Of a stretch of DNA of 64,000 nt, positions 1 to 64,000 are shown piece after piece. Within the stretch, counting starts at the first letter, position 1, and the number at the start of each line of letters is the position of its first letter. Location: the NCBI GenBank assembly GCA_025936825.1, contig JAICSO010000013.1, positions 1 to 64,000 of the forward strand, written 5' to 3'. The notes beneath the pieces are model-generated. The model ran no database searches and had not been told where the DNA came from. It saw nothing but the letters and a program-made list of their open reading frames with translations. Both the position numbers and the translations under genes were made by a program. This DNA comes from Terriglobales bacterium (lineage in GTDB: Bacteria; Acidobacteriota; Terriglobia; Terriglobales; Acidobacteriaceae).

Positions 1-331
1 GGCGCTTGACCATCTGGTACACGAGTGCCGATCCGACAAATGACATCGAGAGTGCTACAGCAAATGCAGCCCAGATCTTGAATTGCACGTTGTGCTGTCG
101 CATTGTCTCGGTGTGATGCGCAAGAATCTCAAGGACCTGGGCACTCGAATCTGGTTCACTGCTAAAGGTGAATTCCCGCAATCCCCGAATCGTGCGCCCG
201 GTTAGCTCAACGTAGTGCTTGCAACCATCACAGTCGCGGATGTGGTCATGCATGAGCCGTCTTTCTTCCTCTGAAACCTCTTCTACGAAAGACCTGTCGA
301 TAAGCTCACGAAATCTCTTGTCATACTCCAT
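1..331 (-). CDS. anti-sigma factor (zinc-finger type), partial
   Basis: The reading frame starts at an ATG that overlaps the last 11 bases of the sigma factor gene and runs off the left edge of the window. About 110 residues are visible. They include an H-x3-C-x2-C arrangement (HDHIRDCDGC), the usual zinc-binding signature of anti-sigma factors, followed by a single hydrophobic segment (AAFAVALSMSFVGSALVY). This fits a membrane-anchored protein whose N-terminal zinc domain holds the ECF sigma factor inactive. The translational overlap implies coupled synthesis with the sigma factor. The periplasmic C-terminus lies outside the window, so the signal it senses cannot be judged. Confidence 0.75.
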   Translation of the reverse strand, partial: MEYDKRFRELIDRSFVEEVSEEERRLMHDHIRDCDGCKHYVELTGRTIRGLREFTFSSEPDSSAQVLEILAHHTETMRQHNVQFKIWAAFAVALSMSFVGSALVYQMVKR

Positions 332-923
332 GCGAGTCACCCCCTGCCTCAAATGCGGATCTCAGTGCCGCAAGACCGCGATAGATTCTGGACGTCACCG
401 TTGTCACAGGGGCGCCCAAAACCTGCGCGATTTCAGCAAGAGACAGGTCTTCCTGAAATCTCAGCAGCAAAGCCTCTCGATACAGCGGTGGGAGAATCTG
501 TAGTTGACCGGCCAGACGTATTGCATCTTCGCTTCGAGCCGCGGCTTCGAATGGGGAAAGACCGGAGGACGGTACCAGCGGAATTTCATCGTGATCATCT
601 GGCAAGCAAGCTGTCTGTACCGCTTTTCCCTTTTTTCGGAGGTAATCTATTGCCAAATTGCGCGCGATCGCAAATAGCCACGGATCAAACCGCTGCCGCC
701 CGTTGTACTGGCTGCCCCGTTGCAGCACGCGAATCCAGGTCTCCTGCGCAAGGTCCTCAGCATAGTCTCGCCTCCCGGTGAGGTATACCAGGTAGCGCAC
801 CAGTCGACGCTGACTGCGCTCCACCAGGTCTGCGAGAAGCTCCGGATCCCTTTCACGTAAGCCTCGCGCAATTGCCGTTTCGATTTCGGCTGTCGTATTC
901 AATGTCATAGGCAGAGCCGACAT
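321..923 (-). CDS. ECF (sigma-70 family) RNA polymerase sigma factor
   Basis: This 200-residue protein has the two-domain layout of group 4 sigma factors. Region 2 lies at about residues 40-105 (DYAEDLAQETWIRVL and FDPWLFAIARNLAIDYLRKK), and region 4 at about 140-190 (LPPLYREALLLRF, then the helix-turn-helix LSLAEIAQVLGAPVTTVTSR). A proline/serine-rich linker joins them. It should direct RNA polymerase to a small stress regulon and be held by the anti-sigma factor encoded immediately downstream with an 11-base overlap. Two in-frame ATGs near the start (positions 923 and 908) are both possible. No own-promoter motif was identified. Confidence 0.88.
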   Translation of the reverse strand: MSALPMTLNTTAEIETAIARGLRERDPELLADLVERSQRRLVRYLVYLTGRRDYAEDLAQETWIRVLQRGSQYNGRQRFDPWLFAIARNLAIDYLRKKGKAVQTACLPDDHDEIPLVPSSGLSPFEAAARSEDAIRLAGQLQILPPLYREALLLRFQEDLSLAEIAQVLGAPVTTVTSRIYRGLAALRSAFEAGGDSHGV

Positions 924-1018
924 ATATCCTGTATACGATTAAACCGCTGCCGATTACTCAACTTTGGCACAGAAGAATCACGCTAAGAATTGCCTCATTC
1001 GATCTAAACTGCAGGTGG

Positions 1019-1489
1019 TCAGCGGGTAGGGCTTGGCGGTAACGGTCGCCAAACGTTGATCAATCGCACCAGGGCGAACAGAATTGGAGCTCCCAAGACG
1101 TAGACGGATCTTGGGTCTTCGTGCGGATTGAAGTGCCAGCCATACAGACTTGTTCCCGACAGGAAGATCAGCGCCACCATCATTCCAATCACTGAGGCTT
1201 CAGTCGCAGCAAACCGCAGCCGCTTGGATTGCCGCAAACGCTCAGCGGGGACGAGAACAAGAAACCACAGGCCACACAGACCAACAGCGCCAAGAATTCC
1301 CAGCTCGAGCAACTGCGGATCAGGCACTTGTCCCGGCCTAAGAAAGTAGAGCTGTACCAGACCGATCCAGAGCGCCAAGAACGTGAGCAAACTGAGATAG
1401 AGACTCGGAATTACAGCAAAACAAATGAACGCAATGACCCAAATCACATCACGAGTCTTCTTGCTCAGTTGTGCAAGATAATCCGGCAC
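1019..1489 (-). CDS. small integral membrane protein, unknown function
   Basis: A 156-residue protein with about four hydrophobic segments (near residues 13-35, 37-52, 64-82 and 95-113) plus a shorter one near 127-145. There is a Pro-rich C-terminal tail and no recognisable catalytic motif. A basic stretch (RLRQSKRLRF) between the second and third pairs probably faces the cytoplasm. It stands alone between the sigma-factor pair and the ankyrin-like gene, all on the same strand but separated by about 75-95 bases. I do not recognise the family. Confidence 0.6.
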   Translation of the reverse strand: MPDYLAQLSKKTRDVIWVIAFICFAVIPSLYLSLLTFLALWIGLVQLYFLRPGQVPDPQLLELGILGAVGLCGLWFLVLVPAERLRQSKRLRFAATEASVIGMMVALIFLSGTSLYGWHFNPHEDPRSVYVLGAPILFALVRLINVWRPLPPSPTR

Positions 1490-1565
1490 CGTGCTAACCC
1501 TTTGTAACCTTCACAGAGGTATGCTAATGAATACGTTACGGGCTTTGCTATGTAAAGAGAAGCAT

Positions 1566-2420
1566 TCAGCTGCCGATCCTGCGTTGTGCGGTCAAGACTA
1601 CGTCCGGATCGCTGACGGTCATAACAACGCTGCTTGCACTCCGCGCAAAACGAATTCGGACACCTGGAGCACCTGCCGGATAGAAGGTGTGCTCGCCGAT
1701 ATGAAAAAGCGGACGTGACATGGTTCCTTTGCGCGTCCAGTTCAGCTGCGGCGGGTGCTCATACATTTTGCTGTTTGCGTATATCATCATGTCTGCGTCG
1801 ACGTCTATCTCCTGGCCGCCGCTATCGCCAAAGACATAGGTTCCCGACAGGCTTGCTGACTCTTCGGCGGTCAGCGAAACCGGCGGCTCATCGGCATCCT
1901 CGAACGTCTGGAGGAACTCGACAACGGGCCGGGCCGCGGCCCCACCGGCGCGCGCGTGTGCGAGCAAGGTGATGCTATGTGGCCCACGAATGCGGTGCGA
2001 GTCCGATTGAGCCGCGATAAAGGCTTTTACGACATTCAATTGTCCCAGCATTGCGGCCGAGAATAGTGACGGACGAGCGCCCTTGCTGATCAGGTACTCG
2101 GCAATCGGCCGATTGCCCATATGTGATGCCGCTCCCAGAGCCGACTCCCAATCACCGAAGCCCCAGTCGTGAGCTGCTTTCGCAAGCGAAGCGTGTACCT
2201 CCACCAATTCGCGCACCCGCTTCTCGTTGAAATGCGAGACAGTTACCATTTCGCGCACGAGTTCCCGAGGTTGGCTGGGGAATTGGTCGGATGTTAAAGG
2301 TGCGACCGAAGGAGTGGTCGACGACTCTGTCTGAGCGAACAGAGTGCGCAACCCGGTTAATTGCAGTGGAACGGATATCGAAGCGAACCTGAGCAACGAG
2401 CGTCGCGACCAAGACCTCAT
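1566..2420 (-). CDS. Tat-exported ankyrin-like repeat protein
   Basis: The start is placed at the ATG at 2420 rather than further upstream, because a good ribosome site (GGAGGC) precedes it and translation then begins directly with a twin-arginine leader (RSWSRRSLLRFAS). The protein is 284 residues. After the leader, residues of about 70-170 contain helical repeats resembling degenerate ankyrin units (ESALGAASHMGNRPIAEYL, then FSAAMLGQLNVVKAFI). The remaining C-terminal part is probably a beta-rich domain. It is likely a periplasmic binding or scaffold protein of unknown partner. It lies 104 bases downstream of the winged-helix regulator on the same strand. Confidence 0.65.
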   Translation of the reverse strand: MRSWSRRSLLRFASISVPLQLTGLRTLFAQTESSTTPSVAPLTSDQFPSQPRELVREMVTVSHFNEKRVRELVEVHASLAKAAHDWGFGDWESALGAASHMGNRPIAEYLISKGARPSLFSAAMLGQLNVVKAFIAAQSDSHRIRGPHSITLLAHARAGGAAARPVVEFLQTFEDADEPPVSLTAEESASLSGTYVFGDSGGQEIDVDADMMIYANSKMYEHPPQLNWTRKGTMSRPLFHIGEHTFYPAGAPGVRIRFARSASSVVMTVSDPDVVLTAQRRIGS

Positions 2421-2523
2421 CACACTGCCTCCGCCGCTAGGAGGCGTGAAGCGACGTGCTTTAGGCAAACCAGTTCCAAATAAAGGTGCGTTAGGAAATT
2501 GTGAGTCGGCAAACTGCCTAAAA

Positions 2524-3417
2524 TCAATGCTCTGAACGGAATGGTGAGGTGTTGTGCGACGCCAGGGGGCGAGTGAACTGCTCCGCAATCTTCTGTGCCA
2601 CTTCGGACTCGGTCTCTAGTGGATTCGTCAAACTCCGATCGAGCCGCGCTACCTGTACGTGCGTCTGCTCTGGCATATGGATAAGGTGGGCAAGAATGCG
2701 CGTTTGTCCGCCAAGCGACTGAACCTGTCCCAAGACTACGTAGTTCGCGTGCAAACTTGTCGCGATAGCCGCTATGTCCCGTTGCTCTCGCCGCACGCGA
2801 AGCACCTGTGCGTTGCCAATGACGGCGTAACGCCCGTTTGCATCTGAGGCGAGTCGCTCGATCACGTTATCCGTCAAGCCATCGCTGAAACGAGAAATTG
2901 CCTTGTCATCAGTCTCATCATCGAAACGCATGACGGCGACAACCGGCACCTTTTTCGCCCTGCGGATGCGGAGCAGGGAAGCTGCTTCAACGAAAATGCC
3001 AATCAGAAGCATGCTTGCGAGTACGAGCAAGATGGAGCCGCCCAGAGATAACCTTGAAGCGACTGCGGCGGAGATCGGCGAAGCAACCGACGTGCTCGGG
3101 ACGGAATCAACTGGAGCGATAAACCGGTATCCCTGCCGTGCGAAGGTGCGGATGAAAGTCGGGTTCGCGGCGTCGTCTCCCAACGTCGATCGGATCTGTG
3201 AAATACAGAAATTCAAGCCGCGCTCAAAATCGACAAATGTCTGATCGCCCCAGATCTCCTTGCGCAGCTCTTCACGCGACACGGTTCGACCGGCGCTTCT
3301 TACGAGATAGGTCAGCATCTGTCGCGGTTGGCCCTGCATCGAAACGACTTGCCCGTTGCGCCGCAGCTCGGTCGCGTCAAGCTCGAAGAGTCCGAATCGG
3401 AAGCAAGGTCTACTCAT
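2524..3417 (-). CDS. winged-helix (CadC/ToxR-type) membrane transcriptional regulator
   Basis: The first 100 residues form an OmpR-type winged helix (FELDATELRRNG, LTYLVRSAGRTVSREELR, then FIRTFARQGYRFIAPV). A single membrane segment follows at about 130-150 (LSLGGSILLVLASMLLIGIF), and then a periplasmic domain resembling the TolB/FlgO-like region common in such proteins (VVAVMRFDDETDDKAISRFSDGLTDNV). A regulator of this plan couples an envelope signal directly to DNA binding. The ATG at 3417 is used; a GTG at 3435 would add six residues. The ankyrin-like protein downstream may be a target or partner. The TPR region seen in longer relatives is absent. Confidence 0.8.
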   Translation of the reverse strand: MSRPCFRFGLFELDATELRRNGQVVSMQGQPRQMLTYLVRSAGRTVSREELRKEIWGDQTFVDFERGLNFCISQIRSTLGDDAANPTFIRTFARQGYRFIAPVDSVPSTSVASPISAAVASRLSLGGSILLVLASMLLIGIFVEAASLLRIRRAKKVPVVAVMRFDDETDDKAISRFSDGLTDNVIERLASDANGRYAVIGNAQVLRVRREQRDIAAIATSLHANYVVLGQVQSLGGQTRILAHLIHMPEQTHVQVARLDRSLTNPLETESEVAQKIAEQFTRPLASHNTSPFRSEH

Positions 3418-3567
3418 AGGAGAGTATTCTCGCACGACTCGCCCCGCCGTATTGAGCCACGTAGGTGCGATATCGCAATCCCCGCATTGCTTTGAAGTCC
3501 GTCATTCATTCGCCTCTCGAAGCAGCAAACGCTCCCTACAGAGTATGAAAGCTGCTAAATTGAAACG

Positions 3568-3760
3568 ATGCTTTCATTACTTGTGATGTTATTCGCTGCT
3601 CCGCAGCTCGAATTGCATCGGGGCCATCGAGCCGCGTAAGTTTGCAGATCTCATAGCCGTCGCCGGTAACCCGATCGCTGATATCACCGAATTGAAGCAT
3701 ATTTACTTCGTCATGAAAGGCGGCGAAGTGATCAGAAATAGCGTCGCACCGCTGCCTTAA
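3568..3760 (+). pseudogene. remnant of a secreted amidohydrolase
   Basis: Two pieces of what looks like one gene are fused. An ATG at 3568 begins a short signal-peptide-like stretch (MLSLLVMLFAAPQLE) that reaches a stop at once. From about 3615, in another frame, the typical C-terminal end of imidazolonepropionase-like metal-dependent amidohydrolases is readable (GAIEPRKFADLIAVAGNP, then ELKHIYFVMKGGEVIRN) and ends at the TAA at 3758. The several hundred codons of the catalytic barrel that normally lie between are missing. This is best explained by an internal deletion. Confidence 0.7.
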
Positions 3761-3781
3761 GCGACGAACGGGGAGAGTGAA

Positions 3782-5020
3782 ATGAGTAAATGTACAGGAG
3801 TATGGGCACTGCTCTTGGCCGTTGGCTGTGTTGCTTTTGCGGCGAACCCTGCCCCACGTGTGATTGATCTAACGGCTGCCGACGGCACGCCGCTGAAAGC
3901 AACTTACTTTGCCGCCGCCAGCGCCGGCCCCGGCGTGCTGCTGCTGCATCAGATCAATCGCGATCGCAAGTCGTGGGACTCGGTAGCCGCAAAGCTTGCA
4001 GCCGCCGGAATCAATACTCTCACCCTCGATTTGCGCGGTTTTGGCGAAAGCGGCATTCGCCTCGACAAATTAACTGAGGCTGAGCGCAACAAGTACCATC
4101 GCGGTTGGCCTGACGATGTGGACGCGGCACTCGGGTACTTAAGCTCGCAGCCAGGCGTAGATAGAAACCGAATTGGGGCGGCAGGAGCCGGCTGGCTCGG
4201 CGTCCTCTACTCCGTTAATGCGGCGCGCCGTCATTCTGAACAAATCAAGTCGCTCACACTAATGTCAGGCGAAACCCTTCGCGAAGGGTTGCAGTTTCTA
4301 CATCAGGCCTCGCAGTTGCCCGAACTCTTCGTGTTCTCCGATGACGACGAATATCCGCCGACGCAGGACGCGATGAAACTGCTCTATGTCACCGCATCCA
4401 GCCCGAGTAAGAAGCTGGTGCACTATCCCGAGGCCACAGACGCCCCATGGCTCTGGTACGAAGACTCTTCAGGAAAAGTCGCTGCTCACGGCGGCCACGG
4501 GACTGACATGTTTCAGGTTCATCCCGAGCTGCCCGGCATCATCGTCCATTGGTTTGTGACTTCGCTGGTCACGACTCCGGGTCACGCTCCTGCCGATGCG
4601 CTGGCTTCAGCGCCAATCCTGAATCAGCTGCAATCGCCCGGCGGAGCAGGTTTGGTCACACAGCAGCTATTGGAGGCCCGCCGCAAAGATCCTCAGATCC
4701 AGTTGTGGCCGGAGGTCGCCGGTGACATCATCGGTGAGGACTTTCAGCGTGCTGGCGATGTTAAGAACGCAATTGAAATTTTCAAGCTGAATCTCCTCGC
4801 TTATCCAGACTCGGCCGATGCACACTCTAACCTTGCCGACGCCTATTTGATGGATGGTCAGAAGGATCTCGCACGTCAATACGCCGAAAAGGCATTGACC
4901 TTGCTTGATTCCCATAAATCGCCGCTATCTTCCTGGTCCGATACTGAAGAGCGACGAACTGAGATTCGACGCGCCATCGAAAGTACGCTGGCGCGAGCTA
5001 GGAAGGAAGCCGAGAATTGA
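3782..5020 (+). CDS. secreted alpha/beta-hydrolase-like protein with C-terminal TPR, nucleophile apparently lost
   Basis: A 412-residue protein with a signal peptide (WALLLAVGCVAFA) and an alpha/beta-hydrolase fold at about residues 28-260. The oxyanion-side strand is GVLLLHQINRDRKSW and the next strand is TLTLDLRGFGESG. At the nucleophile elbow, where relatives have G-x-S/C-x-G, this protein reads GAAGAGWLGV, so no Ser or Cys stands in the expected place. Residues of about 320-385 form TPR-like helices (AIEIFKLNLLAYPDSADAH, LADAYLMDGQKDLARQYAE). A GGGGAGAG ribosome site precedes the ATG. It may be a non-catalytic binding protein. It lies just downstream of the amidohydrolase remnant. Confidence 0.7.
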   Translation: MSKCTGVWALLLAVGCVAFAANPAPRVIDLTAADGTPLKATYFAAASAGPGVLLLHQINRDRKSWDSVAAKLAAAGINTLTLDLRGFGESGIRLDKLTEAERNKYHRGWPDDVDAALGYLSSQPGVDRNRIGAAGAGWLGVLYSVNAARRHSEQIKSLTLMSGETLREGLQFLHQASQLPELFVFSDDDEYPPTQDAMKLLYVTASSPSKKLVHYPEATDAPWLWYEDSSGKVAAHGGHGTDMFQVHPELPGIIVHWFVTSLVTTPGHAPADALASAPILNQLQSPGGAGLVTQQLLEARRKDPQIQLWPEVAGDIIGEDFQRAGDVKNAIEIFKLNLLAYPDSADAHSNLADAYLMDGQKDLARQYAEKALTLLDSHKSPLSSWSDTEERRTEIRRAIESTLARARKEAEN

Positions 5021-5146
5021 GAATGTCAGTCGAGGCCTAGCAAACCGTTGAAGGGAATCCTAGTCACTTTCGGATGGGCAAGTACGGAAGACCCGGCGCA
5101 ACTGGAGCCAGGGAACAGAGGTAAAAACTTTGTCAATAAAGATTCA

Positions 5147-5171
5147 GCCCCTGCTCAGGCCGGGGTTTTTC
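5147..5171 (+). terminator. probable rho-independent terminator
   Basis: A short GC-rich hairpin (CCCC at 5148-5151 with GGGG at 5162-5165, extended imperfectly inside) is followed directly by TTTTT. It lies about 130 bases after the hydrolase-like gene and before the next start, which is a suitable place for termination. Confidence 0.5.
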
Positions 5172-5229
5172 GTAGCGATTTGGTATAGCATTTTGCGACG
5201 CAAGCTCAATCAACAGATTGGTGGACGAA

Positions 5230-5750
5230 ATGATTCGACGCCTCTTGTTGTTAGTTCTCGCACTCAGCACCGTTTGTTTTGCGCAACGTCCTCCCGTCAA
5301 GTCGCAACTCCTTGATCGCCTTGCGGGGAAATGGGTGTCGAAGGCTGAGATCGGGAGCCATAAGAGTATCCGCGACATCGAGGGCGAATGGGTGATTCAG
5401 CATCACTATCTTCGGCTTCACGAAGTCTCGCGGGAGAAGGACGCCAACGGGAAAGCCCTCTACGAAGCCATGGAATACCTGACGACTGGGCCGGGCAAAA
5501 ACCAAATCCAGTGTGTGTGGCTGGATGTGTTCGCGGGTTCCGGCCTGACGTTCGTAGGGGTGATGCGAAGGAGAACGACATTCCGTTGGTCTTCAAAGAT
5601 GACAAAGGTGAGGTTGGATTCACAAACGAGTTCACCTACGATCCGAAGACTGACAGCTGGCAATGGACGATGAGCAATATCGACCATGGCAAAGCTACCC
5701 CGTTCGGGACTGAAAAGCTTTCACGGGCTGCCGCACAAACACAAAGCTGA
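5230..5750 (+). pseudogene. secreted DUF1579-like protein, frameshifted
   Basis: The ATG at 5230 opens a signal peptide (MIRRLLLLVLALSTVCFAQ), followed by a domain with the feel of small secreted lipocalin-like proteins (LDRLAGKWVSKAEIG, GEWVIQHHYLRLHE). At about 5555-5562 the frame must shift by one base: the first frame ends in LTFVG, and the continuation KENDIPLVFKDDKGEVGF, then TYDPKTDSWQW, is in another frame. The break falls at a GGGG run, and one more G would restore a single frame. It is therefore either a recent pseudogene or a sequencing undercall. The 3' end runs into an IS1182 transposase stub on the other strand. The family assignment is tentative. Confidence 0.6.
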
Positions 5751-5850
5751 TGTGCTTCTCGATCAGCCGCAGCAGATGATTCTCGGGAATGTGATCTTCC
5801 AGGCGGAAGTAGTAGAACAATGCTTCAGAGCGGTCGTGTTGCCCCATCAT
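5698..5850 (-). mobile_element. IS1182-family transposase N-terminal stub
   Basis: On the minus strand, from the ATG at 5850, the sequence reads MMGQHDRSEALFYYFRLED, then HIPENHLLRLIEKHISF. This is the characteristic N-terminus of IS1182-type transposases. It stops after about 50 residues, where some 400 more would be expected, and no catalytic DDE residues are present. The truncation point coincides with the 3' end of the frameshifted gene on the plus strand, so the element was probably deleted down to this end. Confidence 0.75.
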
Positions 5851-6089
5851 GATCAGCAGGCCTCCGTTGACCGAAATCCAGCAAAGCATGCATCCTTCTA
5901 ACATGCTTTCGCTAAATCTCAGCTGCCAATCGCAGTGACTTTTTCAACACCCACTCGATTTATCACCAGTTCGGGCCATCAGGAGGAGTCAACTCATTTA
6001 TAGCTAAATAGAGGTAGCTCGGAAGTGCTGGGGCCACACCTTACACTTCCGGAATGTGATCTCGCGTTTCTGCGGTGATACTTTGGAGC

Positions 6090-6653
6090 ATGCTCACAAT
6101 TTTCGCAGTTCTAGCCCTATTGGCTGCTCCGCAGCTCAATTCTGCCCTCACTCCACAAAAGGCCGCCAAGCCGGCGTTGCCGAAGATCGACGAGAAAGCC
6201 TGCCCGTTTGAAGGCTGTCAGTTTGGCCCATGGACAGCGACTGCAGCAGTGCAGCTGTTCTCCAGTTGGAAAGCAGATCGTAAGAGTGTCACAACATTAT
6301 CGAAAGGCGAAGTGGTGACCGCGATTACAGGCGTTCACATTACGCTTGAGCCATCGGAAATCGAGGTAACTGCTCCCATACCCGAATACGGCCTGAAGCC
6401 AGGCGACACGATTTACGGTTATGTCTACAAGGGCGAGGGCGTGTTCAGTGCTTGGTTTAATGGTTATTGGGTGGAAGACTTCGACGGCAGTGGCGTCTCG
6501 GGCACAGGCTGTAATCGCAAATGCAATGCGAAGTTGGTCAAGCAGGACCGCGTCGAATGGTGGGTGGAAATACGAACCAAGGGTGGAACGATTGGCTGGA
6601 CAAAAGACACCGACGGCTTTGACGGCAAGGATGCACTCTCAGGATCGGAGTAG
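6090..6653 (+). CDS. secreted protein with SH3-like features, unknown function
   Basis: The protein is 187 residues from the ATG at 6090; a GTG at 6075 is an alternative. It begins with a signal peptide (MLTIFAVLALLAAPQLNSA). The mature part has a CPFEGCQF motif and then a segment that resembles a bacterial SH3 domain (WKADRKSVTTLSKGEVVTAI). There are also a second cysteine pair (GCNRKC) and a final WVEIRTKGGTIGWTKD strand pattern typical of SH3-type ends. Four cysteines suggest disulfides. No enzyme motif is visible. It stands alone between the IS stub and the VOC gene. Confidence 0.65.
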   Translation: MLTIFAVLALLAAPQLNSALTPQKAAKPALPKIDEKACPFEGCQFGPWTATAAVQLFSSWKADRKSVTTLSKGEVVTAITGVHITLEPSEIEVTAPIPEYGLKPGDTIYGYVYKGEGVFSAWFNGYWVEDFDGSGVSGTGCNRKCNAKLVKQDRVEWWVEIRTKGGTIGWTKDTDGFDGKDALSGSE

Positions 6654-6802
6654 GAAGCGGTGTGGACACTTTGGAGGAAAGCCCGTTGATGGTGAATTGA
6701 CCTGATTTTGACAATTGCCCAGAACCGGCGATTTATGCTTCAGCACTCAATCCGCACGGGTATCGTAGACGATTCGTACAAGGGGGTCGTGGGGGGGACG
6801 GA

Positions 6803-7333
6803 ATGAGCTTTCAAAGGCGCCAACTACTTCAAATCCTGCCGTGTGTCGTCGGAGCCAGCTTTATTCCTTCGCAGAATGAATTATCAATCGCGGCGCAGAA
6901 CGCCGTTCATTCAGTGAGTCCTGCTTCGCCTGCGCAGGCAGCTGCTAAACCCGAATCAGGAGGAACGGAAATGGAAAAAGTGGCGGGGATCGGGGGCTTA
7001 TTCTTCCGAGCTCATGATCCCAAGGCGCTAGGAAAATGGTACCTACAACACCTGGGCATCGCGCTCACACCAACGGGCCAGGGCCAAACTGTTTGGCAGC
7101 AAGAAGCTGGACCGACCTCCTTCACTCCGTTTCCCGAGGCGACTAAGTATTTCGGCGATCCTAACAAGGCCTGGATGGTGAACTTTCGTGTGCATGACCT
7201 CAGCAAAATGGTAACCCAGCTGCGAGCGGCAGGAATTGAAGTGAGAGATCCGGAATCTTATCCTGGCGTGGGGAGCTTTACTCGTCTGCATGACCCGGAA
7301 GGAAATCCCATCGAATTGTGGCAACCCGCATAG
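6803..7333 (+). CDS. VOC (glyoxalase/bleomycin-resistance fold) protein with a Tat-like leader
   Basis: From residue 57 the protein is a single-module VOC domain (GGLFFRAHDPKALGKWYLQH, NFRVHDLSKMVTQLRAAGIE, RLHDPEGNPIELW). The terminal DPEGNPIELW matches the metal-binding Glu strand of the family. Residues 1-56 form a leader with a twin-arginine-like motif (FQRRQLLQI) and an Ala-rich linker. A second start at 6971 is preceded by a near-perfect AGGAGG at good spacing and would give a 120-residue cytoplasmic VOC protein. Both starts may be used, or the leader may be a later addition. The substrate is unknown. Confidence 0.75.
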   Translation: MSFQRRQLLQILPCVVGASFIPSQNELSIAAQNAVHSVSPASPAQAAAKPESGGTEMEKVAGIGGLFFRAHDPKALGKWYLQHLGIALTPTGQGQTVWQQEAGPTSFTPFPEATKYFGDPNKAWMVNFRVHDLSKMVTQLRAAGIEVRDPESYPGVGSFTRLHDPEGNPIELWQPA

Positions 7334-7440
7334 CAGTTCTTTCTCGTGCTGCGCTGGATTTCGCCATTTGGGAGGCATATTATCATGATGCCGTTTTGAC
7401 GTCTGCGGCACTTCCTCAGTTGCGAAATTTATGTCCCCGA

Positions 7441-7537
7441 AGTTATGGTCCATTAACACTCCACGAATGGTTTCCGAACCTTAGCAAAACGTTTCTGAAG
7501 CGCCATCCGTGCCGCGTGTTTTCTGTTAGTTACGAGT
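7441..7537 (+). repeat. diverged copy of island-end sequence (no tRNA half)
   Basis: This stretch resembles the 90-100 bases that lie just left of the tRNA-Asp half-sites at 17583 and 18403. It has the same ATGGTCCA element, then an AAAAC-G-rich step, then a GCCAYCCGYGYCGCG block, and GTTAGTTACGAG at the end. The tRNA half itself is missing. The spacer 7334-7747 otherwise holds only the inverted repeat copy at 7589; no gene is supported there. Confidence 0.5.
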
Positions 7538-7588
7538 GAATTGCGGCGGCAACACTGTTCCGATGTGGGTAAACGGTTCCTGGTGATA

Positions 7589-7602
7589 ACTTCCGGATTG
7601 CC
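7589..7602 (-). repeat. inverted partial copy of the 17-bp intergenic repeat
   Basis: ACTTCCGGATTGCC is the reverse complement of most of the repeat found at 14712 (ACGGGCAATCCGGAAGT). It sits in the gene-free spacer 7538-7747. Confidence 0.45.
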
Positions 7603-7747
7603 GACCAACCGCGAAGTAGTTTGCCTATCTCCCGACCAAGGCCTTCCGAAACCGAATCCAAATATGCCGCGTAAGTCTATAAATGTTGAGAGGCAAAGCA
7701 GATGGCAGGTATTTTTTAGCCTTCCAGCAGATCCACATCAAGTATCT

Positions 7748-9745
7748 CTACTGTGGAAATCCGATTTTCTTTAGCAACTTGTCGAAGCGGGGATCGGAGC
7801 GTAGTGGATCCATGTAGGGATGACCTTGCATTTCTGTGAGAAAAAAATCGCGGTTCTTGAACGCCATGTCTAGCCACTCGAATGAGCGATCCTTCTCCCC
7901 GAGTGCCGCGAATACGCCGGCTACGTAGAACCAATCCTGAACCGCGTCGGAGGATCGACCTGCCAGGATCTTCAAAGTGCGGCGAGCATCTTCCGCCTTT
8001 TCACACTTCGCATAGGCGTGCGCAGCAGCGGTCCCATCCCGACCCTCAGTGTAGGTCTGAACAGTTCTAAATTCTGATAGTGCCTCACCACAGAGCCCAC
8101 GCTGGTCGTAAGCCATACCCAAAAAAATGTGGGAAAAGATCCGGTTCGGATCGAGTGCAACGCCCTTCCGAAGCTCGGTGATTGCCTCGTCGTACCGGCG
8201 CGCATGGTAAAGTACCCGGCCTAGGTTCGTCTGCACGGGGATTGATGTCGGGTCAAGTTCCTGCGCGCGCCGGATTTCGCGCAGGGCTTCATCGTGGCGG
8301 CCCATGTCCGATAAAAACCATGCATATCGCTGGTGTGACAGAGCAAAGTTCGGCTGCAGTGCGATAGCTTCCTTGTATTCGGTTTCGGCGCCAACCCAAT
8401 CCCAATCAAAGTGATGCTTCACGAGCGCGAGGGAACTGTGCGCATCTGGTGATTGAGGATCGAGTTCCAAGGCTTTCATGGCGGCTGCTCGGGCGGGCGG
8501 GAAAGCTTCGGAAGGCAACATGGACTGATAATTGGCAAGTAAAGTATACGCATCTGCTAAACCAGCGTAAGCACGAACATATTGAGGATCATCATCAATA
8601 GCTCGTTGAAAATACTCGAGAGCTTTTTGAATAGCATCAGGGTTCTGCTTCGAAAGCTGATTTCTTCCACGCAGGTAGTCATCGTACGCATTCGGCCGAA
8701 TAGGGGAGGGTCCCAAAAATAATTCTCGTTCAGTCGGACCTAGGTTGGCTCGCACCTGCAAGGCAATGTCGAGAGCGATTGAATCTTCCACGTCAAGAAT
8801 ATTGCTGATCGGACGCTCGTAGCTTTGCGCCCAGAGATGAGCATCTCGGCGTGAATCGATCAATTGCGTCGTAATTCGTACTTGATCTCCCGAACGCGCG
8901 ACCGAGCCCTCGATCACCGCATCCACGTTTAGTTCGCGTGCGATGTCGGAAATTGACTTGTGAGTATTTTGATAACGCATGGCTGTTGATCGCGAGACCA
9001 CGCGGAGTGTGCGTATCCGGGCCAGCTTAGTAGTTAGCTCCTCCGTCATGCCTATTGCGAAGTAATCTTGGCTAGGGTCACCGGATAGGTTCTCCAGCGG
9101 GAGTACCACGAGAGATTGTAGTGGTTGCCAAGGCGACTCCATCCCCAAGAGGCGATCGCGCGCACTAGTGGGAATCATCAAAAAAGCGGCGATTACGCAA
9201 ATCAGGAGTACGGTGCCGAGAATGATCCGATGCGGAACAGGGGTCCACCATCTTGGAGGCGGTGCAGGCATCACCTGCAGCGTCGACGACGCTGAAGGCT
9301 GAGGAGTAGATTCGGGAGCGGCGGTGTGCCGCCCATTTTCTGGCAGAACCTGAAGGCGATTCCTGTCGACGATTACGTTGGGCTCCGCAAAATCCCGAAT
9401 CGCACCCTTAAAACGATAACCGCGACCGACCACGGTCTCGATGTACTTAGGATTCTCGGAATCATCTCCCAAGGCGACGCGAATCTTTCGAATGCCGTTG
9501 TTTATTCCCTGTTCGGCATCGAGGAAAACGTCATCTGTCCACAGCCGGTTCTTGATCTCTTCACGAGTGAATAGTTCGCCGGGGCGCTCGAGCAGAAGGA
9601 TAAGAATTTCGAGGGGCTGTTTTTCAAGCTTTACCGTTCTCCCGCCGCGCCGAAGCTCGTATCGCGCCAGATCGAGCTCGCATTCCTCAAAAACGATGAG
9701 TTTAGGCAACCGAGAGGCACCTATTTGTTGATGCAGAGTATACAC
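7748..9745 (-). CDS. winged-helix transcriptional regulator with TolB/FlgO-like domain and TPR array
   Basis: A 665-residue membrane regulator starting at GTG 9745. An OmpR-type winged helix covers about residues 15-115 (FEECELDLARYELRRGG, GELFTREEIKNRLW, YIETVVGRGYRFKG). One membrane segment is at about 170-190 (HRIILGTVLLICVIAAFLMI). A TolB/FlgO-like domain follows at about 205-345 (LVVLPLENLSGDPSQDYFAI, RTLRVVSRSTAMRYQ). At least six TPR units then run from about 360 to the end (ALEYFQRAIDDDPQYVRAYA, EALREIRRAQELDPTSIPVQ). This layout is very common in Acidobacteriota and couples envelope sensing to DNA binding. It is divergent from the gene at 9936, a possible target. Confidence 0.85.
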   Translation of the reverse strand: MYTLHQQIGASRLPKLIVFEECELDLARYELRRGGRTVKLEKQPLEILILLLERPGELFTREEIKNRLWTDDVFLDAEQGINNGIRKIRVALGDDSENPKYIETVVGRGYRFKGAIRDFAEPNVIVDRNRLQVLPENGRHTAAPESTPQPSASSTLQVMPAPPPRWWTPVPHRIILGTVLLICVIAAFLMIPTSARDRLLGMESPWQPLQSLVVLPLENLSGDPSQDYFAIGMTEELTTKLARIRTLRVVSRSTAMRYQNTHKSISDIARELNVDAVIEGSVARSGDQVRITTQLIDSRRDAHLWAQSYERPISNILDVEDSIALDIALQVRANLGPTERELFLGPSPIRPNAYDDYLRGRNQLSKQNPDAIQKALEYFQRAIDDDPQYVRAYAGLADAYTLLANYQSMLPSEAFPPARAAAMKALELDPQSPDAHSSLALVKHHFDWDWVGAETEYKEAIALQPNFALSHQRYAWFLSDMGRHDEALREIRRAQELDPTSIPVQTNLGRVLYHARRYDEAITELRKGVALDPNRIFSHIFLGMAYDQRGLCGEALSEFRTVQTYTEGRDGTAAAHAYAKCEKAEDARRTLKILAGRSSDAVQDWFYVAGVFAALGEKDRSFEWLDMAFKNRDFFLTEMQGHPYMDPLRSDPRFDKLLKKIGFPQ

Positions 9746-9935
9746 CGTCCTGGAGTGGATGACCTCAATTCACTCGTTTTCAATGACTTGCCAAGTTAGG
9801 CGAAAGTTAGCGAACGAGTACTCCTCGATTATTGACTTAAAGATTCGTTTCCCCGCATGATCCCACTACGGCAGCGGACGGGGCTACCACTCGCGGCGCT
9901 CTCAAGCCACGAAACTCACTTCTCAAGGAACCTCT

Positions 9936-11033
9936 ATGAAGATTCGAAGCATTGGTGTCCTTTTTTTCTGTGTAACGATCGTGGCGGCGGCTTTGGGACA
10001 GGCGCCTACACCTGTTTTCGGGAGCGGGACCACTAACTTTGTCCCCAAGTTTGTCGCGCCGAACAGGGTCGGAAACTCGATCATTTTCCAGTCGGCTAGC
10101 GGCAACGTCGGCATCGGCACTCAATCGCCCTTATTTCCTGTGCATATTTTCAGCAATAACAGCGTGCCTCCTGCTGGCCAATGTTGCCCGATCTCCTTCT
10201 TTGTAGAGAATCCGTCCTCTGCGGATGGAACGTCGGTCATCGCTCTGGAGGGGTTAGCGAGCGCTGGCTCTGGGTCGGTGCAGGGTGTTAACGGGACAAC
10301 ATTTAGCCCCGGTGGAATCGGGGTCTTCGGGAGCAACAATGCAAGCACAGGCGGCGGAGGCGGAGGGTTAATCGGAATCACAAACTCGGGTGATTTCAAC
10401 TTTTCCTACGGCGCGCGCGGCACGGCGTCAGCGACTACTGGAAGCGCCGTGGCTTTTTTTGGAGAAACCTTTAGCCCTGATGGAACAGCCGGATACTTCC
10501 TGAATCGGGCTGGCGGCAACATACTAGTAGGCCATGTTGGTCAAAACGATGACCAGAGCGTTTTTCGCGTTGATGGCACCGGAAAGGTTTTCGCCGATGG
10601 CGGTTTTCAGTCGAGTGGGGCCGATTTCGCCGAATCCATGGTCGTGCAAGGGGAACGTTCGCACTATGTTGCTGGAGATCTGCTCGTAATCGACACAACT
10701 GCGAGCCGAAGCGTGACGCTAGCGCAACAACCTTATTCGACGCTGGTAGCGGGAATCTATTCCACTAAGCCGGGGCTGTTAGGAACCGCACACAAGCTAG
10801 ACCAAGTCGTGCCCAACGAGGTCCCTCTTGCAGTCGTCGGAATCGTTCCGTGCAAAGTCAGCACGGAAAATGGACCGATCTCGACAGGAGATCTTCTAGT
10901 AACCTCCTCAACACCGGGCCGCGCCATGAAGGGCACCGACCGGGCCCGCATGTTAGGAGCGGTGGTCGGCAAAGCCTTGGAACCAATGCAAACAGGAACT
11001 GGCGTGATACAGGTGTTAGTCACACTCCAATAA
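9936..11033 (+). CDS. secreted Gly-rich protein with tail-fibre-like and Peptidase_G2-like segments
   Basis: A 365-residue protein with a signal peptide (IGVLFFCVTIVAAALGQ) and an AAGGA ribosome site. Near residue 60 it carries the motif GNVGIGTQSP, which recurs in phage tail-fibre-like and bacterial surface proteins. A Gly/Ser-rich central region includes a GGGGGG run. The C-terminal third (GADFAESMVVQGERSHY, LVAGIYSTKPG) resembles the autoproteolytic chaperone domains at the end of such fibres, but I cannot confirm a catalytic residue. It is probably an exported trimeric surface protein of unknown role. Confidence 0.6.
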   Translation: MKIRSIGVLFFCVTIVAAALGQAPTPVFGSGTTNFVPKFVAPNRVGNSIIFQSASGNVGIGTQSPLFPVHIFSNNSVPPAGQCCPISFFVENPSSADGTSVIALEGLASAGSGSVQGVNGTTFSPGGIGVFGSNNASTGGGGGGLIGITNSGDFNFSYGARGTASATTGSAVAFFGETFSPDGTAGYFLNRAGGNILVGHVGQNDDQSVFRVDGTGKVFADGGFQSSGADFAESMVVQGERSHYVAGDLLVIDTTASRSVTLAQQPYSTLVAGIYSTKPGLLGTAHKLDQVVPNEVPLAVVGIVPCKVSTENGPISTGDLLVTSSTPGRAMKGTDRARMLGAVVGKALEPMQTGTGVIQVLVTLQ

Positions 11034-11119
11034 TTCGATCGCGCAAAACTGAAGCGGCCTGGTGTTTTTGGTTCAACGCTCCCTGGCCGCTTCAGTTCAC
11101 CCAGACTGGTGGACAAGTC

Positions 11120-11551
11120 ATGATCAGGAATTGCATTTTGCGTCTTCTGTGCACTGTACTGTGTGCAAACTCGATCTCCGCGCGAGCGCAGACCACCGGG
11201 TTCCCCGATTTGGGAAAAGGCCTGGGACCCAGTAAGGCCGCGGTTATAGGAGCAGTCGTAGGAGCGCCTGCAGTGATCGGGCTCGTCGTGTACCTTGTGA
11301 TTCCGAAGCAACAGACAATCGAGGGATGCACTGAATCCGGCGATGGCGGTTTGCGATTATACAGCGACAAGGACAAGCGTACATACGCACTCGACACCAA
11401 TACTCTGAGCTTGCAACCTGGACAGCGCGTCACGTTGAAGGGCAAGCTGGGCAAGAAACACTCCGCGACCCGCGACTTCGGAGTCCACAAACTGGTGAAG
11501 GACGAAGGAACGTGTGGCGGGCATGCAGATCAGTTAAGCCCAGCTTCGTGA
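11120..11551 (+). CDS. small exported/membrane protein, unknown function
   Basis: A 143-residue protein from the ATG at 11120, with a GGTGG stretch upstream. It has a signal peptide (LRLLCTVLCANSISARAQ), one strong hydrophobic segment (AAVIGAVVGAPAVIGLVVYLV) and a short beta-rich C-terminal domain (EGCTESGDGGLRLYSDKDK, LSLQPGQRVTLKGKLG). The last part resembles small proteins described only as hypothetical in Acidobacteriota. It is 86 bases downstream of the tail-fibre-like gene, possibly in one transcript. Confidence 0.6.
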   Translation: MIRNCILRLLCTVLCANSISARAQTTGFPDLGKGLGPSKAAVIGAVVGAPAVIGLVVYLVIPKQQTIEGCTESGDGGLRLYSDKDKRTYALDTNTLSLQPGQRVTLKGKLGKKHSATRDFGVHKLVKDEGTCGGHADQLSPAS

Positions 11552-11613
11552 CAGTCGCCAGCGGCTACCGATCAACATTGCAATCGACGGCTAAGCCGGT
11601 GATTGCTGGTTGA

Positions 11614-11763
11614 CATCACGAGTTCTCCAAGGGGTTCGAAAATTTCCTTAGAGCTCGAAGCGTGCTTCCGGGCGAACCGTTGACCCCACTGACGCCGGAA
11701 GAAGTGCGCCGCGCAGCAGAGGAAGGGCATGTGACACCTTGGGACACGTCAAACGGTCCGTAG
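11614..11763 (+). other. open fragment resembling a protein C-terminus
   Basis: Between stops, one frame reads a protein-like stretch (FSKGFENFLRARSVLPGEPL, then TPEEVRRAAEEGHVTPWD) ending at the TAG at 11761. There is no ATG; a GTG at 11662 is possible but lacks a ribosome site. It may be the tail of a lost gene. The rest of the spacer 11552-11887 holds the repeat copy at 11815 and nothing else I can support. Confidence 0.3.
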
Positions 11764-11814
11764 CCACCGGGCGTTCCTCATCCCTGAGCGATGCCAATAT
11801 TTTCGGAGTGGATG

Positions 11815-11852
11815 ACGGGCAAGCCTGAAGTTGACTTCCCAATTGCCGACGA
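11815..11852 (+). repeat. 17-bp intergenic repeat, extended 38-bp copy A
   Basis: The core is ACGGGCAAGCCTGAAGT. The full 38 bases are identical to 13958-13995. In one frame both copies encode TGKPEVDFPIAD, so this may be a duplicated coding scrap as well as a DNA repeat. Confidence 0.6.
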
Positions 11853-11887
11853 CTGACTAGGCACCCTCAAGATTTCAGAGGAATTCT

Positions 11888-13885
11888 GTGCTGACCGTTC
11901 GTCTAAAATACCTGCTCATGAGAGAAGGAACTCGTCGGCGGAGTGCCTTGGTGTTGCTTGTGGTGGTCTGTTCCGTTGTAGTCGCACGTCCGAGCTTGTG
12001 TGCGCAAGGTACCAAAGCTTCGGAGTGGCCGGCGTACGGAAACGATCTTGGGGGCATGCGGTACTCACCCCTCGCTCAAATCAACCGCAAGAACGTGGCT
12101 AAGCTGAAGGTCGCCTGGATCTTTCACACCGGGGACATTTCCGAAGGGCAAAATGGCCGCAAGCGGAGCGGTTTTGAAGCCACGCCTATTCTCGTCGATG
12201 GAACGCTCTATCTCACGACGCCATTTAATCGCGTGATCGCTCTGGACCCAGAAACCGGCAAACAACGCTGGGCCTACGATCCGAAAATCGATCTGGATGG
12301 GGACTACGGCGACGGGTTGGTAAATCGCGGTGTCGCCACCTGGCTTGACTTAACTCGCGGCAAAGGACAATCGTGTCGTCGCCGAATCTTTGAGTCCACG
12401 CAAGATGCGCGCCTGGTGGCGATCGACGCAATGACGGGTGCTCCCTGTGTGGATTTCGGCCAGGCGGGCCAAGTGAGCCTTCGGGATGTGAAACAGTATG
12501 ACCCAGGCTGGTATCACATAACCTCGCCGCCTGTGATCATGGACGATTTGGTGATTGTCGGCTCGGCTATTGACGATAACCACCGTGTGGATATGGCACG
12601 CGGCGTCGTTCGGGCCTATGACACGCGCACTGGTGCCTTGCGCTGGAGCTGGGATCCACTTCCGCCCAATCCTGCTACAGCGCTCGCGCAGGGCAAGAGC
12701 GCGGGGTGGCGAAGCGGGGCGGGCAATGCCTGGTCCATCATGGCCGTGGACGTCCAGCGCGATTTGCTTTTCGTGCCAACGGGGAGCGCAAGTCCCGACT
12801 ACTACGGAGGACTCCGTCCAGGAGACGACAAGTGGGCGAACTCCATCGTGGCCCTGCGAGGGAAAACGGGCGAGTTTGTATGGGGGTTCCAACTCGTTCA
12901 CCACGACTTGTGGGATTTCGACAGCGCAGCGCCTCCTCTGTTGGCAACTCTTCACTTCGCGGGAAAAGAAATTCCGGTCGTAATTCAGGGCAACAAATCC
13001 GGAATGCTTTATGTACTCAACCGCGACACCGGTGAGCCGGTCTGGCCCGTTGAAGAACGAGCGATGCCGAGAAGCGATGTCCCGGGCGAAAGCTCCTCAA
13101 CCACCCAGCCTATTCCGACTAAGCCACCCCCGATGGCCCGTCAAACCATGTCTGCCGCCGACGCCTGGGGGCCGACAAGCGACGATCGCGAGGCTTGCCG
13201 CAATCTCATCAAACAATTACGAAACGAGGGTATTTTCACTCCTCCCAGTCTGCAAGGCACGCTGATGGTGCCGGGAAATCTTGGTGGCATGACATGGAGT
13301 GGATATGCGTTTGATCCTCAGCGCAAGCTGCTCGTGACCAATACAAACAACCTCGTAGCTCAAGCCAAAATAATTCCTCGTGCAAAGTATGAAGCGCCTG
13401 GGTCGCACTCTGCTGATGGCGACTATGGCGATCAGACCGGGACACCTTACGGTTTGTACCGACGATTTCTCCAATCACCTTCGGACCTTCCCTGCGCTCC
13501 CCCACCCTGGGGGACGCTCACCGCAGTGGACATGACCGAAGGAGTGATCCGCTGGCAAGTTCCGCTAGGCTCGATGCAAAATTTCGGCGGTCCGCACCCG
13601 CAGCAAATTCCACCGGGCTCCATTAGTCTTGGTGGGCCGATCATTACCGCAGGAGGGGTGGTATTTATCGCCGGCACGACCGATTCTTCGATTCGCGGCT
13701 TCGACGTGGACACAGGCAAGGAGTTGTGGCAGGCCCCGCTTCCGGCCAGTGGAAACGCGACGCCCATGACTTACCTCGTCGAACAAAACGGAAAACAATA
13801 CCTCGTAATTGCCGCTGGCGGGCATCCGAAAATCACGGAAGAATCACTGGGTGATACGCTCGTTGCCTTCACGCTGCAGGATTAG
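11888..13885 (+). CDS. PQQ-dependent (quinoprotein) dehydrogenase
   Basis: The protein is 665 residues. GTG 11888 is chosen because AGAGGA sits at good spacing; ATG 11918 is the alternative. After an export segment (SALVLLVVVCSVVVARPSLC) comes the standard N-terminal propeller motif (WPAYGNDLGGMRYSPLAQI) and a series of tryptophan-docking blades (VALRGKTGEFVWGFQLVHHD, LWDFDSAAPPLL). The C-terminal blades end in GGVVFIAGTTDSSIRGFD. The sequence is closest in feel to the membrane-bound glucose/quinate dehydrogenase group, but it lacks the N-terminal membrane helices and has no haem-binding CxxCH, so electrons must pass to a separate acceptor. It should oxidise a sugar or alcohol in the periplasm. 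It is flanked by repeat copies A and B. Confidence 0.88.
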   Translation: MLTVRLKYLLMREGTRRRSALVLLVVVCSVVVARPSLCAQGTKASEWPAYGNDLGGMRYSPLAQINRKNVAKLKVAWIFHTGDISEGQNGRKRSGFEATPILVDGTLYLTTPFNRVIALDPETGKQRWAYDPKIDLDGDYGDGLVNRGVATWLDLTRGKGQSCRRRIFESTQDARLVAIDAMTGAPCVDFGQAGQVSLRDVKQYDPGWYHITSPPVIMDDLVIVGSAIDDNHRVDMARGVVRAYDTRTGALRWSWDPLPPNPATALAQGKSAGWRSGAGNAWSIMAVDVQRDLLFVPTGSASPDYYGGLRPGDDKWANSIVALRGKTGEFVWGFQLVHHDLWDFDSAAPPLLATLHFAGKEIPVVIQGNKSGMLYVLNRDTGEPVWPVEERAMPRSDVPGESSSTTQPIPTKPPPMARQTMSAADAWGPTSDDREACRNLIKQLRNEGIFTPPSLQGTLMVPGNLGGMTWSGYAFDPQRKLLVTNTNNLVAQAKIIPRAKYEAPGSHSADGDYGDQTGTPYGLYRRFLQSPSDLPCAPPPWGTLTAVDMTEGVIRWQVPLGSMQNFGGPHPQQIPPGSISLGGPIITAGGVVFIAGTTDSSIRGFDVDTGKELWQAPLPASGNATPMTYLVEQNGKQYLVIAAGGHPKITEESLGDTLVAFTLQD

Positions 13886-13957
13886 GTGCAATCTCCATCG
13901 TTCTGCCCACAGCGATTCGACGCCTTCCTAGGTTTGGCGAGAGTCATGGGAAGTATT

Positions 13958-13995
13958 ACGGGCAAGCCTGAAGTTGACTTCCCAATTGCCGACGA
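13958..13995 (+). repeat. 17-bp intergenic repeat, extended 38-bp copy B
   Basis: Identical over 38 bases to 11815-11852. Together the two copies bracket the PQQ dehydrogenase gene as direct repeats about 2.1 kb apart, which suggests the gene arrived as, or was duplicated within, a discrete unit. Confidence 0.6.
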
Positions 13996-14090
13996 TCCGG
14001 CGAGGTGCGTGCACATCGAAAGACAGGGTGTCCTTGTAACGGTGTGCTGGCCGCCGAGTTTATACTTTGCGGGCCCTTTCGCTTGAGACA

Positions 14091-14654
14091 ATGCCGATGA
14101 CTGACATGATTTCGTGGCGGAGAGTTGACCTCCCGGGCCGGGAGATTGCCACCCTCGATGCCTTAGACGAGGGCTGGAGATTGTCCGGCACTGCCGTATT
14201 CTCGTCCGAAGAAGGCGCCTGCAAGTTGGATTATGTGGTGATCTGCGACTCAAGCTGGCAGACGAACTCCGCCCAAATAAGCGGCTTCATCGGCGGGGAC
14301 GGGGTAAGCCTAAGCGTAGCTATGGATGCGGAACGCAAGTGGCATTTGAACGGAGTCGAATGCGACTCTGTTGAAGGGTGCATCGATATCGATCTGGGAT
14401 TCAGCCCGTCGACTAACCTGCTACCCATACGGCGGCTTGCGCTGGAGGTCGGCGAGGAGGCAACCGTAAAGGCTGCTTGGCTGCCGTTCCCATCGCTTCA
14501 ATTCGAGTTGCTAGCACAGCTGTATCGCCGCGACGGAGAAAGGACCTATCACTATGAATCGCGCGGTGGCGATTTCGTAAGGAAGCTTGAAGTAAACGCC
14601 GTCGGCTTCGTGACGAGTTATCCCGATTTGTGGCAAGCCGAGTCCTGCCCATAG
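14091..14654 (+). CDS. putative glycolipid-binding protein (DUF1089-type)
   Basis: The 187-residue protein matches the small soluble family annotated as putative glycolipid-binding. The recognisable landmarks appear in order: CKLDYVVICDSSWQTNSAQI, then KWHLNGVECDSVEGCIDID, then LGFSPSTNLLPIRRLAL, the AAWLPFPSLQ segment, and a final YPDLWQ. The ATG at 14091 follows a weak GAGA site; an in-frame TTG at 14067 would add eight residues. It has no signal peptide or membrane segment. The biochemical role of the family is poorly known. It stands alone between repeat copies B and C. Confidence 0.8.
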   Translation: MPMTDMISWRRVDLPGREIATLDALDEGWRLSGTAVFSSEEGACKLDYVVICDSSWQTNSAQISGFIGGDGVSLSVAMDAERKWHLNGVECDSVEGCIDIDLGFSPSTNLLPIRRLALEVGEEATVKAAWLPFPSLQFELLAQLYRRDGERTYHYESRGGDFVRKLEVNAVGFVTSYPDLWQAESCP

Positions 14655-14711
14655 TGGGCCCGTCCTGCGCTTTACCTTGCGGGGCGGCGTTCCCGCTGTT
14701 GCGAACGGACA

Positions 14712-14728
14712 ACGGGCAATCCGGAAGT
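14712..14728 (+). repeat. 17-bp intergenic repeat, copy C
   Basis: ACGGGCAATCCGGAAGT lies in the spacer between the glycolipid-binding gene and the SDR gene. Confidence 0.55.
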
Positions 14729-14853
14729 AATCCACACAAATGAAAGAGCCTATGTCTCGATCGACTGGATGGTTGACCTAATCAGGCGATTGCACAAGCT
14801 TGCGCCTTCTCACGCCTTAGGATTGCTGGTTACCGACTCAAAGCGCAGTTCGG

Positions 14854-15621
14854 CTATCGGATGGCATAACCGCCGTCGACACGAATGGTAGTGCCCGTGA
14901 CGAAGTCCGACGCCCGCGAGGCCAGGTACACAGCTGTTCCGGCAACTTCCTCAGCTTGTCCCCAACGACCGGCGGGAGTCCGCGCAAGGATTTCGTCGTT
15001 CAGCGGCATTGTTTTCACAGGTGCAGTCATCTCGGTTTCGATCCACCCTGGTGCGATGGCATTGACTTGAATGTTGTGCGGGGCAAGCTCAATAGCCATA
15101 GATTTGGTCAACTGGACGATCGCTCCTTTGGCCGCGCTATACGAGGGAATAAGCCCCGATCCGAAATACGAGTACATGCTGCCTATGTTAATGATCTTCC
15201 CACTCTTGCGGGTTACCATAGCCTTGGCCGCGAGCTTTGAAAGTAGAAACACGGCGTTGAGTTGCGTCTCGATGACGCTGTCCCAGTCCTCAGGTTTTTC
15301 GTTCAACACGCCGCCGCTCAACGACACGTTTCCGGCGTTATTTACCAGGATGCTTACACCGCCGAGTTCGCTCTCGACCTTCTGAAACGCGGGTTCGAGT
15401 TCGGCACGATGCGTTACATCGACCTTCACGGCAAGGGATGCCCGCCCGATGGCCTTCAATTCGGAGAGCACCCGCCGATTTTTCTCTTCATTTCGTCCTA
15501 ACACCGCTACCGAGGCCCCTGCTTCGGCCAAAGCGAGCGCGATGCCGCGGCCGATTCCGCCGTTCCCGCCGGTCACGACAGCCACGCGACCGGCTAGATC
15601 AAATAAGGCAGGCGTATTCAT
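14854..15621 (-). CDS. SDR-family NAD(P)-dependent oxidoreductase
   Basis: A 255-residue classical short-chain dehydrogenase starting at the ATG at 15621, which has a GGGAGT ribosome site five bases upstream. The cofactor motif is TGGNGGIGRG, followed by the structural NNAG. The catalytic Ser lies in INIGSMYS and the Tyr/Lys pair in YSAAKGAIVQ. The final DGGYAIR is typical of the gluconate 5-dehydrogenase / 3-oxoacyl-ACP-reductase-like group. The substrate is not determinable. The neighbours are unrelated in function, and repeat copies C and D lie on either side. Confidence 0.9.
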   Translation of the reverse strand: MNTPALFDLAGRVAVVTGGNGGIGRGIALALAEAGASVAVLGRNEEKNRRVLSELKAIGRASLAVKVDVTHRAELEPAFQKVESELGGVSILVNNAGNVSLSGGVLNEKPEDWDSVIETQLNAVFLLSKLAAKAMVTRKSGKIINIGSMYSYFGSGLIPSYSAAKGAIVQLTKSMAIELAPHNIQVNAIAPGWIETEMTAPVKTMPLNDEILARTPAGRWGQAEEVAGTAVYLASRASDFVTGTTIRVDGGYAIR

Positions 15622-15712
15622 TAAGTACTCCCATTTCGAGTCTCTGCAGTGGCATTTCTTAAGCGCCACGGATTATACACAACTGGTATTTGGAAGGATC
15701 TGCGGACGGTTG

Positions 15713-15771
15713 ACGGGCAATCCGGAAATTGAGATCCGCTTAGTTGCCTAGCCCTCAGTTTCTGGATCGCC
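15713..15771. repeat. 17-bp repeat copy D forming an inverted repeat
   Basis: Copy D (ACGGGCAATCCGGAAAT at 15713-15729) is part of an imperfect inverted repeat. The arm at 15716-15733 pairs with 15754-15771 at 15 of 18 positions around a 20-base loop. It lies between the starts and ends of two minus-strand genes, so it could act as a transcript-end hairpin or be a degenerate mobile-element end. Confidence 0.5.
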
Positions 15772-15800
15772 GACCAATCGCTCACCTGCGCGGTATTTGA

Positions 15801-17278
15801 TCAATGCGGTGACAAAATTGAAATACTTGGTTCCCGCGGGAGCAATTCCGGCAATTCGGCGGCGTTGTAAGCCCAACCAGCTAAGACCTGCGCGGCTTGA
15901 ACGACGCCGTCCTCTCGAATTTTGTCGAAGGTGTCTGCCGCAGAATGGTGAGTTCGGTAGTAATCCGTCTGCGTGCCCGAAGTGGCGAAACCGGGCACGC
16001 CGACCTCATTGAAGGATGCGTAATCGCTCCCATAGTAACGGTCCATGCCTGGTTCGGCTAAATTCAAGTCCTTCATGGGCGCCAGAACCGTATCCACCAG
16101 TTTGTGGGCCGCGAAGTTCTGGTTCAGCCGTATCGTCGAAAGTCGTCCCGTGCCACTGTCATCTGCGAGTACAGCTGAGATCTTGTTTAATTCAGACTGA
16201 TGTTGTTTCACGTACTCTCGGGAACCAACTTGTCCTTGATCTTCGCCGGTGAACAAAACCATTTGAATAGTCCGCCTGGGACGCAGACCCACAGCTTTTA
16301 TCGCGCGTAGCGCTTCCAGCACCGCCGCCACGCCAGTCCCATCGTCGGTGGCACCGGATCCCAAATCCCAGGAATCCAAGTGCGCACAAATAATGACTAG
16401 CTCGTCAGGCTTCTCGGAGCCACGGATTTGTGCCACTGTGTTATACGCGATGACCGGCCCCTCACTGAAGGAGTTGGTGAGCGAAAGTTCCAACTCCACG
16501 GGGGCATGCTGCATTAGTCTCCAAATTAATGCGTAATCTTCGTGGGTAAGCATGGCCACCGGTACGGGGGCGGGTTCGTATTCCCTACCGCGTTGGTCAT
16601 GGTTAATAACCCGTAGCTCTTGTCGGAATCGCGCAAGACTGCGGTGACACCCTGCTCTTTGAAAAACCTTTCGCGCGCCAAACCAAACTGCGCTTCGGGA
16701 GACACTTTGTTCCGGTCAGGCGCAGCTTCTGGAGTTTGAATTGGCGGAACTGGCGCCGCTGGAGGAGGATTGGCTTGCCAGTTAAGATCGAATGGCTGCT
16801 GAACCAAAACAATTGAACCTCTCAGTTTTCCCCGATATTTCTCCAGACCTTCGGCATTCTGGGCGGATACGTAAACAATGTTTCCATGCACATCGCCCGT
16901 AATTCCGGATGACCAGCCTGCGGATGCAATAGTAAGGTCTTTCAAAATGGGTTTCAGAATTCGTGCCCGGGCAGAACCCCGATGCCAGGAGTGGGCAAGT
17001 TCCCACTGTTCAAGATGAACATTTTCCAGCCCATACCGCCGGGCAAGTTCAGAGGCCCACTCTACCGAGCGCTGTAACTGGTCAGATCCTGTCAACCGAG
17101 GTCCGATTATGTCTGACAGGTATTCGAGATTCTTCATAATCTCGTTGTGGTCTCGAATCTCCTGAAAAATCCCCTTATCGATCGCTTCTGTTAATTCTTG
17201 TGCGGTTGTTCTCGGAGTGCACAACATTGCGACTCCCGCTAGTGCCAGCAAAGAACCAAATGGTCTTAAGTCCGTCAT
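15801..17278 (-). pseudogene. secreted M28-family zinc aminopeptidase, interrupted by one frameshift
   Basis: The first part (ATG at 17278) has a signal peptide and the N-terminal region of M28 peptidases with the inserted PA-like domain (LSDIIGPRLTGSDQLQRSV, GNIVYVSAQNAEGLEKYRG). Near 16560 the frame breaks at a CCCCC run; one extra C would restore the expected PVPVAMLTHEDYALI. The second part holds all the zinc and catalytic residues: the HLDSWDLGSGATDDGTG block, FTGEDQGQVGS, and a late His in HHSAADTFDK. The joined product is about 490 residues, near family length. Because everything else is intact, a sequencing undercall is as likely as real inactivation. It would cleave N-terminal residues from peptides in the periplasm. 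Confidence 0.8.
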
Positions 17279-17358
17279 ATACCCTTGGACGAACTTACCA
17301 CGCTATTTGTGAGCAGAGACCAATCTCGAGGTGGGCATATGGACGCAATTCCCGAATT

Positions 17359-17375
17359 ACGGGCAATCCAGAAGT
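17359..17375 (+). repeat. 17-bp intergenic repeat, copy E
   Basis: ACGGGCAATCCAGAAGT lies just upstream of the peptidase gene's start, about 100 bases before the first island-end sequence. The spacer 17279-17582 holds this copy and the arm region at 17480, and no gene. Confidence 0.55.
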
Positions 17376-17479
17376 AACGAAGCCGAATCGAGTTGGGGAA
17401 ACGGGAGGGCCTTGATCGATACGACGGAATCTTTAAACTTGACTGTCCTCAACAACCGTAAATGATCGATCCTCAAAAT

Positions 17480-17570
17480 TGTGGTCCAATTATGGTCCAG
17501 TAATTGTTCCTGATTGCGCCAAAACCGCTTTGTGGAGCCACCCGCGTCGCAGTTTGTCAATCAGTTACGA
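17480..17570 (+). repeat. island-end arm sequence 1 (repeated TGGTCCA sites)
   Basis: It contains two closely spaced copies of the TGGTCCA element, then an AAAACCGC step and the GCCACCCGCGTCGC block, ending 12 bases before the tRNA-Asp half-site. The same layout recurs at 18291 and, diverged, at 7441. Repeated short sites beside an attachment core are typical of integrase arm-type binding sites, although this is inference. Confidence 0.5.
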
Positions 17571-17582
17571 CCGGACTGGTCG

Positions 17583-17627
17583 CTGTCACGGCAGAGGCCG
17601 CGGGTTCGAGTCCCGTCGTCCCCGCCA
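17583..17627 (+). repeat. attachment-site-like 3' half of tRNA-Asp, copy 1
   Basis: The 45 bases match the 3' half of a tRNA-Asp(GTC) gene. They start exactly at the anticodon loop (CTGTCAC) and include the 3' anticodon stem GGCAG, the T-arm with GGGTTCGAGTCCC, the acceptor strand CGTCCCC, a G discriminator and CCA. The bases before the loop do not pair with GGCAG, so this is not a complete tRNA. Such 3' halves are left at the borders of elements that integrate into tRNA genes. Confidence 0.8.
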
Positions 17628-17639
17628 TTCCTTCCAAAA

Positions 17640-17890
17640 GAGTTCTCTGGAATTGCCGGAAACCGCAGGGGGTGCAAAAGGACATAGATTTGTGTCCTTT
17701 TGGTGCCCTTTTTGTCGTTAATTTCCGCCAGCCACTTTGCGGCTAACTTTGCTGCCGACTGAATTCCTTGTGCTGACAAAACAATGGACATTACTGTATT
17801 CTGAGCGGCATATTTTGATGGAGTGATCGCCTGAGTGTAGACGTCCAACGTCGATCGCAATGAAGAATGTCGCAACAGTTCCTGCATCAC
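17640..17890 (-). pseudogene. tyrosine recombinase (integrase) C-terminal fragment 1
   Basis: On the minus strand, directly abutting the tRNA half-site, one frame reads MMQELLRHSSLRSTLDVYTQ, then ITPSKYAAQNTV. This is the last part of a phage-type integrase, including the catalytic Tyr in LDVYTQ. The Arg/His/Arg residues and the rest of the catalytic domain are absent. The open frame continues rightwards to leftwards through the tRNA half and would end in a meaningless GGDDGTRTRG tail. Confidence 0.8.
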
Positions 17891-17896
17891 CTTGAA

Positions 17897-18053
17897 TTCC
17901 GGAACTCGTCAAGATCCCTGGGGCGGTTTTCACCGAAACCCAAGTCTTGAAGAGAAATACGACATTCCCCAAGATGGATTTCGTCATTCTGCCGCTGGTG
18001 CCGAAAACCATTGACGCAATCGAAAAGGCCGTCGTCTCCAAGGGTTGCGTTTA
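17897..18053 (+). pseudogene. C-terminal scrap of an unidentified protein
   Basis: One frame after a TGA at 17894 reads a protein-like run (ELVKIPGAVFTETQVLKRN, then PKMDFVILPLVPKTIDAIE) ending at the TAA at 18051. No start codon or ribosome site is present. It abuts the truncated integrase, so a deletion probably joined them. I do not recognise the family. Confidence 0.35.
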
Positions 18054-18290
18054 ACGGAAACGCCGGGATCGTTCACGTGCAAATTGAAAAAACGGGCGTC
18101 TAGCATTCGCTGCCTACGACCAATTTCACCAGGACTGTGTCTGGGTATGAACCTGCTTAACTGTTGTTAAATCGCCATATCACTCATTGACATCCCTTGT
18201 AAGCCGCCGAGGGTCATGCGCGGGTAGCCTGAAGTCTCTTAAGGTGCTGACTATAGCAATGAGATCCCGAACCAAGAAAGCACGTTACGA
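18054..18290. other. spacer with no supported gene
   Basis: The sequence between the protein scrap and the second arm region shows no convincing coding frame, repeat copy or RNA on either strand. Confidence 0.5.
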
Positions 18291-18391
18291 ACTATGGTCC
18301 AATTATGATCCAGTAATCCAGTAACTATTTCTCAGTGCTCTAAAACCGCCTTTGGGAGCCACCCGTGTCGCGTAGTTTCAGTTAGTTACGA
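18291..18391 (+). repeat. island-end arm sequence 2
   Basis: It has the same order of elements as at 17480: ATGGTCCAATTATGATCCAG, then AAAACCGCC, the GCCACCCGTGTCGCG block and GTTAGTTACGAG. It ends 11 bases before the second tRNA-Asp half. Confidence 0.5.
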
Positions 18392-18402
18392 GTACCGCGT
18401 TT

Positions 18403-18447
18403 CTGTCACGGCAGAGGCCGCGGGTTCGAGTCCCCTCGTCCCCGCCA
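18403..18447 (+). repeat. attachment-site-like 3' half of tRNA-Asp, copy 2
   Basis: The same 45-base tRNA-Asp 3' half as at 17583, differing by one base in the T-stem. The homology again begins at the anticodon loop and ends at CCA, followed by TTCCTT as in copy 1. Copies 1 and 2 are direct repeats 820 bases apart and bracket the integrase fragment and the protein scrap. Confidence 0.8.
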
Positions 18448-18490
18448 TTCCTTTCAAAAGAGTTATATTCGTTTCACGGAAACCAACAAA

Positions 18491-18529
18491 GGGTGCAAAA
18501 TAGGTGCAGTCTCGCACCCTTTTGCACCC
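18491..18529. terminator. nested hairpin beside the second half-site
   Basis: GGGTGCAAAA at 18491-18500 pairs perfectly with TTTTGCACCC at 18520-18529, and a second GGTGC/GCACC pair lies inside. A comparable hairpin (AAAAGGACA with TGTCCTTTT, 17676-17701) occupies the same position after copy 1. It could terminate the integrase transcript or belong to the element end. Confidence 0.35.
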
Positions 18530-18608
18530 CCTTGTCGTTCAAACGGAATCGTTTCGCGCGCGCAATCCCGACCTTAATAATGTCTATGCGAGCGGGCCTA
18601 GGCTTGTT

Positions 18609-19076
18609 TCAGAAGCGAACACCAGCGCGAGCACTGCTGCCTGTGCCGCATGCTTTGCGGGCAAGATCGCCTGGCCCCCTGCGACCTCGGTGTCGTTTGC
18701 TCGCGAAAACCCAGTCGTCGTCTGCGATAAAGTGTGAAGCGTCTTTCCATTTCGCGAGGGACTCCAAAACTGTCGGATGGACCGGCACGGGCTTCTGAGA
18801 GGATTCTGTCTTGCACGGACCCACTCCACCGCACACGATTGAGCGCGGGACGCTCATTGTCCCTTGGGCGAAATTGATGTCGCCCCACTTTAGCCCGAAA
18901 AGCTCACTCTGCCGCAATCCCGTCGACGCGACGACGAGCACGAGCGTGCGTTCTCGCAAGCTCAGATTATCGATGAGCGCCTTTATTTCAAGGGGTGTCA
19001 GCACACTAGGAGTGCCTCGTCGCTTTGCACCTTGTCGAACCAGACGGACGACTGCCGTCCCATTGCTAAAGGCCAA
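18609..19076 (-). pseudogene. tyrosine recombinase (integrase) central fragment 2
   Basis: The minus strand encodes the start of an integrase catalytic domain (LVRQGAKRRGTPSVLTPLEI, then VLVVASTGLRQSELFGLKWG with the first catalytic Arg). It continues through the beta strands (KPVPVHPTVLESLAKW) to DDWVFASKRHRGRR. After about residue 130 the frame turns to unrelated residues, so the second half with the His, Arg and Tyr is missing. The N-terminal SAM-like DNA-binding domain is also largely absent. Confidence 0.75.
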
Positions 19077-19171
19077 TGAGTTTTGGTCCCCGCAATCTCT
19101 TGTCAGACCGCTTCGTAGTGTTTTTCGACTAGTGTGTGCGTGGGCTGAGCGGCGGTATCATCTCACTTCTT

Positions 19172-19784
19172 ATGACCTGGATCAGAACTATTCCACTCTC
19201 AGAGGCCAATGAGAAACTGCTGCATTCTTTAGAATCGCAGCGTGCACTTTATCCTAAGGAATACGCGACGCCGGTGTTCAAGACTGACGATGGCGTGGCG
19301 GGGATCGTTGCGTCACACAGCTTGATTCCGGACGCACTGCACATTCGGCGTGCTGATGTCCCCGGAATTACCGCTGACTCGCCGGCAGCACGAGATGATC
19401 ACCACCATGGTTTCGGTGACCAACCGCTGTTTCTATTGAATCGAGTCGCATGCAGAGTTTCTGCGTAGGGCGAGTTTAGACGACGAACTAGTCGCGGCAT
19501 TGCGGCAGGACTACACGAAAGCCAACATCTCCGAGCAGGATCGTGCCATGCTTGATTACGTGGTCAAGCTGACAAAAGACGCGACCAAATGCTCTCCCGA
19601 AGATCATGCGCGGCTGCGGAAGTCAGGTTTTGATGACCGAGGCATTCTGCAGATTACGCTGATCGCCTCCTGGTTTAACTACATCAATCGTGTGGCGGAT
19701 TCTCTTGGAGTGGGCAGAGACTGGGGAACCAAGGACCTGATTCGTCAGTCCGAGCAGGGTGAGGTTGCTGCTTCACGCAAGTGA
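19172..19784 (+). pseudogene. AhpD-like (CMD-family) peroxidase-related gene with TGA at the second Cys of CxxC; one frameshift
   Basis: From the ATG at 19172 the sequence reads the N-terminal part of the peroxidase-related branch of the carboxymuconolactone decarboxylase/AhpD family (GIVASHSLIPDAL). Near 19341-19346 one extra base (or a two-base loss) shifts the frame. The continuation reads FGVLMSPELPLTRRQHEMI, then VTNRCFY, then TGA at 19437-19439, then [19 protein letters not shown], and runs to 19784 without further lesions. The family's redox motif is CxxC inside NRCFYCIESH, so the TGA replaces exactly the second catalytic Cys. A 7-bp hairpin follows at the position expected for a bacterial SECIS element. 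It may be a selenoprotein gene (CxxU), a decayed one, or a plain pseudogene. The frameshift is the main argument against present function. Confidence 0.7.
19450..19466 (+). promoter_or_regulatory. SECIS-like hairpin after the TGA of the AhpD-like gene
   Basis: Bases 19450-19456 pair with 19460-19466 (seven pairs, one G-U) around the loop GTT. The loop begins 17 bases after the TGA and has G in first position. Published bacterial SECIS patterns call for a small apical loop with G in the first two bases at about 16-37 bases from the UGA. The coding sequence alone could produce this by chance. Confidence 0.45.
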
Positions 19785-19838
19785 GTTGGCCCTCTGCGAT
19801 AAAAACAGAGAGCAGAGTCTTGGAGACCCACTAAACTC

Positions 19839-20894
19839 CTAGGCGTGCGAGGCCATTGCCGTTCCTTCCACTCTACTCTTGATTTTCGAAAAGGCAATCT
19901 CGCGAGAAGTAGATGTGTCGTCCGCGAATGGCGCAAACCCGCAATCATCGGTAGAGCCGAGCGAATCGACAGGAATGAACTTGGCGGCTTCGAGCACGCG
20001 GTCTCGCACCGTCTCTGGCGTCTCCACTTTGGGATTTATGGGATCGGTCACTCCCACGAAAAGAATTTGACCCGGTTTGAGCAGTTTGCGAATGGATTCG
20101 AGCACGCGAACGCGATCTGGCTCGCTGGACATTTGAGTGTAGAAACGACCGACTCTCAGGCGAAACAGCGCAGGCAGCAATTTGGTGTAATCGACATCGG
20201 CGCTGTGAGTTGAGTCTTGGTCTCCTCCAGGGCAGGTGTGCACGCCAATTTGTTTCCGTTCCTCCGGCGAGAAACGCTCCAGAATCGAGTTGTTCAGCTG
20301 AATAAAACCATCGAGCAATCCTCCAGAAGGGTCGAGCTTCAACGAGAGGCGGGCTTCAGTGAAGTCGATTTGAAGACAGGCGGCGCCAGCTTGCAGGCAA
20401 TCCCGGATGTCGCGTTCCGCTTCGTCTTTGAGGTCGCGGATGAAATCATCCTTGGTATAGGTGCGGATACTCTTAGACGGATAGAGGAGGCTCAATGCTG
20501 ATGCAGAGATCACGGCCTGCTTCACTGGACGACGAGCGTACTTCTGCGCTGCTTTGAGAAAGCTGGACGCGCTTATTCCATAACGGAATGGACCAGCGGT
20601 GAGCTTTGGTAGCTGACGTGTGTGTCCGTCGGCAAAAGGAATGACAACACCATCCGGCGCGAGGTTCTCCAACCCTGAGAGGGGGTAAGTTGCGAAACTA
20701 GGTTTTGTCTGTTCGCCATCGCTGATTACAGGTGAGCCGGTGGCTTCCAAGCGAGAAATTGTGTCACGCAGAGCGGCGTCTTGGGCCGCCTGCAACTGCT
20801 CGTCATGAACCTGTCCGGCTGCATGTTCTCGCATAGCCAGCAGGAGTTCCGGAGATCGAGGTACGCTGCCGATTTGTTCAGTTGGGATTGGCAC
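19839..20894 (-). CDS. MetE C-terminal-type methyltransferase (cobalamin-independent methionine synthase family)
   Basis: The 351-residue protein corresponds to the catalytic C-terminal barrel of MetE alone, a common free-standing form. The zinc ligands expected from MetE are visible: His and Cys in VHTCPGGD, Glu in MSSEPDR, and the last Cys in TDDCGF. The N-terminal QIGSVPRSPELL is the usual start of the barrel. It probably moves a methyl group to a thiol, but the lack of the MetE N-terminal domain means the methyl donor may not be methyl-tetrahydropteroyl-triglutamate. It is not in an operon with other methionine genes; it lies between the AhpD-like gene and an MFS transporter. Confidence 0.82.
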   Translation of the reverse strand: MPIPTEQIGSVPRSPELLLAMREHAAGQVHDEQLQAAQDAALRDTISRLEATGSPVISDGEQTKPSFATYPLSGLENLAPDGVVIPFADGHTRQLPKLTAGPFRYGISASSFLKAAQKYARRPVKQAVISASALSLLYPSKSIRTYTKDDFIRDLKDEAERDIRDCLQAGAACLQIDFTEARLSLKLDPSGGLLDGFIQLNNSILERFSPEERKQIGVHTCPGGDQDSTHSADVDYTKLLPALFRLRVGRFYTQMSSEPDRVRVLESIRKLLKPGQILFVGVTDPINPKVETPETVRDRVLEAAKFIPVDSLGSTDDCGFAPFADDTSTSREIAFSKIKSRVEGTAMASHA

Positions 20895-21104
20895 GTTGAA
20901 AGCTGTTCCTGCGCTAGAAAACCAGCCTCGTAGCGAGTTGAAGTTGGCTTCCCACGATCACCAGAAGGTGAATGCGTGAAAGTTACTGTCAATCAAGACT
21001 GCGCAGCAATACTGCAAAAAGACTAGAGATTGCGCGGCTCACGCTGGTGTACGATAAGCTCCTTCAATTTCGTGGGTCTCTGACCTCAAGACATTCTGGG
21101 AAAA

Positions 21105-22373
21105 ATGAGCGCCGCTTCTCAATCCATAGACTCTGCGCCCGATCTCGAGCTGTCGTCGAGATCGAGTGAATTTGAATGGAACTATTACGGATGGAGGGTG
21201 GCCCTGGCCGCGTGCTTCGGCGTAATGGCCGGGTTCGGATCGTTGTTTGTCTACACGTTTTCTGTGTTCGTCAAGCCATTGGGCGCCGAGTTCGGTTGGA
21301 GTCGCGAAGCAATTTCCCGAGGCTTTGCGATCGCCGCAGTCACATTAGGGGCATGCTCGCCTTTCATAGGGCGCTGGATTGACCGCTTCGGCCCACGTCG
21401 AATGATTCTGGTCTGTGTGACCGTCTTTGGTTGCGGCGTCGCGTCTTTGGCGCTCCTGCATTCCGGATTATGGCAGTTCTACCTGACCTGCTTTTTACTC
21501 GGGGTAGTTGGAAACGGCGCGGCCCATCTCGCATACTCGCGATCCATCTCGACGTGGTTCGAAAAGCGGTTGGGTACGGCGCTGGCGGTCGTGATGCTAG
21601 GAGCAGGACTCGGGGCGATGATTCTTCCGGTGGTTGCTCAAGCTCTGGTGACTGCCAACGGGTGGCGAATCGCCTATGCATTGCTTGGTACGCTGCCGCT
21701 GCTGCTTGGCTTGCCACTTAGCTTTCTCTACATACGGGACAGAAAAACACAACAAACCGTAATTAGCCCAGCCCCGGACATTCTCTCCGGAAAGACCTGG
21801 CAGCAAGGATTGCGGTCCTTCGCGTTCTGGATCATTGTCGCGATTCTGTGCGTTAGCGCGATCAGCATGAACGGGGCAATCAGCCAGCTTTCCGCTATGC
21901 TGACCGACCGAGGAATCACAGCGAGCGGTGCTGCCCTGTGTGCGTCGATTCTGGGCGGATCGAGCCTGCTGGCGCGAGTCGGCGTAGGCCGAATGCTTGA
22001 TCGATTCTTCGGCGCGCACGTTGCTCTCGGCGTCAATTTGATTACCGCATTCGGTATCTACATGCTTGCCCATGCAAGCACGCTGGCAAGTGGCTCTCTC
22101 GCTGCAACACTGATCGGTATTGGCGCTGGCGGTGAGGCTGCTCTCACTCCATATTTGTTGACTCGCTATTTTGGTCTGCGCGGTTTTTCGACGCTCTACG
22201 GCCTTACGTGGACTTTCTATGCGGTGGCTGCAGCGATTGGCCCCGTGATTCTGGGACGAACGTTTGATGCCACGGGTTCGTACGCCTCAGTATTGCTATC
22301 GCTTGCCGTCGGGCTCGCTGTTGCGGCGGCCATGAACCTGTTCCTGCCAAAATATCCACAATTAACCACCTAA
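21105..22373 (+). CDS. MFS transporter (monocarboxylate/oxalate-formate antiporter-like)
   Basis: A 422-residue protein with twelve predicted membrane segments. The start YYGWRVALAACFGVMAGFG and the loop 2-3 motif GRWIDRFGPRRMI place it in the monocarboxylate/oxalate-formate branch of the major facilitator superfamily. A cytoplasmic loop sits between helices 6 and 7 (IRDRKTQQT). It should move a small organic anion across the inner membrane. The 3' end overlaps the convergent F420-type gene by 12 bases. No regulator is adjacent. Confidence 0.85.
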   Translation: MSAASQSIDSAPDLELSSRSSEFEWNYYGWRVALAACFGVMAGFGSLFVYTFSVFVKPLGAEFGWSREAISRGFAIAAVTLGACSPFIGRWIDRFGPRRMILVCVTVFGCGVASLALLHSGLWQFYLTCFLLGVVGNGAAHLAYSRSISTWFEKRLGTALAVVMLGAGLGAMILPVVAQALVTANGWRIAYALLGTLPLLLGLPLSFLYIRDRKTQQTVISPAPDILSGKTWQQGLRSFAFWIIVAILCVSAISMNGAISQLSAMLTDRGITASGAALCASILGGSSLLARVGVGRMLDRFFGAHVALGVNLITAFGIYMLAHASTLASGSLAATLIGIGAGGEAALTPYLLTRYFGLRGFSTLYGLTWTFYAVAAAIGPVILGRTFDATGSYASVLLSLAVGLAVAAAMNLFLPKYPQLTT

Positions 22374-22754
22374 CGTGACTTCGACTGATCCGGTATTGTC
22401 GCGCATAAGCGCAACGGCATAGAGGAGCCGTCCAAATTCGATGATGGGGCGAAACATCCAATATTTGCGTCGAATGGCGGCCATGGCACGCTCGTGTTCA
22501 TCGCGGTCGGTGAGAAAGCGGGTGGTGCCTTCGAACTGTTCGTCGCCTATTCGTAGTTTTATCTGCGGGGTCTTCTGGACGTTGCGTACCCACTGACGAT
22601 TCACGTTCGCTGTGCCAATGTAAAGATGGTCCCCATCCAGAGCGAACCAGATCGTAACCTCGTACGCCTTTCCAGTCTTCCTGCCATAGTGGGTCAGTTT
22701 TGTGGTCGGCCTCCCCGCCACATTCTTGACATGTGAAAGTGCATCGATGTTCAT
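22362..22754 (-). CDS. nitroreductase-family deazaflavin (F420)-type oxidoreductase (Ddn-like)
   Basis: The ATG at 22754 gives a 130-residue protein with the split-barrel pattern of the Ddn/DUF385 family: KLTHYGRKTGKAYEVTIWFA, then GDHLYIGTANVNRQWVRNVQ, then TPQIKLRIGDEQFEGT. Family members bind F420 or a related flavin, and the small size agrees. A longer frame upstream is unsupported. The gene is followed by the convergent MFS gene with a short overlap. Whether the host makes F420 cannot be seen here. Confidence 0.8.
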   Translation of the reverse strand: MNIDALSHVKNVAGRPTTKLTHYGRKTGKAYEVTIWFALDGDHLYIGTANVNRQWVRNVQKTPQIKLRIGDEQFEGTTRFLTDRDEHERAMAAIRRKYWMFRPIIEFGRLLYAVALMRDNTGSVEVTLGG

Positions 22755-22806
22755 CTGCTTTGAACCTGTGCGACAGGCACCCGCAAACCATTGGACGTTG
22801 GTGTGA

Positions 22807-24432
22807 TCAATCCTGCGATGCTGCTCGTGAGAGTGTCTCCAATTCTCTGAGGTCGCGGCCGCGGGTTTCGTGGCCGAAAATAGCAATTAGCAGAAGCGAC
22901 CCGATCGTTGGAATGGCGATCGCCCCGGCCGCGACTGCAAATGCTGGCACCAAAGCGGCCAAAGCCAGCGCTTGCGCTATTACGCCGCCGACTTTGCTAC
23001 AACCCGCAACCCAACCAGTCGCACGTCCGCGCAATCGCAGCGGAAAACTTTCTGACGTATAGGGCAACAAAATCGAGATTACTGCGCTGGTGCCAATCAC
23101 CAGAAGTGACACTGACACAAGCGGGTTGGAGATTAAGGACGGTGCGCGATCCCCGAGCAGCGTTGCCAGTAGGCCAACTGTTGTGACGCTGATCGCCGCT
23201 ACGAGCACGCGCTTAGTACTCCACAGGGTATAGAGATACGTCGTTAGAGCGATGATCGGAACCGAAATGAGAGTGGAGCGGGCGATGAGTGTACTGGCAA
23301 GTCCTATGCTGCGGCCCTGAGCCATCAGACTGCCTGGCAACCACAACAACACCCCAAAGTTCACGAGACCCCACGCCAAAGCGGCAAGGGTGAGCGCCGC
23401 AGCCAGCCCGAGCAGTGGACGCAACCCTGTTATTGATCCCGAATCGCCCTTGCCGCTGACGCCTGCGGCAATGGCCTCTGTGCGCGTGTTACCCGAGCGA
23501 TCACTTCGGAGCACTGAACCATAACGGGCCAGCGTCTCTTCGGCCTCTTGAATACGTCCCATGTGGAGCAGGAAGCGAGCGGATTCGGGCAGTAACGGAC
23601 TCAGGGCGACCAGAGCAATGCCGGTTGGAAATCCTAGAAGCCACATGATTCGCCAGCCGAAAAACGGCTGCAGCAGGGCGGAGCACTCACTGGTAGCGAA
23701 ATAACCGCCCACAGTTCCAATGCCGCCAAGCAGCACCAGACACCAGCCGCGGTGTTTGGTGGGGAGTATTTCAGCCAGAAGCGCATTGGCAACAGGCAGC
23801 ATTCCACCTGCGGCCAACCCCATGATGAAACACATAATAATGTTCCAGGTGAAAGAGGGCATCGCGCCGCAAATGGAGGTGCCCACGAACATTACCGCGG
23901 CTGGGAGAATGGCAGCCCGTCGCCCATAGATGTCTGCCAGCGCGCCCCACATGAACGACCCCAAGGTCGTGCCAATCAACGCTACAAACGGCAACACGGC
24001 AACCGCAGAGAAGCTGAGGCCATACTCGGTCCGCATGCCTGGCACTACAAATCCGAGGCTGGATGCCTTCATGACGTCGATCACGAGCGCCACGGAAATC
24101 AGTCCAATTTGAATCCAATGTGCCTTTGTGAGCGGCGCGTCTTCGGGTGGGACGATGGACACGGATCCGATCTGCTGTTCCCGTCCCGAAGGTAGCAGCC
24201 CGTAAGCCGCGAAGCCAACCCCCGCAACGATCAGTCCCATACCAATGAGCATGCCTGTGCTCATCGGCATGCCCACGAGCCGGAAATGGGTAGTGCGGCC
24301 CATCAAGAACATAGGCAGGTGCAGAACTACGCCGGTTGCGACCATGGCCGAACCGGCCCAAAAGGCCAGCATTCGAGGCCAACTGGCAAATAAAGACGAC
24401 TTAGGGGACGTATTCGTGTGAGCGCTATTCAT
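22807..24432 (-). CDS. MFS transporter (sugar/aromatic-acid-type)
   Basis: Starting at the ATG at 24432, the 541-residue protein has two extra N-terminal membrane segments followed by a standard twelve-helix transporter. Diagnostic loops are WGALADIYGRRAAIL between helices 2 and 3, and LPESARFLLHMGRIQEAEE before the central loop, both typical of sugar/metabolite:proton symporters. The extended N-terminus (about 100 residues with hydrophobic stretches near 35 and 55) is unusual for the family. It ends about 50 bases upstream of the Ddn-like gene's start on the same strand, so both could be cotranscribed. Confidence 0.83.
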   Translation of the reverse strand: MNSAHTNTSPKSSLFASWPRMLAFWAGSAMVATGVVLHLPMFLMGRTTHFRLVGMPMSTGMLIGMGLIVAGVGFAAYGLLPSGREQQIGSVSIVPPEDAPLTKAHWIQIGLISVALVIDVMKASSLGFVVPGMRTEYGLSFSAVAVLPFVALIGTTLGSFMWGALADIYGRRAAILPAAVMFVGTSICGAMPSFTWNIIMCFIMGLAAGGMLPVANALLAEILPTKHRGWCLVLLGGIGTVGGYFATSECSALLQPFFGWRIMWLLGFPTGIALVALSPLLPESARFLLHMGRIQEAEETLARYGSVLRSDRSGNTRTEAIAAGVSGKGDSGSITGLRPLLGLAAALTLAALAWGLVNFGVLLWLPGSLMAQGRSIGLASTLIARSTLISVPIIALTTYLYTLWSTKRVLVAAISVTTVGLLATLLGDRAPSLISNPLVSVSLLVIGTSAVISILLPYTSESFPLRLRGRATGWVAGCSKVGGVIAQALALAALVPAFAVAAGAIAIPTIGSLLLIAIFGHETRGRDLRELETLSRAASQD

Positions 24433-24617
24433 GAATGGGTGTACAGAAGAATTGTCGACGCAGGGCTCGATTATAAACCTCTTCAACTTCTATAATCGCC
24501 GGACTAAGCGATACAACTTTCTACTGTTTTCGGTGACGGGCTTGGCTTTCCTGGGCGACGGGCCAGATTGGGTCGGCTGGCTCCTGAGTTGCAGTTGCAC
24601 AACGCACCCTAACTCTT

Positions 24618-25862
24618 ATGGACATCGCGGAATTGATACTGGCTTTCGGCGTCATATTACTGCTGGCGCGTTTGTTGGGTTGGGCTTTCCAGCGAATTGG
24701 CCAGCCACGCGTAATCGGCGAAATGGTGGCTGGCATTTTGCTCGGCCCTTCTGTTTTCGGGCGTTTTTTCCCCGCTGCTTTTCACTATGTCTTTTCGCCT
24801 TCTTCGTTTCCCGCCATTGCTGTCCTCAGCCAGCTCGGACTCTTGTTATTCATGTTTGTTGTGGGCATGGAGGTCGAACTCGCCCATGTTTTCAAACAGC
24901 GTGCCGCGATTGTGTTGGTCAGCAACGTGAGCATCGTCTTGCCACTTGCTCTCGGAGTATTCCTGGCGAAGGCTCTGTATCCGAAGTTTGCGGGAGAACA
25001 CGTTTCGTTCGCTCCATTTGCCCTATTCATGGGAACCGCGATGAGCGTCACGGCATTCCCCGTGTTGGCAAGGATTCTCAAAGAACGAAACCTGATCGGC
25101 AGCAGCCTCGGTACGATGGCCATCGCGTGCGCAGCCATCGATGACGTGAGCGCGTGGCTATTACTGGCTGTGTTAACTGCTATGGTGCGCTCTTCCAGCA
25201 GCCCGTGGCATTTCGCAGTCACGCTAGTGTTGCTGGTCTGCTTCATCAGCTTGATGCTACTCGGAGTGCGGCGCCTGGGAGGCTTACTTGAGTCCTGGTA
25301 CGAGAAGAACGGAGCCGGAATCGAACTCGTTTCGTTTCTTATCCTTTTCATTTTCGCGGCGAGTTGGACGACCGAAAAGTTGGGCGTACATGCGTTGTTT
25401 GGCGCGTTCATGGCCGGAGTAGTGATGCCAAAGAATCAGCGCTTATTGACGGATTTGGTTGACAGGATTGAGTCGCTGAGCCTGGCACTTTTGCTGCCTC
25501 TATTTTTTGCCTTAACGGGCCTCCGTACCCGCATAGACCTGCTAACGAGCGAGTCTGCCCTAGGCTATGGTCTGGCTATTCTCGCGATTGCTGTCGCGGG
25601 TAAATTGGCCGGTGCTACGATCGCCGCCAAGATCATAGGCGTGAATTGGAAGGACTCCTTGGGCTTGGGAGTCTTGATGAATACCCGTGGCCTCGTAGAA
25701 CTGGTGATTCTCAATGCAGCGCTCGATCTGGGCGTCTCATCACCGGAATTATTCACGATGATGGTTGTCATGGCCCTGATCACAACCTTCATGACCAGCC
25801 CGATTTTGAGCGCCATGAGAATTGGACAGCTTCGAAGGGTGCAAACCACTCACGCCGGATAA
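24618..25862 (+). CDS. cation/proton antiporter (CPA2, KefB/GerN-like)
   Basis: A 414-residue membrane protein with about twelve helices. The start (MDIAELILAFGVILLLARLL) and the GQPRVIGEMVAGILLGPSV motif are diagnostic of the CPA2 exchanger domain. The transport-site Asp pair region is seen in ACAAIDDVSAWLLLAVL. The C-terminal RCK/TrkA-N nucleotide-binding domain found in Kef proteins is absent, so this is the short form. It exchanges Na+ or K+ for H+. It is divergent from the MFS gene at 24432. Confidence 0.88.
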   Translation: MDIAELILAFGVILLLARLLGWAFQRIGQPRVIGEMVAGILLGPSVFGRFFPAAFHYVFSPSSFPAIAVLSQLGLLLFMFVVGMEVELAHVFKQRAAIVLVSNVSIVLPLALGVFLAKALYPKFAGEHVSFAPFALFMGTAMSVTAFPVLARILKERNLIGSSLGTMAIACAAIDDVSAWLLLAVLTAMVRSSSSPWHFAVTLVLLVCFISLMLLGVRRLGGLLESWYEKNGAGIELVSFLILFIFAASWTTEKLGVHALFGAFMAGVVMPKNQRLLTDLVDRIESLSLALLLPLFFALTGLRTRIDLLTSESALGYGLAILAIAVAGKLAGATIAAKIIGVNWKDSLGLGVLMNTRGLVELVILNAALDLGVSSPELFTMMVVMALITTFMTSPILSAMRIGQLRRVQTTHAG

Positions 25863-26008
25863 CCGGCCCCGCCGCGTTCGAAGCTTCAGGGAGGCTGCTT
25901 GAGATCACTCCAGACGATCTGTGCCCGGAATAGTTGTTTTCCACTATTGCCGAGCGGCCACATTCCAAGCTACTTTCTTTTCCCAGTTGTGGATGTACTT
26001 CGTGGGTG

Positions 26009-26638
26009 ATGGGAATACTAACCGCAACCGCCGCGAGCATAGGATCACACAGTCTCGACGTACTCGAGACCGATCTCATTTCCCTCCGACAGCAGGTCAG
26101 GGTCGCGCATCAGATTCGGCAGGCTACGTGGGACGCGGCAGCTCTTCTGTCTGGCAGGGACAATGCTGATTTGCTTGTTCGCCTGAAGCCACAATCATGG
26201 TGCGTGGCGGAATGCCTGGACCATCTGACGCAGACTACGCGTGCATTCCTTCCCGCAATATCAGAGGCGATAGCTAGAGCTCCAAAGTTACGAACGAACC
26301 GTCGTTTACGGACAGGGCTTATCCCGAGCCTGTTTATTCGGAGTTTGAATCCGCCATATCGGATTCGCTTCAAGGTGCTTCCGCAACTGGTGCCGCAGAC
26401 CTTGAGTTCGGAAGAAGCGTGGAGTGGCTTTACCGTATCGCAGTCTGAACTCCTGGCGACCTTGAGTTCAGCCGCGGGCCTCGCGATTGATAGAGTCGCA
26501 GTTAAGTCGCCTGTGTATGCGCGTATCAGTTACAACATCTATGGTGTTTTCCGTATGCTTGCCGCCCACCAGAACCGTCACGTCTGGCAAATAGGGCAAA
26601 TCCTGAAAGAGCTAGACAACCGTCGAGCTTCAGTATAG
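26009..26638 (+). CDS. DinB-family protein
   Basis: Starting at ATG 26009 (an upstream in-frame ATG at 25934 would add an unconvincing Cys-rich leader), the protein is 209 residues. It shows the four-helix DinB pattern, with the metal-site His residues in WCVAECLDHLTQT and AHQNRHVWQIGQI. DinB-like proteins bind divalent metal, and some act as thiol transferases or in damage response. The function of this one is open. It is separated by about 50 bases from the FAD enzyme downstream. Confidence 0.78.
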   Translation: MGILTATAASIGSHSLDVLETDLISLRQQVRVAHQIRQATWDAAALLSGRDNADLLVRLKPQSWCVAECLDHLTQTTRAFLPAISEAIARAPKLRTNRRLRTGLIPSLFIRSLNPPYRIRFKVLPQLVPQTLSSEEAWSGFTVSQSELLATLSSAAGLAIDRVAVKSPVYARISYNIYGVFRMLAAHQNRHVWQIGQILKELDNRRASV

Positions 26639-26689
26639 TCCAGCCATTCCGCATAGCTCGCATTTTTCTCACCCTGGGACAAGCTAAAC

Positions 26690-28033
26690 ATGACCGACAA
26701 AGTGCGAGAAATTCAGCACAAGTCTGAGTCAAACTCATCTACCACTTGCGATATCGTTGTGGTAGGGGCTGGTTTGGCGGGAAAAGCCGCCTCGCTGCAA
26801 CTGGCCAAGGCCGGTCTCCAGGTTATATGTATCTCTCCGGCGGAAAGCGCCCGCCCTCCAGTTGGGGAATCGCTGGATTGGTCCGCTCCGGAGCTGTTCA
26901 AGGACCTCGGCCTTCCTATGGACCACCTCATCGGCACACAAATGGCCACCTGGAAGCGCCACGTCACGGTTCATATGCGAGATGGTTGTTCAGAGCATTA
27001 CATTCCATCAAAGTGGCTTGGCGAATCTCCATTCCATATAGAACTCAGGACGCTGCACATAGACCGTGCCCCGCTCGACCAGGAACTGCTGAAGTTGGCC
27101 GTGGATTTTGGTGTGACACTGGTCGCAGATAAAGTCGTTAGTGTCGAAAGAACCCGCGACAGCGTCTCCGCTGTTCGCACAGCGGGAGGCCAGCGGCATT
27201 CCGGGGCGTGGTTCATTGATGCTTCGGGCGTTGGAGCGTCTGTGTTTGCTCGGGAATTCAACTTGCCCAAAATTGAAGATGGTCCGGTAAAGGTTGCGAT
27301 CTGGGCCTATTTTCCAACTTCTGATCCGGTCCAAGGCACCACTCTGTACGCAGATCCCTCACCCTCGCAATATCTGGGCTGGGTTTGGGAAATTCCGGTC
27401 AACCCAAGCGCCGTTGGTGTAGGTGTTGTGACTACGGGCGAGCGGATGAAAGCGAAGCGAGAGCAGGGATTGGCAGTGGATGAGATCTATCGGCAGGAAC
27501 TGGCAAAGTTCTCCCGATTTGAGCCCTTGCTTGCCGCTGGATCGGTTAGCGGCACAAACGTGACCTCCTTCAAGTGCCGTGTCCACCGAGGCGTAGCTGG
27601 GCCAAACTGGCTGATTTGCGGCGAGGCGGCCTCAATGGTCGACCCGATCACCTCGAATGGAGTGACCGCAGCGCTCCGGCATGCAGCCGAAGCTTCGAAG
27701 TTGATCCTGAAGTACCGTCATAGCGGGAAATTACCTCTTCTTGCGAGACTCTGCTATAGCAGCCGCATTCTGCACATGGCGAGATTCTTTAATAGCGGAA
27801 TTGAGAAGATGGTCTATGAGCCGCCGGTTCGAAACCTTATTGGCCTGCAGAAAGCTGGCGAGGTATATACCACTCCTGCTTGGAGTATGAACGTTGTTTA
27901 TGCGCGGCTGAAACCTTTTGGCGTGCTCAGAACTCTTCTACTAGACTCTATTCTTGATACGTTTCGCCTGAGCGCTTGGCTCTTCCAGCGATTGAGCCTG
28001 CTAAGAAAAAAAAAGGCAGCCACGCCTGAGTAG
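26690..28033 (+). CDS. FAD-dependent oxidoreductase (halogenase/geranylgeranyl-reductase-like)
   Basis: The 447-residue protein begins with the dinucleotide fold (CDIVVVGAGLAGKAASLQLA). It has the second FAD contact in LICGEAASMVDPITSNGVT, as in tryptophan-halogenase-like and geranylgeranyl-reductase-like flavoproteins. I do not see the WxWxIP halogenase signature as such; the nearest equivalent here is LGWVWEIPVN. Halogenation therefore cannot be claimed. The substrate is unknown. It lies 88 bases upstream of the CRTAC1 operon on the same strand and could be its first gene. Confidence 0.75.
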   Translation: MTDKVREIQHKSESNSSTTCDIVVVGAGLAGKAASLQLAKAGLQVICISPAESARPPVGESLDWSAPELFKDLGLPMDHLIGTQMATWKRHVTVHMRDGCSEHYIPSKWLGESPFHIELRTLHIDRAPLDQELLKLAVDFGVTLVADKVVSVERTRDSVSAVRTAGGQRHSGAWFIDASGVGASVFAREFNLPKIEDGPVKVAIWAYFPTSDPVQGTTLYADPSPSQYLGWVWEIPVNPSAVGVGVVTTGERMKAKREQGLAVDEIYRQELAKFSRFEPLLAAGSVSGTNVTSFKCRVHRGVAGPNWLICGEAASMVDPITSNGVTAALRHAAEASKLILKYRHSGKLPLLARLCYSSRILHMARFFNSGIEKMVYEPPVRNLIGLQKAGEVYTTPAWSMNVVYARLKPFGVLRTLLLDSILDTFRLSAWLFQRLSLLRKKKAATPE

Positions 28034-28121
28034 GTTGTACTTGTGCGACCGCGAGTCTGGATTAGACGTGAAGGTCACACACAATGCGGTATTCCGCGCT
28101 CGGTGTCATCATTGTGATCGG

Positions 28122-31100
28122 ATGAAATCTCTGACCTCAAAACGAACTACTGCGTTATTGGCCGCCGCCGCGCTTCTTGCCGCACTCCTCTCTTGCAGTT
28201 CGCGTTCAAAAGTACCGGAAAGAGAAAGTGCGGCATACATTCAAGCGGTGAACACGTTTTACGTCGGACTGGCCGCACTTCAGGTCGGCGATGACGTGCA
28301 CGCGCAGGATGCTTTAGCGGAGTTCGTGAAACAGGCGCCGGGGGAGCCGGCAGGATGGGGAAACTGGGGCGTACTGGCTCTGCGGCAGAGAAACTATGAC
28401 GTCGCGGCCGAGCGACTGCAGAAGGCTCACGACCTCGCGCCAACTAATGATCACATCGAATACCTGCAGGGGCTGCTGGAGAGTGAGCGGGGCAATTCAG
28501 CTGCCGCTATCGATCATTTTCGCAAGGCGGAGGAACTGAACCCGCAGAACTTGCATGCCGCCTACGCGCTCGCCCAAGAGACGGAACGTCAGGGCGTGGC
28601 AAACGGTGAAGCCGAAGTCCAGAACACAATTGAAAAGATCCTGGTGTCTCATCCCGACAACCTCGCAGCCTTGGTTGAGTCGGCACGGGTTGCTGCAAAG
28701 CGGGGTGATGACAAGACGCTGAAGTCTGCCGTCGCTCGCATCAGCGCTCTTTCGGCCGACTGGCCGCCCGAAGCGAAACAGCAGTTAACAGAACTCCAGA
28801 CCACAATGAGTAGTTCTGGTGCGAGAGCAGCGGGCACCCGGACCGTCTTCCTGAAGAATGTACTTATGCGCGTGCCGGAGTATCGCCTAAGTCTGGCCGC
28901 GCTTAAGGCACCCCCCGGAGACGAAGCGCAGCCGTTGACGCATTTACTGAAGATGGAGTCGCCCCCGTTTGAGCCGGCGCCGCCCGATACGTCGATCTCA
29001 TTCAGCCCGGAGGCATTGCCGGATGGCGTACCTGGACACTGGGAATGGATTGGTTCCGTACCTCTGGGGATCAACGGAACACCGACGGCAGTCGTTGCCG
29101 ATGCGCATAAAGTGCACCTTACGAGTGGGCCAACGCTCGCATTTCCAGGTGGAGCGACGAATACGCCACCATCGGCTGATGGCATTCTCGGCATTGACTT
29201 CAATTACGACTTCAAGACAGATCTTGTGCTAGCAGGTGCCGGCGGAGTCCGCTTTTTCCGACAGGACAGTCCCTCAGCTTTCAGCGATGTCACGGCTGCG
29301 ACTAGACTGCCGCGGCCTGTGCTTGATGCGAAATACCTGGGCGCATGGGCGGCTGACATTGAGGCGGATGGCGACCTCGACGTAGTGATGGGCACACCAA
29401 GCGGTTCGCCAACGGTTCTGCGCAACAACGGTGACGGCACGTTTGCAGTGATCCATCCGTTTTCGGGAGTTTCTGGCCTTACCTCCTTCGCCTGGGCTGA
29501 CCTCGACGGCGATGGTAATCCTGACGCTTCGTTGATTGACGGTGCTGGTCACTTGCACGTATTCACAAATTTGCGGACGGGGCAGTTCAAAGAACGTCCG
29601 CTTCCCGCAGACTTGCCTGAGATCAAGGCCATTGCCACAGCCGACATGAATAATGATGGCATTCTTGATTTGCTTGCTGTTCAAACAGACGGGAAGATCA
29701 TCGCGCTCTCTGATAAGGATGATAAGAGTTGGAATGGCATAACTCTGGTGACGGTTCCCGATGCGGCGAACTTCCTGAAAGACGACGTGCGGCTTCGTGT
29801 CGCCGATCTCGACAATAACGGCTCGCTCGATCTGATCCTCGCGCGGGTTTCCGGCACAAATGCGCAGAATGGTGCATTGATCTGGCTGGGGGATGGTACC
29901 GGGCAGTTTGAACCTATTCACAGCCAAACAGCTTCTCGCGTCTTCGATGCGGCTGACCTGAACGGTGACGGCCGGCTCGATGTGCTCGGTATAAATAACG
30001 ACGGGAGTGCGCAGCTTGCGATCAATCACGGGTCGAAGCACTACCACTGGGAAGTTATTCGCCCCCATGCTAAGCAGGCTGCCGGTGATCAGCGCATCAA
30101 TCCGTTCGGAGTAGGGGGAGAAATTGAGGTCCGGTCAAGTTTGCTCGTTCAGAAGCAGCCGATCACGGGACCGCTCCTGCATTTCGGCCTCGGCAATCAG
30201 GACCGCGTAAACGTAGCGCGTATTGTTTGGCCTAATGGGTCGGTGCGCGCCGAATTCGATTTGAAGGCCGATCAGGAAATCGTCACGGAACAGCGCCTGA
30301 AAGGTTCTTGCCCATTCCTGTTCGCTTACAACGGCAAGCAGGTTCAATTTGTGAAGGACGCAGTACCGTGGAGTTCTGCGATTGGCCTGAAGATCAACAC
30401 CATCGGTACTGCGCGTGTGGAGGCGACAGAGGAGTGGTACAAGATTGGTCCAAACGAACTCGCACCGCACGATGGCTACTACGACCTCCGGTTCACCGCC
30501 GAACTCTGGGAGACCTATTACTACGACTACCTGAACCTGATGACGGTCGATCATCCTGCAGGCACGGACATCTTTGTGGATGAGCGCTTTGTCATCCCTC
30601 CGAAGCTCGCCATCACCGCGGTCGAAACGCCGCATCCGATTGCGCGTGCAATGGATGATGATGGCACGGATGTGACGGACATCCTGCGCGATCTCGACGG
30701 CAAGTACCTCGATACCTTCGGTCGAGGACAGTACCAGGGAGTTACCCGCGACCACTACGTTCAAGTCGATCTTGGAGATGATGCTCCCGTAAGCGGACCT
30801 CTATACCTGATCGCGCGCGGCTGGATGCATCCCACAGATTCTTCTATTAACGTAGCGATTGCGCAGGGTCATCACGAACAAGCGAAGGGATTGAGTATCG
30901 AAGTTCCCGATGGCAAGGGCCACTGGAAGGTCGCACGCCCAAACTTGGGATTCCCCGCAGGAAGAAAGAAGATTTGCCTGTTCGATCTCACAAATCTATT
31001 TCGCCCGGGCACCCCGCGCAAAGTTCGTCTGCGAACGAATCTCGAAATCTATTGGGACCAGATGCAGTGGGCAAGAGGCCTCTCCAACGTACCGTTGAAG

Positions 31101-31601
31101 ATCGCGCATCTCTCGCCCGAGTTGGCGGATTTGCACTACCGCGGGTATTCTGTAATCAAGCAGGCCAATCCATCCTCGCCAGAGTTGCCCGACTATAACC
31201 ACCTGGAAGGAACTACGCAGCGTTACCGCGACCTGACCGGCTATTACACACGTTATGGCGATGTCCGTGAGCTGCTCGATAAGGTGGATGACCGGTACGT
31301 CATCATGAATTCCGGCGACGAGATGACGTTGCGATTTGTCGAACAACCGCCGCCCCCGTCAGGATGGGTGCGCGACTACGTAATCGCAGGCGATGGGTGG
31401 ATTAAGGACGGCGATTACAACTCGACATTTTCAAAAACCGTGCTGCCGTTGCCATACCACGCGAAAAACCTGTACGTCACGCCGCCAGAGCGTTTGGAAG
31501 ATGAGTGGGTGTATAAGCATCATCCGGCAGACTGGCAGACCTACCAGACGCGCTATGTGTCTGACGAGGTCTTTGAGAATGCATTGAGAAACGCGAAATG
31601 A
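28122..31601 (+). CDS. lipoprotein with TPR, FG-GAP (VCBS) repeats and UnbV/ASPIC domain (CRTAC1-type)
   Basis: From ATG 28122 the protein is 1159 residues. It opens with a lipoprotein signal (ALLAALLSCSSRS). TPR helices fill about residues 30-200 (ALAEFVKQAPGEPAGWGNW, AIDHFRKAEELNPQNLHAA). A beta-propeller with calcium-binding FG-GAP loops follows (FNYDFKTDLVLAG, DLDGDGNPDASLI, DMNNDGILDLLAV, DLNGDGRLDVLG). An UnbV/ASPIC-type segment is near residues 660-730 (FGVGGEIEVRSSLL, RIVWPNGSV). The last 400 residues are a large domain that I do not recognise. It should be anchored in the outer membrane or periplasm. Its stop overlaps the next start (ATGA), so the pair is translationally coupled. Confidence 0.82.
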   Translation: MKSLTSKRTTALLAAAALLAALLSCSSRSKVPERESAAYIQAVNTFYVGLAALQVGDDVHAQDALAEFVKQAPGEPAGWGNWGVLALRQRNYDVAAERLQKAHDLAPTNDHIEYLQGLLESERGNSAAAIDHFRKAEELNPQNLHAAYALAQETERQGVANGEAEVQNTIEKILVSHPDNLAALVESARVAAKRGDDKTLKSAVARISALSADWPPEAKQQLTELQTTMSSSGARAAGTRTVFLKNVLMRVPEYRLSLAALKAPPGDEAQPLTHLLKMESPPFEPAPPDTSISFSPEALPDGVPGHWEWIGSVPLGINGTPTAVVADAHKVHLTSGPTLAFPGGATNTPPSADGILGIDFNYDFKTDLVLAGAGGVRFFRQDSPSAFSDVTAATRLPRPVLDAKYLGAWAADIEADGDLDVVMGTPSGSPTVLRNNGDGTFAVIHPFSGVSGLTSFAWADLDGDGNPDASLIDGAGHLHVFTNLRTGQFKERPLPADLPEIKAIATADMNNDGILDLLAVQTDGKIIALSDKDDKSWNGITLVTVPDAANFLKDDVRLRVADLDNNGSLDLILARVSGTNAQNGALIWLGDGTGQFEPIHSQTASRVFDAADLNGDGRLDVLGINNDGSAQLAINHGSKHYHWEVIRPHAKQAAGDQRINPFGVGGEIEVRSSLLVQKQPITGPLLHFGLGNQDRVNVARIVWPNGSVRAEFDLKADQEIVTEQRLKGSCPFLFAYNGKQVQFVKDAVPWSSAIGLKINTIGTARVEATEEWYKIGPNELAPHDGYYDLRFTAELWETYYYDYLNLMTVDHPAGTDIFVDERFVIPPKLAITAVETPHPIARAMDDDGTDVTDILRDLDGKYLDTFGRGQYQGVTRDHYVQVDLGDDAPVSGPLYLIARGWMHPTDSSINVAIAQGHHEQAKGLSIEVPDGKGHWKVARPNLGFPAGRKKICLFDLTNLFRPGTPRKVRLRTNLEIYWDQMQWARGLSNVPLKIAHLSPELADLHYRGYSVIKQANPSSPELPDYNHLEGTTQRYRDLTGYYTRYGDVRELLDKVDDRYVIMNSGDEMTLRFVEQPPPPSGWVRDYVIAGDGWIKDGDYNSTFSKTVLPLPYHAKNLYVTPPERLEDEWVYKHHPADWQTYQTRYVSDEVFENALRNAK

Positions 31602-33388
31602 AGTTCGGTTTGAAGAAGTTCGTTTTGATCCTGTTTTTTATTGGCCTGCTAGCTACGCCCGCCGCGATCCGCTGGTGGACAGCGCGGCACAACCAGAACG
31701 CCGCCCTCGACCCGAAGACTGCGCTCGCCCGGCACGGTTTCTATTTCCAGGAAGTATCGCATGCCTCGGGCGTGAACTTCGTGCACCAGGGACCGACACT
31801 TGACCATAAGCTCGATCCAATCATGCCGGAAGTCGCATCGATGGGGGCGGCGGTTTCCATCGTGGATTTTGACCGTGACGGCTGGCCTGATATCTATGTC
31901 ACGAATAGCGGCGAAGGCAGCAAGAATGCGCTGTTCCACAATAACCACGATGGCACCTTCACCGATGTAGCCGAGCAGATGGGCGTGGCCGATGTGAATC
32001 GGCCCGGTACCGGCGTCTCCATGGGCGCGGTGTGGGGCGATTACGACAACGACGGTTACGAGGACCTCTTCCTATACAAGTGGGGCAAGCCAGAACTCTT
32101 TCACAATGATCACGGCCACGGTTTTACGCGCGTCGCGGACACAGCCGGTCTGCCGCCATGGATAAATGCCAACACAGCGGTCTGGTTCGATTACGACGGG
32201 GATGGGAAGCTGGACTTATTCATTGGAGGGTATTACTCAGAGAAGATCGATCTTTGGCACCTGCAAAACACCGAGATCATGCCGGAAAGCTTCGAGTACG
32301 CCAAGAACGGTGGTCGCAAGTATCTGCTTCGCAACCTGGGCAATGGCAAGTTTGAGGATGTCACGGATCAGGTTGGCATCACCAGCCATCGATGGGCACT
32401 CGCAGCGGCCGCCGCCGATCTGCGTGGGACGGGGCGTCCTGACCTGTTCATAGCGAATGACTACGGGGTCTCAGAGCTCTATTTCAACGACGGCACGCGT
32501 TTTCATGAAGTCGGGGAACAGACCGGAGTGGGTTTTGCCCCAAAAAGCGGCATGAACGCTGCTTTCGGTGACATCTTCAATCATGGGCAATATGCGGTTT
32601 ACGTTAGCAACATCTCGGAGAACGGAGTGCTGATTCAGGGAAATAACCTGTGGGTTCCAAAAGAGGGCACTTCCGGCAATGGATTGAAATACGAGAACCT
32701 AGCGCGTGATCTGGGGGTCGAGCTTGGCGGATGGAGTTTTGGCGCTCAGTTCGGGGATCTGAACAATGACGGCAACCTCGATCTGTTCTTGACTAACGGA
32801 TACGTGTCGCTCGATCGGAACCGTGATTACTGGTACGACTTTTCGAAGATTGCAGGCGGGCATACATCCATCATCTCCGATGCCCGGAATTGGCCTGCTA
32901 TGGAGGGGCGTAGCCTCTCGGGGTACCAGCACAAAGATGTCTGGATTAACGACGGTGCAGGGCACTTCGACAATGTTGCCCAGTCCGTCGGCGTGACTGA
33001 CACGCACGATGGTCGGTCGGTCGCGTTAGTGGATCTCTGGAATCGCGGCGTACTCGATGCAGTGGTTGCGCATCAGCGCGGACCGCTGCTGATCTACAAG
33101 AACACCGTCGAGCCGGAAAACAAGTGGATTGAGTTTGATTTGCAAGGCAGCTCTAGTAATCGAAGCGCAATCGGAGCTGAGGTGACGCTCTTCTGGAACG
33201 GTCAGAAGCAGGTTCAAGAGGTGTCCGGGGGCAGCGGCTTCTGTGCGCAGAACGACCGCCGAATCCATTTTGGTCTGGGGAGAGACCCCAAGATTGAGAA
33301 GGCTGTCATTCGCTGGCCCTCGGGCAAGACACAGACAATTAGCAACGTTTCCACAGATCAGTTGTACAAGATGCAGGAGCCGTTATGA
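31598..33388 (+). CDS. membrane-anchored CRTAC1-family protein (FG-GAP + UnbV/ASPIC)
   Basis: A 596-residue protein with an N-terminal membrane anchor (KKFVLILFFIGLLATPAAI). FG-GAP repeats follow (VDFDRDGWPDIYVTN, DYDNDGYEDLFLYK, DYDGDGKLDLFIGGY, DLNNDGNLDLFLTNG), each with the D-x-D-x-D-G calcium loop. The C-terminal 100 residues form the UnbV/ASPIC domain (IGAEVTLFWNGQKQVQEV, then RIHFGLGRD and IRWPSGKTQTI). It is coupled by four-base overlaps to both neighbours. Family members are secreted, and their ligands are mostly unknown. Confidence 0.85.
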   Translation: MKFGLKKFVLILFFIGLLATPAAIRWWTARHNQNAALDPKTALARHGFYFQEVSHASGVNFVHQGPTLDHKLDPIMPEVASMGAAVSIVDFDRDGWPDIYVTNSGEGSKNALFHNNHDGTFTDVAEQMGVADVNRPGTGVSMGAVWGDYDNDGYEDLFLYKWGKPELFHNDHGHGFTRVADTAGLPPWINANTAVWFDYDGDGKLDLFIGGYYSEKIDLWHLQNTEIMPESFEYAKNGGRKYLLRNLGNGKFEDVTDQVGITSHRWALAAAAADLRGTGRPDLFIANDYGVSELYFNDGTRFHEVGEQTGVGFAPKSGMNAAFGDIFNHGQYAVYVSNISENGVLIQGNNLWVPKEGTSGNGLKYENLARDLGVELGGWSFGAQFGDLNNDGNLDLFLTNGYVSLDRNRDYWYDFSKIAGGHTSIISDARNWPAMEGRSLSGYQHKDVWINDGAGHFDNVAQSVGVTDTHDGRSVALVDLWNRGVLDAVVAHQRGPLLIYKNTVEPENKWIEFDLQGSSSNRSAIGAEVTLFWNGQKQVQEVSGGSGFCAQNDRRIHFGLGRDPKIEKAVIRWPSGKTQTISNVSTDQLYKMQEPL

Positions 33389-34242
33389 GCCAAGTGACCA
33401 TGCCCGCAGTACCGGCTCCGCCGCACGCGCCATCGAAGAGGGCGCTAATCGATAGCCGCTACGTCGCGCCGATTTTCATCACCTGCATTCTGCTCGTCGG
33501 GCAACTAACGTTTGGCATCCTGGAGAGCTATCCGAGGACTGTGCTGGCAATTGGCACCAGCATTCTCGCCGAGCTCATACTGGGACGAGTATTTCTCAAC
33601 AAGTGGCCACACCCGGCCAGCGCATATATCTCCGGAATCAGCGTAGGCATTCTGCTGCGTTCGCCTGCTTATTGGCCGTACGCACTATGCAGCCTTATTT
33701 CGATCACCTCGAAGTACGTGTTGCGAATAAAAGATCGTCACATCTGGAACCCCTCTAATTTCGGCGTCTCCGCAATGCTGTTCCTGGCGCCTGCAACCGT
33801 AGCCAGCTTGAGCATTCAGTGGGGGAATTACCTTTTGCCCATGGTCCTTATCTGGGTTCTGGGGTTCGTCATCGTGTGGCGGGTACGCCGACTGCACATC
33901 ACTGCAACATACGTGCTTTCGTTCTTTGCCTTTGCATTCTTGCGTAGTTTGGTGTTGCATGAGCCGTGGCAGGCAGAGGTCGCGCCCATCACGGGCCCGA
34001 TGTATCAGCTGTTCATCTTCTTCATGATCACCGATCCAAAGACGACAGTTCGTTCGAAGCGCGGTCAGTGCCTCGTCGCCTTCTTGATTGCGGTCGTTGA
34101 GACGGTCCTCCGGTTTTTTCAGAGCGTGTATGCACCGTTCTATGCGTTGTTTATTGTGGGACCGATCGCTAATGCCATCGAGATTTGGTTTGATTCGCGA
34201 CGCAAGCAGACGACAACCGCGGTGGTGGCGAAGACCGCGTGA
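33385..34242 (+). CDS. orphan RnfD/NqrB-like integral membrane protein
   Basis: A 285-residue protein with about eight to nine membrane segments. The family signatures are the loop DRHIWNPSNFGVSAMLFLAP and, near the end, FFMITDPKTTVRSKRGQC. Both are found in the Na+-NQR subunit B / RnfD family, where a flavin is covalently attached. The Rnf partners A, B, C, E and G are not in the window, so it does not form a standard Rnf complex here. It is inserted between two CRTAC1 genes with overlapping starts and stops, implying that it works with them, for example by passing electrons or flavin to the periplasmic side. Confidence 0.78.
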   Translation: MSQVTMPAVPAPPHAPSKRALIDSRYVAPIFITCILLVGQLTFGILESYPRTVLAIGTSILAELILGRVFLNKWPHPASAYISGISVGILLRSPAYWPYALCSLISITSKYVLRIKDRHIWNPSNFGVSAMLFLAPATVASLSIQWGNYLLPMVLIWVLGFVIVWRVRRLHITATYVLSFFAFAFLRSLVLHEPWQAEVAPITGPMYQLFIFFMITDPKTTVRSKRGQCLVAFLIAVVETVLRFFQSVYAPFYALFIVGPIANAIEIWFDSRRKQTTTAVVAKTA

Positions 34243-34265
34243 ACTCCAGCGTCCCTCGGAAACTC

Positions 34266-36137
34266 ATGTTCAATTCAGCAAGAATTCCCATTCTTTTGTT
34301 TCTGTTTGGTCTTCTTTGCACTAGTGTCGGTTGCAATCGCAAAACGAGCTCGCAACCTGCACCTTCACCATCACAGACAGCGAAGAATCAGCCCGCTACC
34401 GCCCCGGCCATGGCCTCCCAAACTGCAGCGGCTGAGCCTACCATGTCAGCACGTGATTCCGGCAGCAGTGTTGAAACCGGCACCGAATCAGCGCCCACCC
34501 GACCCTCCGGCCCGATTCAATTTACCGATGTCACGGCCCAATCTGGCATTCACTTCAAGTACAACAGCGGAGCGTTTGGGAAAAAGCTTCTTCCGGAAAC
34601 GATGGGGCCCGGCGTTTGTGTCATTGATTATGACAACGACGGCTGGCCGGACATTTTTTTTGTTAATTCGATGGATTGGCCTGGGCACAAGAGCGGCAAA
34701 TCGTTTCCGGCGTTGTACCACAACAATCACGACGGCACATTTACAGACGTGACCCACCAGGCCGGTCTCGCGGTCGAAATGTACGGGTTAGGCTGCACCG
34801 TGGGTGACTACGACAATGATAGCTACGATGATCTCTACATCACCGCTGTCGGTAACAGTCATTTGTTCCGGAATCTTCACAACGGCAAGTTTGCCGACGT
34901 AACTGCCAAAACGGGCGTCGCCAGCCCGGGATTCGCAACCGGCGCGGCATGGGTTGACTATGACAACGACGGCAAGCTCGATCTCTTCGTCGCTCACTAT
35001 GTGAAATGGTCGATCGATACCGATCAATATTGTTCTCTGACGGGAAAACAGAAGTCCTATTGCACTCCCGAAGCCTACAAAGGCGAGAGCAGCGAGCTGT
35101 TTCACAATCGGGGTGACGGAACGTTCGAGAACGTCACGAAGCGCGCCGGGCTGCTCGATCCGAGTTCGAAATCTCTAGGCATCGCTCTACTGGATTACGA
35201 CAACGACGGGTGGATCGATTTGTTCGTTAGCAACGACACGCAACCCAACAAGCTGTATCGCAATAATCACGACGGAACGTTCACTGATGTCGCCGTGCCG
35301 TCCGGCGTGGCGTTCAGCGACGCGGGTACAGCTCGCGCAGGCATGGGAACAGACGCTGGGGACTATGACAATTCGGGGCGACAGGCGATCTTGATTGGAG
35401 ATTTTGCGAATGAAGGCATGGCACTCTATCGCAGCGACGGGTCGGGGCTCTACACCGATCAGGCTCCGGCGACAGGCCTGTCGCGAATGACGATGCAGTC
35501 GCTCACTTTCGGAACTCTGTTCTTTGACTACGACCTCGACGGCCGTCTGGACGTGCTCGCTGTGAACGGCCACGTTGCCGACGACATTGGCCAATTGCAA
35601 CCCGCGATTAAGTACGCCGAACCGGCTCAACTCTTCCGCAATGTAGGAAGCAACAAATTCGAAGACGTGACTGCCCGTGTCAGCCATGCTTTGCAGCAGC
35701 CAATCGTCGGCCGTGGCGCGGCCTATCTCGATTATGACAATGACGGCGATTTGGACTTGTTGGTCATGGACAATCGCGGGAAAGCGCGCTTGCTAAAAAA
35801 TGAAAATGGCAATCAAAACGACGTGCTGCGGCTGAAGCTAATTGGCACGAAATCCAACCGAAATGCGATTGGCGCGAAGGTCTCGGTCACGTCGAGTGGC
35901 GGTGAACATCTGTTCTTGATGGTGAAAACTGGGTCAAGCTATCTTTCCCAGAGCGAGTTTCCGTTGACGTTCGGTTTAGGTAAACCTCTCGGACAAGAAA
36001 AGAAGCTCGCGATCAGCATCGTGTGGCCGAGCGGCCGCAAGGAAGCGTTTTCGGGTGTGAAATGTAATCGAACGCTAATCATTCAAGAAGGGAAGGGGAT
36101 CTTGTCCGAACATCCCATTGAATTTCACCAAAAGTGA
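34266..36137 (+). CDS. lipoprotein of the CRTAC1 family (FG-GAP + UnbV/ASPIC)
   Basis: The chosen ATG at 34266 starts a lipoprotein signal (LLFLFGLLCTSVGCNRKT). A GTG at 34239, overlapping the previous stop, is the alternative. A Pro/Ala/Ser linker precedes a propeller with repeated calcium loops (IDYDNDGWPDIFFVNS, GDYDNDSYDDLYITA, VDYDNDGKLDLFVAH, DYDNDGDLDLLVMD). It ends with an UnbV/ASPIC domain (IGAKVSVTSSGGEHLFLM, SIVWPSGRKEAFSG). It is a paralogue of the gene at 31598 and the third CRTAC1 protein of this operon, probably exposed on the outer membrane. Confidence 0.85.
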   Translation: MFNSARIPILLFLFGLLCTSVGCNRKTSSQPAPSPSQTAKNQPATAPAMASQTAAAEPTMSARDSGSSVETGTESAPTRPSGPIQFTDVTAQSGIHFKYNSGAFGKKLLPETMGPGVCVIDYDNDGWPDIFFVNSMDWPGHKSGKSFPALYHNNHDGTFTDVTHQAGLAVEMYGLGCTVGDYDNDSYDDLYITAVGNSHLFRNLHNGKFADVTAKTGVASPGFATGAAWVDYDNDGKLDLFVAHYVKWSIDTDQYCSLTGKQKSYCTPEAYKGESSELFHNRGDGTFENVTKRAGLLDPSSKSLGIALLDYDNDGWIDLFVSNDTQPNKLYRNNHDGTFTDVAVPSGVAFSDAGTARAGMGTDAGDYDNSGRQAILIGDFANEGMALYRSDGSGLYTDQAPATGLSRMTMQSLTFGTLFFDYDLDGRLDVLAVNGHVADDIGQLQPAIKYAEPAQLFRNVGSNKFEDVTARVSHALQQPIVGRGAAYLDYDNDGDLDLLVMDNRGKARLLKNENGNQNDVLRLKLIGTKSNRNAIGAKVSVTSSGGEHLFLMVKTGSSYLSQSEFPLTFGLGKPLGQEKKLAISIVWPSGRKEAFSGVKCNRTLIIQEGKGILSEHPIEFHQK

Positions 36138-36301
36138 TGGGCGCGGTAAGAGCAGAGGAGTCGGCGTTTCGGAATCGTGCTCCGACCGCTAAGTAATGTG
36201 AATGAAGCTTTGCCATGGTTGCCGTGCAGAACAGACACAACCTGTCGCGACGGGGCGACGGATCCTGAATGCACCGCCGCCTCGCCGCAACGTAATCTGA
36301 T

Positions 36302-38104
36302 TTACGGCAAGTAGTATCGGAAGGACGTCAAGAACATGTTCTCGATGCCGCTCGGCTGTCCAAGAAGGCCCGTGCCCGCTGCTCCCGACCAAGTGTTGCG
36401 GACAAGATAGGAGTATTGGGGCCCCCATTGCAGGGTCCCTTTGGGTCCTTTGTAGAAGCGGTACCAGAAGCCAACCGTGCCCTCGGTCAGGTTGCGAGTA
36501 TTCGCAGCGCAATTTGCAAGAGAACCCGGCAGGAACCCGCTTGACGAGGTTGGGAATTGCCCGCCGGTCGGATTTCCAGGCACAGTTTCCGCATAGCACC
36601 CTGAATTATTCGCGGTTGGAGATCCGTAGCCGACCGTCTTGCCAGCGCCGTTGAATCCAAAGTGGCGTCCCACAAACTCAACGCCCGCATTTCCGTAAAT
36701 GTCGAGTTTTGCGGAATGGTACTCAAGTGTTGCCAATCCCTGAGCGCTCTTGAGCGGAACTACTGTCCCATCGGGGTTCACTGTTACGTCAGGCAGTAGG
36801 GAACTGCCGTACCGTCCCATTCCATCGCCGCCCAAAAAGTGCCCGGCGATATCGAAATGTTTGTTGAAAAGCGATATGCGCGCGTTTGCGCCAACGCCGC
36901 CAGTGGTAGTTCCAAAGTTGTAAGCTCCGGCCGCCGAGGGAGATGCGGAAGTTGCATTCGGGTAAATGCGGTCTCGGAAACGACGCACAATCCCAAAGAC
37001 CTCGTAGTGTCCGAAACCGGGCTCTGCCGCTGCTTTAAAGACGAAGTCCGGAGATGAATTGAAGGAATAAGTGGCCGACGGGTTGTATAAGCCGCCGCTC
37101 GTGCCTGCCGAACCGAGAACGAAATTCTGTGCTTGGCCACTCGCCGCGAATAAGGTTTGCGGGTTCTCAACCGCCGCTCCAAGCCAAAGCTTATTCGCAA
37201 AAACTTTGGCTACGCGGAATCCATACTGACGCTCCCAGCTGAAGCCAACATGGTATTGCGCATCGATAACCATGGGCAATGCCTCAGATCGGTTATCGAG
37301 GCCCTTTCTCGTTTCGGTAACGAGGCTCCACATCTGTCCGCCGGTGAAGGTGAAACCATCGTTTAGGGCCGCCTGTCCCCAGATTTGCCGGACACGTAGC
37401 GAATAGCTGTTGCTCTGGTTGTTATTCGAAGTTATCCCGGCCGAGTTGAAGTCACTTTCGAAGTAGCCGCTTAACTTGGTAAGACTTAGTTTTCCTTCAG
37501 CCAACGTGGAAATACGCGACTGTCGGCCAGAACCATAGAATTCGCTCATTCGGTCCTGGGCTGCTCCAGGCATTGGAACTGAGTTGAACGGCGTGTTTAT
37601 GTCTGCAGCAAGCGCATGCTGGCGCCATACTGTGGCTGCTTCCATGAAACCGCCTGGTGTCAAGGTGATGCCTTTGAAATGGAGCGCCAAAGGGCTGCTT
37701 GCTTCGTTCACCGCTTTCTTGGTTTCTTGTACAGAATTTGTAACTGTGGTCTTCAAGTCCGAAACATCGTTCTTCAAGGTGCTAACCACTTGTGTTTGCG
37801 AGACGGCCTGGGAATCCGCGTCGGCTTTGGTTTCAAGGGTCTTGAGAATCGCCTGACTCTCCTCTAATCTCTGCTGCAGTTGCTCAATCTTCTGATCCCG
37901 ACTGTGCACCTGTTCGCTCAACTCGTGAATTTGCTGTCCCTGTAAATCCAGAGCCTGCTTTAGCTCATTGAATTGAGCCGCGATAGCCTGCTCGTTTGCT
38001 CTTGGGACGCGGCTACCGCGCGTCTTACCTGTCGTACCATTCTCCTGTGACTGAATCCCAACAGTGAACGTAAACAGGGCCACCAACACTAGTATTAGCT
38101 TCAT
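36302..38104 (-). CDS. outer-membrane porin-like protein with N-terminal coiled coil
   Basis: ATG 38104 is preceded by AGGAGA at ideal spacing; the longer frame upstream is rejected. The 600-residue protein has a signal peptide (LVLVALFTFTVGIQSQ). A heptad-rich coiled coil at about residues 35-120 (FNELKQALDLQGQQIHELSE, QKIEQLQQRLEESQAILKTL) could reach the cell wall or a partner. Then comes a long antiparallel beta-barrel with aromatic-rich strands, ending in FLTSFRYYLP. The terminal aromatic residue pattern is typical of outer-membrane proteins. It is convergent with the CRTAC1 operon, and its cargo is unknown. Confidence 0.75.
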   Translation of the reverse strand: MKLILVLVALFTFTVGIQSQENGTTGKTRGSRVPRANEQAIAAQFNELKQALDLQGQQIHELSEQVHSRDQKIEQLQQRLEESQAILKTLETKADADSQAVSQTQVVSTLKNDVSDLKTTVTNSVQETKKAVNEASSPLALHFKGITLTPGGFMEAATVWRQHALAADINTPFNSVPMPGAAQDRMSEFYGSGRQSRISTLAEGKLSLTKLSGYFESDFNSAGITSNNNQSNSYSLRVRQIWGQAALNDGFTFTGGQMWSLVTETRKGLDNRSEALPMVIDAQYHVGFSWERQYGFRVAKVFANKLWLGAAVENPQTLFAASGQAQNFVLGSAGTSGGLYNPSATYSFNSSPDFVFKAAAEPGFGHYEVFGIVRRFRDRIYPNATSASPSAAGAYNFGTTTGGVGANARISLFNKHFDIAGHFLGGDGMGRYGSSLLPDVTVNPDGTVVPLKSAQGLATLEYHSAKLDIYGNAGVEFVGRHFGFNGAGKTVGYGSPTANNSGCYAETVPGNPTGGQFPTSSSGFLPGSLANCAANTRNLTEGTVGFWYRFYKGPKGTLQWGPQYSYLVRNTWSGAAGTGLLGQPSGIENMFLTSFRYYLP

Positions 38105-38238
38105 TCGATTGTCTCCTGAACAAGAGAATGGACTGCGTGAAACAAGATTTCTAAGGATTGTTACGATTGCACACGCCGATCTTCTGGGTGGGAATTTCTC
38201 TGGCGGTGAAGCCACGATTTTCGACGGCCTGAGAACGA

Positions 38239-39321
38239 CTAGCTGACTTCCTTCACAAGAATTTCGTACCTGAAGTTGTCGGCGTCGAAGGGATCCACTC
38301 GCCCGTCTGCGGTTTCGGCTTGCGGATACATGAAATACACAAGCGGCTGCTTTACGGAAGCGGGCAACTCGACATCATGGGCATAGTTGAATGCCATCCA
38401 GTTCATTTCCCATGATCCGAAGAGGCGCTGACGGGCCCGGGCAACCATCTCATTGCTGAGTGCCAGATTCCCAGGCGGCTCTTCGAGAACGACTTTGCGA
38501 ACGTCGGCGGGATCGACTGGGACCCAGCCGTACTGGCGAAGATAAACCTCGACTCGGCAATGTTGGCCATGGGTCGCGTTATTGCTGTTCACGCCGAGGC
38601 TCTTGTAGCCCTGTTCCGATTTCGCAATTCGCAAGCCGTAAATGTGTCGAGCGGGCACACCGACTGAGCGCGCAAGGCCAACGTAGAGCGCGTTGAGATC
38701 AGCGCATTTACCGCCTAAGTCGCCAGTTTCGAGCATGGCGCGGATGTCTCCGCGTCCACACCCGCGCACCTTCGGGTCGCGGAATGTGTTCTCAACTACC
38801 CACTCGTAGATCGCGCGGGCTTTCTCGACGTCTGTGTTGGCGCCGGTGGTGGCCTTAAGCGCGGTTTCCCTCACGATGCCATCGGTTGGCACGTACTTGC
38901 TCGGTTGAAGGAAATAATCGAGTTCGGCATGTGACACATGTGGTTGCGAAGGCGAGGAGAGATCAACGGCATAGTTCCTCAACGAGACGCGGCTCGTGAG
39001 AGTGAGAACGGCCTTCGCGTTTGCCGGATAGCTGGCTGAGACGATCCCGAGCGCACTGGGCTTGTTCGTAGTCAGTTTGGCGCTTCCTCCTTCGGCGGCA
39101 AACCGGTTCGAAAGCGTTCGTTGATACGTCGTATCTCGGATCAGCGCAGCGGGTAACCAGATGTGGGTCCCACCGGCGGTCTTCAAAACTTCTACCCGCG
39201 TCGTAACCTCAAAAGTGCGCCACGGGGTGCTTAACGCTTCCCCCAGTAGTGAGGCCGGTTTTGTCAATGCCAAACCAGCGCATAATGCGCCGCTTGATTG
39301 CAGGAAATACCGCCGATCCAT
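38239..39321 (-). CDS. Tat-exported transglutaminase-like (papain-fold) protein
   Basis: A 360-residue protein beginning with a twin-arginine leader (MDRRYFLQSSGALCAGLAL). The core domain at about residues 170-275 has the Cys-His-Asp triad of the transglutaminase-like fold: Cys in GGKCADLNALYVGLAR, His in HGQHCRVEVYL and Asp in WVPVDPADV. The preceding beta-rich region resembles the N-terminal domain commonly found with this family. It could act as a cysteine protease or amidase on cell-wall or surface peptides. It is the last gene before the third tRNA-Asp half-site. Confidence 0.82.
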   Translation of the reverse strand: MDRRYFLQSSGALCAGLALTKPASLLGEALSTPWRTFEVTTRVEVLKTAGGTHIWLPAALIRDTTYQRTLSNRFAAEGGSAKLTTNKPSALGIVSASYPANAKAVLTLTSRVSLRNYAVDLSSPSQPHVSHAELDYFLQPSKYVPTDGIVRETALKATTGANTDVEKARAIYEWVVENTFRDPKVRGCGRGDIRAMLETGDLGGKCADLNALYVGLARSVGVPARHIYGLRIAKSEQGYKSLGVNSNNATHGQHCRVEVYLRQYGWVPVDPADVRKVVLEEPPGNLALSNEMVARARQRLFGSWEMNWMAFNYAHDVELPASVKQPLVYFMYPQAETADGRVDPFDADNFRYEILVKEVS

Positions 39322-39506
39322 AATTGTCCCTCGGTTTAATAAGTTGAGAACCCGACGAATACGTGCCAGAAAGAATACGTATTCAGATTTGACAGGGGCA
39401 ATAGTGGGAATGAACTAGACGTAGATTTCCAACGCAATCCATGCAGGTATGACAGTGTTACTGGTGGTGACGAGTTTCTTAACCGAGATGATCTGTTCGC
39501 TCCGAA

Positions 39507-39551
39507 TCTGTCACGGCAGACGCCGCGGGTTCGAGTCCCGTCGTCCCCGCC
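39507..39551 (+). repeat. attachment-site-like 3' half of tRNA-Asp, copy 3
   Basis: A third 45-base copy of the tRNA-Asp 3' half, starting at CTGTCACGGCAG and ending GTCCCCGCCA. It differs from copy 1 by one base in the variable region (GACGCC instead of GAGGCC). The flanks are unrelated to copies 1 and 2 on the left. Together with copy 2 it brackets about 21 kb, including the MFS, antiporter and CRTAC1 genes. Confidence 0.8.
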
Positions 39552-39621
39552 ATTCTTCTCAATAACTTACAGAAAAATTGCGAAAAACAGCGTGGGAACA
39601 AAAAGGAACAATAAGAATTCC

Positions 39622-39860
39622 TCACGCTTCTGCCTCTTTTCCTGAACTATTCTGACTCCGTAGAATCATCCTTACGACCCTGCTCTGCGCCTGCCGCTTT
39701 GCTGGAGTAACGGCTTGTGTGTACACGTCGAGGGTAATTCGACTGTTGCCATGGCGTAGGGATTCCTACACAACTTTCACGTCTTCGCCATTTGCTTTCA
39801 GTAGCGTCGCGTAGCTGTGCGGGAAGGTGTGTCCGCCGACTCGTTTTCTAATCTAGCCAC
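39622..39860 (-). pseudogene. tyrosine recombinase (integrase) C-terminal fragment 3, with a stop codon
   Basis: The minus strand reads KRVGGHTFPHSYATLLKANG, then a TAG inside the expected KVVQESLRH, then RHGNSRITLDVYTQAVTPAK. The catalytic Tyr is kept, but the HxxR motif has become HTFPH (Arg lost) and the frame contains a nonsense codon. The gene's 5' two-thirds are missing. It is the same integrase type as the fragments at 17640 and 18609 and occupies the same position next to a tRNA half. Confidence 0.8.
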
Positions 39861-40030
39861 GAATGAGCCCCTTGTCCGTGTCCCAGGGGTTCAAAACGGT
39901 CGGATTTTGGACTTCCATTGAGGACTAACATTCACCCCTGAATGGGGTGATTTAGTAGGAATTGTACGGTTGAGGCACCACTGACGCTGGAATAACTTTC
40001 GCGTCCACGGCTCTAGAGATGGGATGGTGT

Positions 40031-40051
40031 CACGCCAGACGTTCTGGCGTG
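40031..40051. terminator. perfect 9-bp hairpin downstream of an SH3-domain gene
   Basis: CACGCCAGA at 40031-40039 pairs perfectly with TCTGGCGTG at 40043-40051 around a three-base loop. It starts 18 bases after the stop of the minus-strand gene ending at 40069. No T-run follows, so it may be an attenuating or mRNA-stabilising hairpin rather than an intrinsic terminator. Confidence 0.4.
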
Positions 40052-40068
40052 CGCAGAGGCGACTCAAT

Positions 40069-41277
40069 TTACTGTTGACCCAGGATGCCTGGGGGATCGA
40101 AGTAGCAAGTGTTCCAGAACGCCTGTCCGGAGATGGCGCCAGACCCCCACGCTTTCATAGATCTGCCGGTAGCGGCCACCATTCCGCCATCGTCACTGTC
40201 AAAGATGACCACCAGCCCTTCGGTCGAGGGTGTTGGCTTCTCCGCCTGGGCTGAAAAGATTGACTCCGCAAACCGTAGCTTTTCCTCTGGAGTGCTCGCG
40301 CGCGCAACATCCGTCGGTTGTACAGAGATGATGCGGACGCTTTTTCCCTTCAAAGGTTCCCATTCGCCAGGAAAGTTTCCGCTCACCTCGGTGCTGATCG
40401 AGAATATTTCTGATTTGATTTGTGGAGCGTGATCTCCCGGTATCGGGACTGCGGTCGCGCTGCTTGGAGACTGATTTTCAGGTGAGGGGCTATCCAGGAA
40501 CTCTAGATCCGATTTTCTGATCCACCCGCGCGACAGGCCGGAGATGCGGACGTAAACCCAGTCGGAGCTGACGCTCAGGATCTCAAATTCATCCTGTGCG
40601 CTGGCCAGGAAAAGCACGGTCGCATCCGTTCGCGCGCTTTGCAGGACTGGCGTCTCATCCCGGTGGATAGCGACCAGATTTGAAGGATGCGACTGATTGC
40701 GCAACAGGTCCTGCACCGATCGCACTTCCTCCTCTAACGCTGGATTGCTGGGCGCTGAATTGGTGGCGGTCTTACTCAGTTCGCGGATGGAAGGCAGTTG
40801 CCGGACGGGAGCAGAAATCTGCGGCACCGATTGCGCGTTTGCAGCAGCCTGCGGTTTCACGCTCCCGTTTTTGGGCGACATGACGGGATTCTGGCCGGCA
40901 ATTGCGTCTTGTAATCGGTCGAGCAAATCTGCCTCGATGCGGCCGTTGGACTGCAACTTCTCGTAGCCGAGATGAGCAGGATCGCTGTTCCAGGCGCTAA
41001 TCTTCGCAACCACCCGAACCAGGGAACCAGAACCCTGCGGAACAACTTCCACCGTGCACTGATAAAAAGCCCGTTGATAGCGGTCGAGAGCGATTCCCTT
41101 ATTTGCGACAAACCCGTCAACTAACGGCAGCCGCCCTGAGGTTCCGCCTGGAAGTCTTGCGACGGCTGCCTCTATTTCTTTTGGGGGCACCGGGAAGTTT
41201 CGTTGCACGTCGCCGTTTTGGGCGGACGCCATACAGCTCAGGCAAACCAGCATTGCGGCACCGAGAGAAATCCTCAA
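40069..41277 (-). CDS. secreted protein with SH3-like domain, unknown function
   Basis: The 402-residue protein has a signal peptide (ISLGAAMLVCLSCMASAQ), a domain of about 100 residues without known relatives, and a Pro/Ser-rich linker. An SH3-like module sits at about residues 205-265 (LVAIHRDETPVLQSARTDAT, VSSDWVYVRISGLSRGWIRK). A C-terminal segment carries short motifs (VRIISVQPTDV, GLVVIFDSDDGGMVAA). The SH3 module suggests attachment to peptidoglycan or a partner protein. Its start overlaps the stop of the gene at 41274 by four bases, so the two are translationally coupled. Confidence 0.6.
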   Translation of the reverse strand: MRISLGAAMLVCLSCMASAQNGDVQRNFPVPPKEIEAAVARLPGGTSGRLPLVDGFVANKGIALDRYQRAFYQCTVEVVPQGSGSLVRVVAKISAWNSDPAHLGYEKLQSNGRIEADLLDRLQDAIAGQNPVMSPKNGSVKPQAAANAQSVPQISAPVRQLPSIRELSKTATNSAPSNPALEEEVRSVQDLLRNQSHPSNLVAIHRDETPVLQSARTDATVLFLASAQDEFEILSVSSDWVYVRISGLSRGWIRKSDLEFLDSPSPENQSPSSATAVPIPGDHAPQIKSEIFSISTEVSGNFPGEWEPLKGKSVRIISVQPTDVARASTPEEKLRFAESIFSAQAEKPTPSTEGLVVIFDSDDGGMVAATGRSMKAWGSGAISGQAFWNTCYFDPPGILGQQ

Positions 41278-42245
41278 GGCAACCGCTCCAAACTACTGCC
41301 GGGCAGCCATCCGCGCTGACCGTCTTGTGTTTCCACTCCATACCAATAGCGCGTGACAATCTCGACTACAACATGAGCGCCCGGGCTGAGATCCGCAATC
41401 CTTGAAGCGCTGTGAAACGGCGCTGACTTCAGCTGCGCGCCAGAGGACGACACAATCCTCTCCGCTTCTCGACGAAGACGTTGCACTTGCTGCTCGGCGC
41501 TTTCACTGGGCTGGCGTGCAAGCATAAGTTCCAACTGCTCACGCTGCCGTTGAAGCTGTGCTTCCTTGGCGGCAGCTTCGCGTTGCTTCCGCTGCTGCTC
41601 CGCCAATGCCTCTTGTTTTCGTAATTGTGCTTTCGCTAAGTGATCCTGGATCTCTGTGTATTCGGCTGACTCCACCGATCCATTCGATGTGTGCGAGCGA
41701 TGATGAAAATCATCCACATAGAGCGCGTCAATCTGAAGATTGGTATTTTGCGCGTCAACGTGTCGCACTACATAGCGGACCGCGACGGTTCCCGAGTCGC
41801 CGCCGTCCTTGAAATTGCGAGGATCCAGAGCGTTCTTGCGGATTTTGTAGAAGACCTGGCCGTTGCCATTCCAGGGCGGAAAAACAGTTGTACTCTCGGC
41901 GGTTTCTGCTCCGGCGATGTACTCGTCTTGGTTATATTCCTTGGTTCCCTTAATGGTTCCGTTGTCCGTGACTTCCCGGACTGCAGCCACCAGTTCTTCT
42001 TCGCTGGCCGGCACCGTCACATTGATCCCTTGGAAGTACCCAGCCGCTGGCTTTTTCTCCGCAAACAAAATCGAAGGAATGAAAAGAAGCGCGATCAATG
42101 CAGGCGCACAGTAGCGCGACGAAAATCGATTTCCTCGTGTTGTGTCGTGAAAAGGCGCGCGGCAGCCGATGGTCCTTGCCGTTGCTGAAGGTGAATAAGC
42201 AAAGTTCCGACTGAGCATACCTGCTACAAATTCACAATTCACCAT
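41274..42245 (-). CDS. secreted protein with coiled coil and C-terminal SH3-like domain
   Basis: The frame starts at ATG 42245, although the hydrophobic signal segment only comes near residue 45 (APALIALLFIPSILFAEKK) and the true start is uncertain. A beta-rich N-terminal domain is followed by a heptad-rich helical stretch at about residues 210-255 (HLAKAQLRKQEALAEQQRKQ, REQLELMLARQPSE). A final SH3-like module reads VEIVTRYWYGVETQDGQRGW. Both this and the coupled gene at 40069 end with or contain an SH3-like part, so they may form a cell-envelope pair. Neither family is recognised. Confidence 0.55.
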   Translation of the reverse strand: MVNCEFVAGMLSRNFAYSPSATARTIGCRAPFHDTTRGNRFSSRYCAPALIALLFIPSILFAEKKPAAGYFQGINVTVPASEEELVAAVREVTDNGTIKGTKEYNQDEYIAGAETAESTTVFPPWNGNGQVFYKIRKNALDPRNFKDGGDSGTVAVRYVVRHVDAQNTNLQIDALYVDDFHHRSHTSNGSVESAEYTEIQDHLAKAQLRKQEALAEQQRKQREAAAKEAQLQRQREQLELMLARQPSESAEQQVQRLRREAERIVSSSGAQLKSAPFHSASRIADLSPGAHVVVEIVTRYWYGVETQDGQRGWLPGSSLERLP

Positions 42246-42392
42246 TTATTTGTATCAGTCCTGTCAAGAGAGATGACATAACTTTGACAATTTTTTTACA
42301 AGTTCTCGACACTTCCGAAAATCGCATGCTACAAATCAGCCCTCGCGCACTCGTGGGTTCGAAATCTCAGTTCAGATGTACGGAGGTCACGG

Positions 42393-43772
42393 ATGGTGTC
42401 CTGCCGTAGGTTTTTTGTTGCGGTTATTTCGCTCTCTTGCTTGCTGGCGTCGTTCACTCCCTCAGCCCAGGCGCTTCCAGCGTTCGCTCGCAAATATGGA
42501 CTGCGGTGCTCTGCGTGCCATGAAGCCTGGCCGATGCTTAACTATTTTGGTCAGAAGTTCAAAGACAATGGCTATCAGCTCATGAACGATCGGGATTCTC
42601 CCATTTGGCAGAACCCGTCGTACTGGCCAATGACGCTGCGCATCACACCATATTTCCATCGTGAGAGCACGGACAAATTGCCCGACGTGGTTGATGCTCC
42701 CGGCACCACTAACCCTAGTTTTGTGCGCGGGCTGACCTACTCCGGTTTTGATCACTCCGGTCTCGACATTCTGACAGGAGGCACCCTGGAAAAAAATATC
42801 TCGTTCCTCCTGGTGCCTTCCGCCGATGAAACCAGCGCGTTTCACATGGAGTCCGCCAATGTGCGCTTCGACAATCTCTTCCACTCTTCCTGGTTCAATT
42901 TCAAGTTAGGTAAGTTCGAGCTGGACAATCTTGTCTCAGAAAAGCGCATTCTCACCTTGTCCGCGAATGGCGGTGCTTACCAGCTCTATCACTTCATTCC
43001 CGCAGGGGACGCCAACATCTTCGGACAAATTGGCGACAACCAGCTCGGCATTGAGTGGATGGGACACTCCGTCAACGATCGCACCAGAATTTCCGCCGCC
43101 ATCATGAGCACAACTGACGGGTCGCCAGATGTCCCGTACGGCAAGAATGCTTACAGCGGCTTCTTCGCTGCCAGTCAGGCTTTTGATGTTGGCAAGCTGG
43201 GAACGGATCGGATTGGGGCCTACGCAATGGTCGGACAAGCACCGACGGTGTTCCTGACCAGCGGCGGCGTACCCATTCCCAGCACTGGAACGGGTAATAA
43301 GAGTTTCAGTCGCGAAGGTTTCGTTGGGCAGTTTTACTTCAATAAGCTGAATTTCCAGGTAGTCACCCAACATGGCACCGACAGTGCCTGGTTCGGCGCC
43401 GGCTTCGGGAATCCGATCGATAATCCTGGCTTTCCGAACAACGGTCCAGGAGTCACGCTTCCTGCCGGCACGCGGAACCCAAGCTGGAACGGGGCCTTCA
43501 TTGAAACCCACTGGGTGGAAAACCCGCAGTTGGTCTTCATCCAGCGCTCGGAATGGGTGCACATGTCGCAGCAGTCCATTCCGGGTACGCCTTCCAACTT
43601 GGGCAACACCGACAATTACGTTTTCGGATTCCGCTACATGCCTCTCATGAACAACCGCGCGGGCTTGGCATGGCACAACGAGTACGCATGGATCCGGCAG
43701 CGGGGAACAGCCCTCGACGGCTCCGATACCACCAGCAGTAGCGTGATGTCAGGTCTTGACTTCGACTTCTAG
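42393..43772 (+). CDS. outer-membrane beta-barrel with N-terminal c-type haem motif (cytochrome-porin)
   Basis: A 459-residue protein with a signal peptide (FFVAVISLSCLLASFTPSAQ). A single haem c site (CSACH) lies within residues 35-50 (KYGLRCSACHEAWPMLNYFG). The remaining 400 residues have the alternating pattern of a beta-barrel (WFNFKLGKFELDN, AFIETHWVENPQLVFI, NYVFGFRYMPLMNNRAGLAW) and end in LDFDF. It is the first gene of the oxidase operon and may carry electrons or a substrate across the outer membrane. Only one haem is encoded. Confidence 0.75.
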   Translation: MVSCRRFFVAVISLSCLLASFTPSAQALPAFARKYGLRCSACHEAWPMLNYFGQKFKDNGYQLMNDRDSPIWQNPSYWPMTLRITPYFHRESTDKLPDVVDAPGTTNPSFVRGLTYSGFDHSGLDILTGGTLEKNISFLLVPSADETSAFHMESANVRFDNLFHSSWFNFKLGKFELDNLVSEKRILTLSANGGAYQLYHFIPAGDANIFGQIGDNQLGIEWMGHSVNDRTRISAAIMSTTDGSPDVPYGKNAYSGFFAASQAFDVGKLGTDRIGAYAMVGQAPTVFLTSGGVPIPSTGTGNKSFSREGFVGQFYFNKLNFQVVTQHGTDSAWFGAGFGNPIDNPGFPNNGPGVTLPAGTRNPSWNGAFIETHWVENPQLVFIQRSEWVHMSQQSIPGTPSNLGNTDNYVFGFRYMPLMNNRAGLAWHNEYAWIRQRGTALDGSDTTSSSVMSGLDFDF

Positions 43773-43783
43773 AGGCACTCAGG

Positions 43784-44650
43784 ATGCGAACCGAAGCGCT
43801 TCATCGCAACGCAGTAATTCTGGCAGCGCTCGTAGCTGCATCTGTCACCGCCTGCGCGCAGGTGACCGAAGATCAACAAAAGCAGTGGCTGGGCACGCCC
43901 GCAGCCTCGAGCCATATCGGGCACTTGAGCGGAAATGCGAAAGCCGCCGCGGGAGATTATCGGCGCTATTGCGTCGTCTGCCACGGCGAACTCGGGGATG
44001 GCAACGGCGAAAGTGCGCAGTGGCTCGATCCCAAGCCCCGGGATTTTACCCTGGCGGTGTTTAAGTGCCGGTCCACACCGACAGGAACCCTGCCGACGGA
44101 TCAGGATTTGTATGAAACCATCGCGCGCGGTCTGGACCGCTCCAACATGCCGCCGTGGAATACGTTCACCACGCAGCAGCGCGCCGATCTTGTTGCCTGG
44201 ATCAAGCACTACTCGCCGCGCTGGCAAACGGAAAAGCCGGGTACGCCGATCGAGATTCCTCCCGAACCGGAGGTCACTCCCGGGCGGGTAAAAGCTGGTA
44301 GAGACGTCTTTGCCCGGGTGCAGTGCTGGAAATGCCACGGGGCGGAAGGCCGCGGAAACGGACCCTCCGCGTCCACTTTGCAGGACGATCTCGGTCGTCC
44401 CATTCTTCCGTATAACTTCGCTGAGGGCGGGCGGTTCAAGTGCGGTTCTACTGACGCCGACTTGTACCGCATCTTCATGACGGGCCTGGATGGCACGCCC
44501 ATGCCTTCTTTCGCCGACAACATCAAACCCGAGGAGGCGTGGGATCTGGTCATGTACCTACGCTCTCTCCAGCCTTTCCCGAGCAAGGAGAAAGCCATCG
44601 CGAAGTCTCTGGGGTTGACGCCCGTCAGCACTACGAGTACGGGCCCATAA
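43784..44650 (+). CDS. dihaem c-type cytochrome
   Basis: The 288-residue protein has a lipoprotein-like signal (AASVTACAQ) and two cytochrome c domains. The first haem motif is CVVCHGELGDGNGE near residue 65, and the second is CWKCHGAEGRGNGPSA near 185. The methionine ligands are likely in MPPWNTF and MPSFADN. It should shuttle electrons to the oxidase. It starts 11 bases after the cytochrome-porin gene and precedes the cupredoxin-like gene by 33 bases. Confidence 0.85.
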   Translation: MRTEALHRNAVILAALVAASVTACAQVTEDQQKQWLGTPAASSHIGHLSGNAKAAAGDYRRYCVVCHGELGDGNGESAQWLDPKPRDFTLAVFKCRSTPTGTLPTDQDLYETIARGLDRSNMPPWNTFTTQQRADLVAWIKHYSPRWQTEKPGTPIEIPPEPEVTPGRVKAGRDVFARVQCWKCHGAEGRGNGPSASTLQDDLGRPILPYNFAEGGRFKCGSTDADLYRIFMTGLDGTPMPSFADNIKPEEAWDLVMYLRSLQPFPSKEKAIAKSLGLTPVSTTSTGP

Positions 44651-44683
44651 ACAAACCAATTGGATAGCTCTCGAGGAGAACTC

Positions 44684-45436
44684 ATGAACGTTGAGTACAA
44701 GCGGAAGTTCACAGCTGTTGTTACTGCCCTGGCACTGGTCGGAATCGGCGTCGTGCTTTTAGGACGTGACCGAGTGAATGCTGCAGGATCAGGTTCGATC
44801 ACTGGTACGGTCAAACTCACGGGCACACCGCCTCACATGCGCGGCATTGATATGTCGAAGGACCCTTACTGCGTCAAGCAGCACGAGAACAATCCCGCCA
44901 AAATGGAGAATGTTGTCGTCAGCTCCGATGGAGGATTGCAGAATGTCGTGCTCTACATCTCAGAGGGGCTCTCAGCTGGCGAGGTATCTGCCGTTCCCTC
45001 CGAGGAGCCGACAGTCGATCAGCACAACTGCATGTACAGTCCGCACGTGGTCGCCATGGATGTAAGCCAGAAGTTCAAGGTCACCACCAGCGATCAGACC
45101 ACGCATAATATTCACCCGCTGCCGGCGCCGGGATCGGGAAACATCGGCTGGAATAAATCGCAGCCGCCGGGCGCGCCGCCCATCGAAACGAATTGGAAAG
45201 CTCCTGAGGCCATCAGCGTCAAGTGCAATATTCATCCCTGGATGCACGGCTGGCAGGTGGTAGTAAAAGGCCCGTATGCAGTGACCGACGAGAAGGGCAA
45301 CTTCACCATTAAGAACATTCCTCCTGGCTCCTACACCGTGACTGCCTGGCAGGAGGAGTACGGAACGCAAACTGCGAAGGTGACCGTTGCTGCCGGACAA
45401 CCGGGCAAAGCCGACTTCACTTTCAAAGCCAAGTAA
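44684..45436 (+). CDS. exported cupredoxin-like protein with carboxypeptidase-regulatory-type domain
   Basis: From ATG 44684, which has GAGGAG upstream at correct spacing, the protein is 250 residues with an N-terminal anchor (VVTALALVGIGVVLLGRDR). The central part resembles a plastocyanin-type domain: HNIHPLPAPG and CNIHPWMHGWQVV supply possible His/Cys/Met copper ligands. The last 65 residues form a CarboxypepD-regulatory-like beta-sandwich (KGNFTIKNIPPGSYTVTAWQ). It is a candidate periplasmic electron carrier for the oxidase. Copper binding is inferred from spacing only. Confidence 0.75.
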   Translation: MNVEYKRKFTAVVTALALVGIGVVLLGRDRVNAAGSGSITGTVKLTGTPPHMRGIDMSKDPYCVKQHENNPAKMENVVVSSDGGLQNVVLYISEGLSAGEVSAVPSEEPTVDQHNCMYSPHVVAMDVSQKFKVTTSDQTTHNIHPLPAPGSGNIGWNKSQPPGAPPIETNWKAPEAISVKCNIHPWMHGWQVVVKGPYAVTDEKGNFTIKNIPPGSYTVTAWQEEYGTQTAKVTVAAGQPGKADFTFKAK

Positions 45437-45450
45437 TCAAGTTCAATGCT

Positions 45451-45466
45451 GTCGTGAAGTCACGAC
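45451..45466. terminator. hairpin between the cytochrome genes and coxB
   Basis: GTCGTG at 45451-45456 pairs with CACGAC at 45461-45466 around a four-base loop, 14 bases after the cupredoxin-like gene. There is no T-run. It may separate the electron-carrier genes from the oxidase subunit genes, which start 128 bases later. Confidence 0.35.
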
Positions 45467-45593
45467 CTGCGGCACTCGGCTTCGGCGCGGCTGATGACAG
45501 GCGCCAGGCCGGAGTGACGTGTGGCATCGGGCGGCACCCAAAACACAGTGGCGTTAGTCCGTAATATTACAACGCCACCAAGCGTGGGGGACT

Positions 45594-46397
45594 ATGGCAA
45601 GACTAGTGGCAGTCACAATCGTCGTAATTGCGATTCTTTCTGCAATCCCGATCATTCGGCATACCTGGTGGACCGCACCTGACATCTCTACTCACGGCCA
45701 AGCCATCGATGAGCAGATGTCTGAGACCATGGCGGAGGCCGGTATTTCTTTCCTGATCTCGCAGATTCTGCTCGGCTATTTCATTTGGCGATTCTCTAAA
45801 CCCAAACCGGGCGAGCCGATTCGCAACTTTCCCGGCGGCGCCATGGGCCTGGTGATCGCCGCATTCTTACTGGTCGGCACCGAGGTGCTGGCTCTGGGTG
45901 CTTTCGGCGCGAAGGCGTGGGCAAACGTCTATTTCACTCCGCCCGGCGCGGATGCCATGCCAGTCCAGGTTCAAGCCGGACAGTTCGCTTTCTACTTCCG
46001 CTATCCCGGGCCCGACGGCAAATTCGGCCCGATTCATCCCGACATGGTCAATGAGTCCAACCAGAACTTCTACGGGCTCGACCAGACTCATGATGCCGAT
46101 TCCAAGGACGACATCGTAACCGCCGAGATGGCCATCCCCGTGAACCACGAAATTCATCTGCTGATGCATTCCAAAGACGTAGGCCATGCCTTCTTCGTTC
46201 CCGAGCTGCGGGTGCATCAAGACTTCGTTCCCGGCTTGGATCTGTCGTTGCATTTCACCGCCACCAAGATCGGACGCTACGAAATTGTCTGTACGCAGCT
46301 GTGCGGCCTCGGACACTACAACATGAAGGCTTATCTCAGCGTGATGTCGCAAGAAGATTTCGATAAGTGGTTAAAGCAGCAAGCCGCGAACCAGTAA
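45594..46397 (+). CDS. coxB: cytochrome c oxidase subunit II
   Basis: A 267-residue subunit with two membrane segments (TIVVIAILSAIPII; ISFLISQILLGYFIW) plus a third hydrophobic stretch (LVIAAFLLVGTEVLALGAFG), followed by a periplasmic cupredoxin domain. The bimetallic CuA site is complete: His in DVGHAFFVPELRV and CTQLCGLGHYNM, which gives C-x3-C-x3-H-x2-M. No haem c is fused to it, unlike true caa3 subunit II. It receives electrons from the cytochromes encoded upstream. Confidence 0.92.
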   Translation: MARLVAVTIVVIAILSAIPIIRHTWWTAPDISTHGQAIDEQMSETMAEAGISFLISQILLGYFIWRFSKPKPGEPIRNFPGGAMGLVIAAFLLVGTEVLALGAFGAKAWANVYFTPPGADAMPVQVQAGQFAFYFRYPGPDGKFGPIHPDMVNESNQNFYGLDQTHDADSKDDIVTAEMAIPVNHEIHLLMHSKDVGHAFFVPELRVHQDFVPGLDLSLHFTATKIGRYEIVCTQLCGLGHYNMKAYLSVMSQEDFDKWLKQQAANQ

Positions 46398-46413
46398 AGG
46401 GGAATAGCAATCT

Positions 46414-48204
46414 ATGCACGAGATGGCATCGCAGGCGCACGTAGCGCATCATGGGCCGCCCACAAGTTTCATTCGCAAGTACATCTTCAGCCTTGATCAT
46501 AAAGTCATCGGCAAGCAGTATTACGGCCTTGCTTTTATCTCCGTGCTGATCGGGATGTTTCTTTCCTGGCTGATGCGAGTCCACCTGGGCTGGACTAACG
46601 CCAAAATTCCTGGATTGCACCTGCTCTCGCCTTCGGGCGCGCCTGGTGATGTCATGACTCCTGAGTACTACCTGCAGCTCATGACCATGCATGCCACGCT
46701 CATGGTGTTTTTCGTATTGACCACGGCGCCGTTTGCCGCCTTCGGCAACTACTTCCTGCCAATCCAGGTGGGCGCCGAAGACATGCCATTCCCCCACTTC
46801 AACATGATGTCGTTCTGGGTGACCTTCGCAGGATTCCTTGCCCTGATTGCATCCTTCTTTGTCGGTGATGGCCCGACTCTCGGCGGCTGGACGCAATACG
46901 CACCTCTTAGCGCTGTCGGTTCTGTCGCGGGACCGGGAGAAGGAATGGGCGTGGTGCTATGGGCCATTTCCATCGGACTATTCTGCGTCGGCCAACTTCT
47001 CGGGGCGCTCAACTTCATCACCACCACGCTAGACATGCGTACCAAGGGCATGAGTCTGTGGCGCATGCCGATGACGGTCTGGGGATGGTTCATCACCTCG
47101 GTCATGGGTTTGACCGCCTTCGCCGTCCTGATGCCTGCCTGCATTCTGCTGATCCTCGATCACGTCGCCGGCACCAGCTTCTTCGTTCCTTCCAACCTCG
47201 TCATCAACGATCAACTGCAACCACATTCTGGAGGATCCACCCTCCTATGGCAGCACCTGTTCTGGTTCTTCGGACACCCTGAGGTTTACATCGCCATTGT
47301 GCCCGGTATGGGCATCGTGTCCCATGTGCTGATTCCGAACCTGCGCCGTCCTCTGCTCAGCCACCGTGTTCTCATCTACTCCTTCGGTGCGCTGGCCGTG
47401 CTGAGTTATATGGTCTATGGCCATCACATGTTCGTCAGCGGAATGAACCCAGTCTCGTCGATCGCGTTTTCGTTCCCGACGCTGATCATCACCATCCCGT
47501 CGACCATTATCGTGCTGATTTGGCTGGCTAGCCTGTACGGCTCACGTTTGCGCATCAACAGCGCCTCGCTGTTTGCGCTCGGGTTCATTTCAATGTTCAT
47601 CACCGGCGGCGTGAGCGGTTTCTTCCTGGCGCAGCCTTCGCTCGACATCATGTTGCATGCGACCTATTTCGTAGTCGGGCACTTCCACATGGTTATGGCG
47701 GTGGCGGCCATGTTTGGAATTTTTGCCGGAACCTATTTCTGGTTCCCCAAGATGTTTGGACGCATGATGGATGAGCGTTTGGGCAAGCTTCACTTCTGGC
47801 TGACGTTTGTCGGCGCCTATGCCATCTTCATGCCCTTCCACTATCTGGGCTTGGCCGGCAATATTCGCCGGTACCAGGCGTTTGCCCCGGACTACATGCA
47901 GCGCTTCATTCCGGTGCACCAGTTCATCACCATCGCCGCCCTGATCACCGGCGCAGCGCAGCTCATTTTCGTCTACAACCTGGTTTACAGCCGCTACCGT
48001 GGCGCACCCGCTCCCGAGAACCCATGGGAAGCCACCTCGCTGGAGTGGAGCACGCCTTCCTCTCCGCCGCCGTTCGATAACTTTGGCGGCCAGCTGCCGG
48101 TGGTCTATCACGATCCCTATCAGTACGGAATTGAAAGTTCCACGGGTGACTACGTGATGCAGACCTCGCCCGAACAAATCAAGAGCGTGCGCGACGAAGC
48201 CTAG
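46414..48204 (+). CDS. coxA: cytochrome c oxidase subunit I
   Basis: A 596-residue haem-copper oxidase core with at least twelve helices. The ligands are clear: haem a His in TMHATLMVFF, CuB His and the cross-linked Tyr in FFGHPEVYI, the two CuB His in YGHHMF, and the last haem His pair in GHFHMVMA. The D-channel Asp and Asn are kept (GAEDMPFPHFNMMSFW). In the K-channel helix, however, the sequence is TIPSTIIVLIW where the standard enzyme has VPTGIKIFSW, so the usual Lys is replaced by Ile. It reduces oxygen to water and pumps protons. Confidence 0.93.
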   Translation: MHEMASQAHVAHHGPPTSFIRKYIFSLDHKVIGKQYYGLAFISVLIGMFLSWLMRVHLGWTNAKIPGLHLLSPSGAPGDVMTPEYYLQLMTMHATLMVFFVLTTAPFAAFGNYFLPIQVGAEDMPFPHFNMMSFWVTFAGFLALIASFFVGDGPTLGGWTQYAPLSAVGSVAGPGEGMGVVLWAISIGLFCVGQLLGALNFITTTLDMRTKGMSLWRMPMTVWGWFITSVMGLTAFAVLMPACILLILDHVAGTSFFVPSNLVINDQLQPHSGGSTLLWQHLFWFFGHPEVYIAIVPGMGIVSHVLIPNLRRPLLSHRVLIYSFGALAVLSYMVYGHHMFVSGMNPVSSIAFSFPTLIITIPSTIIVLIWLASLYGSRLRINSASLFALGFISMFITGGVSGFFLAQPSLDIMLHATYFVVGHFHMVMAVAAMFGIFAGTYFWFPKMFGRMMDERLGKLHFWLTFVGAYAIFMPFHYLGLAGNIRRYQAFAPDYMQRFIPVHQFITIAALITGAAQLIFVYNLVYSRYRGAPAPENPWEATSLEWSTPSSPPPFDNFGGQLPVVYHDPYQYGIESSTGDYVMQTSPEQIKSVRDEA

Positions 48205-48223
48205 CGCAGATTTGGAGTAACGA

Positions 48224-48883
48224 ATGGCAACTACAATTCAATCGCCAAGGACGCAGCAGTTTGGCCAGCCGGTATCAGGTGGACCCGGCGGAGGAAATAG
48301 CGCAGGAAATGGCGACCTGCGGCTCGCGAAAGAGTACGCTCCGCCTCCAGCCTCTACCGCCATGTGGGTCCTGATCACCGGGATCAGCATGACGTTTCTG
48401 GCGTTCACCAGCGCATTGGTTGTGCGCAAAGGCGGAGCCAGCGACTGGCAACACCTGACACTTCCGTCTATTCTTTATCTCACCACCCTGATTCTTCTTG
48501 CGAGCAGCGTGACTTTGCAGATCGGGCGCCGCGAAGTCGACGCTTTCATGACCGGAACGCGCCGCGTGCAACATCCAGCGCGCTGGCTCTACGTCAGCTT
48601 GGCGCTTGGCTTTCTGTTTGTCGCGGGGCAATACCTCGCCTGGCGTGAATTACGCAGCCAGGGGATCTATCTGGCAACCAATCCCAGCAGCTCTTTCTTT
48701 TACGTTTTTACGGTGGCTCACGTTCTGCATCTTTCCGGTGGGCTGGCCGGGCTGACTCGCGTTCTTCGCAAGCTGCACTTTCGAACCTTACATAAGAGCA
48801 CGCTGGACGCCACCTCGCGCTATTGGCATTTCATGGATTTTCTGTGGGTCTACCTGTTCTTTTTGCTGTGGATGAAACTCTAA
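48224..48883 (+). CDS. coxC: cytochrome c oxidase subunit III (first copy)
   Basis: A 219-residue subunit with five membrane segments, beginning after a Gly-rich N-terminus (AMWVLITGISMTFLAFTSAL) and ending with the family's characteristic YWHFMDFLWVYLFFLLW. The gene has GGAG upstream. It lacks the first two helices of seven-helix subunit III, as is usual for the short bacterial form. It is followed 12 bases later by a second subunit III gene. Confidence 0.88.
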   Translation: MATTIQSPRTQQFGQPVSGGPGGGNSAGNGDLRLAKEYAPPPASTAMWVLITGISMTFLAFTSALVVRKGGASDWQHLTLPSILYLTTLILLASSVTLQIGRREVDAFMTGTRRVQHPARWLYVSLALGFLFVAGQYLAWRELRSQGIYLATNPSSSFFYVFTVAHVLHLSGGLAGLTRVLRKLHFRTLHKSTLDATSRYWHFMDFLWVYLFFLLWMKL

Positions 48884-48895
48884 CAGGGAGGATAT

Positions 48896-49516
48896 GTGAG
48901 CCAAGCACATGTGATCGTGCACGAACACCCGCCGGGGATGACCACCGGGTTGCCGCCGTTTTCTGTGGCTGCGAAGAAGATGGCCATTTGGCTCTTTATT
49001 ATTGCCGACGCGGCTACGTTCGCCGCATGTCTGGTCGTCTACGGCTTCCTGCGGAACGGATCGGCCAGTTGGCCAAGGCCGTTTCACAGCATCGTCAACG
49101 TGGCGATCATGACCTTCATCCTTCTGACCAGCAGCCTCACCATGCTGTTCGGAGTCCGCGCCGCCAAGGTTGGCGATAAAGCCGGCGCGCTGCGCTGGAC
49201 CATGATCACCGCCGCAGGTGGAGTCGTCTTCGCGCTGCTTCATATCCGCGAGTGGATGGGACTGATCGGCGAAGGTATGACCTTGTTTCATAACCCAGGG
49301 GGGAACCCCCTCTTCGGCGCTTCCTTCTTCTCGATAACCGGTTTGCACTTGCTCCACGTAACCGGCGGGGTTGTGGCACTGGTTGCCGTGGGACTTCGGT
49401 ACAAAAACGGCCGTTACAATGCCGACGATCTCGAAGTAACTGGCCTGTACTGGCACTTCGTGGATCTCGTCTGGATGTTTGTCGTACCGTTTGTGTACCT
49501 GTTGAACTTGGCTTGA
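48896..49516 (+). CDS. cytochrome c oxidase subunit III (second copy)
   Basis: A 206-residue paralogue of the preceding gene, starting at GTG 48896 with GGGAGG upstream. It has five membrane segments (KMAIWLFIIADAATFAACLV at first, then SITGLHLLHVTGGVVALVAV) and the same terminal motif YWHFVDLVWMFVVPFVYLL. Two subunit III genes in tandem are unusual. The products may both be in the enzyme or be used alternately. The Glu that often lies in the first helix of the family is replaced here by Ala-Asp. Confidence 0.87.
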   Translation: MSQAHVIVHEHPPGMTTGLPPFSVAAKKMAIWLFIIADAATFAACLVVYGFLRNGSASWPRPFHSIVNVAIMTFILLTSSLTMLFGVRAAKVGDKAGALRWTMITAAGGVVFALLHIREWMGLIGEGMTLFHNPGGNPLFGASFFSITGLHLLHVTGGVVALVAVGLRYKNGRYNADDLEVTGLYWHFVDLVWMFVVPFVYLLNLA

Positions 49517-49537
49517 TAACGCGCAAGGGAGCGATCT

Positions 49538-49900
49538 ATGGTTGATGCACCTGATGTGCACGGCACCGAACCTGCTGCCAGATATTCCGACACCATCGGA
49601 AAGTATGTCGGCGTATATGTGTGCCTCTTGATTCTGGCGGCCCTGCAATTTGTCATCGCGTTCATGGGCATGGACACGACGGCGAAATTCGCCCGCATGT
49701 TTTTCATCGCCGTTGCGGAGGCCGGGCTCGCTTTGCTTTTTTTCATGCACCTATGGGCGGAGAAACGCGGGTTCCTGCTCTTTGTCGTGGTTTTTACCGG
49801 CTTCGTTCTTCTGGCAATGCAGTATGGGTGGACTGATAGCGATCGCATGGAAGTGGGCGCACCCTACACGCAACCGAAGCAGGGAGTTGTTTCGCAATGA
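49538..49900 (+). CDS. cytochrome c oxidase subunit IV (bacterial type)
   Basis: A 120-residue protein with three hydrophobic helices (KYVGVYVCLLILAALQFVIA; RMFFIAVAEAGLALLFFMHL; FLLFVVVFTGFVLLAMQYGW). The FFMHL motif in helix 2 is typical of prokaryotic subunit IV. It has a standard ribosome site (AGGGAG). The stop overlaps the next start (ATGA). Confidence 0.85.
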   Translation: MVDAPDVHGTEPAARYSDTIGKYVGVYVCLLILAALQFVIAFMGMDTTAKFARMFFIAVAEAGLALLFFMHLWAEKRGFLLFVVVFTGFVLLAMQYGWTDSDRMEVGAPYTQPKQGVVSQ

Positions 49901-50193
49901 AACGCTGTGCCCTTGTCGCGCTATGGTTCGCTGTCTTTGCCGCACTGATCGCCCTCTTGAACGCACCGGTGTTTAGCCAGTCCTGCGCGCTCTGCTATAC
50001 GCAAGCCGCTTCCGCTGGCCGAAAAACGATCGAGGCTTTGCGAAGTGGAATTCTTATCCTGGTACTGCCGCCCACATTGGCCTCGGTTGGCATGCTGTTT
50101 ATCGTGCATCGCAAGCGAAACCAGGTTCGTCGCGGAGAGAACCATGGCGAAGATCAGACTCGTTCCGGACAGAATGCTGGCCAAGAGTGGTGA
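49897..50193 (+). CDS. small membrane protein with CxxC-type motif
   Basis: A 98-residue protein with a signal-like N-terminus (VALWFAVFAALIALLNAPVF), the motif SCALCYTQA and a second membrane segment (GILILVLPPTLASVGMLFIV), then a basic, hydrophilic tail. It overlaps subunit IV by four bases and haem O synthase by 50 bases. The cysteine pair and location suggest a role in oxidase assembly or copper insertion, which is inference only. Confidence 0.6.
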   Translation: MKRCALVALWFAVFAALIALLNAPVFSQSCALCYTQAASAGRKTIEALRSGILILVLPPTLASVGMLFIVHRKRNQVRRGENHGEDQTRSGQNAGQEW

Positions 50194-51088
50194 AATGAGA
50201 TCGAACCCTGGGGATTCACCCAATCCGACAGCAGCACTGAAATCCAAGCTGACAGATTATTACACTCTCACCAAGCCCGAAGTGAACTTGCTGATTCTGA
50301 TGACCACATCCGCGGGATTTTATCTTGCCTCTCGCACTCACTTTAGACTTTCGCTTCTTTTCAGCACGCTGCTCGGAACCGTACTCGTGGCCAGCGGGAC
50401 TGCAACTCTGAATCAGTGGATGGAACGGGCTTGGGATGGCCGCATGCGCCGTACTGCGCAACGCCCTCTGCCCACCGGTCGCATCAGCCCGCGCGCGGCC
50501 TTCGTGTTCGGGCTGTGTTTGAGCATCGCCGGTGGCGCGTACCTTGTGCTTACCGTCAACCTGCTCTCGGGCATGCTGGCCATCGCGACTTTGCTTTCGT
50601 ATTTGCTGATCTATACGCCGCTGAAGAGGAAGACGGCCCTTTGCACCATGCTGGGCGCGATTCCTGGAGCTATGCCGACTCTGATCGGATGGGCCGGCGC
50701 CACCAACCGCATTGACCCCCAGGCGTGGTATCTCTTCGCTATCCTCTTTCTGTGGCAGTTCCCCCATTTTCTCGCCATAGCCCTAATGTACCGCGAGGAT
50801 TACGAACGTGCCGGATATCGCATGCTTCCTGCCTTTGATGCGGACTCACGTTTCACTCGAGCAGAAATCGTTGGTTTTGCAGTCGTTCTGGTAGCGGCGA
50901 CCGTCCTGCCCGGAGTCGCTCGTCAAAGTGTCTGGTACAGCGGCTCCATGCTGCTTGCTGGAAGCCTGCTCCTTTATTCCTGTGTTCGACTGGCTCAAAC
51001 CGGTTCCCGTATAGTCGCCACCCGGGTTCTCCACCACTCGGTCATCTACCTGCCGGTGGTTCTTGCGGTCATGGCATTCGTGCGTTGA
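50144..51088 (+). CDS. ctaB: protohaem IX farnesyltransferase (haem O synthase)
   Basis: ATG 50144 is preferred because GGAGAG lies five bases upstream; ATG 50195 is the alternative. The 314-residue UbiA-type prenyltransferase has the first polyprenyl-binding motif NQWMERAWDGRMRRTAQRPL and the second in YREDYERAGYRMLP, with about nine helices. It attaches farnesyl to haem B to give haem O, needed for the oxidase encoded upstream. It ends the operon. Confidence 0.88.
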   Translation: MAKIRLVPDRMLAKSGEMRSNPGDSPNPTAALKSKLTDYYTLTKPEVNLLILMTTSAGFYLASRTHFRLSLLFSTLLGTVLVASGTATLNQWMERAWDGRMRRTAQRPLPTGRISPRAAFVFGLCLSIAGGAYLVLTVNLLSGMLAIATLLSYLLIYTPLKRKTALCTMLGAIPGAMPTLIGWAGATNRIDPQAWYLFAILFLWQFPHFLAIALMYREDYERAGYRMLPAFDADSRFTRAEIVGFAVVLVAATVLPGVARQSVWYSGSMLLAGSLLLYSCVRLAQTGSRIVATRVLHHSVIYLPVVLAVMAFVR

Positions 51089-51167
51089 TGACTGTCTTCG
51101 CCATTGCGAGTATTGGAATTTCGAGAAAACATCGCGCTGCCGCGACTGAATGCCAAACCACTGCTGT

Positions 51168-51494
51168 TCAAATTCCGCTGTTCGCGGAACGGTCCTCCAG
51201 CCAAGAATCCAGTTTTGATTGCATTTCGGGAGAATGACAGTGGAAGTGAATGCCAGCCTTGCCGTGTTTATCGTCCCAAATCACGACGCCATTGCCAGCA
51301 ATTGTGTCCCCAGTAGGTAGTTCCACCACTACGTTAACTTCGGCTCCAAGTTCCTGGGGTGCCGGAGTATTTAATGCGAGCCCGTTGCTGCTGAGATTGA
51401 TACTCGTGCACTTCAGGTGATCACCTGAAGCTGTACGAAGTGACACGGCCAGCGTGACTGGACAACGAAAATATCGCCTTCGAGGGTTGTTCAT
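51168..51494 (-). CDS. PilZ-domain protein
   Basis: A 108-residue stand-alone PilZ protein. The c-di-GMP contacts are in place: the RxxxR-type start (RRRYFRCPV) and the SINLSSNGLAL (D/N-x-S-x-x-G) loop. A final beta strand reads KAGIHFHCHS. It should bind c-di-GMP and pass the signal to an unknown partner. It is convergent with the oxidase operon. Confidence 0.82.
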   Translation of the reverse strand: MNNPRRRYFRCPVTLAVSLRTASGDHLKCTSINLSSNGLALNTPAPQELGAEVNVVVELPTGDTIAGNGVVIWDDKHGKAGIHFHCHSPEMQSKLDSWLEDRSANSGI

Positions 51495-51953
51495 AACACG
51501 CGTAACCGGTCCTTGCGGTATCTACTTGAGCCGGGAGCCATACAGAACACTCAATGCGAAGAATCGTGTTGTGTTGTTCTATAACGGGCCTGCATGTTTG
51601 GCTACAGTACCGCATGATCCTACAGAATTCTATAGACAAAGGGTTCTGTGGGGTGCTGCCGGATGACCGCCGCTGGCTGAGTCGGTGCGATGTTGTAGCG
51701 CGGTTCCCATTCCGGCTCCTCGGAGGTAGCATCGAAACGCTCCATGACCAACTGCTTTCTCCGCGACAGCCGGAAGCGTCCGCACATTCAGGGATTATGC
51801 CAGATGAGTTCATGTAAGTTGCAGCTTTCTTTCAGTTCGGCGGGGCTGGAATGTGGAGAAGAATACGTCATTCGCTCGATTGGCTCGTGCGCCTCGCTTA
51901 TCTATATTTTTTCTCGGCGACTGAGGTCGCGACATGCTTTTACGAAGGAGGTA
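51495..51953. other. 459-bp divergent spacer, no supported gene
   Basis: Both strands were read between the PilZ start and the cupin start. Frames here are short, lack ribosome sites and show no family resemblance. The region probably holds the promoters of the two divergent genes, but no convincing -35/-10 pair was found. Confidence 0.5.
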
Positions 51954-52460
51954 ATGATCATCGTGTCCGTTGTCGATACAGAGATTGCGAAGGGAGCAGG
52001 AGCCGTCGTCGTGCGTTCTGGTGAAGGTCAAAAGCTCAACTGGGGGCCGTCAGGTAAGATCCGTATTCTCGGAGGAGCCGCTTCTACGAACGACTCGTTT
52101 AGCGTTGTCGAGTGTATTGAGCCTCCGGGCAGCGGGGCCCCACTTCACGTCCATCACGGGGAAGCCGAAGCCTTCTACATTCTGGAGGGCGCGGTCGAGT
52201 TGAAGTGCGGCACAGAAAATCTGACAGCTCATACAGGAGACTTCATCTACGCGCCGAAAGATGTGCCGCACAAGTTCACGGTCTTAGGAGAACAGCCGGC
52301 GCGCCTGTTGATGATGTTTTCACGTCCTGGCTTCGAAATGTTCTTCGCTGAGGGCGGTTCTCCGCTAGACAAACCCATCGCTGGGCCGCCCGATGTGGCG
52401 AGGTTTCGGCGTTTGGTCGAAAAGTACGACATGGAACTGCTCGAAACCCCCGGCCATTAA
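51954..52460 (+). CDS. cupin-domain protein
   Basis: ATG 51954 follows an ideal GAAGGAGG ribosome site, so the much longer frame upstream is rejected. The 168-residue protein has a conserved cupin barrel with metal-type His residues (PLHVHHGEAEAFYILEGAVE) and the second motif GDFIYAPKDVPHKFTVLG. It could be a small-molecule-binding or dioxygenase-like protein. It is convergent with the LuxR-type gene. Confidence 0.82.
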   Translation: MIIVSVVDTEIAKGAGAVVVRSGEGQKLNWGPSGKIRILGGAASTNDSFSVVECIEPPGSGAPLHVHHGEAEAFYILEGAVELKCGTENLTAHTGDFIYAPKDVPHKFTVLGEQPARLLMMFSRPGFEMFFAEGGSPLDKPIAGPPDVARFRRLVEKYDMELLETPGH

Positions 52461-52472
52461 GTATTGGCTGGC

Positions 52473-53033
52473 TCAACCGCGATCTGAGATAGAGCGCGTC
52501 TGGGTTGCACGTGGGTCTTTATGCGCACTGGAGTCGTCCGTTTGGAGAAAGGGTCCGAACTCCGGCCCGGTGCCTGCGCGCAACCCTGCCTCGATAATGC
52601 GGTCGCTGGCTCGAACCAGAGCTGTGAGTTCGGCGCGGGAGTGTACGTTCAGCTTTTCGTAGATATTTACAAGGTGCGTGGAGACCGTTCGCTCACTGAT
52701 AAACAACCGCTTGGCGATGTCACGGTTGGCGAACCCGTGGACCACGTAGCGGACGATTTCACGCTCGCGCTGACAGAGCTTTTCATCCAGCACGGTCTTG
52801 AGTTGACCATTCGGTATAAGGTGAGCGATACGCGACCAGTAGCTGTCATTCTCACGCTCAACCAGTTGGCGTAGTTCTTCTCTTGAAAACTGACGCAGCA
52901 GGTCCATGTCGTGAAATTTCTGCGCGTGATCGACGGCCAGACTAATGAGGTCGTCTTCGTCGGGCGCAGCGAACACCTCGCCACATGGCGGGCAGGTGAG
53001 TCTCAGAATCTGGCTTTCCTCTTTATTCTTCAT
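52473..53033 (-). CDS. LuxR-type HTH regulator with N-terminal DUF1059-like segment
   Basis: The first 45 residues (LRLTCPPCGEVFAAPDEDDL, then AVDHAQKFHDMD) resemble the small DUF1059 module, with a CxxC pair and late His residues that could bind a metal. Residues of about 85-145 are a LuxR-type helix-turn-helix (LCQREREIVRYVVHGFANRD, RTVSTHLVNIYEKLNVHSR). No receiver domain is present, so activity may be controlled by metal or redox at the N-terminus. It is divergent from the MEDS gene by 455 bases. Confidence 0.8.
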   Translation of the reverse strand: MKNKEESQILRLTCPPCGEVFAAPDEDDLISLAVDHAQKFHDMDLLRQFSREELRQLVERENDSYWSRIAHLIPNGQLKTVLDEKLCQREREIVRYVVHGFANRDIAKRLFISERTVSTHLVNIYEKLNVHSRAELTALVRASDRIIEAGLRAGTGPEFGPFLQTDDSSAHKDPRATQTRSISDRG

Positions 53034-53488
53034 TACTAGAATCCCTCAACCATAATACCGCCGCGTCGAGTCAGGGCAGGGGACGTCGAACACCGGGCGG
53101 AGGCTATCGCATTGGGCTCTGGGCCACGAAGAACATGCTGGAAAAGCGACGCTGCAAATCGTCGTACGCAGTAAAGAAGCCTGACGGGCAGCGTCATGAG
53201 CTTGGCATTCCCACTACCCGTGGTTGCCGGCACGGCTTGACTCCACGAACGGTCCCATGCTCATCTAATGCTTCCGGTGTCCCCATATCGGATCACGAGC
53301 TATTTTAAGGACTGCTATTTCTTCTATAGGACGCGAGCGCGAGCAAGGGATCTCTGTGAATACAGGAAATTCTGTATTTTTCCGAGTTGACCTTTGCGTC
53401 AGTATGTAGTTGCAGGATTCTCTGTATGTCGCGCCGAACTGCGTTTAGTCTTGAGTTCCGGTGCGGAAAGCAATATCGGAGGTGCGTA
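53034..53488. other. 455-bp spacer, no supported gene
   Basis: No frame on either strand looks coding. It lies upstream of both the LuxR-type regulator and the MEDS sensor gene and is the likely place for their promoters, which I could not define. Confidence 0.5.
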
Positions 53489-54139
53489 ATGGTCAATGGC
53501 GAACAGCCTATTCATTTTGCCAATGCGACGCTCGGAACCCAGCGTCACATTTGCGCTTTTTTTCACTCTCCGGATGAAGAATACCGCACATTGCTTCCGT
53601 TCATTCGCGAAGGCCTCGAACGCGGGGAAAAGGCATTTCATATAGTTGATCCCCAATTGATGGAAGACCATTTTCACCGCCTACAAGATGCAGGAATTGA
53701 AACCGAGAAGGCGCGCGAGCGGGGGCAGTTGGTGGTGAAGCGCTGGCAAGATGCGTATTTGCGCGATGGCCATTTTGACCAGGACCGTATGTTGGCACTG
53801 ATCGAAGAAGTACTCACCGCGGGCCCGAAGGAGGGTTACGCGTTAACTCGGCTCGTCGCCCACATGGAATGGGCGTTGGAAGATTTTCCGGGCGTCAACG
53901 ATCTGGTGGAATATGAAACGCGCCTGAATTTCGTGCTACCGAAGTACAAAGATCCCGTCATATGAACCTATGACTGCGCCAAGTTTGGCGCCGGGATTGC
54001 AATGGATATTCTCAGGACCCACCCGATGGTGATCCTTGGGGGCGTGCTGCAGAGGAACCCATTCTTCGTACCACCGGCGGAGTTCCTCGCCGAACTCCGC
54101 GAACGTGGCGCATATGGGTCGCGCTCGACAGTAGCATAG
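53489..54139 (+). CDS. MEDS-domain sensor with an in-frame TGA at the conserved Cys (candidate selenoprotein)
   Basis: ATG 53489 has GGAGGT upstream at good spacing. The frame shows the MEDS (DcmR sensory) domain: HICAFFHSPDEEY at the start, then FIREGLERGEKAFHIVDP and EYETRLNFVLPKYKDPVI. There it meets TGA at 53963-53965. Reading on in the same frame gives TYDCAKFGAGIAMDILRTHP, then MVILGGVLQRNPFFVPPAEF and LAELRERG, which is the normal end of the domain, to TAG at 54137. Family members usually read VICTYD at this point, so the TGA replaces the conserved Cys. With read-through the product is 216 residues and stops five bases before the kinase gene. Termination at TGA would give 158 residues. 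The domain is thought to sense small carbon compounds through conserved His and Cys. Confidence 0.75.
53976..53991 (+). promoter_or_regulatory. SECIS-like hairpin after the TGA of the MEDS gene
   Basis: GCGCCA at 53976-53981 pairs perfectly with TGGCGC at 53986-53991 around the loop AGTT. The loop starts 16 bases after the TGA and has G in second position. This meets the general bacterial SECIS pattern (short stem, small loop, G in the first two bases, 16-37 bases from UGA). Confidence 0.55.
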
Positions 54140-54144
54140 ACAAC

Positions 54145-57100
54145 ATGAATAAGGCTCACAACGAGAACCGGGACCTCCGGCGCCTGCTCCGCGATCTGGT
54201 GGCTTTAGCCACGACACCTGCTGCCTGGGTGGGGCGCGCCCCGGCGCAGATCGCGGAGAGCGTCGCCGATCTCCTTTTGCACACCTTGCGGGCTGATGCT
54301 GTATACATCTGCCTGCGATCGCAAAACTCGATCGAAGTCGTCCGCGACGGGCAGCGCCCTGGGTTTGCCGAGGAGGCTAGAACACTATTATCGAACTCTG
54401 TGCCTGGGAGCCTTTACGTTGACACGATTACCAGTCCTAAGTGGCCAATCTCGCTCAAGGTAGCCGTCCAGCCAATAGGTATTTCAGGCGAAGATGGATT
54501 CATTGTTATCGGTTGCGCGGATGCTGAGTTCCCGAGCGAAGCCGAAAATTTACTTTTATCAGTAGGAGCAAACCAAGCCGCAGTAGCGCTCCGGGCGGCC
54601 CGGTTGCGCGCGGAAGCAGATTCGGAGCGCAATCGTCTTCGCGACTTGCTGGCCCAGGCGCCCGCTGCGATGGGACTGCTGATGGGGCCCGAGCACCGGT
54701 GGACCTACGTCAACGATGAATATGTACGCCTGACTGGTAGGAACGATCCCGATGATTTTCTTGGTAAGAGCGTTGTCGAAAGCTTGCCGGAGATCCGCAC
54801 GCAGGGCTTCATCGAACTGCTCGACGAAGTTTATCGGACGGGAAAACCATTTTTCGGGCGTGAGATGAAAACCAATCTGGAGCGCTCGGCCAGAGGGCTT
54901 TCAAATGAGTCATATTGGGACTTCGTCTACCAGCCGGTCCGCGACGCCGTCGGTCACGTGGACGGCATTCTTGTTCACGCGGTGGAAGTCACTGATCGCG
55001 TGTTAGCCCGAAAAAACATTGAAGAAAGCGAAAGGAAGTATCGGGATCTTGCAGAAAGCGCCACTATTGCTCTTCACTGGGTGGGCGCGGATGGGACGAT
55101 TTTGTGGGCCAACAAAGCAGAACTAGAGATGCTCGCCTATACAGCAGAGGAGTACATTGGTCACAAAATCACGGAATTCCATCTCGATTCTCCCGTGATT
55201 AACGACATTCTAAACCGGCTGTGTCGGGGCGAGAAGCTTCGCGAATACCAAGCGAGGCTGCAAGCGAAGGACGGCTCGATACGGCACGTCATCATCGATT
55301 CGAGCGTCCTATTCGAAAATGGCAAGTTCATTCACACGCGGTGCTTCACTCGCGACATCACCGAACGCAAGCTGGCAGAGCAGCGTCTTCAGCAAAGCGA
55401 GGCCCGTTTCCGTGCAATCGTGGAGACTACACCAGAGTGCGTGAAACTGGTCGCGCGCGACGGCACACTCCTGCACATGAATTCCGCCGGCTTGTCCATG
55501 GTGGAGGCCGAGCGTGCTGAAATGGTGGTCGGAAAGAGTGTCTACGATCTAATTGCACCCGAGGACTGCCTGCGCTTTCGTGAATTCAATGAGCGCATCT
55601 GCCAGGGCGAGCGGGGCTCATTAGAGTTTGACCTCCTTGGACTCAAAGGCACGCGCCGGCATATGGAAACGCATGCGGCTCCGCTCCAGAATCCAGATGA
55701 ATCGCTCGTGCAGCTCGCCGTCACCCGCGACGTCACTGAACGTAAGAACGCTGAGATGGCGTTGAGAGAGAGCGAACAGAAGCTTCGGGTGGTTACGGAC
55801 GCTACGCCCGTCATGATTTGGATGTCGGGAACAGACAAGCTTTGCTACTACTTCAACAAGAGCTGGCTCGACTTTGTGGGACGCGCTCTCGAACAGGAAA
55901 TGGGGAATGGCTGGGCCGAAAACGTCCATCCCGACGACTTTGATCGCTGCTTACAGATTTACGTGTCCAGCTTTGATGCTCGGCAACCGTTCGAGATGGA
56001 ATATCGCCTCCGCCATCACACTGGCGAGTATCGCTGGATTTTGGATCACGGAGTACCACGTCATGGTCCAGATGGAACCTTCGAAGGCTACGTCGGAGGT
56101 TGTCTCGACATTCACGATCAGAAGGAGGCGTCTCAGGCCCGCAGCCGTCTCGCCGCCATTGTGGAATCTTCGGACGAGGCGATTATCAGCAAAGACCTGA
56201 ACGGACTTGTCACGAGTTGGAACCGGCAGGCTGAGCGCTTGTTTGGCTATACAGAACAGGAAATGATTGGCCGCTCAATTCTGACAATTATCCCCCCTGA
56301 ACTTCACCGTGATGAAGACATGATTCTGAGTAAGATCAGGAACGGCGAAAAGATTGATCATTTTGAAACTGTGCGAGTCGCGAAATCAGGCGAAAGAATC
56401 GAGGTCTCAATCTCGATCTCTCCGGTTCGCGATGAGAATGGGCGAGTGGTCGGCGCAGCGAAGATTGCTCGCGACATTCGAGAGAGTAAGAAGATTGAGA
56501 GGACACTCAGGACCACTGAGAAACTGGCTGCGGCTGGCCGCTTGGCAGCAACGGTCGCACACGAAATCAATAACCCTCTCGAAGCCGTGGCGAACCTGGT
56601 TTACCTCGCTAAGCGAGACGTTCGGGATGCAGAGAAGGTGGCTTCCTACTTGAACAGCGCCAAGCAGGAATTGAACCGCGTGGCGCACATCACACGGCAA
56701 ACGCTCGGTTTTTATCGGGACACATCGTCGCCGGTTCGATTCAATGTTGCTAGCACGCTGGATGATGTTTTGGGGTTGTATGAGCGACGATTCGAAACTC
56801 GAAACATCAGAGTGGTCAAGCAGTACGACGACGATGCTGAGATAGTTGCACTGGCTGGCGAGATTCGGCAAGCTTTTTCTAACTTGCTGACCAACGCGCT
56901 GGACGCGATGCCCTCGGCTGGAACGTTATCGTTAAGAATTCACAAAAGCCACAAATGGGATAACGCTCATGCTCCAGGGGTCAGAATCGTTATTGCTGAC
57001 TCCGGCAGTGGCATCTCACCGGAACACAAGCAGAACTTGTTTCAGCCATTCTTCACTACCAAGGCCGATGTGGGTACGGGACTGGGACTTTGGATTACTC

Positions 57101-57264
57101 GTGGCATCATCGAAAAACATGGCGGGTCGATTCGCGCCAGGAGCAGGACGGGACAAAAACATGGAACTACTTTCTCCATGTTTCTTCCCGGCGTCCCAAA
57201 ACATAGTCGGGAGCAAGCGCAACTGGGAACACAGCCAGAACACGAGCTGGTGGCCGGAGATTAG
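54145..57264 (+). CDS. multi-PAS sensor histidine kinase
   Basis: A 1039-residue soluble kinase. A GAF-like region covers residues of about 10-165. Five PAS domains follow, starting near 170 (LLAQAPAAMGLLMGPEHRWT), 295 (YRDLAESATIALHWVGADG), 420 (FRAIVETTPECVKLVARDG), 550 (LRVVTDATPVMIWMSGTD) and 675 (LAAIVESSDEAIISKDLNG). The phosphorylated His is in AATVAHEINNPLEAV near residue 810. The ATPase boxes are NLLTNALDAMPSAG, DSGSGIS and TGLGLWI. There is no membrane segment, so it senses cytoplasmic signals. It starts five bases after the read-through end of the MEDS gene and is followed three bases later by a receiver gene. Confidence 0.92.
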   Translation: MNKAHNENRDLRRLLRDLVALATTPAAWVGRAPAQIAESVADLLLHTLRADAVYICLRSQNSIEVVRDGQRPGFAEEARTLLSNSVPGSLYVDTITSPKWPISLKVAVQPIGISGEDGFIVIGCADAEFPSEAENLLLSVGANQAAVALRAARLRAEADSERNRLRDLLAQAPAAMGLLMGPEHRWTYVNDEYVRLTGRNDPDDFLGKSVVESLPEIRTQGFIELLDEVYRTGKPFFGREMKTNLERSARGLSNESYWDFVYQPVRDAVGHVDGILVHAVEVTDRVLARKNIEESERKYRDLAESATIALHWVGADGTILWANKAELEMLAYTAEEYIGHKITEFHLDSPVINDILNRLCRGEKLREYQARLQAKDGSIRHVIIDSSVLFENGKFIHTRCFTRDITERKLAEQRLQQSEARFRAIVETTPECVKLVARDGTLLHMNSAGLSMVEAERAEMVVGKSVYDLIAPEDCLRFREFNERICQGERGSLEFDLLGLKGTRRHMETHAAPLQNPDESLVQLAVTRDVTERKNAEMALRESEQKLRVVTDATPVMIWMSGTDKLCYYFNKSWLDFVGRALEQEMGNGWAENVHPDDFDRCLQIYVSSFDARQPFEMEYRLRHHTGEYRWILDHGVPRHGPDGTFEGYVGGCLDIHDQKEASQARSRLAAIVESSDEAIISKDLNGLVTSWNRQAERLFGYTEQEMIGRSILTIIPPELHRDEDMILSKIRNGEKIDHFETVRVAKSGERIEVSISISPVRDENGRVVGAAKIARDIRESKKIERTLRTTEKLAAAGRLAATVAHEINNPLEAVANLVYLAKRDVRDAEKVASYLNSAKQELNRVAHITRQTLGFYRDTSSPVRFNVASTLDDVLGLYERRFETRNIRVVKQYDDDAEIVALAGEIRQAFSNLLTNALDAMPSAGTLSLRIHKSHKWDNAHAPGVRIVIADSGSGISPEHKQNLFQPFFTTKADVGTGLGLWITRGIIEKHGGSIRARSRTGQKHGTTFSMFLPGVPKHSREQAQLGTQPEHELVAGD

Positions 57265-57267
57265 AAC

Positions 57268-57630
57268 TTGAAGATCATCGTCGTGGATGATGAGCCAGTA
57301 ATCGCGGATACTTTAGTCAATATTTTGAACGGCGAAGGATACAACGCAATTTCCACGTCCAACGGAAGATCAGCGATCGAGTGGTCGGAGAAATTTCAAC
57401 CGGATGTAGTTGTTAGTGACGTGATTATGCCCGGCCTGAGCGGGGTCGATACGGCAAAAGCGATTTTGAAGCAGCTTCCGAATTGTCGGATTATTCTTTT
57501 CTCCGGCCAAGCTGCTAGTGTGGACCTGGTAGCGCGAGCCAGAGAAGAAGGTTACTCGTTTGAAGTACTCGCCAAACCAGTTGATCCCGACGTACTACTG
57601 AACAAAATCAGCGGCCCCGAAGGCGCGTAG
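57268..57630 (+). CDS. stand-alone response regulator receiver 1
   Basis: A 120-residue receiver starting at TTG 57268, three bases after the kinase stop. The acidic pair is in VVDDEPVIADT, the phospho-acceptor Asp in VVSDVIMPGLSG, and the Lys in VLAKPVDPD. There is no output domain, so it acts through protein contacts or as a phosphate shuttle. It is likely the direct partner of the PAS kinase. Confidence 0.88.
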   Translation: MKIIVVDDEPVIADTLVNILNGEGYNAISTSNGRSAIEWSEKFQPDVVVSDVIMPGLSGVDTAKAILKQLPNCRIILFSGQAASVDLVARAREEGYSFEVLAKPVDPDVLLNKISGPEGA

Positions 57631-57648
57631 GCGTAACGTTCACTCAAA

Positions 57649-58011
57649 ATGCGTTGTCTTGTTATCGATGATGAGAAGTTTGTAGCCGATAGCCTCGCGA
57701 TGATCCTAGAGGGAGATGGTCACGAAGCTGTGGCCGTGTACGACGGCAGCTCAGCGCTCGAAAAAATCAAATCTTTCACTCCCGACTGCGTGATCTCGGA
57801 TGTGATCATGCCGGGGTTGAACGGAATCGAAGTGTGCTCAGCAATCGGAGAGCAATTTCCTAACTGTCAGATCTTGCTTTTCTCCGGGCAAGCGTCAACG
57901 AGCGAACTCATCGACGAAGCCCGCGGTCAGGGTCATTTGTGGGAGCTTTTGCCGAAACCGATCGATCCAGAAGAATTGCTGGCAAAAGTCACGTCTCTTG
58001 GTGCCAAGTAG
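57649..58011 (+). CDS. stand-alone response regulator receiver 2
   Basis: A 120-residue paralogue of the preceding gene (shared IILFSGQA / ILLFSGQA and KPxDP parts). The acceptor Asp is in CVISDVIMPGLNG and the Lys in LLPKPIDPE. The spacing of 18 bases suggests the same transcript. Tandem single-domain receivers could divide the kinase's output or form a phosphate sink. Confidence 0.88.
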   Translation: MRCLVIDDEKFVADSLAMILEGDGHEAVAVYDGSSALEKIKSFTPDCVISDVIMPGLNGIEVCSAIGEQFPNCQILLFSGQASTSELIDEARGQGHLWELLPKPIDPEELLAKVTSLGAK

Positions 58012-58125
58012 AAGCCAAACAAATACCGTTGACCTCAGACGGAATTCCGCGACTACAGTATCTCCCCGATTTACGTCGATTCCAGCTCTGAATTATCACT
58101 GAAGCGATCGAGCCGGAGCCCGCAT

Positions 58126-58419
58126 ATGATTCAGCCACCAAATGCTACATCAGCGCTGGAAATCCGCGTAAATCTCACTCCACTTGCCGCACGAAATAGT
58201 CTCTGGCGAGATCTGTATCTGCAAGCGATCTTTGAGCCTGAACACGCAAAGCTTCCTCAGCGGATACAAGAAGCGGAGAGGGCGTTGATCCGACGCGAGC
58301 ATGAGCTTTGCAACCAACCGGCGAATTCGACTGAGCGCGAAGCCGTAATCAACGCCCTCCACTGCCTCGACGCTCTCCGCCATTGTTCGAAAATGCCACG
58401 CAGAGCAGTGGCGGCATAA
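58126..58419 (+). CDS. small hypothetical protein
   Basis: A 97-residue, helix-rich, charged protein (RIQEAERALIRREHELCNQP, then EREAVINALHCLDAL). No signal peptide or membrane segment is present. It lies between the receiver genes and a small winged-helix-like gene. Similar short proteins are frequent in Acidobacteriota next to signalling genes, but I cannot name a family. Confidence 0.5.
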   Translation: MIQPPNATSALEIRVNLTPLAARNSLWRDLYLQAIFEPEHAKLPQRIQEAERALIRREHELCNQPANSTEREAVINALHCLDALRHCSKMPRRAVAA

Positions 58420-58541
58420 GAATTCCACCACTCCTTTACTTATTTAAAGGCGAGTATTGAAAGCCGGTGCGTGACCGATAATATCGTGTTGCGATGCTCG
58501 CCATATTTTCTTATAGTGGCTCGCGGGTTCCAGATTTCTGA

Positions 58542-58931
58542 ATGGCAACGGAGCACAAAGCGAATGTCGATCAATTCATAAAAGACGAGATCGATACGGT
58601 TCCACACCTCGAAGCCATTCTCCTGGCGTGGCGGGCGCGTGACACTACATGGTCCCCTAGCGAGATGGCGGCCGCTCTATATGTTTCTGAAGAGGTCGCG
58701 TCTGGGATTTTGAGGAACCTCGAAGAAAAACAACTGCTAGTGCGAGTGCCTGGCGAAGAGGTCCGGTACTCGTACAGGTCCGGTTCCGAGGCGCAAGATG
58801 AACTCCTGTTGCAGCTGAACGCCACTTACCAGCGCGAGCTGATACGAATTTCCAGAATGATCCATTCGAAAGCACCTTCAGGTGTGCGAGAATTTGCTCG
58901 ATCTTTCCGCTTCACGAAAGAGGAAAAATAG
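58542..58931 (+). CDS. small protein with winged-helix-like segment
   Basis: A 129-residue protein. Residues of about 25-75 look like a winged helix (TTWSPSEMAAALYVSEEVAS, ILRNLEEKQLLVRVP), followed by a short helix. It could be a DNA-binding or protein-interaction module. Its stop abuts the next start directly (no spacer), so it is cotranscribed with the two small membrane proteins. Confidence 0.6.
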   Translation: MATEHKANVDQFIKDEIDTVPHLEAILLAWRARDTTWSPSEMAAALYVSEEVASGILRNLEEKQLLVRVPGEEVRYSYRSGSEAQDELLLQLNATYQRELIRISRMIHSKAPSGVREFARSFRFTKEEK

Positions 58932-59192
58932 ATGGGGCCGGCAGTTTATATCCTCGGCGCGTTGACGACACTGGTGTGCGCCATCCTCTTGGCGCGTGGA
59001 TACATTCGTTCTCGCGCAAAGCTCCTGCTTTGGAGCGCTCTCTGTTTTTTCGGACTCACGGTATCGAACACCCTGATTTTCATGGATCTAGTTCTGTTTC
59101 CGCAGAAAGATCTTTATTTGTGGCGCCTGACCACAGCAGCCGGGTCGATGCTGATCTTGGTGTACGGGCTGATCTGGGAAGGTGAGAAATGA
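58932..59192 (+). CDS. small membrane protein (DUF5985-type)
   Basis: An 86-residue protein with three hydrophobic helices (VYILGALTTLVCAILLARGY; LLLWSALCFFGLTVSNTLIF; LTTAAGSMLILVYGLIW). It matches the DUF5985 style seen in pairs in proteobacterial and acidobacterial signalling clusters. It overlaps the next gene by four bases. Its function is unknown. Confidence 0.7.
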   Translation: MGPAVYILGALTTLVCAILLARGYIRSRAKLLLWSALCFFGLTVSNTLIFMDLVLFPQKDLYLWRLTTAAGSMLILVYGLIWEGEK

Positions 59193-59455
59193 GGCTGGAA
59201 CCATTTCTCTTAGGAACGATCAGCACTCTGTCGTTCACGGCAGCCCTTTACTTCCTGAAGTTTTGGAAGCGCACCCATGACGGATTGTTCCTAGCCTTTT
59301 CCATAGCGTTCTTCGTCGAGGCAGGAAACAGGATTGCAGTGATCTTTTTGAAGAATCCCAGCGAAGGCAGTCCATCCATCTACTTGATTCGGCTTGGTGC
59401 TTTCCTCATCATCCTGGGTGCCATCCTGCGGAAAAACTACGGCACCAAAAGCTAA
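59189..59455 (+). CDS. small membrane protein (DUF5985-type), second of pair
   Basis: An 88-residue protein with three hydrophobic helices (FLLGTISTLSFTAALYFLKF; LFLAFSIAFFVEAGNRIAVI; YLIRLGAFLIILGAIL). It is a paralogue of the previous gene and translationally coupled to it. The pair may form a membrane complex that reports to the nearby kinase or HAMP-array protein. This is inference from position. Confidence 0.7.
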   Translation: MRLEPFLLGTISTLSFTAALYFLKFWKRTHDGLFLAFSIAFFVEAGNRIAVIFLKNPSEGSPSIYLIRLGAFLIILGAILRKNYGTKS

Positions 59456-59708
59456 ATAAACTCGAGTAAGCTACTTGGTCCTGTAGCGTACCGAGTACGG
59501 AAATCCCCTAGTTTTCTACAGGAAAGACTGTAGAGCAATTAGGCCTGCCTTGCTGTAATACTGAGCACCTCTTTCGTGCGTCGGCTTCGCGCCATTTTAG
59601 TTTCGAAAACATTATGTTTTCACTTCGTCTTGTGGGGCTTTGTCCGGACCGCCAGGGCCTGAATCGGCATGGTTCTGCCTGCCTCGTAATTTCCAAAGGA
59701 ATGAGTCT

Positions 59709-62700
59709 ATGAAGAAGAGCGCCCAGAGTTCTGTCGCAACCATTGAACCCATTGAAACGCATGCACACGGAAATGGTGGAAACGGCGCAGCAGCCGCGGT
59801 CGCCGAATCTCCTGCAGACCTGAGCATTGTCCTCGCCGCTCTGCAAACCATGCGCAACGGAGATTTCTCTGTGCGGCTGCCGGGTTCATGGACGGGCCTC
59901 TCTGGAAAAATAGCTGATACGTTCAATGACATTGTCGCGGCCAATCAGCAGATGGCACAGGAATTGAATCGCGTGGGACAAGTGGTCGGCAAGGAAGGCC
60001 GAACCCGTGAGCGCCTTAAATTCCATGAGGCTCGCGGTGCCTGGGGGCAGATGGAAGCTTCGGTCAATACCCTGGTTGAGGATTTGCTGCGCCCAACGAC
60101 TGAAGTGACGCGTGCTATCGCTGCAGTGGCCCAGGGCAACCTGACCCAAACCGTCCGTATGGACGTCGATGGAAGACCGCTGGAAGGTGAATTCCTGCGT
60201 TCCGCTGACATCGTCAACCGAATGATTCAGCAGCTCAGTGTCTTCACCTCCGAAGTGACGCGTGTAGCTCGCGAAGTTGGTACGGACGGCAAACTCGGCG
60301 GACAGGCGCTGGTGCCCGGAGTCGCCGGAACCTGGAAAGATCTTACCGATTCCGTGAACTCGATGGCCAGCAACCTTACCGGCCAGGTGCGAAACATCGC
60401 CGAAGTGGCAACCGCTGTGGCCAGTGGCGACTTGTCACGCAAAATTACGGTCGACGTCCGCGGCGAAATTCTGCAGCTGAAAGAAGCCATCAACACCATG
60501 GTCGATCAGCTCCGTTCGTTTGCATCGGAAGTGACGCGCGTGGCTCGCGAAGTCGGAACTGACGGCAAACTTGGCGGACAGGCCGTCGTACCCGGCGTCG
60601 CAGGAACTTGGAAGGACCTTACTGACTCTGTAAACGCAATGGCCGGAAACCTAACCGCTCAGGTAAGAAACATCGCCGAGGTTACGACGGCAGTGGCTCG
60701 TGGTGACTTGTCCCGCAAAATCACCGTCGATGTGAAGGGCGAAATTCTAGAACTCAAAGAAACCATTAACACGATGGTGGATCAGCTGAACGCGTTCGCC
60801 GGCGAAGTGACCCGCGTGGCACGTGAAGTGGGAACCGAAGGAAAGCTCGGTGGTCAGGCGCAGGTGCCGGGCGTCGCGGGAACCTGGAAAGATCTCACCG
60901 ATAACGTGAACTTTATGGCCGGAAACCTGACGGCCCAGGTGCGAAATATTGCCGAAGTTGCAACCGCTATTGCTGGCGGTGACTTGTCGCGCAAAATCAC
61001 GGTCGACGTGCGCGGCGAAATCTTGCAGCTGAAAGAAACCCTGAACACGATGGTGGACCAGCTGAACAGGTTTGCTGGAGAAGTAACCCGCGTTGCTCGC
61101 GAAGTCGGGTCGGAAGGACGCCTCGGCGGTCAGGCAAACGTGCCCGGAGTGGCTGGAACCTGGAAAGATCTCACCGACTCGGTCAATTCCATGGCCGGAA
61201 ACCTGACTGCCCAGGTGCGAAATATCGCCGAAGTCACAACAGCTGTGGCCCGCGGCGACTTGTCACGCAAAATTACCGTCGACGTGAAGGGCGAAATTCT
61301 CGAACTGAAGAACACCATTAACACGATGGTGGATCAATTGAACGCATTCGCTGGCGAAGTGACCCGCGTCGCCCGCGAGGTCGGAACCGAAGGCAAGCTC
61401 GGTGGTCAGGCGCAGGTGCCCGGTGTCGCCGGAACCTGGAAGGACCTCACCGACAACGTCAACTTCATGGCCGGCAACTTGACCGCGCAGGTACGAAACA
61501 TTGCCGAAGTGGCAACGGCGGTGGCCAGAGGCGATCTCTCCCGCAAAATTACTGTGGACGTGAAGGGCGAAATCTTGCAGCTGAAAGAAACGCTCAACAC
61601 GATGGTGGATCAGTTGCGGTCGTTCGCGTCAGAAGTCACGCGTGTGGCCCGCGAAGTCGGAACCGACGGCAAACTCGGCGGCCAAGCCCTGGTGCCCGGC
61701 GTCGGCGGTACATGGAAAGATCTCACCGATTCCGTTAACTCGATGGCCAGCAACTTGACCGGTCAGGTGCGAAATATCGCTGAAGTTTCGACGGCCATTG
61801 CCAATGGCGACTTGTCAAAGAAGATCACGGTCAACGTCAGCGGGGAAATCCTGCTGCTGAAAGAAACCATCAACACGATGGTCGATCAGCTCAACGCGTT
61901 CGCAGGTGAAGTCACCCGCGTGGCCCGCGAGGTCGGTTCCGAAGGACGTCTTGGTGGCCAGGCCAACGTGCCGGGAGTCGCTGGAACTTGGAAAGATCTC
62001 ACCGACTCCGTCAACTCGATGGCCGGAAATCTTACGGCGCAAGTACGAAATATCGCCGAAGTCACGACCGCCGTGGCCAGAGGTGACTTGTCGCGCAAGA
62101 TCACAGTCGACGTGAAAGGCGAAATTCTCGAGTTGAAGAACACCATTAATACGATGGTGGACCAACTCAACGCCTTCGCCGGCGAAGTCACCCGCGTTGC
62201 CCGCGAAGTCGGTACCGACGGCAAGCTCGGCGGTCAGGCAGAAGTGCCCGGCGTCGCAGGAACATGGAAAGATCTCACCGACAACGTCAACTTCATGGCC
62301 TCGAACCTCACTGGCCAGGTGCGAAACATCGCGGAAGTCGCAACAGCCATTGCCAATGGCGATTTGTCGAAGAAGATCACCGTCGACGTGCGCGGCGAAA
62401 TCTTGCAGCTGAAAGAAACCTTGAACACGATGGTTGAGCAGCTGCGCTCGTTCGCCGCGGAAGTTACGCGCGTCGCTCGCGAGGTCGGATCAGAGGGGCG
62501 TCTTGGCGGTCAGGCTAACGTGCCTGGCGTGGCAGGAACCTGGAAAGATCTCACCGACTCGGTAAACGCGATGGCCGGCAACCTCACGGCCCAGGTGCGA
62601 AACATCGCCGAAGTCACAACCGCAGTTGCTCGCGGCGACCTCTCCCGCAAGATTACGGTCGACGTGAAAGGTGAAATTCTCGAACTCAAGAACACCATCA

Positions 62701-64000
62701 ACACGATGGTGGACCAGCTCAACGCCTTTGCCGCAGAGGTTACTCGCGTTGCCCGCGAGGTTGGAACTGAAGGCAAACTCGGTGGGCAGGCACAGGTGCC
62801 CGGTGTCGCCGGAACCTGGAAAGACCTCACTGATAACGTCAACGTCATGGCCGCAAACCTTACAGAGCAGGTGCGCGGAATTGTGAAAGTCGTTACCGCT
62901 GTCGCAAACGGTGACCTCAAGCAGAAGCTGACGGTCAACGCGAAGGGCGAAGTCGCCGCCCTCGCCGAAACCATCAACAACATGACGGACACGCTTGCGA
63001 CATTCGCCGATCAGGTGACTACGGTTGCGCGCGAAGTGGGCGTCGAAGGACGTCTCGGTGGTCAAGCCAACGTGCCCGGTGCTGCCGGCACTTGGAAGGA
63101 TTTGACCGGCAACGTCAACTTGCTGGCTGACAACCTCACGAACCAAGTCCGTGCTATTGCAGAAGTCGCAACCGCCGTTACTAAGGGCGACCTCACGCGG
63201 TCCATTCAGGTAGAGGCCCGAGGCGAAGTAGCGGAACTCAAAGACAACATCAACACCATGATCAACAACCTCCGCCTCACGACGGAGCGAAATACCGAAC
63301 AGGACTGGCTCAAAACCAACCTGGCGCGCTTCACCGGCATGTTGCAAGGTCAGCGCGATCTGGGAACAGTAGGCCGCATGTTGTTGTCTGAACTGGCGCC
63401 ACTGGTCAATGCGCAGCAGGGCGTGATCTACCAGATGGAGTCGGAAGACACCGCCGGCATGGTGATGCTCTCAGCATTCGCTGGTGATGGCGATAATGGC
63501 CACCTGCGTCAGCTCAAGTTGGGTGAGGGTCTCATAGGACAGTGCGCTCTCGAAAAGCGCCGCATGCTTATCACGGACCTGCCCCCGGATCGTACCGTGA
63601 CGATTAGGTCCGGACTCGTCGAAGCGGTGCCTAGAAACGTCATCGTTCTGCCGATCTTGTTTGAAGATCGCGTTAAGGCAGTAATTGAGCTGGCTTCGCT
63701 TGGCATATTCACCGCTTCCCAACTCGCGTTCCTTGAGCAGTTGACCGCTTCCATCGGCATCGTGCTGAACAGTATCGAAGCAACGATGCAGACTGAAGGG
63801 CTGTTGAAACAGTCACAACAGTTGGCTGCCGAACTTCAGGCGCAGCAAAAAGAATTACAGCAAACGAACGAGCAGTTGGCACTGAAAGCTCAACAGCTTG
63901 CCGAACAGAACGTCGAAGTCGAAAGAAAGAACCAGGAAATCGAGCAGGCTCGTCGCGCTCTGGAAGATAAGGCCAAGGAACTCGCTCTCACTTCCAAGTA
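59709..64000 (+). CDS. HAMP-array sensor protein (Nik1-like hybrid kinase type), partial at window end
   Basis: ATG 59709 follows AAAGGAA. The visible 1430 residues have no signal peptide or membrane segment. A short N-terminal region ([20 protein letters not shown]) and one HAMP-like unit are followed by eleven tandem 92-residue repeats ([15 protein letters not shown], then [16 protein letters not shown], then [20 protein letters not shown]). These are the poly-HAMP units of group III (Nik1-type) histidine kinases. A GAF domain ([38 protein letters not shown]) and a long Gln/Glu-rich coiled coil lead to the window edge. The HisKA, ATPase and receiver domains expected next lie outside. It is a cytoplasmic stress or osmosensor-type protein. 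Confidence 0.88.
60243..63278 (+). repeat. eleven tandem 276-bp repeats encoding HAMP units
   Basis: The start points of successive units are exactly 276 bases apart (60243, 60519, 60795 and so on to 63003), with no insertion or deletion between them. Neighbouring units alternate in part between two flavours (for example, DSVNSM with VTTAVARGD against DNVNFM with VATAIA). The first nine units are close to each other in DNA sequence, and the last two are diverged. Confidence 0.9.

Follow-up and report, generated by a model that had tools for sequence, protein, structure and literature searches.

The locus analysed here raises two questions: does the TGA that interrupts the catalytic motif of an AhpD-like peroxidase gene stand for selenocysteine (Sec, U), and is the copy that carries it still a working gene? 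It lies in a stretch of 64,000 nucleotides from a soil bacterium, the whole of which is called the window below. Translation gives NRCFY up to a TGA at 19437-19439 and goes on in the same frame to a stop at 19782-19784, so that the C-terminus is intact, as the original prediction had it. Standard gene callers halt at TGA and would split such a gene. Its parts are the following.

19172 to 19340, forward strand: N-terminal part of the AhpD-like gene, in frame 2 (MTWIRTIPLSEAN...SLIPDALH), ending at the deletion; tblastn with orthologues places residue 1 at 19172, and the part is further defined by DNA alignment with 11 orthologues.
19338 to 19346, forward strand: site of a frame-changing deletion of 14 nt, with a breakpoint uncertain by a few bases; 11 of 11 orthologues are longer here in the DNA alignment.
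19341 to 19784, forward strand: C-terminal part, in frame 3, which contains the CMD/AhpD core and the TGA and runs to the terminal stop (translation, TIGR01926, PF02627).
19428 to 19430, forward strand: TGT, the Cys of the CxxU motif (C-F-Y-U), read from the sequence; this Cys is invariant in a 24-row alignment.
19437 to 19439, forward strand: TGA, read as the selenocysteine codon from its presence in the relatives described below.
19450 to 19466, forward strand: bSECIS-type hairpin ATGCAGA-GTT-TCTGCGT of 7 bp, with arms at 19450-19456 and 19460-19466 and the loop GUU at 19457-19459 (folding geometry, nucleotide-level conservation).

The C-terminal part scores 105.7 bits against the NCBIfam model TIGR01926 (peroxidase-related, AhpD-like; cut-off 81.8), the intact orthologue of L015 scores 108.9 bits against the same model, and PF02627 matches the C-terminal part with 37.5 bits (cut-off 23). 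The closest solved structures by sequence are of the AhpD-like type (3c1l, E 3.7e-21; 2pfx, 6k40, 2oyo and 2prr). An AlphaFold2 model of the intact orthologue L072 (mean pLDDT 80.5, pTM 0.77; the five models span 55.0-80.5) has an all-helical AhpD fold, and Foldseek with this model returns the same five structures at E values of 2e-8 to 1e-6, among them 6k40 with E 2.3e-8 and TM 0.69. The intact protein is about 188 amino acids long, with the active-site motif C-x-x-Sec followed by a His, and the orthologue is single-copy in the window's genome. A complete, all-helical chain of this kind is encoded in a single reading frame; the window copy is about five residues short and switches frame, and for this reason it is a broken member of TIGR01926, probably inactivated. 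We are confident that the locus is the gene for an AhpD-like peroxidase-related selenoprotein of the TIGR01926 type, and that the copy in this assembly carries a deletion of 14 nt, which is probably inactivating.

The frame change had been attributed to a one-base shift near 19341-19346. This has to be revised, as alignment with the orthologues shows that 14 nt are absent relative to all 11 aligned sequences. The missing nucleotides fall between the codons of a conserved Leu (L56) and of the following Phe-Gly; the stretch lost corresponds approximately to residues 57-61, which include His58 and Phe60, both invariant in the 24-row alignment, and lies inside helix 53-66 of the L072 model. Apart from this lesion the gene is well preserved: the window differs at only three of the 87 columns with a conservation of 95% or more, in each case by a small change to Ser, while among the 92 other rows 52 differ at none of these columns and 28 at one. 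The NG86 dN/dS ratio is 0.08-0.11 between the window and the four relatives with unsaturated Ks, versus 0.06-0.11 for the four intact pairs with unsaturated Ks. These sequence comparisons indicate that the rest of the gene is under ordinary purifying selection, and therefore that the lesion is either recent or an error of the consensus.

The neighbourhood bears on this choice. Two features on the other strand precede the gene.

15801 to 17278, reverse strand: M28 peptidase gene (PF04389), split by a frameshift near 16571-16598; tblastn with three intact relatives finds it in frames -1 and -3.
18609 to 19076, reverse strand: fragment of a tyrosine recombinase (integrase), covering positions 3-102 of the 172 of profile PF00589.

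The relatives of the M28 peptidase are open over 507-556 amino acids. The integrase fragment is just upstream of the AhpD-like gene, between it and the M28 peptidase gene. A small ORF at 17561-17890 (reverse strand), for which there is no Pfam or NCBIfam match, looks like a detached C-terminal piece of an integrase, as judged from its sequence. Because the lesions cluster, with the deletion, the frameshifted M28 gene and the partial integrase close together, a locally decaying stretch is favoured, short of proof, in agreement with the suspicion of decay voiced in the original prediction.

The most serious alternative to decay is that the living cell has an intact, working selenoprotein gene and that the 14-nt gap and the M28 frameshift are both errors of assembly or consensus, which would leave the Sec reading unchanged. 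The dN/dS ratio of the window copy, the same as between intact orthologues, and the mere three altered columns, all with small changes to Ser, are as expected from such a gene; a poor consensus could explain why two frame lesions occur within 3 kb; and the assembly does have gaps, since a group of three genes that includes selB is absent from it (see below). However, a typical consensus error affects one base, so that a clean loss of 14 nt is atypical, and the adjoining integrase fragment points to a real rearranged stretch. The deletion is observed in the assembly; that it is real and inactivating we infer. In our judgement the decay is probably real, and an artefact of the consensus is a lesser possibility that still has to be taken seriously. 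Decay of the window copy being the preferred reading, a residual activity could come from the C-terminal frame translated alone from an internal start (GTG at 19350 or ATG at 19356), giving a short active CxxU protein. This frame does retain the PF02627/TIGR00778 core, the CxxU motif and the His without extra stops, but most of helix 53-66 is missing from it, as is the conserved N-terminal segment of the intact orthologues, and we consider an active product of this kind very unlikely.

The nature of the TGA is a separate matter, and here the relatives are informative. With the window protein as query, 13 places of at least 190 bits were found in 61 related genomes, its own place included, and each contains a TGA. 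In all 12 orthologues besides the window this TGA is at the second position of the CxxC motif (L022, left out of the 11-orthologue DNA alignment and of the codon count, had its TGA confirmed separately), and stop-free matches to the window protein in the 61 genomes reach at most 73 bits. A wider scan of named genomes gave 281 relatives. The analysis rests on the best 80 of these 281; their sources are Acidobacteriota (Terriglobia, Pyrinomonadaceae, Blastocatellia) together with MAGs that carry the labels Gemmatimonadetes and Latescibacterota. The CxxU site is TGA in every one of the 80 (78 were typed by sequence pattern, and L085 and L090 separately), and a scripted test found full-length frames read through the TGA in 76 of the 78 loci among these best 80. 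To the question of whether close homologues have Cys or Sec at this site, the answer is the U codon throughout, with no Cys form among the 92 loci besides the window, four pairs of which are identical as protein. These comparisons indicate that, by descent, TGA 19437-19439 is a true Sec codon, and the CxxU selenoprotein, which had been proposed as plausible, is as a reading of the gene family strongly supported by them; the insertion of Sec itself would follow the mechanism outlined below.

The hairpin is as originally described, with 7 bp, a GTT loop and a distance of 17 nt between the TGA and the loop. Taken by itself it is weak evidence, because 15 of the 159 TGA sites of the window with open flanking frames also have a stem of at least 6 bp at a comparable distance; as sole proof of Sec it was rejected on this ground, and it is its conservation that counts. 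In the best 80 of the 281 relatives the sequence GCAGAGTTTCTGCG is identical and at the same distance after the TGA (80/80), including silent positions that are variable elsewhere in the gene, and the last hairpin codon is CGT, with its final T, in 78 of the 80. The alignment of 12 rows (the window and 11 orthologues) has 74 columns with an invariant residue, Met and Trp excluded, and only nine of them use a single codon; seven of these nine are the Tyr codon TAT before the TGA, the TGA, and the hairpin codons GCA, GAG, TTT, CTG and CGT, and two are elsewhere. With the TGA omitted, single-codon columns make up 6 of 7 at the hairpin site versus 2 of 66 elsewhere (Fisher p = 1.1e-6, a value that is only a guide because the 12 rows are related). 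Similarly, at positions where the residue is at least 97% conserved in the best 80 of 281, the share of the commonest codon is 0.97-1.0 for codons +4 to +9 and does not exceed 0.94 elsewhere, the TGA aside. A distant relative, L025, whose aligned part is 39% identical to the query, keeps this geometry; its stem is ACGGAGA/TCTCCGT and its loop GGA, one pair of the stem being changed on both sides, that is, in a compensatory manner. The conservation of these nucleotides argues that the hairpin is under nucleotide-level selection.

The folding energy of the window hairpin differs between the short and the longer stretch. Its loop, stem and spacing are within the limits of the bSECIS model as quoted in the accessible text of PMC13188914, and the same text gives a minimum free energy limit of -7.5 kcal/mol, which the window's 17-nt hairpin by itself does not reach (-6.4 kcal/mol, versus -8.2 for the consensus). 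The 47-nt stretch around the hairpin folds at -13.5 kcal/mol, with a z score of -2.2. The window hairpin contains a G-U pair, and the same change is found in one intact orthologue, L074. Rfam at gathering thresholds has no match in the window, which says nothing either way.

A Sec codon needs its machinery, and the check advised for the same genome turned out positive in most parts. The assembly (6.54 Mb in 141 contigs, 99.67% complete) contains a single clear tRNA-Sec (selC; 69 bits, called by ARAGORN as SeC with anticodon tca), selA (551.9 bits combined) and selD (346.7 bits combined), the latter being of the Sec type, with a TGA of its own in the active site (U in AGUASKLSP). The part that could not be confirmed is selB: neither the family model nor the selB protein from the same genus finds it in the assembly, where their matches are elongation-factor-like GTPases only. 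A selB above cut-off is found in 47 of the 61 related genomes. In two genomes of the same genus, G003 (L062) and G004 (L061), selB adjoins two genes that, from the look of their sequences, we take to be purL and purF. These two of G003 have no orthologue in the window's genome either, purL giving just a 27.9-bit match and purF just one of 69.3 bits that covers 176 of 477 residues. As three neighbouring genes are all absent from a nearly complete assembly, a gap in the assembly is the likeliest explanation from these sequence searches; a true loss of selB was considered, and is less likely than a gap because purL and purF are missing along with it. The idea that the gene is that of an ordinary Cys enzyme, turned by a nonsense TGA into a plain pseudogene without Sec, would suit a copy with another lesion beside a broken neighbour, but it is scarcely credible and was rejected, given the same TGA in all 80 of the best 80 of 281 relatives and in 12 of 12 orthologues, the full-length read-through frames, the nucleotide-level conservation of the hairpin, and the tRNA-Sec, selA and Sec-type selD of this genome.

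The same genome contains another AhpD-like gene, from a different subfamily (C34:89990-90367; L057, about 4874-5872, reverse strand), with TGA in its CxxU motif (CPYU). The seven relatives of it that were inspected also have TGA there, and their downstream sequence is alike.

As to the origin of the gene, the orthologue is absent from the seven other genomes of the same genus examined, only two of which are at least 90% complete. In the tree, the window copy is outside a group of 73 rows, mostly Acidobacteriota of the Terriglobia type (support 91/93, below the star threshold); the nearest rows by tree path are from Gemmatimonadota, Latescibacterota and Pyrinomonadaceae, and the exact placement of the window copy is unsettled. 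The commonest neighbour family of the relatives, presumably an acyl-CoA ligase from its sequence, is found at 43 of the best 80 of 281 loci, family counts that include spurious antisense ORFs, and none of the window ORFs between 9 and 31 kb matches it at E 1e-20. Horizontal gain of the gene by the window lineage is possible. A broader proposal, which we put forward tentatively, is that of a Sec-obligate TIGR01926 clade whose SECIS is frozen at the nucleotide level in Acidobacteriota as well as in MAGs labelled Gemmatimonadetes or Latescibacterota, which reaches no Sec-specific NCBIfam cut-off, and whose gene the window lineage gained horizontally and is now losing.

In relatives with an intact gene, the hairpin immediately 3' of the UGA would be the binding site of SelB, which would bring Sec-tRNA, and the Sec-Cys pair may then act in thiol/selenol redox reactions like those of AhpD-type enzymes, by analogy with the family. 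In the window copy, the 14-nt deletion would take about five residues out of the conserved helix 53-66 and shift the frame; translation begun at 19172 would run out of the coding frame ahead of the UGA, so that no full-length enzyme would be made from the assembled copy. The clade is a clear case of codon choice giving way to selection on the RNA for Sec insertion, as five successive codons have frozen silent sites in the best 80 of 281 relatives, and, if the deletion is real, the window copy is a natural snapshot of the loss of a selenoprotein.

The original prediction also mentioned a second TGA site of the same hairpin geometry in the window. This is most likely the one at 53963-53965.

53486 to 54139, forward strand: MEDS-domain protein (PF14417, 138.6 bits), with the TGA at 53963-53965 in DPVI-U-TYDCAKF.

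Behind this TGA there is a hairpin, GCGCCA-AGTT-TGGCGC. The two close relatives, 86% identical (G011 and G018), both have the TGA and the same hairpin, and two farther ones (G013 and G021, about 50%) have Cys at the TGA position. A literature search found no paper that links the MEDS domain with a selenoprotein or DcmR with selenocysteine, and the word MEDS is absent from the accessible text of PMC13188914. From its sequence and that of its relatives, the MEDS-domain protein is a candidate for an unlisted selenoprotein family, and this case is possibly more novel than that of the AhpD-like gene.

The AhpD-like gene itself belongs to a kind that is already known, because AhpD-like selenoproteins with CxxU appear in the accessible texts of PMC13188914 and PMC2398784; it is an added, damaged member of a listed family and not a new kind. 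A 2006 study, PMC1794560, gives, in its accessible text, three selenoprotein families with four selenoproteins for Acidobacteria. The original prediction was right in treating AhpD-like proteins as a known selenoprotein family: the accessible text of the 2026 review PMC13188914 lists one under TIGR01926 with CxxU, and the window gene is likened to this entry by the NCBIfam family and the Sec position (second of CxxC) alone, and differs from it by the frame-breaking deletion of 14 nt. AhpD-like 1 and 2 of the ocean survey PMC2398784 (Global Ocean Sampling) have, in the accessible text, CxxU and COG2128/pfam02627 in common with the window gene and, unlike it, are environmental sequences. NF041238, AhpD_rel_CFYUT alkylhydroperoxidase-related (seleno)protein, has a related AhpD core with CFYU as in the window gene, which is nevertheless not a member of it (59.6 bits, and 49.7 bits for an intact orthologue, versus a cut-off of 175). 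Finally, the Cys-type structures 3c1l, 2pfx, 6k40, 2oyo and 2prr resemble the window clade in fold and in the catalytic CxxC...H region; in a residue-by-residue alignment 3c1l has Cys where the window clade has Sec, and the other four are grouped with it as Cys-type.

Follow-up and report, generated by a model that had tools for sequence, protein, structure and literature searches.

The MEDS gene and its neighbours

On the forward strand of the window (the whole stretch of 64 000 nucleotides that was analysed), an open reading frame starts with the ATG at 53489, 6 nt after a Shine-Dalgarno-like GGAGG that was read directly at 53478–53482. The frame meets a TGA at codon 159 (53963–53965), continues for 57 codons and ends at a TAG (54137–54139). 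With the TGA read, the gene occupies 53489–54139 and its product has 216 residues; this is the single internal TGA and the frame is otherwise open. The Pfam MEDS model (PF14417) matched residues 19–179 of this product over its full length (profile positions 1–161, E = 2e-40), with a score of 138.7 bits against a gathering cut-off of 29.8. An Rfam scan of the window gave no family match.

The MEDS gene is followed on the same strand by genes for a PAS-rich sensor histidine kinase of 1039 amino acids (54145–57264; Pfam PAS, HisKA and HATPase_c) and two response regulator receiver domain proteins (57268–57630, Response_reg E = 6.5e-23, and 57649–58011, E = 7e-22). Reading through the TGA moves the end of the MEDS gene from 179 nt to 5 nt before the kinase start, as a preliminary description of this DNA had stated, and all of the coordinates in that description were reproduced. 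No obvious Shine-Dalgarno sequence precedes the kinase start at 54145. The order of MEDS gene and then kinase gene was kept in most relatives, and the tight spacing recurred in relatives with the TGA and was also kept in those with Cys. Flanking genes in the relatives gave no clear clue to a ligand beyond kinases and receivers. The N-terminal 185 residues of the kinase (54145–54700) had no Pfam family match; similar sequence opens the partner proteins at the majority of MEDS loci, and one of these partners (L044) has a sigma54-type AAA output.

TGA replaces a conserved cysteine codon

Relatives were collected by scanning genome contigs and by searching for MEDS in 396 genomes from the Acidobacteriota and 95 from the Rokubacterial phylum, and ∼80 distinct MEDS genes were aligned at the codon 159 column. 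This column contained TGC in 44 genes, TGT in 19 and TGA in 20 (one repeat removed), with no other codon. The preliminary description had placed the TGA at a conserved cysteine position and proposed a search for UGA/Cys pairs; such pairs were found, every aligned relative that lacked the TGA having a cysteine codon. Besides the window gene, 19 TGA-type genes were identified in 16 other Acidobacteriota, Rokubacteria and related metagenome-assembled genomes (MAGs). The 20 genes are distributed over 17 genomes, mostly MAGs (the window genome, G042, G339, G355, G396 to G407 and G502), with three copies in G405 and two in G502. No second in-frame stop was detected in any of them between codons −140 and +44. 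Judged from this alignment, the recurrence of TGA at one column is more than chance would produce.

All the TGA genes fell within one well-supported MEDS subclade (97/98), alongside 18 Cys genes, and the tree indicated approximately five changes of state within it, which makes repeated exchange between Sec and Cys probable. The second TGA-type copy from G502 (L183, G502:C69) appears frameshifted on both sides of the TGA, and looks like a decaying paralogue or an assembly error; it was included in the count of 20 and was given little weight.

The frame downstream of the TGA is constrained

Comparison of the window gene with an 86%-identical relative (L030) over codons +1 to +47 identified 18 synonymous changes and one nonsynonymous change, a dN/dS of ∼0.01. 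The codon of His178 (54020–54022), also beyond the TGA, specifies a residue that was invariant in 34 MEDS sequences. On these comparisons the frame after the TGA is under strong purifying selection, which, together with the full-length Pfam match, agrees with the intact, family-like C-terminus originally described. Decay of the downstream frame in close relatives, which had been named as an outcome that would refute a selenocysteine, was not seen.

A fused arrangement was observed in the Rokubacterium genome G405 (L181, 3654–5540 on the reverse strand, G405:C120), where a single ORF encodes MEDS with the in-frame TGA, a GAF-like region and a NarL-type kinase (HisKA_3, HATPase_c). This ORF runs for ∼455 codons past the TGA; without read-through, no kinase could therefore be produced from its start. 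The three TGA-type MEDS genes of G405 occur alongside Cys-type ones.

A SECIS-type hairpin is conserved at codon level

The perfect 6 bp hairpin with an AGTT loop that had been noted 16 bases past the TGA is present at 53976–53991 (GCGCCA-AGTT-TGGCGC, loop at 53982–53985). A published model of the bacterial SECIS element has a loop of 3–9 nt, a G at loop position 1 or 2, a spacing of 16–37 nt and an energy of −7.5 or lower (PMC13188914). The window hairpin agrees with this model in every respect, with a spacing of 16 nt from the TGA to the loop, the 4 nt loop AGUU with G in second place and −9.5 kcal/mol. When the window gene was resampled synonymously, a hairpin as stable was obtained in 755 of 20 000 sequences. 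The window hairpin is thus only mildly unusual, and a hairpin in a single gene is weak evidence alone.

The weight is carried by conservation of the hairpin codons across relatives, which is, as far as the aligned genes go, strong evidence. GUU was found at nt 18–20 after the TGA in all 20 TGA genes, and was located in the loop of a SECIS-type hairpin in the TGA-gene types that were folded. In the main group of 17 genes, from which two divergent types (L117 and L162) were set aside, there are 21 columns near the TGA with an invariant residue that is open to several codons. The codon itself was invariant at only four of these, +5 to +8 (GCC AAG TTT GGC), which are the hairpin itself. Of the divergent types, L117 has the GUU as the loop of a shifted stem; in L162 the stem that carries it contains a single bulged U. 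Covariation in the hairpin measured with RNAalifold was small, too little to help, because the hairpin hardly varies.

Such a hairpin was absent from the Cys relatives, with one exception. The Cys-type gene L055 (3001–3625) has kept an AGUU hairpin in the equivalent position, and there is a frame break upstream; this hairpin looks like the relic of a recent replacement of Sec by Cys.

Selenocysteine machinery

The preliminary description had called for a search of the genome for selA, selB, selC and selD, and all except selB were found. The window genome contains selA (552 bits), a tRNA-Sec (selC) with a UCA anticodon and a Sec-type selD (L120:1893–3101, reverse strand, G000:C14), which has its own in-frame TGA within the known Sec motif GUASKL. 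selA was present in 17/17 genomes with TGA-type MEDS genes, compared with 25/37 genomes with only Cys-type MEDS genes (Fisher P = 0.011).

selB was not found in the draft assembly; a model of the SelB C-terminal domain gave no match there and matched in all nine of the other genomes tested. The best SelB-model match (C15:52547), which was first taken as SelB, is EF-Tu, and the other matches are LepA and TypA. In two relatives selB adjoins purL and purF, and in one of these prmC is also there. All four genes are missing from the window-genome assembly (G000), which is 99.67% complete. As selB is missing together with purL, purF and prmC, the loss of one contig block appears the likeliest cause, and since these absent neighbours are normally essential a gap in the assembly is likely.

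Predicted structure and conserved residues

The structure predicted for the MEDS protein was confident (pLDDT 88.8). The best Foldseek matches were FlaH (4yds, E = 2e-6) and KaiC (4tlc), with a TM score of ∼0.55, indicating a KaiC/RecA-like fold, in agreement with the published interpretation of MEDS as a KaiC domain that has lost its activity (PMC5847659). No Walker A P-loop (GxxxxGK[ST]) was found after the first core strand (residues 20–25), which is followed by HSPDEEY. A search of PDB sequences with the MEDS profile gave nothing significant. His20, Cys22, Glu143, Cys/Sec159 and His178 were invariant across the 34 aligned MEDS proteins. In the predicted structure residue 159 is on strand 157–162 and Cys22 on strand 20–25; the H-x-C pair of His20 and Cys22 (codons at 53546–53554) are likely partners of Sec159.

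Discussion

The pairing of UGA with Cys, the coding continuity, the conserved hairpin and the machinery (selB excepted) argue that the gene at 53489–54139 very probably encodes, in this soil bacterium, a stand-alone MEDS sensor protein with selenocysteine at codon 159. From the same sequence comparisons, the approximately twenty MEDS genes in two phyla are almost certainly selenocysteine-encoding and would represent a new family of selenoproteins with a role in cell signalling. UGA codon 159 would be decoded by way of the adjacent SECIS hairpin, tRNA-Sec, SelA and SelD, with SelB presumed.

Within the inactive KaiC-like fold Sec159 falls on a strand, and it may be the reactive residue of the sensor, acting with the invariant Cys22, His20, Glu143 and His178. 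It could serve as a nucleophile with which small electrophiles react, or as a redox switch of the selenenylsulfide type (Sec159–Cys22). The modified MEDS state would alter the activity of the neighbouring kinase, whose gene begins 5 nt further on, and the kinase would in turn signal through the two receiver proteins. The ligands known for MEDS, dichloromethane and ethylene or its epoxide, were described for distant members or deduced in the literature. Of these compounds the epoxide and the haloalkane can alkylate thiolates, and Sec is more nucleophilic than Cys. The selenol should change the chemistry of the sensor, as the preliminary description had supposed. As a mechanism of sensing, a reactive Sec159 that works with Cys22 to drive the adjacent kinase is our best guess, a tentative one with chances slightly below even.

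Decoding as selenocysteine might be genuine and yet have a mainly regulatory role, only those ribosomes that read through the TGA reaching the kinase start, so that kinase output reports selenium status. The short distance from the read-through stop to a kinase gene with no obvious Shine-Dalgarno sequence, the tight spacing in TGA relatives and the fused MEDS–kinase form are consistent with this suggestion. However, Cys relatives have equally tight spacing, so selenium is not needed for the coupling, and a column that is otherwise always Cys points to the chemistry of the residue; a chiefly regulatory role is therefore rather unlikely. A combination of the two, a selenium-gated two-component system in which Sec is the chemical trigger and, through read-through coupled or fused to the kinase, also the switch for kinase synthesis when selenium is available, would be similarly speculative. 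It is equally doubtful that Sec159 is mainly a metal ligand, with His20, Cys22, Glu143 and His178, in a sensor of metals or metalloids. The invariant set of H-x-C, E, C/U and H would suit such a site, but there was no match to a metal-binding family, and the neighbourhoods of the loci contained no recognisable metal-resistance genes.

Were the TGA a normal termination codon, or the result of a nonsense mutation, the gene would encode a MEDS protein of 158 residues or be a decaying pseudogene. A single substitution converts TGC or TGT to TGA, and the assembly yielded no selB. Against this stand the same TGA column in 20 genes from two phyla with no further stops, the low dN/dS and the invariant His178 downstream, the ∼455 codons that follow the TGA in the fused kinase ORF and a selD that likewise has a Sec TGA, and termination at codon 159 is accordingly very improbable. 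Insertion of another residue, by near-cognate read-through or reassignment to Trp, is less credible still: the sequence demands read-through and the inserted residue is deduced from it, but the column is otherwise always Cys, the gene has a SECIS-type hairpin and the genome has Sec machinery, and reassignment of the code was ruled out as TGA serves as an ordinary terminal stop in these organisms, ending 6 of 13 further window ORFs that were checked and many of the TGA-bearing MEDS genes themselves.

Selenocysteine at codon 159, the reading preferred here, would add the MEDS family to the prokaryotic selenoproteome and bring selenocysteine into two-component signalling. The MEDS family was reportedly named in 2005; across the family, the residue at codon 159 now stands out as the one that is probably reactive, which makes the sensing chemistry directly testable. 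Annotation pipelines are likely to truncate TGA-type MEDS genes at this codon and, where MEDS and kinase are fused, to split off the kinase.

Comparison with known systems

The 119 prokaryotic selenoprotein families in a catalogue published in 2026 are overwhelmingly enzymes, redox proteins and transport proteins; the catalogue has no MEDS entry and no two-component sensor, and nowhere does it refer to sensors or histidine kinases (PMC13188914). There is likewise no MEDS selenoprotein in the 2025 deep-Sep set and no model for one in NCBIfam (June 2026), and no paper on MEDS or DcmR as a selenoprotein was found among open-licence full texts. The earlier remark, which placed MEDS outside the established selenoprotein families, is thus borne out by the 2026 catalogue and NCBIfam. 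A predicted selenoprotein of the FmdB family from the GOS metagenome shares a putative regulatory label (PMC2398784), but it belongs to another family, has a CxxU motif and is not a kinase-linked sensor. The RsbA anti-sigma factor family (NF041045) has an N-terminal MEDS-like region in common with the window protein, which has no kinase-type ATPase domain and scored 48.5 bits, far under the cut-off of 210 for membership.

With established bacterial selenoproteins (FdhA, SelD and thioredoxin-like families) the MEDS genes share the UGA and a downstream SECIS-type hairpin, Cys homologues and the Sec machinery. With other MEDS proteins (PF14417; DcmR, EtnR2 and methanogen histidine kinases) the window protein shares the conserved Cys column, the link to histidine kinases and the inactive KaiC-like fold. 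It differs from them in that UGA, probably read as Sec, replaces the Cys codon, in that it stands alone before a separate kinase and in its clade-specific SECIS-type hairpin.
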